NCBI RefSeq assembly: GCF_002156965.1 | Contig: NZ_CP021324.1 | Coordinates: 468,988 to 532,987, forward strand | DNA: 64,000 bases | Source of the DNA: Candidatus Nitrosomarinus catalina | GTDB lineage: Archaea; Thermoproteota; Nitrososphaeria; Nitrososphaerales; Nitrosopumilaceae | Direction of reading: 5' to 3' | In this document: one piece after another, positions 1 through 64,000 of the stretch | How positions within the stretch are numbered: position 1 is the first letter of the stretch | Layout of the letters: every line of letters starts with the position of its first letter | The notes under the pieces: model-generated | The model's input: only the letters and a program-made list of their open reading frames with translations | Databases searched by the model: none | Told to the model about the DNA's origin: nothing | Position numbers and translations under genes: made by a program

Positions 1-160
1 TCATTTCATCTTGTTTTTTTGCTTCTAGTGATAGTAGCCCATCTTTCATTCCACCTGCTACCAAGTGCCCTCTGGCATTAATGAATCGCGCCGAGCGCAT
101 CTTTGGATGTAATTTTAAAATATCCTGACAAATACTTTCAAGTTCCTCTACGTTATCCAC
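1..160 (-). CDS. Roadblock-like (DUF6659-type) protein, cut by window edge
   Basis: Only the first 53 or so residues are visible because the gene runs off the left edge. The segment ARGHLVAGGMKDGL matches DGQLVAGGFKDGLV in the complete gene at 44687-45067, and a more distant relative lies at 10248-10622. This small family is common in ammonia-oxidising archaea and is thought to have a roadblock/profilin-like fold; its role is unknown. GTG at 160 is the only plausible start after the upstream in-frame stop. It diverges from the PHA operon that begins at 210. Confidence 0.6.
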   Translation of the reverse strand, partial: MDNVEELESICQDILKLHPKMRSARFINARGHLVAGGMKDGLLSLEAKKQDEM

Positions 161-209
161 CCATATTATAGGGAATAGAACTACTTATTTTGTTCTAAAT
201 GTATCTAAT

Positions 210-809
210 ATGGTGAGTTCAAATTCATCTGAAACCCTGAATGACCCTTCTGTTGAAACTATTGATTACTACAAACATTTGTCACTGTTTTGGACTGACA
301 TTATTCATTTGATGTCTAGTAAGCCTCAGGCATTAACTTCAATTGGACCTATGAGGGCATTTGCTGCAAATTCAAAAAAAATATCCGTTGAATTAATTGA
401 GATCAATGAAAAATTATTTGAATTTAACAAATACATGACTGAATATTATAATCAATTATCTACTACTTGGGGAATTGCTCAAAAAAAAGTAAACCTAAAA
501 GTTCCAGAAATCCCTCAAGATGTTGAACAAATAGAATCAGTAAAGAGAATTTGGATTGATATTTTTGATAATGACTTTACTGAATTATTTGATTCTAAAA
601 AATTTGGAGACAATTACGGAAATTTAGTATCTAAAGAATTGGAATTGACAAAACATTGGAATAACATTACCAATGTAATTTTACAATCTGTAAATCTTCC
701 TAGTAAGGAAGAGATTGATGAAGTGTATAAAGAAATTCACTCATTAAAAAAACGTGTATCTAAATTAGAATTAAAATTAAAAAAGGAGAAAAGAAAGAAT
801 GCTGAGTGA
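210..809 (+). CDS. phaE: PHA synthase class III subunit PhaE
   Basis: The 199-residue protein is mostly helical and ends in a charged heptad segment (about residues 170-195, LPSKEEIDEVYKEIHSLKKR) that is typical of PhaE. PhaE activates the catalytic PhaC subunit in class III synthases, which polymerise 3-hydroxyacyl-CoA at the granule surface. The stop overlaps the phaC start by 11 bp, so the two are translationally coupled. A T-rich TATA-like stretch about 25 nt before the ATG suggests a leaderless mRNA. Low primary conservation is normal for PhaE, so the call leans on the neighbour. Confidence 0.85.
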   Translation: MVSSNSSETLNDPSVETIDYYKHLSLFWTDIIHLMSSKPQALTSIGPMRAFAANSKKISVELIEINEKLFEFNKYMTEYYNQLSTTWGIAQKKVNLKVPEIPQDVEQIESVKRIWIDIFDNDFTELFDSKKFGDNYGNLVSKELELTKHWNNITNVILQSVNLPSKEEIDEVYKEIHSLKKRVSKLELKLKKEKRKNAE

Positions 810-1863
810 ATCTAATGTTGATCCAAAAGTAATTGAAGAAATTTTAAAATTTAGTAAAAATGTCATTGATGCTCCAAAATTAGTTTCAGCTCCTGATGAA
901 ATAAATTTGGAAGTAACTCCTCATGAGGTAGTTCAAGAAATTGATAAAACTCGATTATTACATTACAAACCTCTAGTTGAAACAAAATACAAAACACCTT
1001 TGCTGATATCTTATGCGTTAATTAATCGATATCACATTTTAGATATTCATCCTGAAAAAAGTTGGGTAAAAAATCTCTTAGAACAAGGATTTGAAGTATA
1101 CATGTTGGATTGGGGAACTCCAACTAGTATGGATAAATATTTAGATTTTGATGATTATGTTAATGGGTATTTAGATGCCTCAGTAGAATTTATTAAAAAT
1201 CAAACATCTACTGAAAATATTTCACTACAAGGATATTGTACCGGTGCAACAATTGCTACTGCATACACTGCTTTACACCCAGAAAATGTAAAAAACTACG
1301 TTGCTACTGCCCCTGTAATTGATGGGTGGAAAGATACCACTGTAATTAGTAATTTAGCAAAACATATGGATGCTGATAAAATGGTTGATATAATTGGAAA
1401 TATGCCTCCAGAATTCATGTATTATTGTTTTTCAGTTTTAAAACCATTTGAACAAGGAATTGAAAAATATATTAAATTTTTTAAAAATATTGATGACAAA
1501 AAATATGTTGATAATTTTTTAAGAGTTGAAAAATGGTTAGGTGATACTCCTCCTATCCCTGGTGAGTTATTCAAACAATGGATTAAAGACATTTATCAAA
1601 AAAATCTTTTGATACAAAATCAAATGTATGTGGGTGATGAATTAGTTAATTTAAAAAATATTGACATGCCTATGTTCACACAAGTAGCTGTGGGAGATCA
1701 TTTAGTGTCTCCTGAATGTAGTATGCCATTACATTATGCTGTAGGTAGTGAAGATAAAATTTTAAAAATATATCCTACAGGCCATGTTGGAATGATTGCT
1801 AGTTCTTTATCTCAAAAAAAAGTATTACCTGAAATGGGTAAATGGTTAGCTGAAAGATCATAA
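799..1863 (+). CDS. phaC: PHA synthase class III catalytic subunit PhaC
   Basis: This 354-residue alpha/beta-hydrolase-fold enzyme polymerises hydroxyacyl-CoA into polyhydroxyalkanoate. The nucleophile box GYCTGA carries Cys147; Asp300 (VAVGDHLVSP) and His329 (PTGHVG) complete the triad. The spacing is the same as C149/D302/H331 of the Allochromatium vinosum class III enzyme. The length is also typical of class III (about 355). It follows phaE with overlapping ends and faces a phasin gene, which completes a storage-granule locus. Confident by motif and context. Confidence 0.95.
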   Translation: MLSESNVDPKVIEEILKFSKNVIDAPKLVSAPDEINLEVTPHEVVQEIDKTRLLHYKPLVETKYKTPLLISYALINRYHILDIHPEKSWVKNLLEQGFEVYMLDWGTPTSMDKYLDFDDYVNGYLDASVEFIKNQTSTENISLQGYCTGATIATAYTALHPENVKNYVATAPVIDGWKDTTVISNLAKHMDADKMVDIIGNMPPEFMYYCFSVLKPFEQGIEKYIKFFKNIDDKKYVDNFLRVEKWLGDTPPIPGELFKQWIKDIYQKNLLIQNQMYVGDELVNLKNIDMPMFTQVAVGDHLVSPECSMPLHYAVGSEDKILKIYPTGHVGMIASSLSQKKVLPEMGKWLAERS

Positions 1864-1922
1864 AAAAGTAAAAATAAATTAATAGATATTTAATTTATGT
1901 ATAAATAAAATAAAAAATCACC

Positions 1923-2360
1923 CTAGTTATTTGTAGGAGTGAATGTTGTTATCCATGATTGGATAATATTTTTATTCAAATCAGTGAATGCTTCAACATT
2001 ATCATTAAATGATTTCATATTTTGTGTTGTTGCATCAATTACAGTTTTTGCAATTTGATTTTGAATTGTACTTGCTTGAATAATTTGTTTGTTAGAATCA
2101 ACAATTACTGTTTTTGCAGCACTAGGAATATCTGTAGATACTCCTGATTTTTGAGCAAATTCTTGTTGCATTGTGATTGCAGCATCAAATGATTTTTGAG
2201 CAGTTTTCATACATTCTTCTTGAAAATGTGTTGTTGCTTGAAAATATTGTGGAGTATTTTTTGTGATACTATCAAAATATTTTTGTACATTTTGTTTGTA
2301 GATTGCAAATACATTGTTTGACTGATTTGTATTTTGAGTTGTTTTTGTTTGTGTACTCAT
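1923..2360 (-). CDS. Phasin-like granule protein
   Basis: The 145-residue protein is helical, rich in Gln, Thr and Asn, and has no Cys-based motif or membrane segment. Residues 20-130 look like a phasin helical bundle (FDSITKNTPQYFQATTHFQE, then FNDNVEAFTDLNKNIIQSW). Phasins coat PHA granules and limit their size. It converges on phaC and lies next to a second phasin-like gene. A TATA box (ctatatatatta) centred 27 nt before the ATG predicts a strong leaderless promoter, as expected for an abundant coat protein. Confidence 0.75.
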   Translation of the reverse strand: MSTQTKTTQNTNQSNNVFAIYKQNVQKYFDSITKNTPQYFQATTHFQEECMKTAQKSFDAAITMQQEFAQKSGVSTDIPSAAKTVIVDSNKQIIQASTIQNQIAKTVIDATTQNMKSFNDNVEAFTDLNKNIIQSWITTFTPTNN

Positions 2361-2381
2361 GAAATTGAGATTGGATTACCA

Positions 2382-2393
2382 CTATATATATTA
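2382..2393 (-). promoter_or_regulatory. TATA box of phasin gene
   Basis: The element ctatatatatta is centred about 27 nt upstream of the phasin ATG at 2360. This is the usual distance for an archaeal TATA box with transcription starting at or near the start codon. Confidence 0.6.
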
Positions 2394-2610
2394 TTGGTAA
2401 TAGTTGGTAATGAATGGTAAAGGAATCCTTTCATTACATTCTAAATTTTTTAGTAAAAAATACATGTTTTCAAAAACAGATTTGTATTCGATATGAATAT
2501 GATAATTTAAAATCATGAATTATTTGTTAATTCCAAATTTATCGATGATGGTTTTGTTGCAATTATAAAATTCGTAACTGCCTAATCTTTTTGAGTTGTT
2601 TAACCCTGAA

Positions 2611-3036
2611 TTATTTTTTACTTTTCTTAGTTTTTGTTTTTTTGGTAATTGGTAATATAATGACTTGAACCAAATCGCCTTCACCCAAATCTAAAGCATT
2701 TCGTTCAGCCTCTGGAATTGAAATTCTACCATTACTACTGATGGTGGTTTTGTATGCTCCCCAATTCATAAACGATGGTAACATTTGTCCAATACTGAAC
2801 ATGGTGTCCATACTTTTTGTTTGCATTGATGACATGTTGTCCATTATGTTTGATTGAGTTTGTACTGTTTTTTCAGAAACTTCTTTTAGTGTTTCTAGTG
2901 GATTAAATTTTTGATTGGGTTGATTTGTCATTAATGTTCCAAAGTTTTTCATAAATTCAGCTTGTGCTTGACCGCTTTTTTGAATCCAATCTTTGAACAT
3001 TGTGGTAGGATCATATTGGTTATTGTTACCATTCAT
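2611..3036 (-). CDS. Phasin-like protein fused to an AbrB DNA-binding domain
   Basis: Residues 1-95 are helical and phasin-like (PTTMFKDWIQKSGQAQAEF). Residues 96-131 form a SpoVT/AbrB swapped-hairpin domain (TTISSNGRISIPEAERNALD, then GEGDLVQVIIL), followed by a Lys-rich tail. In Haloferax mediterranei a separate AbrB-like protein, PhaR, binds both granules and the pha promoter. Here both parts are in one chain, which suggests a granule-bound autoregulator of the locus (inference). ATG 3036 is preferred over TTG 3042 because a TATA-like element lies about 25 nt upstream of it. Confidence 0.75.
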   Translation of the reverse strand: MNGNNNQYDPTTMFKDWIQKSGQAQAEFMKNFGTLMTNQPNQKFNPLETLKEVSEKTVQTQSNIMDNMSSMQTKSMDTMFSIGQMLPSFMNWGAYKTTISSNGRISIPEAERNALDLGEGDLVQVIILPITKKTKTKKSKK

Positions 3037-3073
3037 AACCAAAAATATGATAATTATAATTTAAATCCTTTCA

Positions 3074-3877
3074 TTAATTATTCAAGAATTTTAATACTTG
3101 CGAAGCAAATAATTCTGGCTTTTGAACATATGGTGTATGTCCGCAATCACTCATTTCATATAATTCAGAATTGCCAATATGTATTACAAAATCATTGGCA
3201 AATTTAATGGGAATTACTGGATCCTCTGTACCCCAAACTATCAATGTTGGCGAAGAAATATTTTTTAGTTTAGTAATGATTGATTCAGAATTTTTTAATC
3301 CTAATAAAGTTGACATAAAAGCAAATTTTGCATTATGTAATTTCATTCTGCTTACAAATCCTGTAATTGTGGCACTTGGAATTTCTTTACCTGATCCATC
3401 CATTGTTTCAAATGCATTTTTTGCACTTTGTTCGTTAGGATATAATGCAGCCATTATGTATGCATCCAGAGCAAAGGTAGATTGTTTCATAATTCCTGAT
3501 GGAGACACTAAAATTAGTTTTTCAACTGAATTTGGATTAGCAGATGTGAATTCTGCTGCAATTTGTCCTCCTAATGATGAGCCTATTATGCTAGTTTTTT
3601 TAATACCTAAAGATTTCAGAAATTTTTCTAAAAAATTTGAAAAAAAATCTATTGTATAATCTACTGTTGGTTTATCACTATATCCAAACCCAATTAAATC
3701 CGGAACTATGACTTGAAAATCCTTCTCAAAAATAGGTAATACTTTTTCCCATCTTTCGCATGATGCACCCAATCCATGAATTAAGAGAAGTGTTTTTTTT
3801 GATGATCCTGATTCTAAATATCTAATTTTACTTCCATCGATATTGATGAATTTCTCTTTCAACATCGTACATTTCAT
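3074..3877 (-). CDS. Alpha/beta hydrolase, possible PHA depolymerase or esterase
   Basis: The 267-residue protein has an oxyanion motif LLLIHGLGAS, a nucleophile elbow GSSLGG, an acid in WGTEDPVIP and a base in CGHTPYVQKP. These form a full Ser-Asp-His triad in the usual order. It has no signal peptide, so it should act in the cytosol. It shares strand and neighbourhood with the two phasin-like genes, so an intracellular PHA depolymerase or thioesterase is possible, but nothing in the sequence fixes the substrate. ATG 3865 is an alternative start. Confidence 0.75.
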   Translation of the reverse strand: MKCTMLKEKFINIDGSKIRYLESGSSKKTLLLIHGLGASCERWEKVLPIFEKDFQVIVPDLIGFGYSDKPTVDYTIDFFSNFLEKFLKSLGIKKTSIIGSSLGGQIAAEFTSANPNSVEKLILVSPSGIMKQSTFALDAYIMAALYPNEQSAKNAFETMDGSGKEIPSATITGFVSRMKLHNAKFAFMSTLLGLKNSESIITKLKNISSPTLIVWGTEDPVIPIKFANDFVIHIGNSELYEMSDCGHTPYVQKPELFASQVLKFLNN

Positions 3878-4069
3878 CTGTTTACTAGATAAGTTCTTAG
3901 CTAAATTTTCTAAAATTAGAACTATTTTTTATCCAATGATGTATTAGAAAAGATCTTGGAATTATCTGATTATCTTATATTGCTAGTTTTATTGAAATCT
4001 CCCATTCTCATTATTGTATTTTTTAAATGGAGTAAAATAAAGACCAAATTCTCATCTCTAGTCAATTAA

Positions 4070-4092
4070 GCCTGAAATTTTGTTTTTCAGGC
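4070..4092 (+). other. Perfect 8-bp hairpin between divergent genes
   Basis: GCCTGAAA and TTTCAGGC pair around a 7-nt loop (ttttgtt). The hairpin lies just before the TATA-like element (catatact, about 4103) of the gene at 4130. It sits between two divergent genes, so it is not a terminator of either; it may be an operator or part of a small RNA. Confidence 0.4.
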
Positions 4093-4129
4093 ACAAGTTT
4101 TCATATACTAGCGGCATGTATTGTTACTG

Positions 4130-4312
4130 ATGAGTGAAAAATTCACTAAATTTGATCAAGAAGAGGAACAAAAAATTATAGCTGAAATAACAAAAGAATT
4201 ACAAGCAGAAGGGTATTCTGAGGAGGAAGTTCGACAAGGATTGGAACTTGCTTATCATCTAAAAACACATGTCAAGGCAAAAACGGACTCTGTTTCCGAT
4301 TGTTGTGAATAA
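4130..4312 (+). CDS. Small acidic helical protein
   Basis: The 60-residue protein begins MSEKFTKFDQEEEQ, contains a helical segment with EGYSEEEVRQGLELAYHL, and ends in a Cys pair (DCCE). The EEEVRQGL segment resembles small regulatory helix pairs but no family is recognised. The ATG at 4130 sits about 25 nt after a TATA-like element and is preferred over an upstream in-frame TTG at 4121. It is followed by a T-rich stretch at 4318. Confidence 0.6.
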   Translation: MSEKFTKFDQEEEQKIIAEITKELQAEGYSEEEVRQGLELAYHLKTHVKAKTDSVSDCCE

Positions 4313-4383
4313 AGAAAAAATACTTTTTTTCAATACATGTTTTAATTCATTTTCCTTAAATTCTATATCTTTGAAATAATATT

Positions 4384-4737
4384 GTGACTTGGGTTCCAAT
4401 TTTCTATGTTTCTTCACAGGATTTTGAAGGAGACATTAAATCACTAAAAACTGTTTTCTCACAATTTGAAAAACAAATTCATCAAACGGATGGTTATAGA
4501 TTCAGTCCAGAAGCTGAGTTTGCAATGGGTTGGTGGTTTTACACAATTTATGTTAGGATTGGTTTTATCAAAGAACTCGTAGAGTATAATCATACACGTG
4601 ATCCTAAAATTAAAGACGAAAAAGCAATTCTAAAGATTATTCAAAATTATTTAAAAATACAAAAGAGTAAAGCTAGGATAAAATTTGATAGAGACAAACC
4701 CATGCTTGGAGGATATTGGCATTGGTTACTAAGATAG
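4384..4737 (+). CDS. Hypothetical protein, aromatic-rich
   Basis: The 117-residue soluble protein begins at GTG 4384. It contains an aromatic cluster in the middle (EFAMGWWFYTIYVRIGF) and again at the C-terminus (YWHWLL). No signal peptide, cofactor motif or known domain is recognised. The W/Y-rich patches suggest a buried hydrophobic core or a ligand pocket. A terminator-like hairpin follows directly at 4756. Confidence 0.6.
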   Translation: MTWVPIFYVSSQDFEGDIKSLKTVFSQFEKQIHQTDGYRFSPEAEFAMGWWFYTIYVRIGFIKELVEYNHTRDPKIKDEKAILKIIQNYLKIQKSKARIKFDRDKPMLGGYWHWLLR

Positions 4738-4755
4738 CCTAATCAAAATAATGTA

Positions 4756-4779
4756 CAGTGACAACCGAAGTTGCCACTG
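4756..4779 (+). terminator. Hairpin followed by T-run
   Basis: CAGTGaCAAC and GTTGcCACTG form a 9-bp stem with one a/c mismatch around a CGAA loop. The run ttttttattt begins about 6 nt later. It lies 18 nt after the stop of the gene at 4384 and ends that transcript plausibly. The remaining 210 nt to the next gene show no ORF or RNA gene that I can recognise. Confidence 0.5.
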
Positions 4780-4992
4780 GAGAATTTTTTATTTAGTAAC
4801 CAAAACTTACTCCTTTGGAGAGTTATCACGTGTCACTAAACATACCAATTCTCATGGCGTGCAAATTGTAATTTTATGAACTAATGAGTTTACAAAAAGG
4901 TTGGTATTTCATCAATTGTGTGGCTATTTGATGGTTGAATTCATGATATTGAGAAAAGAAACAACTATGAAGACCAATCACATCTGAAAATT

Positions 4993-5253
4993 ATGATAAA
5001 ACAAATCCCTCTTTTATTGGTGGTAATTGGAATTGCAGTTCTATTGATTGGAGTTAATCTTGTAATGTCTTATGGTTTGACATTTTTTTCAGGTATTTCC
5101 CTTTTCTTTGGAAGTGCACTGCTAATAGCGGGTGTAGACCTTAAAAGAAAAATTAAAAAATTAAACGCCAAAAATCGAAAGGAACATCATGATTACACAA
5201 TTTCCAAATTGATGGAAGATGATGTTTCAAAAGACGATGAGAATAAGGATTGA
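4993..5253 (+). CDS. Small two-helix membrane protein
   Basis: The 86-residue protein has membrane segments at about residues 5-26 and 30-48, followed by a Lys-rich then acidic cytosolic tail (KKLNAKNRKEHH). The positive residues after the second helix put both termini inside. It sits 3 nt upstream of another two-helix membrane protein, so they form a pair, probably interacting or duplicated. Function is unknown. Confidence 0.65.
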   Translation: MIKQIPLLLVVIGIAVLLIGVNLVMSYGLTFFSGISLFFGSALLIAGVDLKRKIKKLNAKNRKEHHDYTISKLMEDDVSKDDENKD

Positions 5254-5256
5254 ATT

Positions 5257-5478
5257 ATGGAACGTGAAAAGGCAATATCAGTTGCAAAATTAGTTTCATA
5301 TTTGTTAATACTTGTTGGAATTGTAATATTGTCTACAACAATTATCTATTTCATAACTGCTCCAATTAATTGGCTTTCGTATGTGGGAATTATAGTTGGA
5401 GGATTAATGCTAAACATTGGAGCTGCAGCAATATTTCTAATTAAAAAATTAAAATTAGATATTAAATCATCTCATTGA
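5257..5478 (+). CDS. Small two-helix membrane protein
   Basis: The 73-residue protein has membrane segments at about residues 11-33 and 38-62 and a short basic tail. It lies 3 nt after the gene at 4993 and is likely co-transcribed. The similar layout (two hydrophobic hairpins with a Lys-rich C-terminus) suggests an old duplication, although the sequences have diverged. Function is unknown. Confidence 0.65.
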   Translation: MEREKAISVAKLVSYLLILVGIVILSTTIIYFITAPINWLSYVGIIVGGLMLNIGAAAIFLIKKLKLDIKSSH

Positions 5479-5562
5479 TTTTTGTTTTAGACACGACTTT
5501 TTTTGTAAAATATACAAGATTGTGGCAAGTACATTTTTTTATAAGAATTTCATAATTTGATC

Positions 5563-5718
5563 ATGGCAGATTCATTAACCACATATGATGAATTAAATGA
5601 AGATATTCAGTTCACTGAAGAAGAAACTAGGGCACTTTTGAAACTAAATGAAAAAGAAATCTTGATTTTAATTCTATCTGAAATGAAAAAACAAACAGAA
5701 TTATTATCAAAAAAATAG
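5563..5718 (+). CDS. Small acidic protein, 51 residues
   Basis: The ATG at 5563 opens 51 codons, starting MADSLTTYDELNEDIQFTEE and ending in a helical segment with LNEKEILILILSEMKKQ. A TATA-like ttttttataa element about 25 nt upstream supports a leaderless gene. Codon use resembles its neighbours. No family is recognised. Confidence 0.5.
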   Translation: MADSLTTYDELNEDIQFTEEETRALLKLNEKEILILILSEMKKQTELLSKK

Positions 5719-5779
5719 ATTTTCTACAATAATTTCATATCTTATTTTTTTTGAACTACTATGTCCTATTCAGTTTTGA

Positions 5780-5881
5780 TTATGTGAATTCAAATATTTC
5801 TGCATTGTCAATCTTTTCTTGTAATTCTTTTTTGTGTTTCTCCTTTTGTTTATCCATATTATGTAAAAGTAAATCTTTCAT
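5780..5881 (-). CDS. Possible 33-residue peptide
   Basis: The ORF encodes a charged helical peptide (MKDLLLHNMDKQKEKHKKEL and a short acidic end). It is short and could occur by chance, but it fills a gap and has a plausible A/T-rich upstream region. No homologue is known to me. Confidence 0.25.
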   Translation of the reverse strand: MKDLLLHNMDKQKEKHKKELQEKIDNAEIFEFT

Positions 5882-6011
5882 TTATTTTTGCTAAAAAAAA
5901 TCTTAAAAAATATTTAAAAATAACTTAAAAAATAAACATCCTTTCAAATTAATTTTTTATTTTAAAAGAAATATTTTTCTTTAGGTTTGGTAGTTTGAAA
6001 ATCTGATTTTT

Positions 6012-6761
6012 TTAGAATTGTTTTCTAACTCCAATAATTACAATAGCTGGAATACCCAGATACATTCCCAAATTTAACATAATTACTGAGATTCCAATTC
6101 CCAACACTTCTGATTCTGAATTAGCATTTTCCATCAAAGATAAACTAGTAATCATTGGAGTAATTGCAAGCTTGACAGCCTCTTTGAAGTAGGGATTTTC
6201 ACGCTCATAATCTGCAATTATTGGACTAAATGAGTAATAGACATCATTGAATGTACTCATGAATGCAGCTCCAGATTCTGTTTGTAGTAATTGATTGTCA
6301 CGTAATTCTCTGAGTTGTTGTACTTGTGGTGCAAGTTCCGAGCCATATGTTGCTGTTGCAATTAGACAACCGCCACCATTACCGGTTTTTACACTAGTTG
6401 TTTCTTTTGCAGGTACAGCCAATCCAGTTTTAGTAAAAGTGGAAACATCTGTCCATTCTTTTAAAGTATAATCATTAATGTGATTTGCAATTAACATTGT
6501 ACCTTCAACAAAATTATAATCATCATGATAAATGGTAAATTCACCAGTATCTGTATCTCCTAATACAGTTGCAACATCCCCATTACTTACAGAAATTGTA
6601 ACTTTACCTGGAGATTCAATAAAAACTGTTAATGGATTATCGGGAGTAGGAATTTCATAAACATCTTTGTCTAAAAATACGAGTACCACTCCAAAAGCAG
6701 TTGATGACATTGTCATCATTATCATAATTCCAATAATAATAGATATTTTCATAAATTTCAA
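6012..6761 (-). CDS. Exported CFI-box domain protein with C-terminal membrane anchor
   Basis: The 249-residue protein has a signal peptide (about 1-24), a beta-rich ectodomain (25-125), then the segment CLIATATYGSELAPQVQQLR, which marks the CFI-box-CTERM domain. The domain continues through FMSTFNDVYYSFSPIIADY. The last 30 residues are hydrophobic and end in basic residues, so they anchor the protein in the membrane with the ectodomain outside. CFI-box domains occur at the C-termini of many archaeal surface proteins; their role is not settled. ATG 6752 is an alternative start. Confidence 0.75.
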   Translation of the reverse strand: MKFMKISIIIGIMIMMTMSSTAFGVVLVFLDKDVYEIPTPDNPLTVFIESPGKVTISVSNGDVATVLGDTDTGEFTIYHDDYNFVEGTMLIANHINDYTLKEWTDVSTFTKTGLAVPAKETTSVKTGNGGGCLIATATYGSELAPQVQQLRELRDNQLLQTESGAAFMSTFNDVYYSFSPIIADYERENPYFKEAVKLAITPMITSLSLMENANSESEVLGIGISVIMLNLGMYLGIPAIVIIGVRKQF

Positions 6762-6815
6762 TTAAAAAAAGATGTTAAAAGGATTGAGAATTTTTTTTAG
6801 GATAAGCGTTTAGCC

Positions 6816-7019
6816 TTACCCCCACCACCAAAACCTCTTAGTGACTGTGATTAATGATTTGATATTTGTAATATTTTCAGTATTCCATTCAATTTCTTTG
6901 TGTTCTGCTAAAACATGTTCTTTAATTTTTGACATTAATTCATTATCATCATTTCTTGTTGATTCTGCTGACCAACTACACTCTTTGCCTGTAAAATTAC
7001 AATTAATTGATTTTGTCAT
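6816..7019 (-). CDS. DUF1059-like small zinc-binding protein
   Basis: The 67-residue protein carries Cys7 and Cys14 (NCNFTGKECSWSA) and a helix with two His (HVLAEHKE). The Cys-Cys-His-His order fits the DUF1059 zinc-finger-like family. An unusual Trp-rich C-terminus (RFWWWG) follows. It starts 2 nt after the aspS stop and is probably read from the same transcript. Its function is unknown. Confidence 0.65.
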   Translation of the reverse strand: MTKSINCNFTGKECSWSAESTRNDDNELMSKIKEHVLAEHKEIEWNTENITNIKSLITVTKRFWWWG

Positions 7020-7021
7020 AA

Positions 7022-8314
7022 TTATGGTGACAATCTGTCTGGATCTCTTGGATAAAGAACTACTTCCCGAACATTATCAATTCCAATCAATGTGGTCATG
7101 AGTCTATCTAAACCCATACCCCAACCTGAATGTGGCGGCATTCCCCAATCAAATGTTTTGAGATGGTCCTCAAATTGTGCAGGATCTAGACCTTGTTCAG
7201 ATAATCTTGCCTTCAGTAATTCTGAATCATGAAGTCTGGTTCCTCCTGATGATAATTCTAGATACCCGTATTGCAAATCAAAAGAACGTGAAAGTGTTGC
7301 ATCTTCATCTTTTTCTCTGATGTAAAATGGCTTGAGTTTCATTGGCCAATCAGTTAAAAAGTAAAATCCTGGGTGGTTATTTCCAATTATTCTTAAATGT
7401 GAATCTAACAAGTCATCTCCAAACTCAATTTTTTCCCCTGCTTTTTTGAGCTCTTCTACGCATTGATTGTAAGTAATTCTCTCAAATGGGGCAGACGGAA
7501 TCTCAATTGTATGTCCAATTGATTCTTGTTCTTTTTTACAATTTTCTGCTGTAAATTTGTAAACTGCAATTACTAATGCTTCTAAAACATCCATGACATC
7601 GTTGTAATCCATAAATGCTGCTTCAATGTCTATACTGGTAAATTCTGTAAGGTGTCTTCCAGTGTGTGAGTTTTCTGCTCTGTAAAAGTTTGAAATTTCA
7701 AATACTCTTTCTAGTCCAATTGTCATTTGTTCTTTGTATAGTTGAGGACTTTGTGCAAGATATGCGGTCTTTCCAAAATATTCTAATGAAAATAAATCTG
7801 CACCGCCTTCACTTGCACTACCAATAATTTTTGGTGTTGTAATTTCAATGAATTTTTTTTCAGCCAATGTCTTACGTAATATTTGTAGAACATAATGTCT
7901 TAACTTGAAAATTGATGCTGTCTTTTGATTTCTCATATCTAGTGCACGATGATTTAATCTTGTATCGATATTACTTTCTAGTCTTCCAATTGGGTCTACT
8001 GGTAATGGGTGAATTGCTTTTCCTAATACTTCTATCTCTTCGGCTTTTACTTCGAATTCAAAATCTCTAGCTTTAGTTTCTTGAACAATTCCTTTAATGC
8101 TTATAACACTTTGACGATTAATTTCTCCAAGATTATCATTTAATTCTCCTTTAACAATTACTTGAGAAATTCCTGAAATGTCTCGAAGTGTAATGAATGA
8201 CATTTTTCCTAATTTTCTAAGATCCTCAATCCATCCTCCCAATACCACTTGTTTTCCAATTAACTCTTGGTTTAATTCTGAAATATCGTGAGATTTAACA
8301 AAAACCATTTTCAT
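7022..8314 (-). CDS. aspS: Aspartyl-tRNA synthetase, archaeal type
   Basis: The enzyme charges tRNA(Asp). The 430-residue length is typical of archaeal AspRS. An N-terminal OB-fold (about 1-105, with VVLGGWIEDLRKLGKMSFI) binds the anticodon, and a class II catalytic core follows. Motif 2 is FYRAENSHTGRHLTEF and motif 3 is GWGMGLDRL. Whether it also makes Asp-tRNA(Asn) cannot be read safely here. It overlaps the upstream gene by 4 bp, so the two are coupled. Confidence 0.95.
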   Translation of the reverse strand: MKMVFVKSHDISELNQELIGKQVVLGGWIEDLRKLGKMSFITLRDISGISQVIVKGELNDNLGEINRQSVISIKGIVQETKARDFEFEVKAEEIEVLGKAIHPLPVDPIGRLESNIDTRLNHRALDMRNQKTASIFKLRHYVLQILRKTLAEKKFIEITTPKIIGSASEGGADLFSLEYFGKTAYLAQSPQLYKEQMTIGLERVFEISNFYRAENSHTGRHLTEFTSIDIEAAFMDYNDVMDVLEALVIAVYKFTAENCKKEQESIGHTIEIPSAPFERITYNQCVEELKKAGEKIEFGDDLLDSHLRIIGNNHPGFYFLTDWPMKLKPFYIREKDEDATLSRSFDLQYGYLELSSGGTRLHDSELLKARLSEQGLDPAQFEDHLKTFDWGMPPHSGWGMGLDRLMTTLIGIDNVREVVLYPRDPDRLSP

Positions 8315-8817
8315 TTATCCTCAAATTCTATCTCAATGTCAAGGTTTCGGGCATTTTTAACAATTTCAACTACTTTTTTGGTGTCAATTGGGAATTTTGG
8401 TGTCCATTTACCTGAAACTACTGCTTTTGTTTTTTGATTGCCTCCTGAAAAAACAGAATTAATTGTTAAAATTTTTGTAGGGAAGAATAAATCCTCGATG
8501 AACTTTTTGTCTGTCTCATCTGCTTCAACTAACCAAATTTTTTCTTTAAACTGATCCTGAATTAATCTGTATAATGTTCTACTTTGTCTAATTGCCATAA
8601 TGTCATTCTTTGCCATTGATAAAATGAAATTTCCTTTAAAATCCTTGCATGAAAACAACGTAAAATTTTCTATTTCTTTGTTTGATTTGGCAATTTTTGC
8701 TAATGCAATTGATGCGTCTACATCTGCTTTCGTTAGATCCCCTTTCTCTACTTTTGCTTCGCATTGAGGACATAATACTGCATTTTTTGCATCAAAGCCA
8801 CATATTGGAAATATCAT
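8311..8817 (-). CDS. NusA-like zinc-ribbon/KH RNA-binding protein
   Basis: The 168-residue protein has an N-terminal Cys motif (Cys6, Cys16, Cys19 in PICGFDAKNAVLCPQC), a helical middle, and a C-terminal half that looks KH-like and ends in a basic-then-acidic strand. It resembles the archaeal NusA-like transcription factor family that is often annotated COG0195. The first knuckle has Asp where relatives, as I recall them, have a second Cys, so zinc binding may be weakened. It overlaps aspS by 4 bp. The exact family should be confirmed. Confidence 0.55.
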   Translation of the reverse strand: MIFPICGFDAKNAVLCPQCEAKVEKGDLTKADVDASIALAKIAKSNKEIENFTLFSCKDFKGNFILSMAKNDIMAIRQSRTLYRLIQDQFKEKIWLVEADETDKKFIEDLFFPTKILTINSVFSGGNQKTKAVVSGKWTPKFPIDTKKVVEIVKNARNLDIEIEFEDK

Positions 8818-8898
8818 TTGAATCGATTTTTTAATTCTAACACTGTTGTTTATATCCCTTAGTGCAAAATAAAAATTCTAGATGGATCTAAGTAATAC

Positions 8899-9834
8899 AT
8901 GACTCTGTTATCTGTTGATGGACTATTTTCTACATATCCTACATCTAAAGGCCCTGTTTATGCTGTAGATGATGTAAATTTCCGATTAGATGTTGGAGAA
9001 TCTTTAGGAATTGCTGGTGAAAGTGCATGTGGAAAAAGTACACTTGGATTATCATTAATTAGAATGCTTAGTGGTGGAGAAAGTTCTGGAAAAATAATTT
9101 TTGATAATGAATCTATTTTAGATCTATCTGACTCTGAATTCGATGAAAAATTCCGTTGGAAAAAAATATCCATGATTTTTCAAGGTGCTATGAATTCATT
9201 GGATCCTGTATTTACAATACGTCAACAATTTAATGAAATCTTAAAACAACATAATTTTGATGGAAATTCTGATGAATTAATTTTAGATTCTATTACTTCT
9301 GTCAATTTAGATGCCGATGTGTTAAAAAAATATCCTCATGAATTAAGTGGTGGGATGAAACAACGTGTTATCATTGCAATGGCTTTAATTTTAAAACCTC
9401 AATTTGTTGTTGCTGATGAACCTACTACTGCACTAGATGTTTTAATTCAAGCACAAATCATCAATCTACTCAAAAAATTGAAAAAAGACGGTATGTCCTT
9501 TATGCTGATTACTCATGATTTGGCAGTTTTATCTGAAATTGCTGATAAAATTGGAATTATGTATGGTGGACAAATGGTTGAATTTGGAACTTCTAAAGAA
9601 ATTTATGAAAATCCTAAACATCCTTACACTCAGGGACTGATTGAATCAATCCCGACACTTAAGGGAAAAATTCCAAAATATATTCCTGGAACTCCTCCTA
9701 GCTTACTTGAACCTCCAACTGAATGCAGATTTATTGATAGATGTCCTTTAGCTATTGAAAAATGTAAAAAACTTCCTCCAAAATTTAAAACAGATACTGG
9801 CTATGTAAGATGCTGGCTTTATGAAGAGAATTAA
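8899..9834 (+). CDS. Oligopeptide/dipeptide ABC transporter ATPase (OppD/DppD)
   Basis: The 311-residue ATPase energises peptide or nickel-type uptake through DppB/DppC permeases. It has a Walker A (GESACGKST), a signature (LSGGMKQR) and a Walker B (FVVADEPTTALD). The C-terminal oligopeptide domain has the Cys cluster CRFIDRCPLAIEKC. The permeases that it probably serves are about 50 kb away at 59533-61958. No second ATPase and no binding protein lie next to it. It starts leaderless about 25 nt after a T/A-rich element. Confidence 0.9.
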   Translation: MTLLSVDGLFSTYPTSKGPVYAVDDVNFRLDVGESLGIAGESACGKSTLGLSLIRMLSGGESSGKIIFDNESILDLSDSEFDEKFRWKKISMIFQGAMNSLDPVFTIRQQFNEILKQHNFDGNSDELILDSITSVNLDADVLKKYPHELSGGMKQRVIIAMALILKPQFVVADEPTTALDVLIQAQIINLLKKLKKDGMSFMLITHDLAVLSEIADKIGIMYGGQMVEFGTSKEIYENPKHPYTQGLIESIPTLKGKIPKYIPGTPPSLLEPPTECRFIDRCPLAIEKCKKLPPKFKTDTGYVRCWLYEEN

Positions 9835-9837
9835 TTT

Positions 9838-10113
9838 TTATGAATTTAGGTACTCTGCATCAATTTTTTTCAAATATGTCTCTTGAATTAACGTCGTTTC
9901 TCGCTCTATAATTTTTTTAGAAATCATTTTTGCATATTTGATTAAATCTGGCTCTTGATGATTATCTTCAAATAATTTTATTTTTTTTAATACTGTCTGT
10001 TCAAAATCCATTACTTTGTGAAGTTCATCACTGACTTCTATAATGCTCATTTTTTCATAATCTTTTGGTTTTCTTGAATTAATTTCTTCGATTAACTCTT
10101 TAATGTTTTCCAC
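9838..10113 (-). CDS. Hypothetical helical protein
   Basis: The 91-residue protein is predicted all-helical and charged, with no Cys and no membrane segment. It begins MENIKELIEEINSRKPKDYE. It ends 3 nt from the end of the converging ABC ATPase gene. No family is recognised. Confidence 0.55.
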   Translation of the reverse strand: MENIKELIEEINSRKPKDYEKMSIIEVSDELHKVMDFEQTVLKKIKLFEDNHQEPDLIKYAKMISKKIIERETTLIQETYLKKIDAEYLNS

Positions 10114-10138
10114 ACTTTTCTAACTTTCATTTGATACT

Positions 10139-10234
10139 TTAATTTTGGTTTTCTTTTTTATGTTCTAAAATATGTTTTAATCCATCTGTCATGCTAAGCG
10201 AATCTAAATCAATCTCACAATATGGGCATTTCAA
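10139..10234 (-). CDS. Tiny zinc-finger-like protein, 31 residues
   Basis: A TTG-started ORF encodes KCPYCEIDLDSL, then LKHILEHKK. The Cys-x2-Cys and His-x3-His pattern makes a minimal CCHH finger. It lies between two genes on the same strand and starts 13 nt after the stop of the gene at 10248. The short length keeps confidence modest, but the pattern is unlikely by chance. Confidence 0.45.
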   Translation of the reverse strand: MKCPYCEIDLDSLSMTDGLKHILEHKKENQN

Positions 10235-10247
10235 ATTATTTCAAATT

Positions 10248-10622
10248 TTAAGAATGTTTTTTAACAATTGGTAGACATGAGTCAATGATTCTTAGCATTT
10301 CTGATCTGATTACTTTTTTATCTATTGACACCCACACTATTGCTTTTTTGATTGCAAATGATATTGTTTGTACTTTTTTCCGTTCTTCCCAAACAAATTC
10401 CACTTCGCCTAAATTTTTATCAAAAAATCCCTCCAAGTCTGTTTTCATAGCAATATGTGAGAATTGATATTTTGTATTTTTTTCATCTAATAATGGCGTT
10501 AAATCCTGTCTTCTAGTATGTGCTAATAGCTCTCCTCTTTCTCCAATCACTCCTACAAATCTGATAAATGGACTGATTGAGGCTATGTCTTCACAAATTG
10601 ATTTGAATTTTTTTACTGCCAT
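10248..10622 (-). CDS. Roadblock-like (DUF6659-type) protein
   Basis: The 124-residue protein has the alternating layout of this family: an N-terminal helix (FKSICEDIASI), a strand pair with GVIGERGELLAHTRRQDL, a middle helix, and a final helix (MLRIIDSCLPIV). It is a distant relative of the genes at 1-160 and 44687-45067. A roadblock-like fold and a role in signalling are guesses from the fold only. Small genes surround it. Confidence 0.6.
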   Translation of the reverse strand: MAVKKFKSICEDIASISPFIRFVGVIGERGELLAHTRRQDLTPLLDEKNTKYQFSHIAMKTDLEGFFDKNLGEVEFVWEERKKVQTISFAIKKAIVWVSIDKKVIRSEMLRIIDSCLPIVKKHS

Positions 10623-10699
10623 ACATCGTGTACAATTTTAAATGTATTTTAATCATCTCCTTGATCTCAACCCGTTTTAGATTGATATTTTGTATTTTT

Positions 10700-11200
10700 T
10701 TAAAAGATTGTTCCTAATCCTACTACTACAATTATGGTCTTGACTATCTTTCCTGAAATCATGAAAATTGAAAATTTTACAAATTTCATTTTTTTAATTC
10801 CTGCTGATATTAAAATTAAATCTCCAATCACTGGAATCCATGCTGCAAAAAATATTGCACTCCATCCAAATTTATCTAATATTTTATTATGTTTTTTTTC
10901 ATTTGTTTCGATATCTGTTTTTCTTTTAATTTTTTTAAATAATTTGTTTCCTCCAAAACCTATGAAATAATTTAAGACTCCTCCAATCACTGATCCTATA
11001 ACTAACGCTAGTCCGACGAGAACAATGTTTTCTCCTCCAATTAATAATGCTGATGTTAAAATTTCTGTTGGTATTGGAATTGCAGTAGCTGATAATAATG
11101 AATTTAGAAATAATCCAATTACTCCATATTCTTGAAAATAATTATTCGATAAAATATCTTGAATTTGTTGATAATATTCTATGATTAACTCATAACTCAT
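10700..11200 (-). CDS. VTT/DedA-like membrane protein
   Basis: The 166-residue integral membrane protein has four or five hydrophobic segments. The loop AIPIPTEILTSALLIGG and the IGFGGNKLFKKIKRK segment fit the VTT (DedA/SNARE-associated) family, which includes lipid scramblases and flippases. A related but longer protein is encoded at 11287 on the other strand, and the two genes diverge from a shared 86-nt spacer. The substrate is not known. Confidence 0.7.
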   Translation of the reverse strand: MSYELIIEYYQQIQDILSNNYFQEYGVIGLFLNSLLSATAIPIPTEILTSALLIGGENIVLVGLALVIGSVIGGVLNYFIGFGGNKLFKKIKRKTDIETNEKKHNKILDKFGWSAIFFAAWIPVIGDLILISAGIKKMKFVKFSIFMISGKIVKTIIVVVGLGTIF

Positions 11201-11286
11201 GAATACCCCTCTTTATTGTGATTATTATTCACTTTGATTTTTTATTGTTAGTTTTGAATAAATACCGCCTAATTTTCATTTGATTA

Positions 11287-11943
11287 ATGGAGTTAACTGA
11301 TATCTTTCCGTTTGCTCCAGATGATGGATATTTGATTCTGGCACTAGTTAATTTCATTGGTTCATTGATTCCATTTGTTCCTCTTCCTGGATTTTTACTA
11401 CTTGCTACAATGTCTGTAGGCTCTGAATATGATTTACATATACTTGCTTTAGTTTCTGCAATTAGCGCTACTATTGCAAAACAAATAATATTCTTCCTTA
11501 GTTTTAGTGGTCGTAAAATTTTAAACCCAAAAACTAGAACAAGAATGAAACCTTTTGAAAGATTAGTAAAGAAATATGGTGCTGCTGCTGCATTTTTTGC
11601 GGCTGCAACCCCCATGCCTGATGATATAATTTTCATTCCTCTTGGTCTTGCAAAATATAATGCAAAAAGATTTTTTGTTGCTACGTTAGCAGGAAAAATT
11701 GTATTAAGTTACATCATTGTATTTATTTCGCATTATGTTGGATTGTCTTTCATTGAACCATTTTTAGAAAACGTTAATGATCCAACTCCTGTTTACATTG
11801 GAATTTTAATTTTTGGTGCTATGATGACTGGTGTAGTACTTTTAGTTTTAAAATTAGATTGGCAAAGAATTATGGTAAAATTTGCACCTTGGACATTAGA
11901 TGACACTTTAGATGATGAAAATAATAAAGATTCTAAAAACTAA
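11287..11943 (+). CDS. VTT/DedA-like membrane protein
   Basis: The 218-residue membrane protein has the VTT features FVPLPGFLLLATMSVG, then a basic amphipathic loop (RMKPFERLVKKYG) and AAATPMPDDIIFIPLGLAKY. The last helix precedes an acidic cytosolic tail (LDDTLDDENNKD). It is a homologue of the 166-residue protein at 10700. Family members are proposed to move phospholipids across the membrane. Its stop overlaps the converging glycosylase gene by 4 bp. Confidence 0.75.
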   Translation: MELTDIFPFAPDDGYLILALVNFIGSLIPFVPLPGFLLLATMSVGSEYDLHILALVSAISATIAKQIIFFLSFSGRKILNPKTRTRMKPFERLVKKYGAAAAFFAAATPMPDDIIFIPLGLAKYNAKRFFVATLAGKIVLSYIIVFISHYVGLSFIEPFLENVNDPTPVYIGILIFGAMMTGVVLLVLKLDWQRIMVKFAPWTLDDTLDDENNKDSKN

Positions 11944-12497
11944 TTCATTATTTTAAAATTCCACAATAATTCTTTTCCCTTTTTAATTCCAACTCTTTGA
12001 GACTCTGCAATTTTTTTTACTTTGATACCTTCTGTAATGTGTATCTCTGATTTTTTTGTTAAATCAATTCCGTAATGTTCTTTTGTAATGTTTAGTGCTT
12101 GTGTAAGTTTTGCTGGACCATTTGTCAAATTTTTAATGTCTTTTAAACTTCTATTTTCTTGCATCTTTTTGATTCCTTTGTCTGGTTCAATTGCTCGAAT
12201 TAAAACTGCACCTGCTGGTACTTTTGATTTTTTTGCAACAATGTTGAAGCAATAATGCATACCATATGTGAAATACACATATGAAATTCCTACGTTTCCA
12301 AACATGACTTTATTTCTATCCGTAATTTTTCTAAATGCGTGGCTAGCAGGATCATCTTCGTGCCTATATGCCTCTGTTTCAGTAATGATTCCTGAAATTT
12401 CCTGATTTCCTATTTTCCTTACTAGTTTTTTTCCTAATAGTTTTTTTGCCACAATTACAGTGTCTCTCTGATAAAATTCTCTAGGAAGTATATTCAA
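11940..12497 (-). CDS. DNA-3-methyladenine glycosylase (MPG/AAG family)
   Basis: The 185-residue enzyme removes alkylated purines in base excision repair. Family marks are LPREFYQRDTVIVAKKLLGK at the N-terminus, ETEAYRHEDDPASHAFR (catalytic Glu region), and YVYFTYGMHYCFNIV. The length fits the AAG family. Its start overlaps the end of the uracil glycosylase gene by 17 bp, which makes a repair operon. The gene begins with the usual archaeal A/T-rich context. Confidence 0.92.
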   Translation of the reverse strand: MNILPREFYQRDTVIVAKKLLGKKLVRKIGNQEISGIITETEAYRHEDDPASHAFRKITDRNKVMFGNVGISYVYFTYGMHYCFNIVAKKSKVPAGAVLIRAIEPDKGIKKMQENRSLKDIKNLTNGPAKLTQALNITKEHYGIDLTKKSEIHITEGIKVKKIAESQRVGIKKGKELLWNFKIMN

Positions 12498-13074
12498 TAT
12501 CTATCTTAATTTTTTTCTTATCTTTTAATTCTTTTATCACTCTGAACAATTTTTTCATATCTTTTTTTAAAACACTGATTAGTTTTTGATTATAAATCGT
12601 TGCAGCTGGATGTACTGTCAAAAAATATAATTGATTATTCTTGCTGACTACTTTTCCCCTAAATTTTGTAATTTCTTTGCCATCTAACAATGAACTAAAT
12701 GCAGTATTACCTAAAATACAAATTATTTTGGGTTCAATAATCTCTATTTCTTTCTTAAGATAATTTTGACACGTCTCTCTCTCAATTGGTGTTGGAACTC
12801 TGTTTTTTGGTGGTCTGCATTTAACAATATTTGTAATGTACACTTCCTCCCGTGTAATTCCTGCACTTTCAAGTGCAATTGATAATTTTTTTCCTGCAAT
12901 TCCGATAAATGGTTCTCCTTTCAAATCTTCATTTTTCCCTGGTGCTTCGCCTACAAAAATCACATCTGCTTTGAAATTTCCTTTTCCTGCAACTGAATTA
13001 TTGCGTGTTTGACTTAATTCACACTTTGTGCATTCAATTACTTGTTGCTTCATTTTTTCTAATTTTTTTTCCAT
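12481..13074 (-). CDS. Uracil-DNA glycosylase, family 4
   Basis: The 197-residue enzyme removes uracil from DNA. Motif 1 is GEAPGKNEDLKG, and a second is HPAATIYN. Four Cys (Cys15 and Cys18 in ECTKCELS; later ones in VKCRPPKN and ETCQNYL) fit the 4Fe-4S cluster of family 4. It overlaps the alkyladenine glycosylase gene and lies 1 nt from tldD, so the three probably share a transcript. Confidence 0.92.
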   Translation of the reverse strand: MEKKLEKMKQQVIECTKCELSQTRNNSVAGKGNFKADVIFVGEAPGKNEDLKGEPFIGIAGKKLSIALESAGITREEVYITNIVKCRPPKNRVPTPIERETCQNYLKKEIEIIEPKIICILGNTAFSSLLDGKEITKFRGKVVSKNNQLYFLTVHPAATIYNQKLISVLKKDMKKLFRVIKELKDKKKIKIDIEYTS

Positions 13075-13075
13075 A

Positions 13076-14491
13076 CTAATTTACACTTTTTACTGTTGCA
13101 GTTCCTCTGATTGTAGGACCTCCATTTCCCATAATCATTGATTGCATAGGATCTCCTTTTCCACAATTAGTTATTGGTCTTACTGTAAAATCATTTCCAC
13201 ATGCATCTATAGAATTAAAAAATTCAGGTGCGGTTCCCATTACGATGACATCTCTTTGCAAATCTGTTAATTCCCCATTTTCAATTTTTTGTGCGTATTG
13301 ACATGAAATACTCCAATTATATCGCTTCATGTCTATTGATGGGACTTTCATATTTGAAATATAGTATCCATTTTTGACATCTTTTATTATTTCGCTCACA
13401 TTTTGGTTTCCGTTACCAATACACGTACAAGCCATTCGAATTAATGGCATATATCGATAATTTGTTGCTCTCATATTGCCTGTAGGTGTAGTATTGAATA
13501 TTTCCGAAGTTTCTCTATTTTGCATATGGTTCTTTAGAATTCCCTTTTCTACTAAGTTTGTTCTTTTAGTTTCAACTCCTTCATCGTCAAAATAATACCA
13601 TCCTAGACTTTCTTTTATTGTCGGATCATCAAACACATTAAGATTTTCTGAACCAATCTTTTCTCCAATTTTTCCTTTCCACCAAGCTCCTCCTGCCCAA
13701 GCCATTTCTTTACCTAGAACTCTATCTGCTTCTGATGGATGTCCTAATATTTCATGAGTAAGTAAGGAAACAAAATCTGGATTCATTACTAGTGTTGTTT
13801 TTTCTTCTTTTACTGGTTTTGCCTTAATTAATTCTGATGCTTTGTTTGCAATTTCTTTTGCACTTTGTTGAACTTTATTTTGAATTAATTCTAAACCTCC
13901 CCTTCCTCCTTCTGTAATGTTAACTGATTGTGTTAATCCTGATTCATGTGCAGTTGCAATCATTTCAACAATCACATCTGTAAACTTTTGTAAAATTTCT
14001 GAACCTTCCGAATTGACAAAATATTTTGAACTAGTTACATAATATGGATTTGTAACTGATTTAATTATTAATGGTGAATCCATTATTATTTTATTACATT
14101 CTAATCCTATGGATGTTAATTCTTCAATTTCTGGTTTTTTTAATACGGGGAAATCAATTTGTTTTTTATTTATTGGATTGTTGTGAAGATTAATTTTATT
14201 TTTTTTATTTGAATTTGTATAATCTGAATTTCTTATTGTGTTGTCTAAAATATTTTTTATTTCATCAAATGATTTTGGATTGCTAATTGAACAAAAACTC
14301 CATGCTCCATTTTTAATTAATCTGACTCCTATTCCTTTATCCTCACTATTTCTAACGTGTTCAATTTCATTATTTTCTATTAATGTGGATTTTTTTACCT
14401 GTTGTTCTGCTCTGGCATCGCAATATTGGACTCCTGATTGTCCTGCATATTCAATTATTTTATCAGCTAAATCCTGTAATTTTTTATCCAC
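13076..14491 (-). CDS. tldD: TldD-type metalloprotease
   Basis: The 471-residue protein belongs to the TldD/PmbA family, which works as a TldD-TldE heterodimer that cleaves peptides. The zinc motif HEILGH is at about residues 246-251 and is followed by PSEADR, as in TldD. The C-terminal domain ends GNGGPTIRGTATVKSVN. No TldE/PmbA partner is seen nearby. It is first in the row with the two DNA glycosylases. Confidence 0.92.
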   Translation of the reverse strand: MDKKLQDLADKIIEYAGQSGVQYCDARAEQQVKKSTLIENNEIEHVRNSEDKGIGVRLIKNGAWSFCSISNPKSFDEIKNILDNTIRNSDYTNSNKKNKINLHNNPINKKQIDFPVLKKPEIEELTSIGLECNKIIMDSPLIIKSVTNPYYVTSSKYFVNSEGSEILQKFTDVIVEMIATAHESGLTQSVNITEGGRGGLELIQNKVQQSAKEIANKASELIKAKPVKEEKTTLVMNPDFVSLLTHEILGHPSEADRVLGKEMAWAGGAWWKGKIGEKIGSENLNVFDDPTIKESLGWYYFDDEGVETKRTNLVEKGILKNHMQNRETSEIFNTTPTGNMRATNYRYMPLIRMACTCIGNGNQNVSEIIKDVKNGYYISNMKVPSIDMKRYNWSISCQYAQKIENGELTDLQRDVIVMGTAPEFFNSIDACGNDFTVRPITNCGKGDPMQSMIMGNGGPTIRGTATVKSVN

Positions 14492-14525
14492 ATTTTACAA
14501 ATTATGATGAGTTGTAAATCTTGTA

Positions 14526-14669
14526 CTATTGATGACTAGATATTGCAGGCATGGTGAAATAGTATTCATCTTCAAATTCAAAGTCCACTGTGCTGGTTTT
14601 TCTCAAAAATTCAAAGTATTCTGTACAATTTTTGTAAAATTCATCATTTTTCTTCATTTCGTGATTCAT
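14526..14669 (-). CDS. Small acidic protein, 47 residues
   Basis: The ORF encodes MNHEMKKNDEFYKNCTEYFE, then an acidic, aromatic stretch (DFEFEDEYYFTM). It fills most of the 296-nt gap between tldD and the PIN-ATPase gene. Codon use is like that of its neighbours. No family is recognised; the rest of the gap is the promoter region of the gene at 14788. Confidence 0.4.
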   Translation of the reverse strand: MNHEMKKNDEFYKNCTEYFEFLRKTSTVDFEFEDEYYFTMPAISSHQ

Positions 14670-14787
14670 GATTTTCTTATTAATTTGATAATTTTTTCAT
14701 GAGAGTGAGTCATTTTGATCCTTCATGTTGGTTTTCTTTAACTAATTCTGTTGGACATTTTTTATATACACACATTGATTATATCTT

Positions 14788-16608
14788 ATGACAACTATTG
14801 TTGCAGATACAAGTGTAATTATTAATGGCAATCTTGCTCAACAACTTGAATCCGGCTCCATTAGAAATTCTGACTTGATTATCCCGCAGGCCGTATTTGA
14901 TGAACTTCAATCTCAAGCTTCAAATCATAAACAACAGGGTTTTGTGGGATTAGAACAAATTGAAAAACTGCATAAATTATCTGAAGATTCTGGAGTAAAA
15001 ATTCTCTTGAAAGGTTCTCATCCTGACATAAATGATATTAAATTTGCATCAAGTGGGAGAATTGATGCTTTAATTATTGACATTGCAAAACAAAATGATG
15101 CAATTCTTTATACTTCAGATAAGGTACAACATCTAGTTGCAAAAGCTGAAGATGTTCAAACTGTATTTTTAAAACCTAAGGTAGTTTTTGAAAAACTTGA
15201 ATTCTTAAAATTTTTTGACAGCACAACAATGAGTATTCATTTAAAAGAAAATCAATTTCCTCTTGCTAAAAGAGGAAAACCTGGAGAATTCTTACTTACA
15301 CAAATTAGTGATGAATTACTAACAAGAGATTATTTGAAAATTATTTCTTCCCAAATTCTATCTGCTACAAGTATTTCTGATTCTAGTAATGTTGAAATTT
15401 CTAAAACTGGTGCATCTGTGATTCAACATGATGACTATCGTATTGCAATCACTTACCCTCCATTTTCTGAATCATATGAAATAACAATAGTCCACCCCAC
15501 TGTTCAATTATCTCTTGATGACTATTCCATTTCTGAATCTTTGATGCAACGTTTAACTGATAGGGCTGAAGGTATTGTTATTTCTGGCGCTCCTGGTTCT
15601 GGAAAAAGTACTTTGGCATCTGGTTTAGCAAATTTTTATCATCAGCAAGGAAAAATTGTTAAAACATTTGAATCTCCTCGAGACTTACAAGTAAATTCTG
15701 GAATTACTCAGTATAGCAAATTAGATGGGAGTTTTGATAATACTGCCGATATTTTATTACTTGTTAGACCTGATTATACTATTTTTGACGAAGTACGTCG
15801 AAAAGAAGATTTCACTACTTTTTCTGATTTACGATTAACTGGAGTTGGCATGGTTGGTGTAATTCATGCTAATTCTCCTTTAGATGCAATTCAAAGATTT
15901 ATTGGAAAAATTGAACTTGGTATAATCCCAAATGTATTGGATACTGTTGTATTTGTCAATAATGGTGATATCGAAAAAGTCTATGATCTAGAATTAAAGG
16001 TAAAAGTTCCTACAGGTATGACTGAATCTGATCTAGCAAGACCTGTGATTGAAATAAGAAATTTTGAAAATAATGACTTGGAACATGAAATCTATACTTT
16101 TGGCGAAGAAAATGTCATTGTTCCTGTACAACAACGTGACGAAAAAGTTGGAATTGAAAAATTAGCTGAAGATAAAATTAAAGATTATTTTCAGAGATAT
16201 GATTCTAATGCACAAGTTGACATTTTGTCCAATAATCGTGTAAAAGTTAGTGTACATGAAGACTGCATTGCATCTATAATTGGTAGGGGAGGCTCAAATA
16301 TTGATGAAATTGAAAAACTCCTTAAAGTTCACATTGATGTTGTTGCCAAAGATTCTGAAGAATTATCTTTAACTTCAAATGATCTTCCTTTTAGTTTTTC
16401 AGAATCTAAAACTACACTATTGTTGACTGTGAATCGGGAATTTACTTCTCTACATGCTGATATTTTTCTTAATGGTAAATTTTTTACATCTGTTAGAATT
16501 GGTAAAAAAGGACAAATCAAAATTCCAAAACGTTCTGATATTGGAAGGAATTTATTAAATCAAACTTCTTCTCAAAATGATATTCAATTGTATCTTAAAG
16601 ATTTTTAA
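14788..16608 (+). CDS. PIN domain - ATPase - KH domain protein
   Basis: The 606-residue protein has an N-terminal PIN nuclease domain (1-130, VADTSVIING and acidic residues), a PilT/VirB11-like ATPase (Walker A GAPGSGKST at 267-275, Walker B-like DYTIFDEVRR), and a KH RNA-binding domain (about 490-515, IASIIGRGGSNIDEIEK). This architecture matches archaeal COG1855 proteins, which are thought to act in RNA processing or decay. A C-terminal strand-rich part ends in IKIPKR. A TATA element lies about 27 nt before the ATG. It overlaps the converging DtxR gene by 14 bp. Confidence 0.9.
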   Translation: MTTIVADTSVIINGNLAQQLESGSIRNSDLIIPQAVFDELQSQASNHKQQGFVGLEQIEKLHKLSEDSGVKILLKGSHPDINDIKFASSGRIDALIIDIAKQNDAILYTSDKVQHLVAKAEDVQTVFLKPKVVFEKLEFLKFFDSTTMSIHLKENQFPLAKRGKPGEFLLTQISDELLTRDYLKIISSQILSATSISDSSNVEISKTGASVIQHDDYRIAITYPPFSESYEITIVHPTVQLSLDDYSISESLMQRLTDRAEGIVISGAPGSGKSTLASGLANFYHQQGKIVKTFESPRDLQVNSGITQYSKLDGSFDNTADILLLVRPDYTIFDEVRRKEDFTTFSDLRLTGVGMVGVIHANSPLDAIQRFIGKIELGIIPNVLDTVVFVNNGDIEKVYDLELKVKVPTGMTESDLARPVIEIRNFENNDLEHEIYTFGEENVIVPVQQRDEKVGIEKLAEDKIKDYFQRYDSNAQVDILSNNRVKVSVHEDCIASIIGRGGSNIDEIEKLLKVHIDVVAKDSEELSLTSNDLPFSFSESKTTLLLTVNREFTSLHADIFLNGKFFTSVRIGKKGQIKIPKRSDIGRNLLNQTSSQNDIQLYLKDF

Positions 16609-17059
16609 AATTATCAATAATTTTTGGATTTGCTTTTAGAAAAGTAATGAATTTTCTTAATTGTTTGATTGTTTTTGGATTAAGGTGATGTTCAATTCCT
16701 TCAGTATCTTGATTTGCAGTATCGTACCCTACTCCTAAAATCTCGAAGAATTCTAACAAGATTCCATGGTTTTGTCTAATCCCTTCTGCAATCTGAATTC
16801 CTTTTTTTGTAAGATTAATTCCGTGATATTTTTCATATTCTAAAAATTTCCCTTCATCTAATCTCTGTAGCATTTTAGTAACACTTGGGGCACTGACGTT
16901 CATGTATCTTGAAATATCTAATGTTGTGGCGTATCCTTTTAGTTCCACTAATTCTGAAATGATTTCTAGATAATCTTCCATTCTGGAACTTGATCGTGTT
17001 TTTTCCACTTCATGTGCAGCTTTAATTGAATCTAGTCTCTTTGAGTTTTTATTTTTCAT
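16595..17059 (-). CDS. DtxR/MntR-type metal-dependent repressor
   Basis: The 154-residue protein has a winged-helix DNA-binding domain (about 22-85, YLEIISELVELKGYATTLDI and SAPSVTKMLQRL) and a metal-binding dimerisation domain that includes EGIRQNHGILLEFFEILG and IEHHLNP. These are the DtxR/MntR features. It probably controls iron or manganese genes, but targets are not visible here. It has no FeoA-like third domain. Confidence 0.88.
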   Translation of the reverse strand: MKNKNSKRLDSIKAAHEVEKTRSSSRMEDYLEIISELVELKGYATTLDISRYMNVSAPSVTKMLQRLDEGKFLEYEKYHGINLTKKGIQIAEGIRQNHGILLEFFEILGVGYDTANQDTEGIEHHLNPKTIKQLRKFITFLKANPKIIDNFKNL

Positions 17060-17187
17060 CTATTCTTGTTATGATCAATAATCTACTATAATTTTATGTC
17101 TGTTTGACTTAGTTACTCTTTGTTGACTTGAGGGTAATCATTGTTTATCTTTGAATCTTAACTAATTTTTTCTAAATTAATGTTGAA

Positions 17188-17538
17188 ATGAATGATCCCT
17201 TAAAGGCACGACTAGCAAAATTACAAAAATTTTCAGAATCTGCTAAGCGTAGGGCTAATCTTTACTCTGACATTGCTAAAATGGATGATTCTAACACAGC
17301 TCGTTCCTTAGGGGCTTTACAAAAAGCACCTGCCCCAGGTAAAAAACTTCAAAAAATTGGATTCTTGATGTTATGGATTCCTGAACCCACTGGAGTTACT
17401 TGTGCAATAGGTGGGCCAATGATAGTTGCTGGAAGGTATTTGGATAAAAAATACAACGGAAGTACTATTCATGATATTGGTCATCACACTAAAAACACTA
17501 TTTCTACCATTAGTGATTTTAGAAAAACTGTTAGTTAA
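17188..17538 (+). CDS. Hypothetical protein with central hydrophobic segment
   Basis: The 116-residue protein has a basic helical N-terminus (about 1-45), a hydrophobic or buried segment at about 58-85 (FLMLWIPEPTGVTCAIGGPM), and a polar C-terminus. The segment could be a re-entrant or single membrane helix. It lies upstream of a DUF192 gene on the same strand. No family is recognised. Confidence 0.6.
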   Translation: MNDPLKARLAKLQKFSESAKRRANLYSDIAKMDDSNTARSLGALQKAPAPGKKLQKIGFLMLWIPEPTGVTCAIGGPMIVAGRYLDKKYNGSTIHDIGHHTKNTISTISDFRKTVS

Positions 17539-17576
17539 CGCACTGAGTTTTTAATAGGATTGAACTAAACTAGATT

Positions 17577-18071
17577 ATGACTACTAGGGCACAAGCACTA
17601 ATCCCCATATTCATTGCTGCTGTAATTATTGGTTCTATTGGATTGTTAACTCTGCCAAGTGAGATAAAGCTTGAACAAGTCAAATTTCCTAAAGGTATGA
17701 TTAAAGTGGATGACACTTTACTTGAAGTACAGATAGCTGATACTGAACCAACTCGTGTTCGTGGATTAATGTTTCAAGATCAATTGCCTTTAGATCAAGG
17801 AATGCTTTTTGTATTCCCGGAACAGGGATTGTATTCATTATGGATGCTTAACATGCAATTTGAACTGGATATGATTTGGTTTGATAGTGATGGAAAGGTT
17901 GTTCATATTAAAACAAATGTGCCACCTTGTGTAATCCCTGTTGAAATTGCAGCTGGATGTCCTAGTTTTGTACCTGATGGTGAAGCAACATATATTCTTG
18001 AAGTCACATCCGGATTTGTAGAGCAAAATAATATTACTAAAGATTCTATTATGGAAATAATTTCTATCTAA
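17577..18071 (+). CDS. DUF192 family exported protein
   Basis: The 164-residue protein has an N-terminal signal anchor (about 8-27, ALIPIFIAAVIIGSIGLLTL) and a DUF192 domain. The conserved marks are RVRGLMFQDQLPLDQGMLF, then YSLWMLNMQFELDMIW and a Cys pair in VPPCVIPVEIAAGCPSF. DUF192 proteins are small beta-rich envelope proteins of unknown function. Two Cys could form a disulfide outside the cell. It follows the gene at 17188 by 38 nt. Confidence 0.85.
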   Translation: MTTRAQALIPIFIAAVIIGSIGLLTLPSEIKLEQVKFPKGMIKVDDTLLEVQIADTEPTRVRGLMFQDQLPLDQGMLFVFPEQGLYSLWMLNMQFELDMIWFDSDGKVVHIKTNVPPCVIPVEIAAGCPSFVPDGEATYILEVTSGFVEQNNITKDSIMEIISI

Positions 18072-18112
18072 AATTGCAAAACCTTATCTTGTAATCTATT
18101 TTTAATTAATTA

Positions 18113-18742
18113 TTGAATTCTAAAATTATAATTCCTATAATCGTAATAATTATCTCTGCTGCTGCTATCTTTTTAATCCCTGAAGAATCCTCTATGCCTT
18201 CTTCAGAAAATCTCTATCAATATGGATTCACATTTTATGATGTTGAAAAAATAAAAACATCATTATCTGAAGAAAATATTTTCATGTCTACCCCTAGTCC
18301 TGTTACAGATCATACTATTGGAAATTACTGTGCAATTCGTGATGATATTTTATCTCAAATTAGTTATTGCACAACTACTGCCATACAAGGTCCTGATGGC
18401 AGATCTCTAGGAAATATTAGCATGGGTGGTGTTCCTGATAACCCTATAATGGCTATTGCACTAGTTGAATCTTCGCCATTTGTAAATTCAAAATCTGATG
18501 AAGTTGAAATTGTTTTTAAAACTATGGTTGAATCTTTAGTTTGTGATTGTTGGGATGAAAAACAACCTGGGGGTTTTGAATCTATTACTGCCTGGATAAA
18601 TGCTGCTCAAACAAAATACGCTGAATCCTCTCAAACTATGCCATTGAAGTCTACAGTTACTGGATTGGGTGATGAAACATTGATTCTTGAAATTACTTAC
18701 AAAAATGACTCTTATTTATGGACTTTAATTGTTCTAAAGTAG
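18113..18742 (+). CDS. Exported hypothetical protein
   Basis: The 209-residue protein starts at TTG 18113 and has a signal peptide or anchor (about 4-21, KIIIPIIVIIISAAAIFLI). The ectodomain contains two Cys pairs (YCAI/SYCTT and VCDCWDE) and many Ser/Thr. It is likely outside the membrane. It lies between a DUF192 gene and a TauE gene. No family is recognised. Confidence 0.6.
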   Translation: MNSKIIIPIIVIIISAAAIFLIPEESSMPSSENLYQYGFTFYDVEKIKTSLSEENIFMSTPSPVTDHTIGNYCAIRDDILSQISYCTTTAIQGPDGRSLGNISMGGVPDNPIMAIALVESSPFVNSKSDEVEIVFKTMVESLVCDCWDEKQPGGFESITAWINAAQTKYAESSQTMPLKSTVTGLGDETLILEITYKNDSYLWTLIVLK

Positions 18743-18779
18743 TCTAATATATGATAAAATTATTTGATTGGCGATTACG

Positions 18780-19544
18780 ATGATTGATCAATTATGGTTA
18801 ATTCCTTTAGGATTTGCAGCTGGAATATTGGGGTCTATGATTGGTCTAGGTGGTGGAATAATTGTTGTTCCCGTTTTAACATTTTTAGGCGTTCCTCCTA
18901 CTGTTGCTGCAAGTAATAGTCTTTTTGCTGCATTTAGTAATTCTATTGCTTCCACAATTTCCTATTCAAAACAAAAAAGAATTGAATTTTCTTTAGGATT
19001 GAAACTTGGTCTACTTGCAATTCCTGGTACTATTCTTGGTGCAGTTATTTCTACTGACGTTGCCCCTGATATTTTTAAAATTTTATTTGGTTTTGTATTG
19101 GTAGCATCTTCTGTTTACATTTTCTTAAGAAAACAAGTTGAATCTAAAGAAAAAATAATTTCAAAACAATTAATTCTTCTAATAATTGGTTCTAGCTTTT
19201 TTGCAGGAATTATTTCCTCCTTTTTTGGAATTGGTGGTGGGATTGTGTTTGTCCCGTTGATGATTGTTGGAATGGGAATGTCTATGAAAAAGGCTGCCCC
19301 TACATCACAATTTATTTTATTATTTGCATCATTATCTGGAGTAATTGTTCATAGTGTTTTGGGACATCCTGATTTTATACAATCAGGATTTTTGGCAATA
19401 GGTGCTTTTTTTGGAGGACTAGTGGGAGCAAAATTATCGTTAAGTGTAAAGGAGCGAAATTTAAAAATTCTAATTTCTATAGTACTTGTAATTACAGCTG
19501 TAAAGTTATTTTTTGATTCTTTGACCACTGGTTCTTTATTCTAG
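18780..19544 (+). CDS. TauE/SafE family membrane transporter
   Basis: The protein has seven or eight membrane helices and the internal duplication that marks the family: GSMIGLGGGIIVVPVL in the first half and SSFFGIGGGIVFVPLM in the second. Relatives export sulfite, sulfoacetate or other anions. ATG 18780 is preferred over an in-frame TTG at 18768 because a TATA-like element lies about 28 nt upstream. The substrate is not known. Confidence 0.88.
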   Translation: MIDQLWLIPLGFAAGILGSMIGLGGGIIVVPVLTFLGVPPTVAASNSLFAAFSNSIASTISYSKQKRIEFSLGLKLGLLAIPGTILGAVISTDVAPDIFKILFGFVLVASSVYIFLRKQVESKEKIISKQLILLIIGSSFFAGIISSFFGIGGGIVFVPLMIVGMGMSMKKAAPTSQFILLFASLSGVIVHSVLGHPDFIQSGFLAIGAFFGGLVGAKLSLSVKERNLKILISIVLVITAVKLFFDSLTTGSLF

Positions 19545-19598
19545 CCTCAAAAAATTATTGGCATTTTTATAGTAATTTTTTGATAAAAAGTGTTCGTT

Positions 19599-19642
19599 AG
19601 ATCTTTTGATCTGATGGCTGAGGAGACTAGTCGGCTCCTTAG
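19599..19642. terminator. Two adjacent hairpins between convergent genes
   Basis: The first is AGATC-TTTT-GATCT (19599-19612). The second is an 8-bp stem, CTGAGGAG with CTCCTTAG (one G-U pair), around a 9-nt loop (19618-19642). They lie between the ends of the TauE gene and the hotdog gene, flanked by T-rich and A/T-rich runs, so they may stop transcription from both sides. A small RNA cannot be excluded. Confidence 0.45.
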
Positions 19643-19647
19643 TTTAA

Positions 19648-20103
19648 TTAATTATTTTCTGGTTCCTTTTTAATTCTGTAAATATTCTTTTTAGCAATTA
19701 TTATTATTTCGTTTTCTTGTGTTGTCCCTTCAAAATTAATTATTATTTTTCCAAAATTTTCATCTATTTCTTCTTTTTGAACTATTGTAAATTTTAATTT
19801 TAAAACTTGTTCTGTATACAATGGTTTTAGAAATCTTGTATTTCTATTTCCCCATTCTGAGTCTCCATCTGTTCCCAAAAATATTATTTCATTTCCATAA
19901 ATTTGATTTAGTCTTGTGAATTCTCCTTCCATTCTTGATAAAATTGCTCTTCCTGAAACTAATTGATGCCCTTCATTGACTTTGTTTTCTAAAAATACGT
20001 TTTTTACTCTTGAGAATTTTAGATATTCTTCTAATTCATCATCTGAAATACTGCATGTTGAATAAAATGATTCACCGACAACAAATTCTGAAAATTTTTT
20101 CAT
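19648..20103 (-). CDS. MaoC-like hotdog-fold protein
   Basis: The 151-residue protein looks like a single hotdog domain: an N-terminal helix (MKKFSEFVVGESFYST), a central helix with VSGRAILSRMEGEFTR, and strands with RFLKPLYTEQVLKLKF. MaoC-type hotdogs hydrate or dehydrate CoA thioesters, but a clear catalytic Asp-His pair is not evident. It lies 2 nt downstream of the malonyl-CoA-reductase-like SDR gene and is probably co-transcribed with it. A CoA-ester role fits that neighbour (inference). Confidence 0.6.
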   Translation of the reverse strand: MKKFSEFVVGESFYSTCSISDDELEEYLKFSRVKNVFLENKVNEGHQLVSGRAILSRMEGEFTRLNQIYGNEIIFLGTDGDSEWGNRNTRFLKPLYTEQVLKLKFTIVQKEEIDENFGKIIINFEGTTQENEIIIIAKKNIYRIKKEPENN

Positions 20104-20105
20104 TC

Positions 20106-21872
20106 TTATCTTGTTTCATCAACACAGAATGTTACTTCTGCAGATGAAGCTGAATTTTCTGAAACTAAGAAGTTGAATGCATCAGCAATTTTTTGATTAT
20201 CTGGTTCTGCCCCTGTAACTGAACCTGGGAAAACTGTAAACATTCTGATTTTTGATTTCAATACATCACTTAATTCTTGATTAACTGTTGTGGTGAATGG
20301 GCGTAATGCTCCTCTGAAAACTTCTACTTGAGCTCTTTGAGTACCTGTAACTTTACGTCCTATTGGTAAATCTGGTCCAATTATCATGATTGCACCTTTG
20401 GTATCTTTGTATAATCTTGGATCTTTATCTCCGCCTGGGACGAAGTGCTCTAATGCCCTTTGGGCAACTGTTGCTGGGGTTGAAATGAATTTTGCAACTA
20501 ATTCCTCCCATCCTGCTCTATCCAATTCTGTTAATTTGCTAATTTCTGGAAGTTTTCCAGTTACGTGAATTACGCCTAAAATTTCTCCTAGATTTGTTTT
20601 AGCCGTATTAAGCCATCTCTCCATTTCTTCAGGACTTGTAATGTCTACAACATGTGAATGGAATTTACTGCTGATATGTTCTTGAACCTCTGTTGGAGTT
20701 GATTGTGATATGAAACATGCAACTTTGCCTCCGTTTTTCTCAACATGTTGTGCTAAGAATTCTACTCTCTCCGCATCTGTTTTATCAGTACCATCAATTG
20801 CAAATACAACTGACTTGCCTGAAAAGTCTGGTTGATGTACTCCTGGAGCTGTTGTTCCGATATGTGGTTTTACTGGATAAAATACTCTGTCTCCTGGAAT
20901 GACTTTTCCATTAAGGATTTTTGCAATTTCATCATCACACAAATTAAGAACTGATTCAGATACTTGTGTCTGAGCTAAAAATTCTCTGTTAGCAATCATA
21001 TGTGATGTATTATTCTGTACTTTTTCAGCAATTGTTTGAATTTTTGTAAGTAAATTTGTAAATGTCTCTGTCAATTTTGTAACATCTTTTCCATTTGCTA
21101 ATTTCTCTGCAGTTTTTGCAATTCCTTCTTTGTCTATTCCATCTGCAAGAATACATTCTAACAAATCATCTTTTGCTTCTTCAACTTCTACGGGACTCAA
21201 GTCTTCAAATCCACTTACTCTCATGAATTCTGCTGCAGCTTTTGGATAAACTGTTTTGTAAATTCTATCTGAATGTACTGGGCCTGGGTTTGTTGCAATT
21301 GATATGATTCCTTTATCAGTTAATTCCCATGACATTGCTTCAGCAAGTCTGTTTTTGGCTCCTTGTGATGCTGTATATGGACTTCTAAATCTGTATGGTC
21401 TTTGTTCGAGTGGTCTTTCTTCTGTAAAGAATGTTGAAATTGTAATAATTTTTCCACCTTCTTTCATTACTTTTAGTGCTTGAACTGAACCCCAAAATGT
21501 ACCTGTTAAGTGAATTGCAATTGTACTTTTGAAATCTTTTAATGGTGAATTTGGAAAACATGTGACCGGACCTGAAACCCCTGCATTATTAATAATGTAA
21601 TCTACGTTAACATTGTCGTTTTTTAGTGCATCAAACATTGAGGTCATTGCTGATTCATCTGCAACATCTACTCCCGCAAAAATCTTAACAGATGCGCCAC
21701 TATTGTTCTTAGAAATAATTTGTTCTAGATCTTTTGATGCTTCTTCTAATGGTTCTTTTCTTCTACCTAAAATTATAACACTTGCACCATTTTCAACAAA
21801 TTTGGTTGCGATGGCCTTACCAATTCCTGTGCCACTACCTGTAATTAATGCAGTTTTACCTTGGAATTTCAA
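20106..21872 (-). CDS. Two-module SDR protein, candidate malonyl-CoA reductase
   Basis: The 588-residue protein has a complete first SDR module (TGSGTGIG cofactor loop at residues 11-18, NNAGVSG, ISTFF, PYTASQGAK), a helical linker (about 215-350) and a degenerate second SDR module without a cofactor loop. This order matches the C-terminal half of Chloroflexus malonyl-CoA reductase, which makes malonate semialdehyde. Segments such as ATNPGPVHSDRI versus APGPVEGDRL and KILNGKVIPGD line up from memory. The usual Lys of YxxxK is Gln. TTG 21872 is chosen because it opens the SDR fold (LKFQGKTALITG) and a TATA-like element lies about 25 nt upstream. Other SDR functions remain possible. Confidence 0.6.
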   Translation of the reverse strand: MKFQGKTALITGSGTGIGKAIATKFVENGASVIILGRRKEPLEEASKDLEQIISKNNSGASVKIFAGVDVADESAMTSMFDALKNDNVNVDYIINNAGVSGPVTCFPNSPLKDFKSTIAIHLTGTFWGSVQALKVMKEGGKIITISTFFTEERPLEQRPYRFRSPYTASQGAKNRLAEAMSWELTDKGIISIATNPGPVHSDRIYKTVYPKAAAEFMRVSGFEDLSPVEVEEAKDDLLECILADGIDKEGIAKTAEKLANGKDVTKLTETFTNLLTKIQTIAEKVQNNTSHMIANREFLAQTQVSESVLNLCDDEIAKILNGKVIPGDRVFYPVKPHIGTTAPGVHQPDFSGKSVVFAIDGTDKTDAERVEFLAQHVEKNGGKVACFISQSTPTEVQEHISSKFHSHVVDITSPEEMERWLNTAKTNLGEILGVIHVTGKLPEISKLTELDRAGWEELVAKFISTPATVAQRALEHFVPGGDKDPRLYKDTKGAIMIIGPDLPIGRKVTGTQRAQVEVFRGALRPFTTTVNQELSDVLKSKIRMFTVFPGSVTGAEPDNQKIADAFNFLVSENSASSAEVTFCVDETR

Positions 21873-21968
21873 GTTAAAAAAATAAAAAACTTTTGCATAT
21901 TTATTTGGATTGATCTCTATGGCCTTTTTCTTGATATCTTTATTTGTGGGTATGTTCAGAGATTTTTT

Positions 21969-22205
21969 ATGCATGATACAGAATCAGACACTTTCATTTA
22001 CCAAACATGGCCTGAAAAATTTAGTGATATGCTAAAAGAGATCGGTGTAGATTCTGAATCTAAAGAAATTGCCACTGATGAAGTTGAAAATGATGATTAC
22101 TATAGTAGATATTTTTCTCAAACCCCTAGAATGGTTACAAATAAGGGGTGTATTGAAATTAAAAATTCAAACATTGACGTCGTACAAATAATTCAAAAGG
22201 GATAA
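21969..22205 (+). CDS. Small hypothetical protein, 78 residues
   Basis: The protein begins MHDTESDTFIYQTWPEKFSD and is acidic, with the aromatic stretch DDYYSRYFSQTPRM. A TATA-like ctttatttg element about 26 nt before the ATG supports this start. The two neighbours (22208 and this) are 2 nt apart, so they form a pair. It diverges from the SDR gene. No family is recognised. Confidence 0.6.
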   Translation: MHDTESDTFIYQTWPEKFSDMLKEIGVDSESKEIATDEVENDDYYSRYFSQTPRMVTNKGCIEIKNSNIDVVQIIQKG

Positions 22206-22207
22206 TC

Positions 22208-22585
22208 ATGCAAGATCCAAATCCACTTCCTTGGGGCGCCTTAGATAGATTTCAAGCACAATTTATTGTAAGAAAAAATGTTGGCTCTTCTGGTATCAAT
22301 TATACTGCAAAGACATATTTGAAGACTAAAGGTCATTTTGGTTCCAAATTAATTACTAAAGTAGAATGGAACGGATATGGAGATTTGGCTTCTAAATTAA
22401 ATTCTGATTCTGAATTAAATGAAATGATTGCAAAACAAACCATAAAGGATGCAACAATCTATGTTGAACCTACAGATACTGCAATTCGAATTCGTGGTAA
22501 ATGGGATAATCATATTTCATTTGGAATCACCAAAGAATTATTTGAAATCTATGACCGAATTGCAGGTCACATTAAATCTGTTTAA
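22208..22585 (+). CDS. Hypothetical protein, 125 residues
   Basis: The soluble protein alternates strands and helices (FQAQFIVRKNVG, TAKTYLKTKGHFG, IYVEPTDTAIRIRGKWDN) and has no Cys. It is probably co-transcribed with the gene at 21969. Its stop overlaps the converging endA stop by 4 bp. No family is recognised. Confidence 0.65.
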   Translation: MQDPNPLPWGALDRFQAQFIVRKNVGSSGINYTAKTYLKTKGHFGSKLITKVEWNGYGDLASKLNSDSELNEMIAKQTIKDATIYVEPTDTAIRIRGKWDNHISFGITKELFEIYDRIAGHIKSV

Positions 22586-23118
22586 GCTTTCCACCAATCT
22601 AGTGCGAGAAAATCTACTTTATCCTTTCCTTTTGGAATAGCTAAAATGAATTGTTTTCTAACTGTTGTAGCTAATCGTCCTGCAAGAACAATTCCTGTGG
22701 ATGTTATTGGCTCATTTCTGTTATACACCTGAATTAAAAATGGTGCATGATCAATTCCTGGACCTTTTTCATATACTGCAAAATCACATCCAAATTTAAT
22801 TCCTGGATTAATTATGTATCCTTTGTCTCTGAAATTTTTGTATACAATATACTTTTTTTCAAAATCATGTACTTCTTTTTTACAAATTTCAATCATTTCA
22901 TCTGTTTTGATTTTTTGTTTTAATTTGGTGATGGTAATTTTTTTCATTTCTAACAAGTAATATCCTTCAATTAAATCTAAAATTAATGGAACATCAATCT
23001 CTTCAATTTTTGGTTTAGGCATTCCTATTGGTTTTCCGTAATACCCTTCGCTGAAAAGTTTCTTTGAATCTTCAATATTCCATACGATAATTCTATTTTC
23101 TATTAATTCACTTTTCAT
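22582..23118 (-). CDS. endA: tRNA-splicing endonuclease
   Basis: The 178-residue enzyme cuts bulge-helix-bulge RNA at tRNA introns and in pre-rRNA. The catalytic triad is visible at Tyr116 (CDFAVY), His124 (GIDHAPFLIQ) and Lys155 (TTVRKQFILAI). These positions are close to Y115/H125/K156 of the Methanocaldococcus jannaschii homotetrameric enzyme. The length fits the single-domain alpha4 type. A likely substrate, the 23S processing stem, lies in this same window. Confidence 0.93.
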   Translation of the reverse strand: MKSELIENRIIVWNIEDSKKLFSEGYYGKPIGMPKPKIEEIDVPLILDLIEGYYLLEMKKITITKLKQKIKTDEMIEICKKEVHDFEKKYIVYKNFRDKGYIINPGIKFGCDFAVYEKGPGIDHAPFLIQVYNRNEPITSTGIVLAGRLATTVRKQFILAIPKGKDKVDFLALDWWKA

Positions 23119-23211
23119 ATTGTTATTGAATATTCAATGTATATGAATTCTATACTTTACAACTAAGGTTAATTAATTTAAAAATAAAATAGAAATTTTA
23201 ATTTTTTTTGA

Positions 23212-23865
23212 TTATAGGCTTAATGCTAGCAGTATGAATGAGTCTGAAACTCTCTGACATTTGTCAGACATTTCTTCAATTCCCTCAATTACATCTTTGA
23301 TTAACAACAATTCTTTTGGATCTTTAACTTCGTTGAGAAGTTTAATTGTTGCATCTCTATATTTGATGTCTATTTCTCTTTCAATTGTTTGAGTTTCTTG
23401 AGCCAATTCTATTGCATTGGCAGTGTTTGTATTGAGACTTCTAATGATTTCATTTAGTTTGTAGACTTCATCTACTACTAATGAGATTAGTTCTGTGATA
23501 TCTTTATCAAGTTTTGAACTTTTCAATGTAGTAATTTTTACATTAGAAAGTTTGAATGCAATACCTGTGATGTATCCTGCAATCTCATCCATCGTATAAG
23601 CTGTATTTAGAAGATTTTCTCTATTCATGATTAATCCTCCAACATCTGCAACTTCACGTGTGATTTTTCTTCTTAGGTTCTCTACTTCTTCTTCAATTGT
23701 TGAGATTTGCTCTAATGTGTTTTTAATTGCTTTTTTGTCTTTTTTCATTAGGGCTTCTGTTAGTGTTGCAAGTTCTCTTGATGCATTTAGAATTCTATTG
23801 ATCTCATCTTGTAAAACTGCTATTGCCTTTCTTTTTGCTTGAACTTCAAGCTCTCCACTATACAT
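23212..23865 (-). CDS. DUF47/PhoU-like protein
   Basis: The 217-residue protein is all-helical, with long amphipathic helices (INRILNASRELATLTEALMK, IEGIEEMSDKCQRVSDSFIL). This is the DUF47 (TIGR00153) family, which is related to PhoU and often paired with phosphate (Pit) transporters. No Pit gene is adjacent here. It sits between endA and DNA ligase. Confidence 0.85.
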   Translation of the reverse strand: MYSGELEVQAKRKAIAVLQDEINRILNASRELATLTEALMKKDKKAIKNTLEQISTIEEEVENLRRKITREVADVGGLIMNRENLLNTAYTMDEIAGYITGIAFKLSNVKITTLKSSKLDKDITELISLVVDEVYKLNEIIRSLNTNTANAIELAQETQTIEREIDIKYRDATIKLLNEVKDPKELLLIKDVIEGIEEMSDKCQRVSDSFILLALSL

Positions 23866-23930
23866 AACATAAAGTGAGATACCTGTTGGTAATTTAAATC
23901 CTCTATGGTTTTTGATATTTTTTGAGCGTG

Positions 23931-25697
23931 TTAGATTAAATTTTTATCATGTGCAGCTTTATTCTGCCCTTTGTAGAGTGAAATTACTTCGTCATCTGTT
24001 GATGCATCTTCTGCCATCTTCTCAACTCTAATTTTTCCTGTAAATTTTGGAAATCTCAGTGCTAGTCCTGTATCCTTTCTTATTTCATCACGTGCAACTT
24101 TGTGAATTGGACTCAATGTAATTTCTGATGCTACAATTTCAATAACCAATTCTGGTTCAAACCATACATCTGCATCCATCTCACTATTGATTCTAGGATT
24201 TTTTTTGATGGTGGTTTTTGGACTAAGAATTTGATATAATTGATCTAAACTTTCATCCGTAAACCCTGTTCCAACTTTACATATGCTTGGAAATGTATCT
24301 GTATTCTCATCATATGTTGAAAGCAATAGTGTTCCATAACTGCCTGTTCTTCTTCCTTTTCCAAAAAATCCTCCTACCACTACAAGATCTAAACTATCTC
24401 CTAATTCATTTCTATATTCTCTTTTTAATTTCAACCAGTGACTTCCTCTTGAACCTGCTTGATATGGTTTGTCTAGCATCTTCAACATCAATCCTTCACT
24501 TCCTGCATTAATGCTGTTTTCAAAAAATTCTTCAATTTCATTTTCATTTTTTGCTAAAGTCATTGGAATAAATTTTGCAAATTCATTTTCTTGAACAATG
24601 TTTTCTAATTTTCTTCTTCTTTCAATGTAATTCAAATCTGTACAATCTTTTCCATTACAATAGAGTACATCAAAAAAATTTACTGTAATTGGATATTCTG
24701 AAACTGCTTTTTCAATTTTATATTTTCTTCTTCTATGCATTAACTCTTGAAATGGTAAAAAATCTCCTGTGTTTTCATTAATTGCTACAATCTCTGCTTC
24801 CATAATTGCATCTTCTGCTTTTACCATCTTTGGAATTTTTTCAATTATGTCTGGGTAGTAACTTGAAATTTTTTCTAAACTTCTTGAGAATAATTCTATT
24901 TTATCTCCTTCGATGTGAAGTTGAACTCTTTCTCCATCTAATTTGTATTCTATTGCAAACTCTTCTCCCATTTTTTCAATTACTTCTTTTTCACTTTTCA
25001 CTCTGTCTGCAAGCATTGGACGAATTGGATTAAATAAATTCACTTTGAATTTTTCAATTCCTTGAATTCCTTCTAATGCAATTGTCTCTGCTACTTTTCC
25101 TAAATCACTTGAAACATTGTATGCATTTTGTAATAATTTTCTATTTTCTTTATTTCCAGAATATGCAATTGCTAATGCATCCATTACTGTATTTTCTGCT
25201 ATGCCTAATCTTAGAGTGCCCAATAAAATCTTCAAAATGAAACTTGCCTCTAATGGATTTGCATCATTTAACAAACTTGAAATATATTTTATTTTCATAT
25301 CTTGAGATCTTGATCCTTCCAATTTTGCAATTTTGAATAATGTTTCATACACTCTTTCAACTGTGATATTTTCAACAAGAAATGTTGTTTGTGTTTTTTG
25401 CTCTAAAATTACAGCTGCAGCATGCCCTAAATCTCCTCCTTTTGTATATTCATCTTCAATTTTTTTAATTGCAATACCTGATGATTTAGAAACTGCTCGG
25501 ATTGCTAATTTTTCTGCAACTCCTAATTCAATTCCTTCAAAGTCTGGTCTTAATTTTCCTTGAATGAGATAAACTATTTTTGAAATTACCTCTTGTGGTG
25601 TTTTTTCAAATAATTCTACTAGCATCTGTGTTAACTCTAATCTTTTTCTTGTTGACTCCATTTTTTCAAAAGAATCAGCTAAAATAGAATATTCCAT
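23931..25697 (-). CDS. lig: ATP-dependent DNA ligase
   Basis: The 588-residue ligase seals nicks in DNA using ATP. The adenylation motif is YKLDGERVQ with Lys252. Other motifs are LFSRSLEKIS, then EGLMLKMLDKPYQ and LDLVVVGGFFGKGRR. An N-terminal helical DNA-binding domain (1-200) and a C-terminal OB domain are present. The length fits archaeal replicative ligases. Confidence 0.96.
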   Translation of the reverse strand: MEYSILADSFEKMESTRKRLELTQMLVELFEKTPQEVISKIVYLIQGKLRPDFEGIELGVAEKLAIRAVSKSSGIAIKKIEDEYTKGGDLGHAAAVILEQKTQTTFLVENITVERVYETLFKIAKLEGSRSQDMKIKYISSLLNDANPLEASFILKILLGTLRLGIAENTVMDALAIAYSGNKENRKLLQNAYNVSSDLGKVAETIALEGIQGIEKFKVNLFNPIRPMLADRVKSEKEVIEKMGEEFAIEYKLDGERVQLHIEGDKIELFSRSLEKISSYYPDIIEKIPKMVKAEDAIMEAEIVAINENTGDFLPFQELMHRRRKYKIEKAVSEYPITVNFFDVLYCNGKDCTDLNYIERRRKLENIVQENEFAKFIPMTLAKNENEIEEFFENSINAGSEGLMLKMLDKPYQAGSRGSHWLKLKREYRNELGDSLDLVVVGGFFGKGRRTGSYGTLLLSTYDENTDTFPSICKVGTGFTDESLDQLYQILSPKTTIKKNPRINSEMDADVWFEPELVIEIVASEITLSPIHKVARDEIRKDTGLALRFPKFTGKIRVEKMAEDASTDDEVISLYKGQNKAAHDKNLI

Positions 25698-25734
25698 AAT
25701 CTGTTTCTAACTAATCCTGAATAAAAGTTTGAAT

Positions 25735-26145
25735 CTAGATGTATCTGAAAATTGTTGGTTTGTCAGAATCCTTTACATCTGAAACTAATGCAAAATTGTG
25801 TAATGGATATGTTTTCTTGTATTGTTTCATGAAACTCCATGCTACATCATGTGTTTTGAATTCTGTTCTAATTTCTTCAATAACACTTTGTTCTCCGAAT
25901 ACATCTATTGGAACTACTCTGTAACTTTTTGGACGATTATGTGGTTTTGCACGTAAAAACCATGAAAATGCAAAAACCAAGACTGTTCCTAGAATTACAT
26001 ATTCTCCAGCTATTTTGAAAAATGCTAGTATTACTCCTGGTATTGTTTGTCCAAATAGTACTGCAATAAAACTAGAAAATGATACTACTGCTAACACTGT
26101 GAAAATATACGTCCTCCAATCAAAGATTCTCTGAAAGGCATTCAT
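25735..26145 (-). CDS. Small membrane protein, 136 residues
   Basis: Two hydrophobic segments lie at about residues 13-32 and 35-62, followed by a cytosolic beta/alpha part of 70 residues (YRVVPIDVFGEQSVIEEIRT, VSDVKDSDKPTIFRYI). It starts 66 nt from the end of the FBP aldolase gene. No family is recognised. Confidence 0.6.
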   Translation of the reverse strand: MNAFQRIFDWRTYIFTVLAVVSFSSFIAVLFGQTIPGVILAFFKIAGEYVILGTVLVFAFSWFLRAKPHNRPKSYRVVPIDVFGEQSVIEEIRTEFKTHDVAWSFMKQYKKTYPLHNFALVSDVKDSDKPTIFRYI

Positions 26146-26211
26146 ACCCTGTTAGATTACTGCTATTTTTGATTTAACTATTTCGTAAGATAATGAAATT
26201 AAGAATGATCC

Positions 26212-27348
26212 CTAATCTGGATCTTCGTAATTTTCTTTTCTATCTGAAATTGATGGTTCATCTTCCATCGGTTTCATTTTTGTTTCGAGAATATCCATTC
26301 TTGCTCTATATCCTTCAGCATATTCTAATTCTGATGGAACTAGTGTTGCAGGATGAATGAATCCTTGACTTCTAATTGCCATTGCTTTCTTTGTAGCAAT
26401 TTCTCTAATGTAATCCCAATCTGGTGTTGAGAATCCGTCAAATGGTCCTGTGAATTTTCCATTATGCATACTGAATACTAGTGCCTCTACAATTGGAATG
26501 CAGAAGTTAATTGATGCAGCTGAATTTAATTTCACTGGCATAAGTGGCATGTTGTGACTTCCTCTGGTATTACCTGCAACATAGTGTGGATTGTTAAACA
26601 TACTTCCAACTTCTTCAGTTGCTGGGAAATTCTTTTGTGTTCTAACTAAACAAATTGGATCATCTTTTCCAACATATGTTCCTGCAATGTTGTGAAGTCT
26701 GTCTGTTGATGCATCTAGGATTGGTTCTCCATCTCTAGTGTAAACAGAATCAACAACATATCTTCCTGGATACATCAATGCTGCTTCGATTGTTGGTTTG
26801 TCTTCCCATAATTGCAATTCTGCAATTTGTGCTTTTTCAACATCCATGATGTTGAACTTAACTCCACTTGCAAGACTTTTGTTTACAATTAATGCTGTGT
26901 TACTTAGTGTGTCTACAAACATTCTGTAAATTGGATAGTTGAATGCACCTGGTTCTGTTTTATCTGCTGCAAAAACTGTGAATGCTTCATTTGGTCTTTC
27001 TTCGAATTCCATTTCTGCAACACCTGGACCCATTCCTTTGACATTACCTGAAAAAGAATCTTTGAGTAAGTCTTGACCTGCACCATAGAGGCCTTCTTTC
27101 TTGGCAACTTCTGTTCCTGCCATAAATGCATCCCATGCTAATTTGTGAATTTTTTCATTGTCCACTCCATGTGTGTGTGACATTACAATGTGAGTGTCAT
27201 CACCACAATATCCAATATAATGATCTATTAGTAAATCTCCTGAATTCTCAACGGTATCTCTAATTGCTTTGATTAGGCCGTCACTAGGTTTTGTATGTCC
27301 TCCGATCCCTCCGACATCTGCTTTGATAACTGAAACTGTAATTTTCAT
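26212..27348 (-). CDS. fbp: Fructose-1,6-bisphosphate aldolase/phosphatase
   Basis: The 378-residue archaeal bifunctional enzyme (class V FBPase) condenses triose phosphates and dephosphorylates FBP, which drives one-way gluconeogenesis. Marks are the N-terminal SVIKADVGGIGGHTKPSD, Mg-binding residues in YCGDDTHIVMSH and the GGHTKPS loop. The catalytic Lys and Tyr regions lie in the family's usual places. Its presence fits autotrophic metabolism. It diverges from tuf. Confidence 0.95.
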   Translation of the reverse strand: MKITVSVIKADVGGIGGHTKPSDGLIKAIRDTVENSGDLLIDHYIGYCGDDTHIVMSHTHGVDNEKIHKLAWDAFMAGTEVAKKEGLYGAGQDLLKDSFSGNVKGMGPGVAEMEFEERPNEAFTVFAADKTEPGAFNYPIYRMFVDTLSNTALIVNKSLASGVKFNIMDVEKAQIAELQLWEDKPTIEAALMYPGRYVVDSVYTRDGEPILDASTDRLHNIAGTYVGKDDPICLVRTQKNFPATEEVGSMFNNPHYVAGNTRGSHNMPLMPVKLNSAASINFCIPIVEALVFSMHNGKFTGPFDGFSTPDWDYIREIATKKAMAIRSQGFIHPATLVPSELEYAEGYRARMDILETKMKPMEDEPSISDRKENYEDPD

Positions 27349-27449
27349 AATACTGATTTTTTCTTCTTTGATTTATGTGCTTTTAGTAAAGTAACAAAAA
27401 CCAAATATTGCAAAAAACAATTATTTTTTTTGAAAAAAATTCATTACAG

Positions 27450-27458
27450 TAATATATC
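27450..27458 (+). promoter_or_regulatory. TATA box of tuf
   Basis: The element taatatatc lies 21-29 nt before the tuf ATG, with an A-rich BRE-like stretch upstream. The distance predicts a nearly leaderless transcript for tuf-rps10-rpo12. The other half of the spacer serves the divergent fbp gene. Confidence 0.65.
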
Positions 27459-27478
27459 CCCTCGACAACGAATTCGTT

Positions 27479-28777
27479 ATGGCAGATAAACCACACTTAA
27501 ACATGATTGTAACAGGTCATATTGATAACGGTAAATCCACAACTATGGGTCATTTCTTAATGGATCTAGGAGTTGTAGATGAGAGAACCATTGCAGCACA
27601 CGGAGCCGAATCCGAGAAGACCGGAAAAGGTGATACTTTCAAGTATGCATGGGTTATGGATAACATTAAAGATGAAAGAGAAAGAGGAATTACTATCGAC
27701 TTAGCATTCCAAAAATTTGAGTCAAGCAAGTTCTTCTTTACTTTAATTGATGCACCTGGTCACAGGGACTTCATTAAAAATATGATTACTGGCGCTTCTG
27801 AAGCAGATGCCGCTGTGTTAGTACTTTCAGCTAAAGAAGGTGAAACTGATACTGCAACTGCAGCTGGTGGACAAGCAAGAGAACACGCATTCTTGCTTAA
27901 AACATTAGGTGTAAAACAGATTATTGTAGCAATCAATAAGATGGATGCAGTTGAATACAAAGAAGACGCCTTTAAAGCAGCAAAAGAGAAAGGTGAAAAA
28001 TTAGTAAGATCTGTTGGTTACAAAATTGACGACGTACCATTCATTCCAGTTTCTGGCTGGAAAGGCGATAACTTAGTTAAGAAAACTGAGAATATGCCAT
28101 GGTATTCCGGTAAAACACTACTAGAAGCATTTGATGATTTGACAGTAGAGGAAAAACCAACTGGTAAACCATTAAGAACTCCAATTCAAGACGTTTATAC
28201 CATTACTGGTGTCGGAACTGTACCTGTAGGTAGAGTTGAGACTGGTATTATGAAAGCAGGACAAAAAATCATTGTAATGCCTTCTGGTGCATTAGGTGAA
28301 ATCAAATCAATTGAAACTCACCACACTGAAATGCCATCTGCAGAAGCAGGTGATAACATTGGTTTCAACCTCAGAGGTATTGAAAAGAAAGATATCAAGA
28401 GAGGAGATGTTCTTGGTGAACCTGAAAACCCACCAAATGTAGCAAAAGAATTCAAAGCCCAAATTATTGTAATTCACCATCCAACAGCAATTGCACCTGG
28501 TTACACTCCAGTTATGCACGCACACACTACACAAGTTGCAGCAACTGTTACTGAGTTCCTTCAAAAAATTAACCCAGCAACTGGTGCCGTTGAAGAGGAG
28601 AATCCAAAATTCCTTAAAGTTGGTGATGCCGCAATTGTTAAGATTAGACCAGTAAGACCAACCTGTATTGAGACCTTCAATGAATTCCCAGAAATGGGTA
28701 GATTCGCTCTCAGAGATATGGGTGCAACAATCGCAGCAGGTATTGTTAAGGAAATTACTGAAGAGTACAAACCATAG
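27479..28777 (+). CDS. tuf: Translation elongation factor 1-alpha
   Basis: The 432-residue GTPase delivers aminoacyl-tRNA to the ribosome. Motifs are G1 GHIDNGKST, G3 DAPGHRDF and G4 NKMD, with ERERGITIDLAF for the switch region. The length is typical of archaeal EF-1alpha. Codon choice here is less biased to T-ending codons than in neighbours, as expected for a very highly expressed gene. rps10 and rpo12 follow on the same strand. Confidence 0.98.
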   Translation: MADKPHLNMIVTGHIDNGKSTTMGHFLMDLGVVDERTIAAHGAESEKTGKGDTFKYAWVMDNIKDERERGITIDLAFQKFESSKFFFTLIDAPGHRDFIKNMITGASEADAAVLVLSAKEGETDTATAAGGQAREHAFLLKTLGVKQIIVAINKMDAVEYKEDAFKAAKEKGEKLVRSVGYKIDDVPFIPVSGWKGDNLVKKTENMPWYSGKTLLEAFDDLTVEEKPTGKPLRTPIQDVYTITGVGTVPVGRVETGIMKAGQKIIVMPSGALGEIKSIETHHTEMPSAEAGDNIGFNLRGIEKKDIKRGDVLGEPENPPNVAKEFKAQIIVIHHPTAIAPGYTPVMHAHTTQVAATVTEFLQKINPATGAVEEENPKFLKVGDAAIVKIRPVRPTCIETFNEFPEMGRFALRDMGATIAAGIVKEITEEYKP

Positions 28778-28786
28778 GCGTTTTTT

Positions 28787-29095
28787 ATGACACAAACCGC
28801 CCGTGTTAAACTCACTTCTACAAGTCTCCCTAAATTGGGTGATGTTTGTAATGAGATCATGGGTATTGGTAAAAAAACTGGTGTCAAAGTTAAAGGCCCA
28901 ACTCCACTTCCTGTTAAAAGACTCCATGTTGCTACAAGAAAATCTCCTTGTGGCAGTGGAACTGAAACTTATGAAAAATGGGAAATGCGAATGCATAGAA
29001 GAATAATCAATATCAATGCAGATGATAAAGCAATTAGACAACTAATGAGACTAAAAATTCCTGATGATGTCTATATTGAATTATCTTTAACATAA
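28787..29095 (+). CDS. rps10: 30S ribosomal protein S10 (uS10)
   Basis: The 102-residue protein has the uS10 signatures KGPTPLPVKRLHVATRKSPC and EKWEMRMHRRIININ. It follows tuf by 9 nt, an arrangement that is conserved in archaea. It binds 16S rRNA in the head of the small subunit. Confidence 0.97.
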   Translation: MTQTARVKLTSTSLPKLGDVCNEIMGIGKKTGVKVKGPTPLPVKRLHVATRKSPCGSGTETYEKWEMRMHRRIININADDKAIRQLMRLKIPDDVYIELSLT

Positions 29096-29121
29096 TTTGG
29101 TATCCTTAAATTATAGAATTA

Positions 29122-29328
29122 ATGATGATAAATATGGCTGAAGAAATAACTGAAGAAATTGAAGAAACTCCTGTTGAGACATTTGAAGTAAATTATGCAT
29201 GCTTAAGATGTGGAACAATTGTTTCAAACACTGAATTATCTCGTTTACCTGAAATCAAATGTATTTGTGGATTCAGAGTCTTTACCAAAGTTCGACCTCC
29301 AGTGGTTAAAACTGTAAAAGCAATTTAG
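29122..29328 (+). CDS. rpo12: RNA polymerase subunit Rpo12 (RpoP)
   Basis: The protein is a zinc-ribbon subunit of archaeal RNA polymerase. The core is NYACLRCGTIV, then KCICGFRVFTKVRPP, which supplies the metal-binding Cys pairs. A short acidic N-terminal extension (EEITEEIEE) precedes the core. The start may be ATG 29134 (MAEEITEE) instead of 29122. It closes the tuf-rps10 operon. Confidence 0.9.
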   Translation: MMINMAEEITEEIEETPVETFEVNYACLRCGTIVSNTELSRLPEIKCICGFRVFTKVRPPVVKTVKAI

Positions 29329-29535
29329 TTATCTGTCTTTTTTGTAACTGTGTTCTCTTTGCAGATGAGTTCTCATATCTTCCATATTTGAAAAATTTTT
29401 GTTGCACTCTTTACAATCATATTCTAAGTCTTTTCCGTGTATGATTTGTTGGTGATTCATCAATTCTTCTTCTTTTGAAAATTTTTTATCGCATTTGTTA
29501 CATGAATATTTTTTAAAAAAATTCACTTTATCCAA
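29329..29535 (-). CDS. Two-finger C2H2 zinc protein
   Basis: The 68-residue protein has two classical C2H2 fingers: CNKCDKKFSKEEELMNHQ with His-x3-His, and CKECNKNFSNMEDMRTHL with its His pair. It overlaps the end of the gene at 29528 by 8 bp, so the two zinc-protein genes are coupled. It may bind nucleic acid; the target is unknown. Confidence 0.85.
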   Translation of the reverse strand: MDKVNFFKKYSCNKCDKKFSKEEELMNHQQIIHGKDLEYDCKECNKNFSNMEDMRTHLQREHSYKKDR

Positions 29536-29938
29536 ACTCTGCTTTTTTCTTGTCCCAACATTTTCTACATAATTGGCCCTCTATTTTCCAATGCCCTTTG
29601 GCATTGTGTCTAATTAGACCCATTTTTGTTTCACATACTGCGCAAAAGTTCTTCTTTTGATCATGACTTTTTTCTTTTTCGTCAAAACAGTTTTTGCATA
29701 GTAATCCTTCCATGTCCCATTGCCACCTGGGTTCCCATAAATCTGTAATTTTACCTGTAACTCCACACTTGACACATGGTTGTCTCACTTTACCTTCGTA
29801 GTATTCTTTTGATTTGTCAAAATGACAATCTCCGCATAATGAACCTTTGATATTCCATTCTTTTTTTGGTTTGTGTCTATGTGTTAATTCTTTATTACAA
29901 ATTGTACAATTGGTTGCTTTTTTACTAAATAACCCCAT
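29528..29938 (-). CDS. Multi-zinc-ribbon protein
   Basis: The protein has three repeated modules with CxxC pairs: NCTICNKE/LCGDCHFD, PCVKCGVT/LCKNCFDE and FCAVCETK/LCRKCWDK. Each module has a W-x-x-x-G turn between the pairs (EWNIKGSLC, QWDMEGLLC, HWKIEGQLC). The N-terminus MGLFSKKA resembles those at 31937 and 36003. ATG 29938 is preferred over the extended start at 29947. Function is unknown. Confidence 0.75.
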   Translation of the reverse strand: MGLFSKKATNCTICNKELTHRHKPKKEWNIKGSLCGDCHFDKSKEYYEGKVRQPCVKCGVTGKITDLWEPRWQWDMEGLLCKNCFDEKEKSHDQKKNFCAVCETKMGLIRHNAKGHWKIEGQLCRKCWDKKKAEFG

Positions 29939-30045
29939 GCTTATCATTTTATTTCAAGATAATTAATTATTAAATGTAAACAACTGATTAAGCCTGTTGC
30001 TAATTATGTTTAAAAATAAAATAAATTATAAATTTGAAAAACTAT

Positions 30046-30174
30046 CTATTTGTTAAGGATTTTTTCAAGGGCTTGGCTTGCGTTTAACATTCCATTTTTC
30101 TTGGCAAATTCTTCAATCATTTTGTATTGTTTTTCACTAAAACATACTGGCATTGATCGTGTTTTCATACTCAT
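30046..30174 (-). CDS. Small ribbon-helix-helix-like protein, 42 residues
   Basis: The ORF encodes MSMKTRSMPVCFSEKQYKMI, then a helix pair with KKNGMLNASQALEKIL. A strand followed by two helices fits a minimal RHH DNA-binding fold, but the assignment is by eye. It lies upstream of, and diverges from, the Rossmann protein at 30243. Confidence 0.45.
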   Translation of the reverse strand: MSMKTRSMPVCFSEKQYKMIEEFAKKNGMLNASQALEKILNK

Positions 30175-30242
30175 TATCTGAATAATTCACTAATATCCTT
30201 TTCTCTGATAACCTTTTTCAAACCGCTTCAATAAGATCTACC

Positions 30243-30752
30243 ATGGTAAAGAAAAAACAGATCTTAGTTATTGGAAATAATACTACTGGTTGTACCCCTA
30301 AACATGAAAAAATTGCATATGAGGTTGGTCAAGAGATTGCAAAATCTGGCTCACTATTGATCACTGGTGGATTGGGCGGTGTAATGAATTCCTGCTCTCA
30401 TGGCGCAAAAGATGAAAATGGTTTAACTCTGGGAATTATTCCTCAAGACGATCCTAAATTTGCAAATGAATTTTGTGACATTGTAATTCCTTCTGGAATG
30501 GGATTTACGCGGGATTTTCTAAATGCCTTGTCTGCAGATGGAGTGATAATTGTTGGTGGTGGTTCTGGAACTTTATCTGAAGTATGTGCTGCGTATATGA
30601 GCAAAAAACCCATGGTTGCAATACGGGGATTTGATAGTGCCATTGCTCCGTATATTGATGGATATGTTGATCATCGAAAAAATGTAAAAATAATTGGGGC
30701 TGATACTGCAAAAGAGGCAGTTGATAAAATAATAGAATTGATTACTGCATAG
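30243..30752 (+). CDS. TIGR00725-type Rossmann protein (LOG/DprA-like fold)
   Basis: The 169-residue protein has a Rossmann-like nucleotide-binding fold with ILVIGNNTTGC, LLITGGLGGVMNSCSHGAKD and IIVGGGSGTLSEV. The GGGSGTLSE loop resembles the PGGxGTxxE loop of the LOG family, which cleaves nucleotide monophosphates. Substrate is unknown. Its end overlaps the converging 3-hydroxybutyryl-CoA dehydrogenase gene by 11 bp. Confidence 0.85.
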   Translation: MVKKKQILVIGNNTTGCTPKHEKIAYEVGQEIAKSGSLLITGGLGGVMNSCSHGAKDENGLTLGIIPQDDPKFANEFCDIVIPSGMGFTRDFLNALSADGVIIVGGGSGTLSEVCAAYMSKKPMVAIRGFDSAIAPYIDGYVDHRKNVKIIGADTAKEAVDKIIELITA

Positions 30753-31881
30753 AAATTAGCAGTGGGTCTGGTTTGTAAAATTCTCCATGTTTTTCTGCCA
30801 ATTTGTTTAATTCATCAACAATATTTTTAATACCAATTTCTTTTGCTGTTTCAAAAAGAGGTTTTTTTAATCCTAATCCTAATTGTGCTGCTTTCTCAAT
30901 TTCTTCAATATCGCTTGCACCATTAGTGATTAACCAAGCTGCATTATTTAGAATATTTGCGACTAATTGAATTGGATTGAATTTTTGTGCTAATTCTTCA
31001 GACAGTGTAACTCTTTCATACTTGTCATCGGAATATTTGTAATATCCTTCACCTGATTTTTGTCCTAGTTTCTTTTCATCAAACATTTTTTCCACTGTTG
31101 GATGTGGGTTGATTACTTTTTTATCACGTAAATGCATTTCTGTAGTTGCTTTATGAATTACATCCATTCCAGTAAAATCAGCTAATTCAAAAATTCCCAT
31201 TGGAAATCCTAACTTGAATTTTACTGCAGAATCTATTTCTTCTAGTGTTGCATTTGTTCTATCTTGTGCAAAACATGCTTCATGGACCATTGGAATGAAT
31301 AATCTGTTAATAATGAACCCTGGAACATCTTTTCTACATAACACAGCTTGCTTGTTAACTGATTTAACAAATTCTTGAGTTAATTCTGTAATTTCTTGTC
31401 CTGTTTTTTCTCCAGGAATTACTTCTACTAGTTTCATTAATTGTGGTGGATTGAAAAAATGTATGCCAATGAATTTTTCAGGACGTGATGTTGTATTAGC
31501 AATTTCAGTAATTGGCAAAGTACTGGTATTTGATGCAAATATTACTTCAGGTCCTGCTGCTTTATCTAATTCTGCATAAACTGATTTTTTTAAATCCATA
31601 ATTTCTGGAACTACTTCTATTACCAATTCTGCATTTTTTACTGCCTCGTTTAAATCTACAATTGGGGTAATTCTTGCAAAAATTGAATCTCCTTCATCTT
31701 TTGAAATTTTTTCTTTTGAAACAAGTTTATCTAAACTCCATTTGATTTTCTCCATTGCTTTATCTAAAAATTCTTGTTTAATATCTCGCAAAACAACATT
31801 GTATCCTGCTGTTGCTGAAACTTGAGCAATTCCATGGCCCATTACTCCTGAACCTAATACTGTGATATTTTTTACTGACAT
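30742..31881 (-). CDS. 3-hydroxybutyryl-CoA dehydrogenase (HP/HB cycle)
   Basis: The 379-residue enzyme oxidises (S)-3-hydroxybutyryl-CoA to acetoacetyl-CoA with NAD. It has GSGVMGHGIAQVSA at the N-terminus for NAD, the catalytic region GIHFFNPPQLMKLVEVI, and a doubled C-terminal helical domain (PGFIINRLFIPMV, then LGLGLKKPLFE). The single-function layout matches the enzyme described for Nitrosopumilus maritimus. It also supplies PHA-type intermediates to the phaC locus in principle. Confidence 0.93.
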   Translation of the reverse strand: MSVKNITVLGSGVMGHGIAQVSATAGYNVVLRDIKQEFLDKAMEKIKWSLDKLVSKEKISKDEGDSIFARITPIVDLNEAVKNAELVIEVVPEIMDLKKSVYAELDKAAGPEVIFASNTSTLPITEIANTTSRPEKFIGIHFFNPPQLMKLVEVIPGEKTGQEITELTQEFVKSVNKQAVLCRKDVPGFIINRLFIPMVHEACFAQDRTNATLEEIDSAVKFKLGFPMGIFELADFTGMDVIHKATTEMHLRDKKVINPHPTVEKMFDEKKLGQKSGEGYYKYSDDKYERVTLSEELAQKFNPIQLVANILNNAAWLITNGASDIEEIEKAAQLGLGLKKPLFETAKEIGIKNIVDELNKLAEKHGEFYKPDPLLISMQ

Positions 31882-31936
31882 GAATTGACAAAAATTCAGT
31901 ATCCTTTATAATGTATTTCTTCATCAATGTGATAAT

Positions 31937-32104
31937 ATGGGCTTGTTTAATCGTAAAAAGTCAGATGAGACTAAAACAAAATGTGATGTTTGTGGAACTG
32001 AACTTCATGATCCTGAGAGATTAAAAAAACACATGAAAAAAGCACATGGAAACGTACCTGCCAAAAAAATGGATATGAATGGTGGGGACGGCGGCACTTG
32101 GTAA
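31937..32104 (+). CDS. Small C2H2 zinc-finger protein, 55 residues
   Basis: The ORF starts MGLFNRKKSDETKTKCDVCG and contains one finger (Cys-x2-Cys, then His-x4-His in KKHMKKAHG). It ends in a Gly-rich tail. The N-terminal MGLF-x-x-KK resembles the genes at 29528 and 36003. Its stop lies 1 nt before the next ATG, so the two are coupled. A TATA-like tttataatg element lies about 25 nt upstream. Confidence 0.7.
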   Translation: MGLFNRKKSDETKTKCDVCGTELHDPERLKKHMKKAHGNVPAKKMDMNGGDGGTW

Positions 32105-32105
32105 T

Positions 32106-32384
32106 ATGAAATTAAGTTCCAGTCAACAGCAAGGTTTGGTTTTTGGTGGCGCCTTTTTGGTTGCAGGAATTGTTTTATCTACAATGGTTTTTCCTTTTTG
32201 GCATTTAATTCGAGAAGATGTTTTTGAAGATGTTGTTATTTTGAGTAATGATGATGGTACTTGTTATGTTGAAACTGATGATAACGTACCTAAAATTATA
32301 GAAAATTGTGAATTGGATGCAGGCGATAAAGTGACAATAAAATTTGGTAAGGATTTGGCTTGGGCTACTGTAGTAACTCCTTGA
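32106..32384 (+). CDS. Small single-helix membrane protein
   Basis: The 92-residue protein has one membrane segment (about 12-34) and an acidic outer domain with two Cys (GTCYVET and ENCELDAGD). The Cys residues could form a disulfide outside. ATG 32106 is preferred because it follows the stop of the finger gene directly. A similar layout is found in the gene at 56174. Function is unknown. Confidence 0.6.
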   Translation: MKLSSSQQQGLVFGGAFLVAGIVLSTMVFPFWHLIREDVFEDVVILSNDDGTCYVETDDNVPKIIENCELDAGDKVTIKFGKDLAWATVVTP

Positions 32385-32421
32385 TAGATACTTTGATATT
32401 TTAAAAATTTATTTGAACATT

Positions 32422-32829
32422 ATGGACTGTATATTTTGTAAAATTATATCTAAAGAAATTCCTGCCAGAATTCTTCATGAAACAACACATTCAATCTGTT
32501 TTCTAGATGCTTTTCCCCTTACTAAAGGCCATGTTTTAGTAATACCAAAAAATCATCATGAAAAAATTCAGAATCTGAATGTGGATGAAAATACTGATTT
32601 ATTTTCTCTAGTTCATCTTATGATCTCTAAAGTTGATTCCATCACTGGCTCAACTTTAATTGCAATACATAATGGAAAAGAGGCTGGACAAGAAATTCCT
32701 CATCTTCATGTACATTTAGTTCCTAGAGATTCTTCTGATTCTGGTGGACCAATTCATAGTATGTTTGATTCTTCGATACAATTGTCTGATTCTGAAATTG
32801 AAAAATATTTTAATTTATTAAAAATTTAA
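32422..32829 (+). CDS. HIT family nucleotide hydrolase
   Basis: The protein has the N-terminal zinc-type motif MDCIFCKIISKEIPAR and the HIT motif HLHVHLVPR near the C-terminus. HIT proteins hydrolyse or transfer nucleoside phosphates. ATG 32422 is preferred over TTG 32413 because it lies about 25 nt after a TATA-like element and keeps the canonical N-terminus. It overlaps the converging DnaJ-ferredoxin gene by 4 bp. Confidence 0.93.
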   Translation: MDCIFCKIISKEIPARILHETTHSICFLDAFPLTKGHVLVIPKNHHEKIQNLNVDENTDLFSLVHLMISKVDSITGSTLIAIHNGKEAGQEIPHLHVHLVPRDSSDSGGPIHSMFDSSIQLSDSEIEKYFNLLKI

Positions 32830-33494
32830 TATGGAAATAATTTTTCTTTTGTAATAATATTTTCAACATTGATTGCTTTTGTTGGGCATGTTTCAGCTGC
32901 ATTCATTATTTTATTCACTCCTGCTCCTTTTCGATTAATCACTTTTGATTTTGGATTTGTTTGGCTATTTTTATCAATTTCAAATACTTCTGGTGCAATA
33001 ATCTCGCAACTACAACACCCAATACATAACGATTTGTCCACACTTACTTGAAGATCTGGTTGTTTGTTTGGCTCTCTGGCTTTTTCATATTCTCCATTTT
33101 TGCCATCTGCTCTTACCCTGGCATTGTAATCTTCCCAGAATTTTTTTTCATATTCTTTCCAAAAAGTTGGGTCCCCTTCTTCAAATTCTCTGGTATATTT
33201 CCCCCAGTCTTGTTCTGGTATTCCTCCATCTTCTGGTGCTCCCCATTGGGGTTTTGGTCTAATTCGTTGATTTCCTGATTTTTGTTTTGCTTCTTGGTAT
33301 ATTGTGTCGTCTTTTTCATTCTTTTTTAGAAAATTATATGCCTCTGTAATTTTTTTAAATTCAGTATCTTCGTTTTTATCTTTATTTTTATCTGGATGTA
33401 ACTCTAGTGCCATTTTTCTATATGATGCCTTAATTTCTTCCTGTGATGAATTCTGATTAACATTTAAAGTTAGTAATGCTTCTCTTCGATTCAT
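32826..33494 (-). CDS. DnaJ domain - ferredoxin fusion protein
   Basis: The 222-residue protein has a J domain (1-65, LTLNVNQNSSQEEIKASYRK, HPD in ELHPDKN) for Hsp70 contact. A charged linker (70-145) leads to a 4Fe-4S ferredoxin-like domain (CIGCCSCEIIAPEVFEID and a late CPTKAI). This DnaJ-Fer fusion is known in Thaumarchaeota and plant chloroplasts and has been proposed to be a transferred gene (Petitjean et al., 2012, from memory). It may help assemble iron-sulfur proteins; this role is inferred. Confidence 0.88.
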   Translation of the reverse strand: MNRREALLTLNVNQNSSQEEIKASYRKMALELHPDKNKDKNEDTEFKKITEAYNFLKKNEKDDTIYQEAKQKSGNQRIRPKPQWGAPEDGGIPEQDWGKYTREFEEGDPTFWKEYEKKFWEDYNARVRADGKNGEYEKAREPNKQPDLQVSVDKSLCIGCCSCEIIAPEVFEIDKNSQTNPKSKVINRKGAGVNKIMNAAETCPTKAINVENIITKEKLFPY

Positions 33495-33545
33495 AATTCT
33501 TCTAATGTCTTATATTTTAAAAATCATTGTTAATATTTTGAGATT

Positions 33546-33908
33546 TTATTCTAGGATTTTATCATCTTCTGACTTCCATGCTGGTTCTACAATGCATAAA
33601 AAACGTAATATCTCTGATCCAATGTTTTCCAAAAATTGTTCTGAATTAGGAGGAACATAAGCTGAATCATTCTTTTTTAATTCAAATTTTTCACTGTTAA
33701 TTTTTAATCTACCACTGCCTTCTAAAATATAGTATATTTCTGATGATTTGATTTTATGAAGTTTAGTTTTTTGTCCTATTTCTAATGAGAATTGTGCAAG
33801 GCTGTAATTAATTCCGTTTGATGTGTTTTTTGGATCAAAATACTGTTTAATTTTTACATTTTCACTGCCGTTAATGAAACTAATTTTTGAATCCTCTTTA
33901 ATGGACAT
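33546..33908 (-). CDS. Single-domain cupin
   Basis: The 120-residue protein has the cupin marks GQKTKLHKIKSSEIYYILEG and KNDSAYVPPNSEQFLENIG, with His and Glu that can bind a metal. Small cupins act as isomerases, dioxygenases or sensors. It lies 4 nt from a second cupin gene on the same strand, so they are an operon. Substrate is unknown. Confidence 0.8.
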   Translation of the reverse strand: MSIKEDSKISFINGSENVKIKQYFDPKNTSNGINYSLAQFSLEIGQKTKLHKIKSSEIYYILEGSGRLKINSEKFELKKNDSAYVPPNSEQFLENIGSEILRFLCIVEPAWKSEDDKILE

Positions 33909-33912
33909 TGTT

Positions 33913-34368
33913 TTAAATTATTTTTGTTACTTTGTTTTTAAAATCTGATTCATACCAAATTGTTTTGTAAATTGAATTCTTTTTTGGCAATATGTTGATG
34001 GCGATGTGTGAAAATTCTTTATTTTTATTAATTGAACCATGTGTGTGAAGGGTTTTAGCTGGAATGTGAACTATGTCTCCTTCATTAAGGCTAATTCTTT
34101 CTGTTTTTTTTATTTTAAAATCTGATTTTTTTGTTCCATATTTTTTAAAAATTTCTAAACTGCCTTTTCCTTTTACTGCCATTAGTACTTGATTCCCATT
34201 GTGAAAATGAAGTTTAGTTCTTGAGCCTTTTTCAAAATGAACGTGATAGATATCTTGATCCTTTGATTTAATTTTCTCTGAAAGCACTTTCATCCATGTT
34301 TTTCCTGTGAACCATTCAGGATTAACATCTCTTCTATCGTTTGATCCTTTAATGTTTGATTTATTCAT
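33913..34368 (-). CDS. Single-domain cupin
   Basis: The 151-residue protein has KGSRTKLHFHNGNQVLMAVK and GDIVHIPAKTLHTHGS, which supply the metal-binding His and Glu of the cupin barrel. The two-His loop LHFHNG is more complete than in its downstream neighbour at 33546. The pair may form a heteromer or share a pathway (inference). Confidence 0.8.
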   Translation of the reverse strand: MNKSNIKGSNDRRDVNPEWFTGKTWMKVLSEKIKSKDQDIYHVHFEKGSRTKLHFHNGNQVLMAVKGKGSLEIFKKYGTKKSDFKIKKTERISLNEGDIVHIPAKTLHTHGSINKNKEFSHIAINILPKKNSIYKTIWYESDFKNKVTKII

Positions 34369-34482
34369 TATATTTTTTATAAAAATACTTCTTTTTCTTT
34401 GTTTGGAATTTTTCTATACCTGTTGTTTATTTTTTTTAAATGAGAATTGGTTTAATATGATGACTTTCTATTTTTTATAGTT

Positions 34483-35187
34483 TTGAAAAAAACACATGAA
34501 CACAAAACAGTGGTTTTACGGAAAAAACTCGAGGAATCTGAAGCTTTAGAAATTATTGATGATAAAAAAATTGGTTTATTCAAATCTGTATTTTCACGTC
34601 CAAAAAGAGATGATATTCACATTCATTCTGTGAAATTATACTATGAGTGCATTCTAATTATATCTGGCAAATACATGGCAAATTATTTTCGAAAAGCAAC
34701 TCATTCTATTTCAGTTTCATCAAATGTATCTGAAGTTATTTTAGGTGATGGTATTTTTCCGGTTAGAACCAAATCCAATTTTAAAAAGGCAATTGTTGGA
34801 AAACGTGGTAAGAATAAAGTCGATTTAAAATTAGAAGAGCATGTTTTTGTTGAAAATGAAGATGAATTAACTTTTGATCATCATGGCCGTGAAATAAAAT
34901 TCCCATTTAAATTGAATTCTAAAACAACTGAAAATTATCCTAATCGTTTACTGGAAAAAAATTCTTCAAATGTAAAAAATTCTGAACTAACTCATGATGA
35001 TGGAATCAAAAAATTACAATCCTTTTTAAAAAAACCTTTAGTTGATGAAGTAAGAAATCTTGAAGAAGAATTTGTGTTACGAGAAATCACTGAAGTTTAT
35101 GTTCCAATTTATGAGGCTCGTTTAATTGGTCCAAAAAAGAAAGTAGGAATAATTAGAATTGATTCTGTAAGAAAAAAAGTTCTATAA
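34483..35187 (+). CDS. Hypothetical protein, 234 residues
   Basis: The soluble protein starts at TTG 34483 and has no Cys-rich motif apart from one Cys. A strand-rich middle (YYECILIISGKYMANYF, HSISVSSNVSEVILGDGIF) and a C-terminal basic segment (RLIGPKKKVGIIRIDSVRKK) are seen. The overall look is of a nucleic-acid or lipid-binding beta protein, but no family is recognised. Its end overlaps the TPR gene by 6 bp. Confidence 0.6.
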   Translation: MKKTHEHKTVVLRKKLEESEALEIIDDKKIGLFKSVFSRPKRDDIHIHSVKLYYECILIISGKYMANYFRKATHSISVSSNVSEVILGDGIFPVRTKSNFKKAIVGKRGKNKVDLKLEEHVFVENEDELTFDHHGREIKFPFKLNSKTTENYPNRLLEKNSSNVKNSELTHDDGIKKLQSFLKKPLVDEVRNLEEEFVLREITEVYVPIYEARLIGPKKKVGIIRIDSVRKKVL

Positions 35188-36003
35188 CTTAACTAGTGCT
35201 CTAAATTTATCATTGTTGTGTAGTTTTGTAAAAATTGGTTCATCCTTTGCCCAATTACGTATGATTTTTGGGTTTCTTGTAATTGCTTGTTTTAATAATT
35301 CCATTGACTCTGGAATTTTATCTAATGCTGCACAACTTCTAGATTTTGCATAAATTACATTCACGTTGTCTTTGTATTTTTTTAAAATTTCATCAAAAAC
35401 AGTAATTGCTTTTTCATGTCTCCCCAATTCTGCAAGTTGTACCCCTTTTTGAAAAAATGCATCTTGATTATTGGGATATTTTTTACAAATATTTTGAAAA
35501 CAATTTAGTGCTTCTTCGTGCCTTTTCAATTTTCCTAAAACTATTCCTTTGTACACCATGGCATTTGGTTTTCTTGAATCTACAGTAATTGCTTTTTCTA
35601 ATGCAGTTAGTGCATCCTCATGTTCTTGGAGTTTGTCTAAAAGAACTCCTTTGTTAAAGTAAGATGCTGCATATCTTGGATCAGCTTCAATTGCTTTATC
35701 ATAACATTCTGATGCCTCTTGAATGTTGCCGTTTTCTGCCATTGAAATTCCTCTATTGTTCAGGGCTTGTGCATTTTTTGGATCAATTTCTAATAATTTA
35801 TCAAAACAGGTAATTGCATCACTATATTTTTTGATTTGATTTAGAGCTAATCCCTTGTTTAGTAATGTCTCTTCATCAGAATCATTTTGTTTTAGAATTT
35901 TATTAAATAATGAAATAGCTGCTTTTGGTTGATTTTTTTCCATCATTGCCATGGCATCATATTTCAAGTCCTCTGGATTTTTTTTGGATCCAAATAATCC
36001 CAT
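35182..36003 (-). CDS. TPR repeat protein
   Basis: The 273-residue protein consists almost wholly of tetratricopeptide repeats of about 34 residues. Seven or so repeats follow the pattern of NNRGISMAENGNIQEASECY and SYFNKGVLLDKLQEHEDALT. TPRs scaffold protein contacts. The N-terminus MGLFGSKKNPED is shared in style with genes at 29528 and 31937 and may be a membrane or partner tag. It ends with a non-TPR cap. Confidence 0.88.
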   Translation of the reverse strand: MGLFGSKKNPEDLKYDAMAMMEKNQPKAAISLFNKILKQNDSDEETLLNKGLALNQIKKYSDAITCFDKLLEIDPKNAQALNNRGISMAENGNIQEASECYDKAIEADPRYAASYFNKGVLLDKLQEHEDALTALEKAITVDSRKPNAMVYKGIVLGKLKRHEEALNCFQNICKKYPNNQDAFFQKGVQLAELGRHEKAITVFDEILKKYKDNVNVIYAKSRSCAALDKIPESMELLKQAITRNPKIIRNWAKDEPIFTKLHNNDKFRALVKL

Positions 36004-36040
36004 AATTTTATCAGATTTTAATTGCTAATGAAAGTTTACT

Positions 36041-36160
36041 TTAATTCAATGACTTGAATTTTTTAATGGCTTCTTTGGCCATTTCCTCTTGTTTTTCTGC
36101 AGATGTATCTGTCGGATCATCTGTTGCATATGCCTCTTTTTCTTCTTTTTTCTTATCCAT
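36041..36160 (-). CDS. Small charged protein, 39 residues
   Basis: The ORF encodes MDKKKEEKEAYATDDPTDTS and a helix with EEMAKEAIKKFKSLN. It lies in the same orientation just upstream of the TPR gene. It is highly charged and probably unstructured until bound. No family is recognised. Confidence 0.45.
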   Translation of the reverse strand: MDKKKEEKEAYATDDPTDTSAEKQEEMAKEAIKKFKSLN

Positions 36161-36243
36161 GATTAATCACAATTATCATTTTATAAAAATTTGAATAAAT
36201 CTATCAAAGATACCCTTAATTTGATTCAAAAATTATTTTAATT

Positions 36244-36597
36244 ATGTCTGAAACTCAAATTTCGTATCTAGCTGAAAAAGTGTTTATTCATCATTGGCCC
36301 AAGGATTCTCCTTTATGGGATGAGTCTTTACAGAAAAAATTTGATGAGTGCATCAATAAAAACAGTAATTCAAAAAAAATTATTATTAATTCTGAAAATA
36401 TTCTAATCGAAAATTTTCTTATCACAAATCTCAAAAAAATTGGTGTATCTGTACCTTTTTTCAAAAATCAATGCACTATGATTTTTGAAGGACAATTTGA
36501 AAATATTTTTGCTCATATTCATATTACTACAAAATCTGATGATTTTTTGAATATTTTTAATCAATTAATGTCGTGGAAAAATAACTTCCATGATTGA
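36244..36597 (+). CDS. Hypothetical protein, 117 residues
   Basis: The protein begins MSETQISYLAEKVFIHHWPK and alternates strands and helices, ending in LNIFNQLMSWKNNFHD. It has several His residues but no metal motif. It ends 10 nt from the converging aminomutase gene. No family is recognised. Confidence 0.6.
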   Translation: MSETQISYLAEKVFIHHWPKDSPLWDESLQKKFDECINKNSNSKKIIINSENILIENFLITNLKKIGVSVPFFKNQCTMIFEGQFENIFAHIHITTKSDDFLNIFNQLMSWKNNFHD

Positions 36598-36607
36598 TTT
36601 TTGAATT

Positions 36608-37897
36608 TTAGAAATATTCTGACGCTTTGATTATATTTTTGATGTCTTCCTTTGAATGACTATTTGATATTGCACCCAATTTACCTGGTAGGAAAAATAT
36701 TCCGTCTTCAGAAATCATCTTAAAATGATATTTTTGTAACATCTCAGAATCACATTTTGCAACGTCTACTGAATTTTCTATCTTTGTAACCCCATTTTTA
36801 AGAAAATGTGTCATGAATAGGGATCCTTTTCCTGAAACTTCAACTCTTCCATCAAACACTTTCTTCAATTCTTTTCTAGCATAATCTCCTAATGAATTAA
36901 TTTTATCATATGTTGATTTTTTTGTTTTCAAATAATTTAATGTGGTATATCCTGATGTCATTGATACTGGATTAGCTGAGAAAGTACCTCCTCCAATGTA
37001 TGAACGTTCTGATTTTTTCTTCCCTTCTGTATCTGCATAATTCATAATTTCTTTTTTACCGCACATGATTCCTATGGCCATTCCTCCTCCAGCTATTTTT
37101 CCTAAGGTAACAATATCTGGATCTAATTTCATTGTAGGGTACAAACATCCATATCTAAATCTAAAACCTGTAACAATTTCATCTAAAATAAATATTGATT
37201 TATTTTTATGAACAAATTCTTGAATTCCTTTTAGATATTCTTTTGTTGCAGGAATACATCCACCTCCACCTAAAACTGGTTCAATAATTACTCCTGCAAG
37301 ATTTTTAGAATATTTTTTTAATATTTTTAATGAATTTTCTAAATCATTGTAAGGAATGGAAACAATTTTTTCTTCATTAACTACACCACTACTTTCTGAT
37401 TCTTTGAATGGCCAGTTAACACTTTTTAGTAAATCAGAAGTATATCCGTGCCACCCTCCATCTATTTTTGCAATAATTTTTTTACCCGTTACTGAACGTG
37501 CTAATCTCACTGCATACATTGTAGCTTCAGTTCCAGATGTAACATAACGAATTTTTTCTGCAACTGGAACAGCTTTTGAAATTAATTCTGATAATTTTAT
37601 TGTCTGTTCGTTAACTGTTCCATACATCCAACTTTTTTCAATTTGTTTTTTGACTGCGTCTTTAACATTTTTTTGACCATGTCCTAAAATTAAAGACCAA
37701 TGTCCCATCCAATAATCTGTATACTTGTTATTGTCTACATCAACTAAATTTTTTCCTAAAGATGATTTTACCACAAATGGATATGGATCGAAATATCGAA
37801 TGTTATGTGAAACTCCATTGATGTGAAGTCTTGCTGACTTTGAAAATATTTTTGCAGACGTTGATGTTTTTTTCTTGTAATTTTTTACGTGATCCAA
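36608..37897 (-). CDS. hemL: Glutamate-1-semialdehyde 2,1-aminomutase (or class III aminotransferase)
   Basis: The 429-residue PLP enzyme has [28 protein letters not shown] and the PLP-lysine motif [13 protein letters not shown]. The last is typical of GSA aminomutase, which makes 5-aminolevulinate for haem and cobalamin. Other class III aminotransferases share these marks, so the exact reaction is not certain. No other tetrapyrrole gene lies next to it. A partial N-terminal difference ([12 protein letters not shown]) is normal. Confidence 0.8.
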
Positions 37898-38048
37898 AAC
37901 TAAGCTATCCCAATTGATCTAACATTTTAATCAACATTAGTATTCTGACTAGTGGTATTGTAATCTTGATTTTTTGAGCCTAGTTTTGGCTATTTTTTGT
38001 TGTAAATTTTACAATTTTTGAAGCGATCTGGTATAATTTCACGCATGG

Positions 38049-38056
38049 TTTATATG
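38049..38056 (+). promoter_or_regulatory. TATA box of the rRNA operon
   Basis: The element tttatatg is a close match to the archaeal TATA consensus and is the best one upstream of 16S. The predicted start is at about 38078. A second weaker candidate (gtataatt) lies about 18 nt upstream. Confidence 0.55.
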
Positions 38057-38197
38057 GATTCTGCCATCTTCGGCTTCTGCATACGTAAAGCAATAGGCGG
38101 CGCTCGTGATGAAGTATGGCAATATGCCACTTTGTGATTCATGGGCCTCCATTTACGCATACAAAAATGAGGATTTGATTGAAAGATCATTTCTGAG

Positions 38198-38220
38198 ATG
38201 TGAAGATTATGTGCATCCGT
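38198..38220 (+). other. 5' arm of 16S pre-rRNA processing stem
   Basis: These 23 nt pair in full with 39770-39792, of which 15 bp (ATGTGAAGATTATGT) are perfect and two later pairs are G-U. The stem closes around the whole 16S gene, as in other archaea where such stems are cut during rRNA maturation. A small CAA bulge follows at 38221, then four further pairs (TTCC with GGAA at 39761). Confidence 0.8.
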
Positions 38221-38282
38221 CAATTCCAATTTACAAGTACAAATGTACTTCAATAATCAAGACCAAAAAGAAAAAAATTCAG

Positions 38283-39755
<1,473 letters not shown>

Positions 39756-39769
39756 GACATGGAAAGTGT

Positions 39770-39792
39770 ACGGGTGTACATAATCTTCACAT
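39770..39792 (+). other. 3' arm of 16S pre-rRNA processing stem
   Basis: The arm pairs with 38198-38220 as described for the 5' arm. It begins about 15 nt after the mature 3' end of 16S. Confidence 0.8.
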
Positions 39793-39864
39793 TGAATCAT
39801 CGATGCAATGCATCACGAAAGTGATGTATGAAGGATGTAGTGGGCCATTTACCGGTGGCTTGCA

Positions 39865-39901
39865 ATGATCGTCGTGCATAGTCGTGTAATATGTGGCTGA
39901 A
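39865..39901 (+). other. 5' arm of 23S pre-rRNA processing stem (bulge-helix-bulge-like)
   Basis: The arm pairs with 42895-42931. Three helices form: an outer one of 8 bp (GCATAGTC with GACTATGC), a central one of 6 bp with a G-U end pair (GTGTAA with TTACAT), and an inner one of 9 bp (GTGGCTGAA with TTCAGCCAC). Three-nucleotide bulges (TAT at 39890, AGA at 42910) lie on opposite strands. This is the shape that archaeal splicing endonuclease cuts, although the central helix is normally 4 bp. Confidence 0.75.
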
Positions 39902-39904
39902 TTT

Positions 39905-42890
<2,986 letters not shown>

Positions 42891-42894
42891 TCAG

Positions 42895-42931
42895 TTCAGC
42901 CACTTACATAGAGACTATGCGCGATGATCAT
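42895..42931 (+). other. 3' arm of 23S pre-rRNA processing stem
   Basis: The arm pairs with 39865-39901. It contains ACATAGAGACTATGC (42906-42920), whose ends recur in the tandem repeats that follow. The 41 nt up to the repeats contain another short hairpin (GATGAT with ATCATC). Confidence 0.75.
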
Positions 42932-42972
42932 ATTCATATCATCAAGTGGAACATATACACGACTTGTACGAT

Positions 42973-43182
42973 GATTTCATTTTAAATCACACATAGCGTA
43001 AGCTATGCATTGTTGATTTCATTTTAAATCCCACATAGCGTAAGCTATGCATTGTTGATTTCATTTTAAATCACACATAGCGTAAGCTATGCATTGTTGA
43101 TTTCATTTTAAATCACACATAGCGTAAGCTATGCATTGTTGATTTCATTTTAAATCACACATAGCGTAAGCTATGCATTGTT
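42973..43182. repeat. Five tandem 42-bp repeats with two hairpins each
   Basis: Copies start at 42973, 43015, 43057, 43099 and 43141 and are identical except for one base in copy 2 (a C for A at unit position 17). A five-base partial sixth copy follows. Each unit can form GATTT-CATTTT-AAATC and CATAGC-GTAA-GCTATG, the second closed by a GNRA-type tetraloop. The array lies between 23S and an RDD-family gene that ends at 43193. It contains no ORF of note. A role in rRNA-operon termination or processing is possible. Confidence 0.95.
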
Positions 43183-43192
43183 GATTTGAAAT

Positions 43193-43747
43193 TTAGTCTT
43201 TAACAAATTTGATCTTTGAATCATTTTCTGATTCTTTAATTTTTATGATTAATGTATCTCCTAACCTATTGAATATTCTTTGACGTTTTTCATTTGTAAT
43301 AATTAATCCTAAAATCATATCTAACGGAAGTATGAATGATTTTCCAAAACTACTCAGAATCACTCCTGCTAAACTTGGTTTTTCTCCTTGACTGTTAGTG
43401 ATTTTTAGATTAAACATTTTTTTCCCAATTGTTTGACCTGTTTTATATTCTAAAATAATCCAATATAAAAAAAATATTGCACTTGTTGGAACATACATTC
43501 CATTATCGGTAATAAAATTCTCAAAATTATACGATAAAGATAGAAAAGAAACAAAGACCATTGCTGTCGAAATTAATGAAATGATGACAAAATCAATCAA
43601 CCACGCAAAAAATCTGTCTTTCCACTTTGCAAGAATAATTTTTGATGTATGATGATTGTCTGAATTGTTCACTATTTTCTCTTTCAATTGCCTAGTAAAA
43701 TAGGTTGATCCTCTGATTGTTTTATTTTTTTTAATTCGATTAGGCAT
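43193..43747 (-). CDS. RDD family membrane protein
   Basis: The 184-residue protein has a charged N-terminus (about 1-40), then the RDD marks (WKDRFFAWLIDFVIISLIS and EYKTGQTIGKKMFNLKITN) and three or four membrane helices. RDD proteins are small membrane proteins, some linked to ion transport. It ends 6 nt from the repeat array. Substrate is unknown. Confidence 0.85.
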   Translation of the reverse strand: MPNRIKKNKTIRGSTYFTRQLKEKIVNNSDNHHTSKIILAKWKDRFFAWLIDFVIISLISTAMVFVSFLSLSYNFENFITDNGMYVPTSAIFFLYWIILEYKTGQTIGKKMFNLKITNSQGEKPSLAGVILSSFGKSFILPLDMILGLIITNEKRQRIFNRLGDTLIIKIKESENDSKIKFVKD

Positions 43748-43771
43748 TAATAGTACTCATTTTAATTTAAT

Positions 43772-44623
43772 GTGGAATTATTTTTGATATCTATTAACCC
43801 AATCGATGTATTTCTATGGACCTTTCGTAAAAATGAAAAAGATGTTGTCAATCTTTACAATACTTTGTCTCCCGTAATGCAGCTTGCTACAGGTGGAAGT
43901 ATGCTAAATTTTGGTTATTGGTCTAAAGAAAACTCTGATCCTATTTCGGCTCAAGAAAACTTGTGTAATGTTTTTGGAAATTTATCTGAATTATCTACTG
44001 CAAAAAATGTACTTGATGTTGGAAGTGGGTTATCTGCCCCTTCAAAATTATGGAGAGACTCTCATCCTACTTTGAATCTATATGATGTTAATATTAATTT
44101 CAAACAATTAAGTTTTTTAAAACATGAAAAAAATATTGAATTTCTAAATTCAACTTCTACAAAATTACCCTTTGCAAATAATTCTGTAGACCGTGTCTTA
44201 GCTTTAGAATCTGCACAACATTTCAAACCTTTGAATAATTTTATTTCTGAATCCAAGCGTGTGTTAATAAAATCTGGATTTTTAGTTATGGCCGTACCAA
44301 TCACTTTAAAGAATTCATCTTTAGGTAGATTGGGTTTATTGAAATTTACTTGGTCATCTGAACACTATGGTCTGGATTATCTAAGAGATCTAATTTCTTC
44401 AAATGGATTTAAAATAATTGATGAAACTTTGATTGGAAACCATGTTTATGATCCGTTAGCAGACTATTATGTTAAAAATAGAAAATTGTTGAGTGAAAAA
44501 ATTCTCAAACAATATCCTGGCTATATGGAAAAAATTCTTTACAAATCACTATTAAAAATGAAAAGGGCATCTGAAGAAAAAATAATTGATTATGTTCTTT
44601 TGAAATGTGCTTTAGATGATTAA
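43772..44623 (+). CDS. SAM-dependent methyltransferase (class I)
   Basis: The 283-residue protein has motif I (NVLDVGSGLSAPSKLW), an acidic motif II (LNLYDVNINFKQL), and motif IV-like ALESAQHFKP with LKSGFLVMAVPI. This matches class I methyltransferases of the UbiE/sterol type that act on small molecules. GTG 43772 gives the start. Substrate is not known. Confidence 0.8.
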   Translation: MELFLISINPIDVFLWTFRKNEKDVVNLYNTLSPVMQLATGGSMLNFGYWSKENSDPISAQENLCNVFGNLSELSTAKNVLDVGSGLSAPSKLWRDSHPTLNLYDVNINFKQLSFLKHEKNIEFLNSTSTKLPFANNSVDRVLALESAQHFKPLNNFISESKRVLIKSGFLVMAVPITLKNSSLGRLGLLKFTWSSEHYGLDYLRDLISSNGFKIIDETLIGNHVYDPLADYYVKNRKLLSEKILKQYPGYMEKILYKSLLKMKRASEEKIIDYVLLKCALDD

Positions 44624-44686
44624 TCTTAATCTGAAATCTTTTTACTCCGTATAGGTTTTTATCTTGAGATTACTCAATTTTATTAA

Positions 44687-45067
44687 GTGGCTGATTCAAC
44701 ACAATTTCAATTGTATGGCGAGAAATGTACTCAACTTTTAGGTGAATCTGAAATTCGATTTGCTGGAATTGTTGACAAAGACGGGCAATTGGTTGCAGGA
44801 GGTTTTAAGGACGGTCTTGTACCTCATGAAGGCGATGAAACTAGACTTCAATCTTTTTTAGAATTTGTTTCTAAAGCCTCAATTCGAAAAGAATATGATG
44901 AAAGCTTGGGACCAATTAATTATCTTGCAGCAAGACGTGATAAGGCAGTTTTAGTAAGTTTTCCATTTCCTATTACTCAAATTCTATTATTGATTTCTGC
45001 TGAACCAACTGCAAATATTGAAAATTTGGCAAAAAAGGTTGTAGAGATTTTTACAGACGTAAACTAA
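44687..45067 (+). CDS. Roadblock-like (DUF6659-type) protein
   Basis: The 126-residue protein starts at GTG 44687 with MADSTQFQLYGEKCTQLL. Strand pairs such as GIVDKDGQLVAGGFKDGLV and LAARRDKAVLVSFPFP are typical of this family. It is the most complete of three members in the window. The fold resembles roadblock/profilin domains; function is unknown. It lies before msrA on the same strand. Confidence 0.65.
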   Translation: MADSTQFQLYGEKCTQLLGESEIRFAGIVDKDGQLVAGGFKDGLVPHEGDETRLQSFLEFVSKASIRKEYDESLGPINYLAARRDKAVLVSFPFPITQILLLISAEPTANIENLAKKVVEIFTDVN

Positions 45068-45118
45068 GTTCTAATTAATCATATCCTTTTAATTTGGTAA
45101 TTTCAAATTCATAATGAA

Positions 45119-45571
45119 TTGAAAGCGACTTTTGGTGCAGGCTGTTTTTGGCATGTTGAAGATTTACTAAGTAAAACAAAAGGTGTAACCTCCACTGCAG
45201 TTGGATATATTGGTGGACAACTGCCTGACCCTACTTATGAAGAAGTTTGTACTGATAAAACTGGTCATGCTGAAGCAGTTGAAGTCGAATTTGATCCAAA
45301 TGAAATTTCATATGATGAGTTATTAGATGTATTTTGGAAAAATCATAATCCTACTACATTAAATCGTCAAGGACCTGATGTTGGAAATCAATATCGTTCT
45401 GCAATTTTTTATCATGATGAAGAACAAAAAGAAATTGCCGAAAAATCAAAACAAAATCTTGATTCCTCTAGAACTTTCAATGATCCAATAGTTACTGAAA
45501 TTATTCCTGCTCCAAAATTTTACAAAGCAGAAGAATACCATCAAAAATATTTTAAAAAACAGGGATTTTAA
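45119..45571 (+). CDS. msrA: Peptide-methionine (S)-S-oxide reductase A
   Basis: The 150-residue enzyme repairs oxidised methionine. The active-site motif is [10 protein letters not shown] near the N-terminus, and [12 protein letters not shown] and [16 protein letters not shown]-like segments ([13 protein letters not shown]) follow. The gene starts at TTG 45119, since the only ATG nearby is out of frame. It converges on a stress-protein gene. The resolving Cys is not obvious in the short C-terminus. Confidence 0.93.
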
Positions 45572-45576
45572 AAAAA

Positions 45577-46008
45577 TTATTTTACAATAAGAACTGGAAT
45601 CTTTGATGTGTGGATTACATAGTTTGATACACTTCCAAAGAATATTTCTTTTTTAATACTTCTTCCTCTGGATCCCATCACGATCATATCATATTTTGTT
45701 TTACCATGGGTCGCTTTGATGATGTTGTATCCTATCTCTCCCAGTGCTATTTTGTCTTTAAACACAATACCGTTTTGTGCTGCTAGTGTTTTTGCATTTT
45801 CCATGATTTTTTCTACCTCTTTATGCAACGATTTCTCAACTGATGGACTGCCTTTGAATTCTGAGTGTGGCTGTGCATTAATTGAATAAAATCCTGTAAT
45901 TGTTGCACTGCAATTTCGGGCTAATGTGATTGCAGTTTCTAGTCCTCTCTGTGAATTTTTTGATCCATCTAGCGGAACAAAAATCTTGGAAATTTTCTTA
46001 TTAATCAC
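45577..46008 (-). CDS. Universal stress protein (UspA family)
   Basis: The 143-residue protein has IFVPLDGSKNSQRGLETAI and the ATP-binding segment MGSRGRSIKKEIFFGSVS with a C-terminal IPVLIVK. These are the UspA features of an ATP-binding member. It lies next to msrA, consistent with a stress role. Probably a homodimer. Confidence 0.9.
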   Translation of the reverse strand: MINKKISKIFVPLDGSKNSQRGLETAITLARNCSATITGFYSINAQPHSEFKGSPSVEKSLHKEVEKIMENAKTLAAQNGIVFKDKIALGEIGYNIIKATHGKTKYDMIVMGSRGRSIKKEIFFGSVSNYVIHTSKIPVLIVK

Positions 46009-46145
46009 AAAAATCCCTTATTTTTGATATTAAAATACAATACTATTGTTGTTATTCCTGAATTTTACTATTTTTTAAGAAAAATTAAATTAAATTAATT
46101 AAATTGTCCTAATAATTTATTTTCTCGTTAATTTGAATTAATTTT

Positions 46146-46556
46146 ATGGTAAAGTCACAATATGTAAGTTGGAGTGAGATTGAAAATACTGTTCAAATAA
46201 TTTCCAATAAGATTTTAAAATCTTCAAAGAATTTTTCTAGTATAACTACCATCAGTAGAGGGGGATTAATTCCGTCAAGACTTTTAGCTGATTCACTTGG
46301 TATTGAAAAAATATTTGTAGACCAAAATATTATCTCTTCTGATTCTTTGTTCGTTGATGATATTTTTGATTCTGGAAAAACTTTTTCTGATGTACTGTCC
46401 AAAGTTCCAGATTCATCAAACCTTACTTTTGCTACATTATTTGCAAGACGCGGTGTGAGTTATCCTGAACAATTAATTTATGGAGATCAAACCCTTGATG
46501 ACTCTTATCTTGTTTTTCCATGGGATAAATTAGAGTATGAGAAATCCCTGAAATAA
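46146..46556 (+). CDS. Phosphoribosyltransferase
   Basis: The 136-residue protein has the PRPP motif SLFVDDIFDSGKTFSDVL and an N-terminal substrate hood SWSEIENTVQII. Short length and sequence fit the purine or orotate PRTase-like group (Gpt-like). The base that is salvaged cannot be read here. It is followed by the converging TFIIB gene. Confidence 0.85.
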   Translation: MVKSQYVSWSEIENTVQIISNKILKSSKNFSSITTISRGGLIPSRLLADSLGIEKIFVDQNIISSDSLFVDDIFDSGKTFSDVLSKVPDSSNLTFATLFARRGVSYPEQLIYGDQTLDDSYLVFPWDKLEYEKSLK

Positions 46557-46567
46557 TTTTTCTTGCT

Positions 46568-47482
46568 TTAATTTTTGAGCATTTTTCTCAAACCTACACA
46601 TCTGTTTCTTATCGTAACTTCTGTTATTCCAGAGGCTTCTGATATTTCTTTTTGAGATTTTATTTCACCTGTACTAATACATGCTAAATATAATGATGCA
46701 GCTGCAATTCCCATTGGATCTTTTCCTGCAACTAAACCTGTATCCTTTGCTTGGGTGAGAATTTCTACTGCTTTTCTTTTACTTTTTTCACTTAAATCTG
46801 CAACACTGGCAATTCTTGATACTCCTTTGACTGGATCCACTACTGGCATTTTTAATTCCAATTCTCTAAAAATTAATCTGTAACAACGTGCAATGTCTTT
46901 TTTTCTAATATTCATTCCGTCTGCAATATCTTGTAATGTTCTTGGGGTTTCTGTGTTTCTACATGCTGCATATAGACATGCTGCAACTAAGCCTTGAATT
47001 GATCTACCTCTAACTAATTTTTTTTCTAATGCTTTTCTGTAAATGTAAGCTGCTTTTTCAATTACTGTTTCAGTTAAAGCTAATTTGTCTTTTAATTTAC
47101 TCATTTCATTTAATGCTTGTCTGAGATTTCTGTCTGCTGATGAATGTGCTTGACTTCTACTATCCCAAGTTCTAAGACGTTCAATTGAACTTTTCATTGA
47201 AGTTGATAATGGTTTTCCAGATGCATCTTTGTTTACTGCACCAATAATTGTAGATAATCCTCTGTCGTGCATTGTCAATGATGTTGGTGCACCAGTTCGT
47301 GTTGGATCTGCCCCTCCGTCTTTTGAAAATGATCTCCATTCTGCATTGGTATCTGTTACTTTGTCTGTAATTACTAATCCACAATTCCCACAAAATAATT
47401 CTCCTGTATCATGATCAGTAACAATTTTGTTATTTGTACAAGCTGGACACCTTGGTCCTGTTGTAAATGTATTTTTTAACAT
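46568..47482 (-). CDS. tfb: Transcription initiation factor TFIIB
   Basis: The 304-residue factor has an N-terminal zinc ribbon (CPACTNNKIVTDHDTGELFC and CGLVI), a B-reader-like linker (SKDGGADPTRTGAPTSLT), and two cyclin repeats. Repeat marks are RSIQGLVAACLYAACRN and GKDPMGIAAASLYLACIS. It recruits RNA polymerase to TATA/BRE promoters. Several TFB copies are usual in these archaea. Confidence 0.95.
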   Translation of the reverse strand: MLKNTFTTGPRCPACTNNKIVTDHDTGELFCGNCGLVITDKVTDTNAEWRSFSKDGGADPTRTGAPTSLTMHDRGLSTIIGAVNKDASGKPLSTSMKSSIERLRTWDSRSQAHSSADRNLRQALNEMSKLKDKLALTETVIEKAAYIYRKALEKKLVRGRSIQGLVAACLYAACRNTETPRTLQDIADGMNIRKKDIARCYRLIFRELELKMPVVDPVKGVSRIASVADLSEKSKRKAVEILTQAKDTGLVAGKDPMGIAAASLYLACISTGEIKSQKEISEASGITEVTIRNRCVGLRKMLKN

Positions 47483-47595
47483 GTTTAAAATGATTTTTCA
47501 AAATTAGTTATTAATTATTTTACGAGTTTTCTTAAGGTTAATTGTATGAAAGTAAACCTGATTCTAATTTTTTAGAACAAGTCTTGGTGTTCATT

Positions 47596-49032
47596 TTAGC
47601 TTAGAAGACAATATGCGTAAGACGGGGTCATCGATGGGTACATGATATTTTCTATGTCATTAGTATGTGGTAATCCTATGGAGTGACCCAATTCATGAGT
47701 CATAATTGTTTCAACACTTTTGACATCATATAATTGAAAACTACCATCACAATTGTAGTCTCCTAATGCTACTTCCACTACTCCTTTGCCTAAATGAGCA
47801 TGTCCTAATACCCCTTCTCCAATATCTCTAACCACCCATGTTACCCAGACATTTGCATCTGCCTTTGAAGGGGTTATTTCAAAAATAATTTTTGCATCTT
47901 GATTATTTGTCTTTAGTTCTACTTTTTCCCAAAACTCAAAACTATTTTTTAATGTACTAGTATGATCCAGTGGCAAACCTTGAGGTTGTTCGTTGATGTA
48001 AATTTTGTACTTTATGAAATATGTTTCATCAATAATTTCGTATGTTGGGCTAGGAAAATCATTCGATGATTGTGATACCTCTTTTTCAAAATTCCATTTT
48101 TCTACATCTCTAAGAAATTTTTTAATTACATCCTGGCTTGGATTTGGATATTCTATATATCTGACTTCTGAACCTTTATTTTTTAAAATTTTTTGTAAAT
48201 ATCTGTCAAACAAGTATTCCTCGTATTCAATTTCTTCTATGGTCTTTTGTAAGTCTATTTTGATAAAATTATTTTCTATTAACCAATTCATGTTTTTATG
48301 AAATTCTTTATCTGGAATTTCATTTTGACTCCATTGACTAAAGTTATTTCTAACAAATGAAATCATTTTTAATTCATTAGTATTTTCAAATTTTGTACTT
48401 TCTGGAATTATAATAATTTCTTTTTTTATCATATATTGCATACTATCAGTAAATTTTTTGTCTGAGATATCTCCTATAGACCACCAATTTGCAATATGTT
48501 TTACCCATTCTGGTATTTTTCCTATTGTTTGTTTCATGGTATTTGTTGGTTTTTCAGTAGGGGTGTATGGGTATTTTTTTAATGTTTTTTCAATAATGTC
48601 TTTATAATTTTGAATTACTGTATTGTTTGGATTCATTTCATCTGCCTTTTCTAAATATTTCAATGATTCAGAATATTCTCCAAGATTTCCAAAACCTACT
48701 CCGGTTCCTAGTAGAGCTTTGACATTTTCAGGATCATTTTCTAACACTTTGTAAAATTGTTTTAATGATTTTGCATGTTGTTCCATGTTGCTATACCCTA
48801 CACCTTTCATGTTTAATGTTGAAATATTATTTGGACTTGATTCTAAAATTTGATCATAAATGATATTTGCTTCATTATAATTTCCATTTTGAAAAAGTTC
48901 AGTTGCTTCATTAAATAATATTTTTAATTGCTCTCTTGTCTGTTCTTGAGCAAATACTGTATTCTCTTCATTATGTGAAACTAATGCTATCATTATTGAA
49001 CAAAAAAATAATATTTTTACAATATTTTTCAT
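47596..49032 (-). CDS. Exported TPR-matrixin-type metalloprotease
   Basis: The 478-residue protein has a signal peptide (1-28), three or so TPRs (30-155, with NMKGVGYSNMEQHAKSLKQF), then two WVKHIANWWSIGDISDKKF-like repeats that are common in thaumarchaeal exported proteins. The C-terminal zinc site is HELGHSIGLPH (446-456) with a Met-turn (IMYPSM). This is a metzincin signature. The protein is probably outside the membrane. Substrate is unknown. Confidence 0.85.
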   Translation of the reverse strand: MKNIVKILFFCSIMIALVSHNEENTVFAQEQTREQLKILFNEATELFQNGNYNEANIIYDQILESSPNNISTLNMKGVGYSNMEQHAKSLKQFYKVLENDPENVKALLGTGVGFGNLGEYSESLKYLEKADEMNPNNTVIQNYKDIIEKTLKKYPYTPTEKPTNTMKQTIGKIPEWVKHIANWWSIGDISDKKFTDSMQYMIKKEIIIIPESTKFENTNELKMISFVRNNFSQWSQNEIPDKEFHKNMNWLIENNFIKIDLQKTIEEIEYEEYLFDRYLQKILKNKGSEVRYIEYPNPSQDVIKKFLRDVEKWNFEKEVSQSSNDFPSPTYEIIDETYFIKYKIYINEQPQGLPLDHTSTLKNSFEFWEKVELKTNNQDAKIIFEITPSKADANVWVTWVVRDIGEGVLGHAHLGKGVVEVALGDYNCDGSFQLYDVKSVETIMTHELGHSIGLPHTNDIENIMYPSMTPSYAYCLLS

Positions 49033-49142
49033 GATCTTTAGTTTTTTTTGTTTATTTCTATACTTTGTTATTTTTGCCTATGTTGATTCTATTCTTTTTC
49101 AAATCTATCAAAATCTTTAATTCATTCCTAGTCTGTTCTTTT

Positions 49143-49529
49143 ATGTTGACTGAAGTTAAAATTAGTAATAATTTGTACGATATGAAGCAAAAAATTGATC
49201 AAATTGAACGGGAGTTAAATGACATTGTTGACTCTCCAGAACACCTGCCTGAATTAATTGACTCCTCAAACCTATTACGTAAAAATGAATTTCTTGTTTC
49301 TACTGATCAAAAAAAGACAGAACTCTTGTCTGTATACTCGGCATATTCAAAATCTATGGAATTATTGTTGACTTCATTATTTGAAATTCAAAATGAATTG
49401 AAAACTGTCTTAAAAGAACAATCTTCTTTGATTTTATCATCCAAACCTAAATCCAAACCTAAATCCAAACCTAAATCCAAACCTAAATCCAAACCTAAAT
49501 CCAAACCTAAATCCAAACCTCGAAAATAG
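49143..49529 (+). CDS. Coiled-coil protein with SKPK-repeat tail
   Basis: The ATG at 49143 opens a 128-residue protein with a helical coiled-coil part (MKQKIDQIERELNDIVDSPE, KSMELLLTSLFEIQNELKTV) and a tail of seven SKPK-like units. The tail is coded by perfect 12-bp repeats. Upstream in-frame codons (from 49065) are very hydrophobic and are probably the neighbour promoter region. The basic tail may bind nucleic acid or polyanions. It converges on birA with 1 nt spacing. Confidence 0.6.
   Translation: MLTEVKISNNLYDMKQKIDQIERELNDIVDSPEHLPELIDSSNLLRKNEFLVSTDQKKTELLSVYSAYSKSMELLLTSLFEIQNELKTVLKEQSSLILSSKPKSKPKSKPKSKPKSKPKSKPKSKPRK
49440..49523 (+). repeat. 12-bp tandem repeats inside a coding region
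   Basis: Six perfect copies of TCCAAACCTAAA and a seventh variant copy (ending TCGA) follow in frame. Each unit encodes SKPK. The identical DNA suggests recent expansion by slippage. Copy-number change keeps the frame, so only tail length would vary. Confidence 0.9.
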
Positions 49530-49530
49530 A

Positions 49531-50538
49531 TTATTTTGTTAAATGGATGATATCTCCTGCAAAAATTTTACTAGTTTTTTCTTCATCTTTAACTACTAAT
49601 CCTCCATCATCATCTATTTTGATTGCATCTCCTTTCACTTTTCCTTGATGTGTCTCTACTTCTATTTTCTTTCCAATTGTTGATGATCTTTCGGTCCATT
49701 TTAAAATAATTTTTTTGCGTTGATTGTTGTTTAATTGTTCGTAAATTTTTTCTAATTCTAATAAGAATGATTGAATCAATTGTATTGGTTTAATTTTATT
49801 TTTTTGTTCACTCAAGCTTGAAACTCCGTAGAAATTTGGTGTATTTTTTAATACTTTTTCTATTTCTTTACTATTTACTTCAAAATTTATTCCAACTCCT
49901 AAAACTAAATTTTCTATTTTGTTTGACTCTAATGATGCATCTACTAACATTCCTGCAAGTTTTTTTCCTTTGATAGTTAGGTCATTTGGCCATTTTAATT
50001 CCGTTGTAATTTTACATGTTTTTTCAATAGCGTTTGATAATGCTAATGATGATGCAATTGGAAATAATGTGATATTTGAAATATCAAATTTTGGATGTAA
50101 GATTATAGAAAACCAGATGCCGCCTTTTGGTGAAATCCATTTTCTACCCGACCTTCCTTTTCCTCCTGTTTGTTTTTCTGCAATAATTATTATCCCTTCT
50201 TTGTTTGATTCATTGGCAATTTTTAGCGCTTCAGTTTGTGTCGAGTCAACGGAATCGTAATAGTATGCCTGCTGACCTAGTAATTTTGTATCTAATTCAT
50301 TTGTAATTTCCCATGGTAATAGCAAATCTGATTTCTTAGTTAGTTTGTATCCTTCTTTTTGTTTTGATTCAACTGTGTATCCTAATGCTTGAATTTTTTT
50401 AATATGCTTCCATACTGCCACCCTGCTAATATGTAGTACATCACTTAGGTCTTGACCTGAGAGATATTCTGTATTGTGCTCTTTTAAAAATTTTAAAACT
50501 CTTAGTAATCCTGTATCTTCAAATGAATTGTAAATCAT
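49531..50538 (-). CDS. birA: Biotin-[acetyl-CoA carboxylase] ligase with N-terminal HTH
   Basis: The 335-residue protein has a winged-helix N-terminus (about 12-70, SGQDLSDVLHISRVAVWKHI), a catalytic domain with the biotin loop GGKGRSGRKWISPKGG and KWPNDLTIKGKKLAGMLVDA, and a C-terminal SH3-like part. It attaches biotin to the acetyl/propionyl-CoA carboxylase of the HP/HB cycle, and may repress biotin genes. The HTH is typical of BirA of the bifunctional type. Confidence 0.93.
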   Translation of the reverse strand: MIYNSFEDTGLLRVLKFLKEHNTEYLSGQDLSDVLHISRVAVWKHIKKIQALGYTVESKQKEGYKLTKKSDLLLPWEITNELDTKLLGQQAYYYDSVDSTQTEALKIANESNKEGIIIIAEKQTGGKGRSGRKWISPKGGIWFSIILHPKFDISNITLFPIASSLALSNAIEKTCKITTELKWPNDLTIKGKKLAGMLVDASLESNKIENLVLGVGINFEVNSKEIEKVLKNTPNFYGVSSLSEQKNKIKPIQLIQSFLLELEKIYEQLNNNQRKKIILKWTERSSTIGKKIEVETHQGKVKGDAIKIDDDGGLVVKDEEKTSKIFAGDIIHLTK

Positions 50539-50574
50539 TTTTCATTTTTTTGTAATTTTGTAATGAAATACAGT

Positions 50575-51072
50575 TTAGAATCCAATGTCAAAATCAAATC
50601 CTCCATCATCCATACCTCCATCATCCATACTTTCTGCTGGCATGTTTTCTGGTCCGACAAAATTTGACATTCCTATTCCCATCATACTAAACATCATTGA
50701 AAACATCATCATATCCATTACTCCAAAAAACATCATAGTTGGTAAAAATGACTTATTTTCTTCCATTTTTTGTTGTAGTTTCTGTTTGTCTCCACTTTCG
50801 TAAATTGATTGCATTTCTTTCCATTTGTTTTGTATCTCTACAATCTTTTTATCTAATTCGTCTGATCCCTTATCTGTAATTTTTAATTCAATTTTTTTAC
50901 CAAACCAACCTTTTTTTTCTTCAACTTTTATGAAGCCACTATTCTCTAATTGTTCTAATATTGAATTCAATTCTTCTGGATTGATTCTTGTTTCATTTTG
51001 AATATTTGAAAATTTCTTTTTACCTCTTCTAATTGATCCTAATACGATGACGTCTTTGGGTTCTGTATCCAT
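50575..51072 (-). CDS. Winged-helix protein with Met-rich and Asp/Gly-rich tail
   Basis: Residues 1-75 look like a winged-helix domain (DVIVLGSIRRGKKKFSNIQN, LEQLENSGFIKVEEKKGWFG). A helical linker (76-110) follows, then a Met-rich hydrophobic patch (about 113-133, FFGVMDMMMFSMMFSMMGIG), and a tail DDGGMDDGGFDFDIGF. The Met patch could be a membrane anchor or contact surface. No exact family is recognised. Confidence 0.6.
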   Translation of the reverse strand: MDTEPKDVIVLGSIRRGKKKFSNIQNETRINPEELNSILEQLENSGFIKVEEKKGWFGKKIELKITDKGSDELDKKIVEIQNKWKEMQSIYESGDKQKLQQKMEENKSFLPTMMFFGVMDMMMFSMMFSMMGIGMSNFVGPENMPAESMDDGGMDDGGFDFDIGF

Positions 51073-51116
51073 AAATTATCTATATTTTTTATAATTAAAA
51101 TACTCTCTGATTTGAA

Positions 51117-52025
51117 TTAGATCTTATTTTTTTCTTTTAATTCTGATACTACTTGTGTGATTCCATCTTTATAATTTGAATATTTGAATTTGTAAATATT
51201 GGAAATTTTTTTATTTGATACTTTCATTGACGTTGTTAATAATTTTATTAAATCTCCGCCTAATACCGCTTTAGCCAAAAATGCTGGAACGCTTCCAGGA
51301 TGTTTTGCACCAATTTGGTCTGCTGTAAAATTTGAAAATTCTTTGAATGTCACTGGTTCAGAATCTGCAATTATGAATGATTCTCCAAATGCTTTTTCTT
51401 CTAAAACTGAAATCATACTGCCTACTGCATCATCTACATGAACAAACCCTTTGAAATAATCTCCTCCTCCAGGCATTCTAAAAGTATTTTTTTTCAATCT
51501 CTTGATTAACATTTCATAAAACCACCCATCTGAACCATACACGTCTCCGAAATGCACAACTGCAAAATCTATTTTATTTTTTAATGAATTCTCTTTTAGA
51601 TATTTTTCTGCATCTAATCTGATTTTAACAAAATTTGTATTTGGGTTATATTTTTGATTTTCATCGATTACTTTCTCTCCTGTTTCACCATATACTCCTA
51701 ATCCTGAAATGTATATTATCGAATTTGTTATATTTTTAATTTCCTCAAATAATTTTTTTGTTCCGTCTAAATTGACTTTTTCTAGTATTTTTTTATTTTT
51801 TTCTAAAGGTGTATGTGATGCTAGGTGAAATACACAATTAAATTTCAAATCCTTGAAATCTATTTTTTTATCCGTTAGATCACCATATATGATATTTGAT
51901 TTTGGATTGCCTTCTTTTCCTTTTCGAACTAAACTGGTAACTTTGTATCCTTTTTTGATTAATTCATCTACTAATCTTGAACCAATGAATCCTGTTGCTC
52001 CTGTAACTAATACCGATTTTGTCAT
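51117..52025 (-). CDS. NAD-dependent epimerase/dehydratase (extended SDR)
   Basis: The 302-residue protein has the extended-SDR cofactor loop VTGATGFIGSRLV, a VFHLASHTPLEKN segment, and ISGLGVYGETGEKV. The YxxxK motif is not in the classical form in this stretch (FVKIRLDAEKYL), so the catalytic Tyr should be checked. It resembles nucleotide-sugar epimerases. Substrate is unknown. Confidence 0.75.
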   Translation of the reverse strand: MTKSVLVTGATGFIGSRLVDELIKKGYKVTSLVRKGKEGNPKSNIIYGDLTDKKIDFKDLKFNCVFHLASHTPLEKNKKILEKVNLDGTKKLFEEIKNITNSIIYISGLGVYGETGEKVIDENQKYNPNTNFVKIRLDAEKYLKENSLKNKIDFAVVHFGDVYGSDGWFYEMLIKRLKKNTFRMPGGGDYFKGFVHVDDAVGSMISVLEEKAFGESFIIADSEPVTFKEFSNFTADQIGAKHPGSVPAFLAKAVLGGDLIKLLTTSMKVSNKKISNIYKFKYSNYKDGITQVVSELKEKNKI

Positions 52026-52120
52026 ATGACAACTCTAACTTTTTGCCTTTTATTGTATTTGTTTTTCTTCAACTAGTGCCATAATTTAAAAATTATATGC
52101 TCTATAATTGATTGCACATC

Positions 52121-52534
52121 ATGAACCAAGATTCTTTTTCTGACCAACAAATTATGGATATTTTATCATTAAGAACTGTTGCTGTAATTGGAATGTCTAA
52201 ACATTCGTCAAAGGCTGCACACTATGTTCCAAAATATCTATTTGATAATGGATATGAAATAACTCCTGTAAATCCTAATGCTGAAAAAATTTTGGATATT
52301 TCTTGCTATGACTCTGTTTCTGAAATAGAAGGATCTGTTGACATCATTGATGTATTTCGACCCTCTGAACAAATTTCAACTATTATTGAGGAATGTATAG
52401 AAAAAAAGCCTAAAGTGATTTGGCTTCAAGAGGGCATTCATGACTTTGAATCTGAGGAATTAGCTCGAAAAGCTGGAATACTTGTTGTTTTTAACAGATG
52501 TATGTTAGCTGAACACCGGAGATTGAATTTATGA
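52121..52534 (+). CDS. CoA-binding domain protein
   Basis: The protein is a Rossmann-like CoA-binding domain of about 137 residues, with VAVIGMSKHSSKAAHYVPKY, YEITPVNPNAEKILDI and a late VIWLQEGIHDF. It is like the N-terminal part of succinyl-CoA synthetase alpha but stands alone. ATG 52121 fits a TATA-like element about 28 nt upstream, better than the in-frame TTG at 52112. It overlaps the next gene by 4 bp. Confidence 0.85.
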   Translation: MNQDSFSDQQIMDILSLRTVAVIGMSKHSSKAAHYVPKYLFDNGYEITPVNPNAEKILDISCYDSVSEIEGSVDIIDVFRPSEQISTIIEECIEKKPKVIWLQEGIHDFESEELARKAGILVVFNRCMLAEHRRLNL

Positions 52535-52899
52535 CTACTTTTGATAATTTTCAACATGATTTGACTGAATTAGTTAAAAAATATGAAAAAGAACTTGGAC
52601 TAAAAATTGAAGAAGATCTTGAATATGATATAATCAAAATTTTTGGTCCAAAAATTACTTCTTTGGCAAGGGCACAAAACGGTCTTAATGATGTAACTGA
52701 ATTAGCACATGCTACTGCTGAACATCATCCTTACTGGAATTTATTATCCAATTGTTCAGAAATTGGTCATACTGTTTTGGATAATTGGAAAAAATCCTTA
52801 TCTTCAGATGATGTCGCTGACATTGAATGGGCTTTAAAAGAGATTAATCAAACACTTGAAAAAATTAAAAAAAATAAAATCATGCCTCATGAACATTGA
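52531..52899 (+). CDS. Hypothetical helical protein, 122 residues
   Basis: The soluble protein is all-helical (FDNFQHDLTELVKKYEKEL, VTELAHATAEHHPYWNLL) and has a His-rich middle and C-terminus (PHEH). Its start overlaps the stop of the CoA-binding gene by 4 bp, so they act together in some way. No family is recognised. Confidence 0.6.
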   Translation: MTTFDNFQHDLTELVKKYEKELGLKIEEDLEYDIIKIFGPKITSLARAQNGLNDVTELAHATAEHHPYWNLLSNCSEIGHTVLDNWKKSLSSDDVADIEWALKEINQTLEKIKKNKIMPHEH

Positions 52900-52997
52900 T
52901 TTATTTTAATCTCAGTTTACTAATTTTTTCTTCATGTTCTGGTAATCCCTGACAATGATGGTTTCCTTAATAAATAACCTCTTTCTGAGATTCTGTG

Positions 52998-53585
52998 ATG
53001 AGTTCCGATAATGAGGATAAATCCGATCGATTTGGTACTGTTAAAGTAGGATTTGGAGCTGGTTTGGTCGCAGGTTGCGCACTATTTTCTTCATTTCTCT
53101 CAATTGATCAACAACTAAACATTCCACATGGTACCTTTTACAAAACAATAGGTATTCCTATGGGCGTTGAAGGTTTTGGAGCTGTTCTTATTGGTTTGAT
53201 GATGCACATTACAGTTGCAGCATTAATTGGAATTGCTTACAACTTGTCAGCATCTTATTGGAGAACATTTAGAATTATTACAATTCCAAAGGGAATTTTA
53301 ACTGGTGCAGTTACAGGAGCAATTGTATTTAGTTTAGCGTTCTTACCACTGCATACGTTGGTAATGATGCCTCTTCTTGAAAATGCACTTGAATCTAGTG
53401 ACACATTAATCAACATATTGCCTAAAGAAAAAGAAGCATTGTTGACATTGATACAAGGTAATGACTTTGTATTGTGGTATTCTGCATTCTTGCATGTACT
53501 ATTTGGTGCAGTTTTAGGACTAATGTCTGGATTCATACTCCATGATAGATACAGAAATGTAACTAGAATTCGTTCATTCTGGTAA
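52998..53585 (+). CDS. Membrane protein, four or five helices
   Basis: The 195-residue protein has hydrophobic segments near residues 17-36, 56-78, 92-115 and 155-178. A TIGIPMGVEGFGAVLIGLMM loop lies between the first two. No transporter signature is recognised. ATG 52998 is preferred over GTG 52995, since both are equally spaced after the upstream A/T-rich element. Confidence 0.65.
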   Translation: MSSDNEDKSDRFGTVKVGFGAGLVAGCALFSSFLSIDQQLNIPHGTFYKTIGIPMGVEGFGAVLIGLMMHITVAALIGIAYNLSASYWRTFRIITIPKGILTGAVTGAIVFSLAFLPLHTLVMMPLLENALESSDTLINILPKEKEALLTLIQGNDFVLWYSAFLHVLFGAVLGLMSGFILHDRYRNVTRIRSFW

Positions 53586-53657
53586 CCTTTTCAAAAATAT
53601 TTTATTTGCTTTTCTTTTTCAAATGTTTAAAATAACTGATACATTCTATTTTTTACA

Positions 53658-53840
53658 ATGAGTTCTATTGAATCTAAAATTGAGAAATCTGAAATTTCTA
53701 CTGCTGAATTAATTGGACATTTTAGAGAAAAATGCAAAACTTGTGGACATCATAGAATTATGCATAATGAATTTGGTCAATGTGAAGGCGTAATGAATAA
53801 ACCTTGTACCTCTGGTTGCGATAAATTTAATGCAGAATAA
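53658..53840 (+). CDS. Small Cys-rich zinc-binding protein, 60 residues
   Basis: The protein has four or five Cys and two or three His in the pattern KCKTCGHHRIMHNEFGQCEG, then PCTSGCDKFN. This can hold one zinc ion in a treble-clef or knuckle form. An acidic helix forms the N-terminus. No family is recognised. Confidence 0.65.
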   Translation: MSSIESKIEKSEISTAELIGHFREKCKTCGHHRIMHNEFGQCEGVMNKPCTSGCDKFNAE

Positions 53841-53883
53841 TGTCCGTTTTTGACTAATCTTTAATATCATTAAATTGTACATT

Positions 53884-54540
53884 ATGTTGATGAGGGATTT
53901 CCACCCTGATGATGATTTTGCTTCTCCTGAAGAATATTCTCCTGAAAGCTCTCCTGATGACTTTGATCCAGGCCTTCCGAATCAATTATTGGATTTTGTC
54001 TTACGTTCTGAACCTGCTGAAGTAGTTGATACTGATTTATTTGCAGTTATGAAAAAGAGACGTTCAACTAGAAAATTTTCTGATAAACCTGTTGAAACAG
54101 TAAAGATTGATAAAATTATTGCAGCAGCTGACACTGCACCAACGGCTGGTAATTTTCAAGGGTTTGAAATATTCTATGTTAAAAGCCCTGAGAAAAAAAG
54201 ACTGTTAGTTGATGCATGTAATTTTCAGTCCTGTGTTGATGCACCCATAGTGTTAGTTTTTTGTAAAAATCCTTCCAGGGTCAAATTTAATTTTCCCCCA
54301 TACGTACTTCGAAAGTTTGCAATTCAAGATGCAACTCTTGCAGCTGGTTATTCCCAACTTGCAGCACAAGCATTGGGATTAAGTTCTATTTGGATTGGAA
54401 TGTTTGATGAACAAAAAGTAATGGATATTCTTCAAACTGATTTGGTTCCTTCATCATTACTGTGTATTGGATATCCAAAACAAAGTAAATTCCCTAAACC
54501 TAGACGTAATCTTAAAGATCTAGTAAATGTAGTTTGGTAG
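53884..54540 (+). CDS. Nitroreductase family FMN protein
   Basis: The protein has the FMN-binding start MKKRRSTRKFSDKPVE, then AADTAPTAGNFQGFEIFYV and a late AQALGLSSIWIGMF. These are nitroreductase marks. An acidic N-terminal extension of about 55 residues (DFHPDDDFASPEEYSPESSP) is unusual. ATG 53884 fits a TATA-like element about 25 nt upstream. Substrate is unknown. Confidence 0.82.
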   Translation: MLMRDFHPDDDFASPEEYSPESSPDDFDPGLPNQLLDFVLRSEPAEVVDTDLFAVMKKRRSTRKFSDKPVETVKIDKIIAAADTAPTAGNFQGFEIFYVKSPEKKRLLVDACNFQSCVDAPIVLVFCKNPSRVKFNFPPYVLRKFAIQDATLAAGYSQLAAQALGLSSIWIGMFDEQKVMDILQTDLVPSSLLCIGYPKQSKFPKPRRNLKDLVNVVW

Positions 54541-54591
54541 CTTAACCTAAAATCCTCCATCTTTAAATATTCATCAATATTGCAGTATTTT

Positions 54592-54825
54592 ATGACTGAC
54601 GCATATGTTATGTTAAATTGTGAATTAGGAGCAGAAGAAAAAATCATTGAACAGTTAAAGGAATTAGAACAAGTAGTTGATGTTTTTGAAACAATAGGTA
54701 CACATGATATGATGGTAAAGTTACAAGGTGAAAATTTTGAAAAAATTCGAGAAATTGTATCGTGGAATATTCAAAAATTAGATAAGGTTCGTTCTACTGC
54801 AACTTTAATCAAAAAAGAAAATTAA
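54592..54825 (+). CDS. Stand-alone Lrp/AsnC ligand-binding (RAM) domain
   Basis: The 77-residue protein is a single RAM domain (MLNCELGAEEKIIEQLKELE, VDVFETIGTHDMMVKLQGEN) with no DNA-binding part. Stand-alone RAM proteins bind amino acids or partner with Lrp proteins. ATG 54592 lies about 28 nt after a TATA-like element. It is common in archaea. Confidence 0.85.
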   Translation: MTDAYVMLNCELGAEEKIIEQLKELEQVVDVFETIGTHDMMVKLQGENFEKIREIVSWNIQKLDKVRSTATLIKKEN

Positions 54826-54870
54826 ATCCAAATTCAGTATGCTTAAGTTTGAACTTAATTATGATTTACT

Positions 54871-55080
54871 ATGGATATCTCTTCAACTAAACTGCCAATT
54901 ATTCTAATAGTGGTTCTTGTAGGCATTTTGGTTTTACAATTTGCTACAAATGATAACTCTAAACCTCTAATTGATCCAGAAACCTGTGAACTGTACATTA
55001 TGGATTCTCAAATCAATACTAAAACATATTTGAATGAATTTAATCAAAAATGTTTGGAATTTAAGAGCTTAAACGATTAG
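54871..55080 (+). CDS. Small membrane-anchored protein, 69 residues
   Basis: One hydrophobic helix (about 8-26, LPIILIVVLVGILVLQFATN) is followed by an outward polar part with two Cys (PETCELYIMDS and NQKCLEFKS). The Cys may form a disulfide. No family is recognised. Confidence 0.55.
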   Translation: MDISSTKLPIILIVVLVGILVLQFATNDNSKPLIDPETCELYIMDSQINTKTYLNEFNQKCLEFKSLND

Positions 55081-55121
55081 TAGCTTTCAATCCTTAATTA
55101 TGATTAATATCATTGGAAATC

Positions 55122-55298
55122 ATGACTGGCGATAAGAATGAAATTGATAATCTTATTGATACCATGATTGAAAGTGGTGATGAATTAGTAAATAATCTGA
55201 AAACTGTTTTGCCTAATTCTTTATCTGAATCGATGATAATGTTTCATGAATCAAATGTTGAAAATTTAAAAAAAATTAAAGAATTTCTTAACGGCTAA
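55122..55298 (+). CDS. Small helical protein, 58 residues
   Basis: The protein is acidic and helical (MTGDKNEIDNLIDTMIESGD, SLSESMIMFHESNVENLKKI). ATG 55122 is preferred over the in-frame TTG at 55113. No motif is recognised. Confidence 0.5.
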   Translation: MTGDKNEIDNLIDTMIESGDELVNNLKTVLPNSLSESMIMFHESNVENLKKIKEFLNG

Positions 55299-55361
55299 AT
55301 TACTTTCCAATTAGTATGATTGCTACCATACTCTTTTTAATGAATATTTGACTTTTTTATT

Positions 55362-55742
55362 GTGATTAGAACTAGAACCATCTCTGTACATGTTGATAAA
55401 ATTGCAGGTGATACATTTGATGCCATTGTTGAATTGTTTCCAAAAATAATTCCTGATGCAAAAATTAATTCCAGTGGATGGTGGTCATTTATTGGACCTT
55501 ACGGAAAATCTAAAGTCAAATTTAATTCCAACAGATCCCTGGGAATTCTTGATCATCAATATGTTGATGAGGAATCAACTTGGAACATTCCAATGCGTAT
55601 AATTCCTAATGGTGATTTCTCTGAATTGGTAATTGTTTTGACAAAACCTCCACAACTAACTGATTTTCAATTCGATGACAGAGTTGAAAGAATCAATGAA
55701 CTTGTCTTTTCTATGAAAACTCTTCTTGAATCTAAATCTTAA
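55362..55742 (+). CDS. Hypothetical beta-rich protein, 126 residues
   Basis: The protein starts at GTG 55362 and alternates strands, with ISVHVDKIAGDTFDAIVELF, SSGWWSFIGPYGKSKVKF and LVIVLTKPPQLTDF. The layout with a long groove suggests a START-like or SRPBCC-type small fold, but no motif is decisive. No family is recognised. Confidence 0.6.
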   Translation: MIRTRTISVHVDKIAGDTFDAIVELFPKIIPDAKINSSGWWSFIGPYGKSKVKFNSNRSLGILDHQYVDEESTWNIPMRIIPNGDFSELVIVLTKPPQLTDFQFDDRVERINELVFSMKTLLESKS

Positions 55743-55821
55743 TTTTTTACTTTATTGTTGTGCTTAAATGTAAATTTTGTAATAGTAATTGAAAGAAATT
55801 GCCACATGAGGAATAAGTTTT

Positions 55822-55846
55822 CAGAGATTAGAAGATTACATCTCTG
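55822..55846. other. Hairpin in a 207-nt gene-free gap
   Basis: CAGAGAT and ATCTCTG pair around an 11-nt loop. The gap from 55743 to 55949 shows no supported gene. Box-like TGATGA and CTGA words nearby do not give a convincing C/D box RNA. It may belong to the promoter of the gene at 55950. Confidence 0.3.
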
Positions 55847-55949
55847 CCAATCAAGATGAGTTGAATCTCTTTCTGTGTTGATGAATTCTGATGGTGAGTT
55901 CTTACAAAACATAATAACATAAATTCTACTTTCTTGATTTAGACGTAGA

Positions 55950-56171
55950 ATGAAATGTAATTATTGTAATGAAATTTTTGATGGCGATGATTCAATTTTG
56001 GTCCATTTTCGTCATTTGGGTAAGAATCATTATGATGTACTGACTGATGTGGATAAAATCATGTATGATACTCGAAAAAAAATGATTGAATCAAAACAAG
56101 AATATGATTCTCAAAAACAAAATGACGGTGATTCTGATTTGGTTTTTAATTCTCGTTATTCTAAAGATTAG
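55950..56171 (+). CDS. Small zinc-finger protein, 73 residues
   Basis: The protein has CNYCNEIFDGDDSILVHFRH, then HLGKNHYDVLTD, a Cys-x2-Cys and His-His pattern typical of a C2H2-like finger. The rest is charged and helical. It converges on the membrane protein gene at 56174. It joins the other small finger proteins of the window. Confidence 0.65.
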   Translation: MKCNYCNEIFDGDDSILVHFRHLGKNHYDVLTDVDKIMYDTRKKMIESKQEYDSQKQNDGDSDLVFNSRYSKD

Positions 56172-56173
56172 AT

Positions 56174-56500
56174 TTATTCTTCTTTGCCTGGTCCGACTAC
56201 ATCTTCTGGCTTAATTTTACTGTCCCAGTCTCCTCTAATTCCTTTAATCAATGAAATTATTCCAGCTGCTATGAATGCTAAAACTAATCCAAAAAATACT
56301 GTTTGATCCATTATCTTAAATGAACAATTGATCTTTTGTGGAGGTTTATCATCAAAGTATTCGTAACATGTTCCAAATTCATTTGATTCTATTGTTGCTG
56401 CTTGATATTCATGACCAAAAGCACCCAATACAATTACTCCTACAAAAATTAATGCAACTCCTAAAATTATGAATCGCATATCACTCATATTTTTTTTCAA
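56174..56500 (-). CDS. Two-helix membrane protein with external Cys pair
   Basis: Membrane segments lie at about 10-30 and 70-92. The part between them is outside and carries two Cys (GTCYEYF and INCSFKI). The layout resembles that of the gene at 32106. A start at ATG 56488 (MSDMRFIIL) is possible. Function is unknown. Confidence 0.6.
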   Translation of the reverse strand: MKKNMSDMRFIILGVALIFVGVIVLGAFGHEYQAATIESNEFGTCYEYFDDKPPQKINCSFKIMDQTVFFGLVLAFIAAGIISLIKGIRGDWDSKIKPEDVVGPGKEE

Positions 56501-56542
56501 TGATTCACAGTATTTAGATTTTAACCCAAAAAATAACTAATG

Positions 56543-57004
56543 TTATTTTTCTAACAACTTTTTCAAATTTTCTAAAGATGCCTCGTAGAACGAACCCATA
56601 AACACCAGAAATTCTAGAAATTGTTTTTCAGACATTTTTTGACTGTTTAGATATGATTGCCATGTTAATTCAGTCGATGTTTTAGTTTTCTTTTTAATAG
56701 AAATTGTTGCAACATATGCTCTTAATGGCAAACCTTCTGTTGCGACATATGTGAAATATTCTCCTTTTTCCCATGCCACTACATGTTCTTCAATCTCGTT
56801 TCCATCTCCAAATGTGATTAATCTAATTGCCCCTACTCCTTTTTTCTTTGCAGATAGATATTCTGTTTTAGTTACATCTACTAACCATGAAGACAACCCT
56901 CCGATATTGCTGATTTTTCTCCAAACTTTGTCTTTTGATGCCTTAATTTTGATAGTTTTTTTGACTGTTCCCGTGTGAAATGATTTTTGAAGATTTTTTG
57001 CCAT
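56543..57004 (-). CDS. SRPBCC (START/Bet v 1-like) protein
   Basis: The 153-residue protein has the SRPBCC start TVKKTIKIKASKDKVWRKIS, a middle beta sheet (GVGAIRLITFGDGNEIEEHV), and a long C-terminal helix (LEFLVFMGSFYEASLENLKK). Such proteins bind hydrophobic ligands in a cavity. Ligand is unknown. Confidence 0.8.
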   Translation of the reverse strand: MAKNLQKSFHTGTVKKTIKIKASKDKVWRKISNIGGLSSWLVDVTKTEYLSAKKKGVGAIRLITFGDGNEIEEHVVAWEKGEYFTYVATEGLPLRAYVATISIKKKTKTSTELTWQSYLNSQKMSEKQFLEFLVFMGSFYEASLENLKKLLEK

Positions 57005-57080
57005 GTCTATATCAAATTTTTATTAGATTTTAAGATATGTGTAAGAATCATTTTTAATCCCTACGGCATAATCTTATCAA

Positions 57081-58364
57081 ATGGTCTTTGGATGGGGTAA
57101 AAAAAAGCAAGTGGAAGAGCAACCTGTTGAACGTAAAAGTGTTAATCAAGACATTGAACTTTCTGAAGTTCCTCAAATTATCAATGATTTACGTAAATTA
57201 AGAGAATCTCAAACCATTTCGGAAATAAAAAACTTGAGAAATGATACTGCACCATTAATTGATGATCTTATGAAAATTGGAATTGTTTTAGAAAAAGATG
57301 ATCTAAACATTGATGACATTGATAAGCACTTGGCAATAATTGTGGTTAGAGGAAAGAAGCAAGTTATTGATATTTTAAAAAAAGATGTCAAAACATTAAT
57401 TCAAGTTTCAACAATTGAGGATGCAAAAAAATTAGATTATTTTCTAACTCAATTATTAAAAAAAGTTGGTGATGTTTTGGGTAGACAAACTAGAGTCATC
57501 CATATATTTGCAAAAAAATACGCAAACCAACTAACTACTAATCTAAAAATTATGAACGAAAATTCTGATAATATTACAAAACTTCTAAAACATTTTGATT
57601 CAACTCAATCTAGTTTTGATGAAATTGATGAAATGTTAAGTAAAATTAATTCTCTCAAACAAGACCGCATTGACAAAACAAAACGTAATGCTGAGATACA
57701 AGAAAATTTAAAATCTCTACAAGAAAGAAGCACTTCTCTAAAAAAGTCCCTTGATGAAATTCATACGTCTGAAAATTATCAAAAATATGTTTCATTACAA
57801 AATGAACTCAATGATTTCATGAAACAAAAATCTAAAATTAAGTCTGAAATAGACGCTCAATTCACAAAAATTTCTCGTCCACTTGGTAGATATGCATATG
57901 CTTCTTCATTAGATAAGGAACAAACCCATATTTTGTCTACTTTGGTAGATAATCCTTTTGATGCATTAATCGCTGAAAATTTAGATTCAATAATTTTAAT
58001 TTTAGAAAATATTCGAAAAGGCATTACTTCAGGTTCTATATCCGTTAAGGATACTCAAAAAACATTATCTCAATTAACTGAAACTGAAGAATCCTTGGAT
58101 GGTTTTATAAAAAAAGTGTCTGAATATTCTACTGTTTCTGATTCTATGCAAGTGGAACTCAAAAATTTAAAACCTCAGAACTTGACTTCTACTGAAAACG
58201 ATATTTCAAAGACTAGTGAATCTGAAAATGATGAACGCCAAAAATCTAAGACCATTTTATCTGAAATCGGTGAAATAGATTCAGAAATACCTAAACTCAT
58301 ATCTAAGATAGAGGGTAAATTACAAATTTTTTCATCGACTCGATATACTATCTCAAAATCTTAA
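57081..58364 (+). CDS. Long coiled-coil protein
   Basis: The 427-residue protein begins MVFGWGKKKQVEEQ and is helical throughout. Heptad-rich parts lie at about 170-260 (IDKTKRNAEIQENLKSLQER, KSLDEIHTSENYQKY) and near 330-420. It has no membrane segment and no catalytic motif. It may be a structural or scaffold protein. It lies 30 nt before the JAMM gene and may be co-transcribed. No named family is recognised. Confidence 0.7.
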   Translation: MVFGWGKKKQVEEQPVERKSVNQDIELSEVPQIINDLRKLRESQTISEIKNLRNDTAPLIDDLMKIGIVLEKDDLNIDDIDKHLAIIVVRGKKQVIDILKKDVKTLIQVSTIEDAKKLDYFLTQLLKKVGDVLGRQTRVIHIFAKKYANQLTTNLKIMNENSDNITKLLKHFDSTQSSFDEIDEMLSKINSLKQDRIDKTKRNAEIQENLKSLQERSTSLKKSLDEIHTSENYQKYVSLQNELNDFMKQKSKIKSEIDAQFTKISRPLGRYAYASSLDKEQTHILSTLVDNPFDALIAENLDSIILILENIRKGITSGSISVKDTQKTLSQLTETEESLDGFIKKVSEYSTVSDSMQVELKNLKPQNLTSTENDISKTSESENDERQKSKTILSEIGEIDSEIPKLISKIEGKLQIFSSTRYTISKS

Positions 58365-58394
58365 ATTTATTTACCAAGTAATTACACTGTTCTT

Positions 58395-58817
58395 ATGTTT
58401 TTTAAAAATAAAAAATTTGAACGTAAAGTCTTACTTGATAAAAGCGTCTTAGACAGTATTGTCACATTTTGTAAAATGAAACATCCTAATGAAGGAATTC
58501 TCATATTGAAAGGTAAATCTAAAAATGGTCAAATCAAAATTGATGGACTAGCTATTCCTCCCTTTAATTTTACAGGTCCTACATTTGCAGGATTCCCGCA
58601 CTCTTTTTTGCCATTTGATAATAGCTATATTGGAGTTGTTCATTCTCATCCGTCTGGTTCAGCTGAACCTTCTGTAACTGATTTGAATAATTTTTTTGGT
58701 TTGGTTTCTTTAATTATCCAATCTCCTTATGATGATGATTCCATTTTTGCATGGGATAGTAGTGGAAATACAATTCCATTATCCATAAATGATGAAAATG
58801 AAACTGAGAAAAACTGA
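58395..58817 (+). CDS. JAMM/MPN+ metalloprotease
   Basis: The 140-residue protein has a full JAMM zinc site: Glu33 (HPNEGILIL), His83 and His85 (VVHSHPSG), Ser93 and Asp96 (PSVTD). Archaeal JAMM proteases cut ubiquitin-like SAMP or Urm1-type modifiers; other roles are possible. Its N-terminus MFFKNKKFE is basic and aromatic. It lies between a coiled-coil gene and a zinc-ribbon membrane gene on the same strand. Confidence 0.88.
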   Translation: MFFKNKKFERKVLLDKSVLDSIVTFCKMKHPNEGILILKGKSKNGQIKIDGLAIPPFNFTGPTFAGFPHSFLPFDNSYIGVVHSHPSGSAEPSVTDLNNFFGLVSLIIQSPYDDDSIFAWDSSGNTIPLSINDENETEKN

Positions 58818-58846
58818 CAAAGCTTTATAACCTTTTTTAAGGGACT

Positions 58847-59200
58847 TTGATTGGTTTGAATCCTCAATTAAAAAAATATTATATTTTCCTTGGTGCCTCA
58901 CTTGTATTCAGTATTGGTCTGCAAATAGTTCTAGGTTATCTTGGTGTTCCTTGGTTCATTAGCATTGGGCTAGTGATGGCAATTTTCATCTTACTTCCAA
59001 TGTATATGAGAAGACGTCAAATGGGACAAATGGGAAATTATGGCGGTAGCTCTAGTGGTGCTGGAGGTGGATTCTTTGGAAGTGGTGGAGGACAAAGTGA
59101 TTCAGCTAATGTTCGCTATGTCTGTCTTGTTTGTAACAACAAACACAAAGGTGGTTCATGTCCCCGCTGTGGTTCAAAAATGCAAAGAGCAGATTTTTAG
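58847..59200 (+). CDS. Two-helix membrane protein with C-terminal zinc ribbon
   Basis: Two membrane segments (about 10-30 and 34-52) are followed by a Gly/Ser-rich linker (GGSSSGAGGGFFGSGGGQ) and a zinc ribbon (CLVCNNKHKGGSCPRCGSKM). The ribbon should face the cytosol. TTG 58847 is the start given the TATA-like element ctttataa about 25 nt upstream; TTG 58856 is an alternative. It may tether the JAMM neighbour (inference). Confidence 0.7.
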   Translation: MIGLNPQLKKYYIFLGASLVFSIGLQIVLGYLGVPWFISIGLVMAIFILLPMYMRRRQMGQMGNYGGSSSGAGGGFFGSGGGQSDSANVRYVCLVCNNKHKGGSCPRCGSKMQRADF

Positions 59201-59209
59201 GATAATAAT

Positions 59210-59527
59210 ATGACTTTAGAAGAATTAAGAAAAAAAGCCCTATACCAAAACTCCATTGAGATTTGGATTGGAATAAGTGAGGAGAAAAAACTAGACTGGG
59301 TTAACACTGATAATTATCAAAAGTTTATTGCATTTCTCTTAAAGAATGAACTAAACATGAAACAAATGACAATTTGTTTTGATGAATCAGATAATGCATC
59401 TTATGGTGGTCACAGCAAAAAAGTATTTGCTAATAATCTGGCTGCAATCAATGATGTAAATTCACACTGCTATTCGATTAAATTGAAGGACAGTGCAATT
59501 GAACTAATTCGAAAGTTCGAACTCTAG
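59210..59527 (+). CDS. Hypothetical protein, 105 residues
   Basis: The soluble protein begins MTLEELRKKALYQNSIEIWI and has alternating strand and helix segments (QMTICFDESDNASYGGHSKK, NSHCYSIKLKDSAIELI). It follows the zinc-ribbon gene by 9 nt and is probably in the same transcript. No family is recognised. Confidence 0.6.
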   Translation: MTLEELRKKALYQNSIEIWIGISEEKKLDWVNTDNYQKFIAFLLKNELNMKQMTICFDESDNASYGGHSKKVFANNLAAINDVNSHCYSIKLKDSAIELIRKFEL

Positions 59528-59532
59528 TTTTA

Positions 59533-60900
59533 CTATTTTTTTAATTTTGGATTAATTATTGAATCTAAAGCATTTCCAATAAAGACAAATGCTAATCCTG
59601 TAATTGCAATCATTACCCCTGGTGGTACAATCCACCACCATAACCCTCTTGCTGCAGCCCCAAATGTATTTGCATCATGTAAAATCTGACCCCATGTAGG
59701 AAATGAAGGATCACCCAACCCTAGAAAACTTAACCCAGCTTCTGTAGTAATTGCTGCAGGAACTGAAATTGCCACACTTGCAAATGCATATGGCAGTAAT
59801 TGCGGTAAGATGTGTTTGAAAATCATTTTTGAATCCTTTTGTCCCATCATTGATGCAGCTTCCACATATCCTCTGGTTTTGATTTGAAGTGACATACTTC
59901 GTGATACCTTTGCAATTCCTACCCATCCAAAAATCATCAAAAAACCAATCATTACAAAAATGCTGTTGCTGATTGTTACTGAAAGAATAATCAAAAATGG
60001 CAGTGCTGGCAGTGCATAGATGACATCGTTGAATCTCATTAATGCCTCATCTGTTTTTTTGCCCTTGAATCCTGAATAAACTCCGTAAATCAATCCCATT
60101 ATAACTGATGCTACAGATACCACAAGTCCAATGAACAATGCAAGTGGTGTTCCCCACAACAGTCCTATGGCTAAGTCTCGTCTCAATTCATCTGTTCCCA
60201 TAATTCCAAAAGCCTTTCCTCCTATGATCAAATTGGATTCAATTATCTCACTTTTTTTATCAATTTCGTATGTTTCAATTACAAATACGTAATTTCCCTT
60301 TAGCGGTTCATTGGTCTCAGTTTTTGAAAAAACAATTTCTTCAGATGATAATTTATCTATGTTAAAATCAAATTTGTTATTTTGCATAACTAGTTCTTTT
60401 TTTAGCATTGAATCTGTTGAAAATATTTTGTCATCATGAATCGTACTTGTACTAGAATATGGCAATGCGACTGAAATTAATTTTAATTTCATTCCATCTG
60501 GACGCATTACTGTCATTTCTAGCAATGGCGAATCCTCATATTTTGTTGAATATGAATAAATGAAATCATTTGGGAATTGATCATATTCAAAATTAAAATT
60601 AAATTGATATGACGATAAGTTTATCTCATTATTTGAGAAATCATTTATTTTTGGCTCTGTTAGTATTTTGTGTTCAGGAATTTTTTCCATCAAAAATAAG
60701 TTTACCCATACAGGTGTTGCTGCTTTTGGGTATGTAATCCAACTTCCAGGGTTATTCCATTCTTGAAATGTCTCCACTGGAATTGTTATAATTGTAATAA
60801 CTGATGTGGATATTAGAATTGTAAGGATAATTATTCCTGCAATTCCCATTTTGCTTTTAAAAAATTCTTTTTTGATGTCTTGAGATGTAATGTTGCTCAT
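59533..60900 (-). CDS. Oligopeptide ABC permease (DppC/OppC)
   Basis: The 455-residue permease has an N-terminal helix (about 17-38), a long external insert of about 190 residues, and then five helices typical of DppC. The cytosolic EAA loop EAASMMGQKDSKMIFKHIL contacts the ATPase. The insert before the permease core is much longer than in bacterial DppC. It follows dppB by 5 nt. The ATPase partner is likely the gene at 8899. Confidence 0.88.
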   Translation of the reverse strand: MSNITSQDIKKEFFKSKMGIAGIIILTILISTSVITIITIPVETFQEWNNPGSWITYPKAATPVWVNLFLMEKIPEHKILTEPKINDFSNNEINLSSYQFNFNFEYDQFPNDFIYSYSTKYEDSPLLEMTVMRPDGMKLKLISVALPYSSTSTIHDDKIFSTDSMLKKELVMQNNKFDFNIDKLSSEEIVFSKTETNEPLKGNYVFVIETYEIDKKSEIIESNLIIGGKAFGIMGTDELRRDLAIGLLWGTPLALFIGLVVSVASVIMGLIYGVYSGFKGKKTDEALMRFNDVIYALPALPFLIILSVTISNSIFVMIGFLMIFGWVGIAKVSRSMSLQIKTRGYVEAASMMGQKDSKMIFKHILPQLLPYAFASVAISVPAAITTEAGLSFLGLGDPSFPTWGQILHDANTFGAAARGLWWWIVPPGVMIAITGLAFVFIGNALDSIINPKLKK

Positions 60901-60905
60901 TTTGA

Positions 60906-61958
60906 TTACTCCGTGTTTGTCCTAATTCTAGGATCAAAATACCCGTAAAGTAAATCTGCAATGAATATGCTTACTAGGAAAAATACTGTGAGGATGTATG
61001 TTGCACCAATAATTACTGGCAAATCCATGACTGTAATTGCTTCAAAGTATAGTCTTCCCATGCCTGGCCAATCAAATACTGCTTCTGTAATTATTGCTCC
61101 TCCTAACGAGCCTGATAAACTGAGTGCTAAAATTGTAATAATTGGCGGTGCTGCATTTTTTAATGCATGTGTGTATGTGATTTTACTTTGTTTGATTCCA
61201 ATTGCTTTTTTTGCTGTAATGAAATCTTCTTGCATAATTCCTACCATGAAATTTCTTACAAGATATGCCCATGAACCAAAACCTATCATCACAATTGTAA
61301 TTAGCGGTAAGGTCATGTGGTACAACAAAGAACCAATGTATCCTGGATCTGATGGTAAAATATCTGGTGTCGCCCTTGCTGGAAAAACCTGATACGTAAA
61401 TGCAAATAAAAATATCATTAACATACCAATCCACCAAACTGGAAAACTTGAACTGATAATTGCAAAGCTTGATGTTATTCTATCAACTGTAGACCCTATC
61501 TTGCTTGCAGATAACGCCCCAACAAAAATTCCTATAATTGAAATTAAAATTGTAGCTGTAGTGAATAGTAAAATTGTTCTTGGAAGTTTTTCAAAAATAA
61601 TATCTTTTACATCTGATGAGCCAACATCACTAGTAAGAAAAGTTGCCTGTCCAAAGTCTAATAAAATTATTTTGTACATTGTCAATCCAATTCTTTGAGG
61701 GGAGTACCACGGTTCGTCCAAACCTAAAGTTTTGATCCGCTGTTCTGTTTGACTTTCAATAAATGACTCAAACTCTTGTACTGATGAAAAACTTTCAACT
61801 ATTGCAGGATTCTCAGTAATTTCTGACCTGACTTGAAACACCACTCCTTGTTTTAGAATTGTATCCATGTTGGAGCCGACAAGCATTATTGTGATTAGTA
61901 ATGTAATTAGCAGTACACCAAACATTGTAGCTGCGCGTTTGGCGATGTATTTTTTCAT
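60906..61958 (-). CDS. Oligopeptide ABC permease (DppB/OppB)
   Basis: The 350-residue permease has an N-terminal helix (about 10-30), an external part, and five more helices. The EAA-like loop AKKAIGIKQSKITYTHAL and the segment GSLGGAIITEAVFDWPGMGR are typical of DppB. ATG 61958 is preferred over an in-frame TTG at 61964. It diverges from the SWIM gene with a shared A/T-rich spacer. Confidence 0.9.
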   Translation of the reverse strand: MKKYIAKRAATMFGVLLITLLITIMLVGSNMDTILKQGVVFQVRSEITENPAIVESFSSVQEFESFIESQTEQRIKTLGLDEPWYSPQRIGLTMYKIILLDFGQATFLTSDVGSSDVKDIIFEKLPRTILLFTTATILISIIGIFVGALSASKIGSTVDRITSSFAIISSSFPVWWIGMLMIFLFAFTYQVFPARATPDILPSDPGYIGSLLYHMTLPLITIVMIGFGSWAYLVRNFMVGIMQEDFITAKKAIGIKQSKITYTHALKNAAPPIITILALSLSGSLGGAIITEAVFDWPGMGRLYFEAITVMDLPVIIGATYILTVFFLVSIFIADLLYGYFDPRIRTNTE

Positions 61959-62016
61959 ACTCAATATTGATTTTTGATAGAAATCGTTTATAATATTATT
62001 AGATTTTCAGCATGTT

Positions 62017-62265
62017 ATGAGCAGTCCTGCTACTATCAAAAAAGCAAAAAAACTAGTTGATGATGGATGTGTATCTAAAGTTGAAGATGACTTGTTTCAA
62101 ATTAGATCTTCTTCAGACCCCAACAAGTCATATTTTGTAACATCTGATACTTGTGAATGCTTTGGCTTCAAAAATTACTATAAATTTCATCATGGAAATG
62201 GGCAAAAAGCTAACTGTTCTCATTTAGAGGCAATTCGAATTTTTAAGAAAGAAAATTCTGATTAA
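62017..62265 (+). CDS. SWIM-like zinc protein, 82 residues
   Basis: The protein has CECFGFKNYYKFHHGNGQKA and then CSHLEAIRIFKK. The pattern Cys-x-Cys ... Cys-x-His fits the SWIM zinc-binding domain. SWIM domains bind DNA or proteins. It overlaps the converging ArsC-like gene by 4 bp. Confidence 0.75.
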   Translation: MSSPATIKKAKKLVDDGCVSKVEDDLFQIRSSSDPNKSYFVTSDTCECFGFKNYYKFHHGNGQKANCSHLEAIRIFKKENSD

Positions 62266-62600
62266 CTCTTTATTTCTTTAGGGTCTACTTTTCCTACTAG
62301 TGCTTTATTTTTTAAAATTACAATTGGACGTAAAATCAATCCTGGATTTTTTACCATGAGTTTAATGATTTCGGAATCTGTTTTTTTGTTTTGATCCAAT
62401 TTCATTTCTTTGTATGTCTTGTCTCTCTTTCGAAGTAATTCATGAGGTTTTTTTCCTGTCATTTTAATAATTTTTTTTAATTCTGCTTCTGTAAATGGAT
62501 CTTTGAAAAAATCCCTTGACTCAACATCTATTTTCATTCTTTCAATTTCTGTGATTGTTTTTTTGCATGTGATGCATGATGATTTGTGATAGACTTTCAA
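62262..62600 (-). CDS. ArsC/Spx family thioredoxin-fold protein
   Basis: The 112-residue protein has a redox motif CITC near the N-terminus (KSSCITCKKTITEIERM) and the ArsC/Spx segment DPFTEAELKKIIKMTGKKP, with GLILRPIVILKN. The CxxC resembles Spx-like regulators and ArsC reductases of the thioredoxin type. Without the later catalytic Cys or Arg set a clear function cannot be assigned. Confidence 0.8.
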   Translation of the reverse strand: MKVYHKSSCITCKKTITEIERMKIDVESRDFFKDPFTEAELKKIIKMTGKKPHELLRKRDKTYKEMKLDQNKKTDSEIIKLMVKNPGLILRPIVILKNKALVGKVDPKEIKS

Positions 62601-62678
62601 TAACGTGTTTTTTTTATTTGCCTTAAAAACTCTTTAATTAAAGAAATATTCAAATTCATCTATTGGTAATGATAAACT

Positions 62679-62813
62679 ATGATTTGTGCTGCATGTGAAA
62701 CCCGAAAACACTTTGAATGCATCGATTGCATGAATAACCATAAAACTCATCTGTGTAGTTGTGACTGCCATGATGAAAATACTGCTCCTCATGAAGTAGG
62801 AACTGCTCATTAA
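62679..62813 (+). CDS. Small Cys/His-rich protein, 44 residues
   Basis: The ORF encodes MICAACETRKHFECIDCMNN and HLCSCDCHDENTAPHEV. Seven Cys and five His in 44 residues indicate a metal-binding peptide or a short zinc protein. ATG 62679 is the only start. It overlaps the end of the PAC2 gene by 4 bp. The composition is well above chance, but the ORF is short. Confidence 0.55.
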   Translation: MICAACETRKHFECIDCMNNHKTHLCSCDCHDENTAPHEVGTAH

Positions 62814-63508
62814 TTTCTAAATTTTTGATCCATTTCACTTGCTAGAATCTCTAATTCTTCAGTATTTCCCAATTTTCTATATGTTAGTTTTTCAATTGTT
62901 TTGATTATGCTAATTGCTGCTCTATACTGGGGAACTTCTGGCTGGTTTATTTCTCCATACATTCCAATTCCTTGAATGTCGTGTTTTTTTGCAAATCCTA
63001 GAATCAATCCATTGAATCCTGAAATTAATGATTTTTGAGGAGTTAAATCCAGATTCAGTTTCTCCATTTGTTTTTTTAGTTCTGTAGTTGTTGCAGTTAC
63101 GTATGTCTTAGGATCATTTTTTAAAATCCTATTTGTGTGAAATCCCCCTAACGTGTAAATGAATTTTGCAGAATGTTTTTTTGCAACATCTATGACGTCT
63201 TGACACAATAAATTCAATTCATTGTTGTTTTGAGGTTGCCCTTTTCCTCCTCCAAATATGATCAGGTCATCGGTGTATTTGTAATCCCAACTTTCATTGG
63301 GAAGATCAATGCTTCCTCCATTGTCTATTACATATGTTGGAAATGAAACTTTAGCGGTTCTAAATGACTCTGTCTTTAATGATTGATTTATGAAATTGAT
63401 AACTATACTGCCTACGTTTCCCATATCTTGCATGGCTGCAATGATGATGGGTTTTTTGATGTTTGGATCTTTGGTTTGAATGAATTCCATATTTTTGATA
63501 ATTTTCAT
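62810..63508 (-). CDS. PAC2 family protein (proteasome-assembly-chaperone-like)
   Basis: The 232-residue protein has the PAC2 start KPIIIAAMQDMGNVGSIVIN, TYVIDNGGSIDLPNESWDY and the segment IIFGGGKGQPQNN. PAC2 proteins form Rossmann-like folds; the archaeal ones are related to PbaA/PbaB and to PAC2 of eukaryotes, but not all act on the proteasome. Start ATG 63508 is typical. Confidence 0.85.
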   Translation of the reverse strand: MKIIKNMEFIQTKDPNIKKPIIIAAMQDMGNVGSIVINFINQSLKTESFRTAKVSFPTYVIDNGGSIDLPNESWDYKYTDDLIIFGGGKGQPQNNNELNLLCQDVIDVAKKHSAKFIYTLGGFHTNRILKNDPKTYVTATTTELKKQMEKLNLDLTPQKSLISGFNGLILGFAKKHDIQGIGMYGEINQPEVPQYRAAISIIKTIEKLTYRKLGNTEELEILASEMDQKFRN

Positions 63509-63714
63509 TTAATTTTAAACGTATGTTGATTTTTCAATTTTTTTCACTCAATATTATAAATTTTTAAGAAATTTGAGCCTACGAATATTTTTATTTTATT
63601 CATAAATTTGGCATTAATGTTATATTTTAACTCTTCTTGATTTTTTCTTTTTTTTCAAAATCTTTTTTACAACCTGAAGATTCATAAGACAAAAAAAAAT
63701 TACAGCTACAAATT

Positions 63715-64000
63715 ATGACCACATCGCTAGAAAACTTTGGTACATTGGAATATGTTCAAGATAAGTATTCCAAATTATGGTGCTGGAAGATCACCGGGAA
63801 ACTTGCTATTGATAAAATCTCTAGTCTATCTTCTAAGGCTTGGTATGGTGAAAATGAAAATGAAGTAATAATTGAGGATTCTACTGATAGTATTAAACAA
63901 TTAAAACTCTTGATGGATCGATTTCCATTAGAAATATTATCTAAAACTGTATGGCAAAGAAAAATTGTAAAAACATATGCTCCAAAACCTACCTTGCCCC
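63715..64000 (+). CDS. N-terminal part of an unknown protein, cut by window edge
   Basis: The first 95 residues begin MTTSLENFGTLEYVQDKYSK and contain LWCWKITGKLAIDKISSLSS and FPLEILSKTVWQRK. The mixed alpha/beta look could be the N-terminal cap of a helicase-type enzyme, but this is only a guess. The gene continues beyond the right edge. A TATA-like element lies in the 206-nt gap before it. Confidence 0.5.
   Translation, partial: MTTSLENFGTLEYVQDKYSKLWCWKITGKLAIDKISSLSSKAWYGENENEVIIEDSTDSIKQLKLLMDRFPLEILSKTVWQRKIVKTYAPKPTLP

Follow-up and report, generated by a model that had tools for sequence, protein, structure and literature searches.

Four genes on the + strand at positions 57081–59527 of the window (the whole 64,000-nucleotide stretch analysed, from a Nitrosopumilus-type genome), listed in the order CC, JAMM1, ZNR and X4 by the ORF search, constitute a conserved set. 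The preferred, tentative reading, with a probability of about 0.4, is that JAMM1, a predicted zinc peptidase, is a dedicated enzyme of the inner membrane face that would act via the membrane protein ZNR on a substrate of its own and not in the maturation of ubiquitin-like proteins (Ubls), with the coiled-coil protein CC as a spacer or scaffold. JAMM2, a second JAMM protein of the same genome, and not JAMM1, is the most likely candidate, judging from sequence relationships and gene distribution, for freeing the C-terminal Gly-Gly of fused Ubl proteins. Full-text literature searches, whose coverage leaves out most subscription journals, returned no paper on the CC–JAMM1–ZNR–X4 set.

The four-gene arrangement is not due to chance: of 80 loci from named relatives, 65 have all four genes in this order, and 78 have CC followed by JAMM1. 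The sequence-only reading had described four co-directional genes with gaps of 9–30 nt and proposed gene order as a check; the orientation and gaps of 30, 29 and 9 nt (with ZNR counted from 58847) were confirmed, and the order is kept. In other genera of the same family (f1, Nitrosopumilaceae according to its named relatives), 9/14 loci have all four genes in order. Outside it, the order JAMM1–ZNR–X4 is found in two loci (L370, L377) of family f8, which is presumably Nitrososphaeraceae. ZNR and X4 are tightly coupled; both are retained in three loci where insertions of more than 1 kb separate JAMM1 from ZNR, and both are present in genus g41, which lacks JAMM1 and CC. Loci L035 and L379 have JAMM1 and X4 with no intervening ZNR, and many distant loci contain JAMM1 without the other three genes. 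Among the 14 f8 genomes where both places are listed, six have X4 and JAMM1 no more than about 2 kb apart and eight have X4 elsewhere; the surroundings of CC, read in five f8 loci, contain no JAMM. The neighbouring DppC/DppB genes are conserved as well. The genome search with JAMM1 gave 79 matching genomes, two of them (G023, G034) only at the 1e-4 level; the figure of 222/250 is only an upper bound, because the JAMM1 profile also picks up JAMM2.

JAMM1 (58395–58817, + strand) is predicted to be a 140 aa AfJAMM-type JAMM/MPN+ peptidase. The catalytic site had been called complete (E33, H83, H85, S93, D96), and every one of these residues is at its place; together with S84 and P86 they fit the pattern E-x(n)-H-S/T-H-x7-S-x2-D exactly, and the catalytic residues are invariant in 22/22 aligned rows with identity down to 33%. 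JAMM1 scores 47.4 bits (2e-12) on the Pfam family Prok-JAB, whose cut-off is 25 bits, and PADLOC gives only generic JAB matches. The closest solved structure is that of AfJAMM (Archaeoglobus AF2198; PDB 1oi0, 1r5x), with a profile E of 3e-22 compared with 7e-6 for the next distinct protein; the two proteins share the JAMM motif, and the alignment spans nearly the whole length. The source of AfJAMM belongs to a different phylum than the host of JAMM1. The opening of the abstract of PMC300881 names no substrate for AfJAMM. The desampylases HvJAMM1 and PfJAMM1 have the JAMM fold and catalytic motif in common with JAMM1, but their relative in this genome is JAMM2 (L187; PfJAMM1-like, 5lda, profile E 1e-17); JAMM1 scores just 23.1 bits on the desampylase model NCBIfam NF041370, far below the cut-off of 130. 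This model is strict, since JAMM2 (60 bits) and four E1-linked JAMMs of other genomes (62–85 bits) are also under 130 bits, though far above JAMM1. These four JAMMs are nearer JAMM2 than JAMM1 (50–84 versus 27–34 bits); they adjoin both Ubl and E1 genes in L296, L297 and L299, and E1 in L298.

The genome carries Ubl and E1 genes, and E1-type matches are present in 81/100 relatives. The co-occurrence of JAMMs with Ubls was scored by hand in 40 genomes (G060–G099), of which five (G068, G070, G073, G077, G081) have no scorable Ubl and were dropped. In the 35 remaining distant genomes, JAMM2-like genes are found in 14/14 genomes with Ubl precursors versus 6/21 with only mature Ubls (Fisher 2e-5), and AfJAMM-like JAMM1 in 11/14 versus 13/21 (Fisher 0.46); the distribution of JAMM1 is not tied to Ubl-precursor status. 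These p-values overstate the number of events, since related genomes within a family do not count as independent cases, and among the families scored a contrast inside one family is seen only in f9. The borderline genomes G074 and G075, with one and three residues after the GG, were assigned to the mature class; treating both as precursor genomes instead gives 15/16 versus 5/19 for JAMM2 (Fisher 9e-5) and 12/16 versus 12/19 for JAMM1 (0.49). JAMM2 was searched with a single query sequence, and the matches in G063, G067 and G090 are distant (E about 4e-10) and may represent a subgroup. Counting these three as lacking JAMM2, the strictest recount, gives 11/14 versus 6/21 (Fisher 0.006). Dropping them gives 11/11 versus 6/21 for JAMM2 (Fisher 1e-4), and JAMM1 then also leans to precursor genomes (10/11 versus 13/21, Fisher 0.11). 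Complementarity of the two JAMMs was tested and rejected: of the 40 genomes, 15 have both, 12 JAMM1 only, seven JAMM2 only and six neither, which is close to independence.

Ubl maturation is therefore better assigned to JAMM2, whose relatives track precursor Ubls and adjoin Ubl/E1 or E1 genes in four genomes. The suggestion that the JAMM1 system handles ubiquitin-like tags is thus weakened as far as maturation is concerned, as JAMM1 neither tracks precursor Ubls nor adjoins Ubl/E1 genes; the removal of tags from conjugates is weighed below. The fusions Ubl–E1 and Ubl–Cgi121 were re-found with an internal GG in 30/30 listed loci each using the looser regular expression adopted; the strict form matches 20/30 and 7/30, respectively. 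Thaumarchaeal Ubl–Cgi121 and Ubl–E1–TBP fusions had already been described by Makarova and Koonin in 2010 (PMC2948915); the relevant passages emphasise a Jab–cytidylyltransferase neighbourhood and tie neither fusion to one of the two JAMM types. A prokaryotic precedent for a JAMM maturing a fused Ubl is the Deinococcus DRJAMM, which, according to a passage in PMC8832034, cuts a MoaD–MoaE fusion; the corresponding job on Ubl–E1 and Ubl–Cgi121 in Nitrosopumilus would better suit JAMM2.

ZNR (58856–59200, + strand; 114 aa) comprises two hydrophobic segments, the second followed by RRR, a Gly/Ser linker, a C4 zinc ribbon and a conserved C-terminal tail. Membrane-grade hydrophobicity is confined to ZNR among the four proteins, with a Kyte–Doolittle 19-residue maximum of 2.46 compared with 1.17 or less for CC, JAMM1 and X4, in agreement with the membrane-tethered zinc ribbon suggested earlier. 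Its start had been placed at 58847 (117 aa); the probable conserved start is TTG 58856, because relatives of the same form begin with NPQLK and the box CTTTATAA lies at a fixed distance upstream of this codon. This TATA box (58823–58830, + strand) has its counterpart in a TATA-like word starting at −32 in all 54 relatives scored; the ZNRs identified number 70 in total. CC is preceded by a TATA-like box TTTTTAAT (57051–57058, + strand), with TTTA[AT] starting at −28 in 68/80 relatives. The AT-rich TATA-like stretch TTTATTTA before JAMM1 (58366–58373, + strand) stands equally far from its gene but is less regular than these two boxes; in 62 relatives scored, the region from about −35 to −22 is AT-rich, with few exact TATA words (8/62 at the best position). 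X4 has no positionally conserved TATA-like box in the same comparison. The conserved boxes of CC and ZNR argue against a single operon, despite the short gaps.

The ZNR linker contains the motif GGFFG (59066–59080, + strand), a candidate JAMM cut site, which is present in 69/70 ZNRs within surroundings variable in sequence and length. GG followed by two large hydrophobic residues and G is found in 11/13 JAMM1-bearing loci of the family's other genera and in 3/4 f8 ZNRs read; L376 of f8 has no motif of this type. The GG is lost (RNFFG, SNFFG) in the two JAMM1-less genomes read, which count once because they belong to one genus. L090 (DGFFG) and L378 (GGSMFG) possess JAMM1 and lack the strict motif. 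The FFG part is better conserved than the GG and may alternatively be a binding motif.

CC (57081–58364, + strand) is a helical protein of 427 aa with no known family, consistent with the large coiled-coil neighbour reported from sequence. The predicted structure (mean pLDDT 86.8) has a helical base, a long two-way coiled-coil stalk and a distal tip. The N-terminal tail MVFGW is invariant in 62 rows; conservation is 0.79 in the tip, 0.93 in residues 128–151 and 0.56 in the stalk arms. A hairpin stalk with a distal tip, as in the CC model, is also a feature of SMC, Rad50 and dynein-stalk coiled coils. Unlike SMC and Rad50, CC has no ATPase head, and membership in these families was rejected, with 11–17 bits against cut-offs of 729–1087 in inner stretches only; the similarity is that of generic coiled coils. 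When solved structures were searched by profile, the sole match was a designed helical protein; PADLOC matches were weak and apparently due to the coiled coil, and the best fold matches were at E 0.035 in Foldseek and Z 11.2 over 78 residues in VIA; no family is claimed because such Z values are, according to the notes of the tool, common for long helices.

X4 (59210–59527, + strand; 105 aa) is an α/β protein with no assigned function. A search of Pfam gave no match, Foldseek none at E 0.001, and PDB sequences and folds nothing convincing, which is no evidence of a new fold; in the comparison with winged helices the best fold match has Z 3.5 and rmsd 3.0 over 54 residues, and several DNA-binding rows have Z 2–3.2. 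X4 occurs as two types about 47% identical, type A being present here, whose distribution over the CC tree is close to random; the boundaries of the exchange lie at the two ends of the gene. Eight loci of other types were excluded, and within- and between-type identities were taken from 12 sequences per type. The pattern suggests that the gene has been repeatedly swapped between two versions and looks like either repeated replacement or a long-lived two-type polymorphism. No clear co-variation of X4 type with its neighbours was found, CC and ZNR residues being just above the 95% shuffle limit and JAMM1 below it.

The four genes could simply be neighbours in a slowly rearranging lineage, with no joint function. 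The separate TATA-like boxes, the separate losses of CC, JAMM1 and the ZNR–X4 pair, the likewise conserved DppC/DppB genes, the absence of clear co-variation with X4 type and the separation of JAMM1 and X4 in 8/14 f8 genomes all fit plain synteny, which is nevertheless rather unlikely given that the JAMM1–ZNR–X4 order is common to two families despite different flanks and that ZNR and X4 persist beyond the three large insertions. JAMM1 might instead be a membrane-tethered deconjugase of ubiquitin-like (SAMP/Urm1-like) tags, leaving precursor maturation to JAMM2. Its complete site, the Ubl and E1 genes of the genome and the frequency of E1-type matches in relatives are compatible with this role, as are passages of PMC8832034 in which archaeal JAMMs act on Ubl linkages. 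By eye, no Ubl or E1 genes lie beside JAMM1 in the window or in 15 listed loci (one a same-genus paralogue), which is weak evidence because archaeal Jab genes rarely adjoin Ubl genes, according to a passage in PMC2948915. No JAMM1–E1 pair is listed within 250 kb on one contig in G060–G099, which settles nothing, as many are on different contigs. With the low desampylase score and the indifference of JAMM1 to Ubl-precursor status also against it, deconjugation is judged unlikely.

JAMM enzymes are known to cut after the Gly-Gly of Ubls, which favours a third possibility, namely that JAMM1 cuts ZNR itself at GG|FFG like a sheddase, so that the zinc ribbon leaves the membrane in soluble form. The sequence-only reading had named the trimming of a partner as an alternative, for which GGFFG in ZNR would be a candidate site. 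The persistence of the motif in a variable linker, in other genera and in f8, and the loss of GG where JAMM1 is absent agree with such cleavage; the exceptions L090, L378 and L376, the single count for the JAMM1-less genus and the better conserved FFG make it quite improbable. About as improbable is an extended version in which the freed zinc ribbon is a cytoplasmic effector, constituting a release switch without any Ubl, and X4, probably co-transcribed with ZNR, is a polymorphic partner or sensor.

In the preferred reading of JAMM1 as a dedicated membrane-face peptidase, JAMM1–ZNR–X4 would be an old core gene set of ammonia-oxidising archaea, to which CC was added in Nitrosopumilaceae. ZNR would anchor the complex at the membrane and present or position the substrate, the variable stalk of CC would join the conserved tip and base, and JAMM1 would cut a specific substrate of the gene set or its surroundings, GGFFG in ZNR being a candidate site. 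Counted against this reading are the individual boxes of CC and ZNR, the separate survival of ZNR–X4 in g41, the lone JAMM1 loci and the scatter in f8, as well as the lack of clear co-variation with X4 type and the lean of JAMM1 after the three genomes are dropped.

Nitrosopumilus-type archaea, whose regulated proteolysis is little understood, are among the commonest marine cells. The exchange of X4, confined to one small gene in a conserved cluster, may mark an interaction under conflict. Separating JAMM1 from JAMM2 makes the targets of AfJAMM-type enzymes directly testable, as it provides candidates for both the substrate and the cut site, and it leads to a clear prediction that JAMM2 matures the fused Ubl–E1 and Ubl–Cgi121 proteins.

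The coiled-coil gene CC (57081-58364), the AfJAMM-type protease gene JAMM1 (58395-58817), the zinc-ribbon membrane protein gene ZNR (58856-59200) and X4, which encodes a small alpha/beta protein (59210-59527), all lie on the plus strand; the four ORFs, their common direction and the JAMM residues agree with the sequence-only reading. A Pfam search placed Prok-JAB on the second gene (2e-12) and gave no match above the cut-off for CC, ZNR and X4. To judge by its named relatives, the window belongs in or near Nitrosopumilus. Gene order, proposed earlier as a check, is kept: all four genes follow one another on one strand in 65 of the best 80 of 175 loci found. The other 15, of which several are truncated at contig ends, contain CC-JAMM (6), CC-JAMM-ZNR (5), CC-JAMM-X4 (2), CC-X4 (1) or CC alone (1). 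In other genera of the family (14 loci, L081-L094) the complete ordered set is present in nine; the others lack X4 (1) or have CC-JAMM (2) or CC alone (2), some at contig ends. Among 250 genomes of a class sample, CC was matched in 144, X4 in 182, ZNR in 181 and the JAMM profile in at most 222, an upper bound because this profile also catches JAMM2, the second JAMM of the same genome. The set is conserved beyond what the sequence-only reading could know.

In family f8, which we infer to be Nitrososphaeraceae, loci L370 and L377 keep JAMM1-ZNR-X4 in order and strand; X4 is close to JAMM1 in only six of the 14 genomes for which the positions of both genes were listed, and no JAMM was found near CC in five loci examined around CC. 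JAMM1 and X4 occur without an intervening ZNR in L035 and L379. Two 0.8 Mb genomes of genus g41 (G193, G211) still have ZNR and X4 adjacent; CC and JAMM1 were not found in them, the one JAMM match, in G211, being weak (1.6e-8). JAMM1-ZNR-X4 would be the older set and ZNR-X4 its tightest pair. An MCM/AAA-like ATPase gene follows X4 in L370 and L377, with an XPG/FEN1-type nuclease gene after it in L377; the latter type adjoins ZNR in L371 and, by eye, in L372.

The ORF of the third gene stands as first read, its start does not: translation should begin at TTG 58856, since relatives of the same form begin there with NPQLK (others begin MFNYK) and all 54 relatives scored, of 70 ZNRs found, have a TATA-like word whose first base is at -32. 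CC has a TATA-like box at -28 in 68 of 80 loci, JAMM1 is preceded by an AT-rich stretch, and the promoter comparison across relatives gave no TATA-like box before X4; CC, JAMM1 and ZNR-X4 are therefore likely separate transcription units, probably leaderless to judge by distance. Median intergenic distances are tight (31, 76.5 and 9 nt). In three loci (L128, L137, L139), identified from X4 positions, JAMM1 and ZNR are split by insertions of about 1.0 to 2.4 kb, which fall where two likely units meet.

The nearest solved structure to JAMM1 is AfJAMM, and all its catalytic residues are invariant across 22 aligned rows. The ORF of a second JAMM1-type gene (L031:5547-6381, G014) overlaps with the end of a short ORF upstream of it, and a small protein that looks similar by eye lies near JAMM1 in L043 and L047. 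In ZNR a pair of hydrophobic segments, the second followed by RRR, is combined with a Gly/Ser linker and a C4 ribbon. The linker is variable, but of 70 ZNRs 69 carry GGFFG in it unchanged, and the reading frame of the last one stops without containing the motif. GG, two large hydrophobics and G recur in 11 of 13 JAMM1-bearing loci examined in other genera of the family and in three of four f8 ZNRs; in the two genomes of g41 the motif reads RNFFG and SNFFG instead. The CC model (mean pLDDT 86.8, pTM 0.62) has a helical base, a stalk made of a 93-residue helix and a return arm, and, at roughly residues 265-317, a tip. Averaged over alignment columns, conservation is 0.99 (1-9), 0.93 (128-151) and 0.79 (251-330) versus 0.56 in both stalk arms, which suggests a spacer with binding at both ends. 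X4 is confidently modelled as a small alpha/beta protein (pLDDT 89.9) with no clear match in fold searches.

X4 occurs as two main types, about 84-85% identical within and 47% between types (12 sequences of each), and their alternation over the CC tree is close to random: at least 15 changes among 61 rows, against a shuffled mean of 19.8 and a lowest value of 14 in 200 shuffles. For ZNR, the gene immediately upstream, the type of membrane segment changes only four times in 69 rows (shuffled mean 22.8). In the close pairs L101/L102 and L161/L163, comparison of the DNA in 50-base steps gives 84-100% identity in the flanks and 44-82% over X4 and the next step, the exchange limits being the ends of the X4 gene. 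The pattern resembles repeated replacement of this one gene, or a polymorphism of two types maintained over a long time; second X4 copies elsewhere in G010, G033 and G053 are a possible source.

The sequence-only reading had suggested removal of ubiquitin-like tags. A PF02597 search of the genome gave two genes for ubiquitin-like proteins (Ubls), Ubl-E1 (L185:3413-4735) and Ubl-Cgi121 (L186:2263-3036), both fusions with internal Gly-Gly, and no free mature Ubl. Among the matches listed, this GG is kept in 30/30 loci of each. PMC2948915 noted both fusions in 2010, and PMC8832034 describes DRJAMM freeing the Gly-Gly of MoaD-MoaE; by analogy, a protease should be needed here. Further fusions with internal GG join Ubl to a phosphoribosyltransferase domain or to a stretch cut by the locus end (L355:297-1136, G069, and L308:170-700, G064, respectively). 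JAMM2 (L187:3825-4265, minus strand) is a PfJAMM1-like protein of 146 aa.

Ubl tails after GG and the presence of each JAMM were scored manually in 40 distant relatives (G060-G099), 35 of them scorable: 14 with precursor Ubl and 21 with mature Ubls only. JAMM2-like genes occur in 14/14 versus 6/21 (Fisher 1.8e-5), JAMM1 in 11/14 versus 13/21 (0.46). Ubl and E1 adjoin JAMM2-like genes in G063, G067 and G090, and E1 adjoins one in G070; all four JAMMs are closer to JAMM2 than to JAMM1 and score 62-85 bits with the desampylase model (JAMM1, 23), three being distant from JAMM2. Dropping the three genomes leaves the groups separated for JAMM2 (11/11 versus 6/21), with JAMM1 at 10/11 versus 13/21 (0.11); counting the three genes as absent gives p = 0.006 for JAMM2. 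JAMM2 occurs without JAMM1 in seven genomes, including precursor-bearing G061, G067 and G090; of twelve with JAMM1 alone, the eleven scorable have mature Ubls only. No Ubl or E1 was seen beside JAMM1 in 15 loci examined, though PMC2948915 states that archaeal Jab genes in general rarely adjoin Ubl genes. Because genomes within families are non-independent samples, this distribution is good, not final, evidence for assigning Ubl maturation to JAMM2, the better candidate for maturing both fusions, and another substrate to JAMM1. The tag reading is thereby weakened: JAMM2, not JAMM1, tracks precursors, so maturation would pass to JAMM2; JAMM1 may still act in deconjugation.

Our preferred reading, to which we give a probability of about 0.4, is that JAMM1 is a specialised peptidase. 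ZNR would hold it at the inner face of the membrane, and in Nitrosopumilaceae CC may serve as the scaffold of such a complex. Gene order, the catalytic site, the hydrophobic anchor and the distribution are observed facts, from which the complex, its location and its substrate are deduced. Against this speak the separate TATA-like boxes, the separate loss of the genes, the loose linkage in f8 and the lack of clear co-variation with X4 type. Release of ZNR would be a bold, testable reading.
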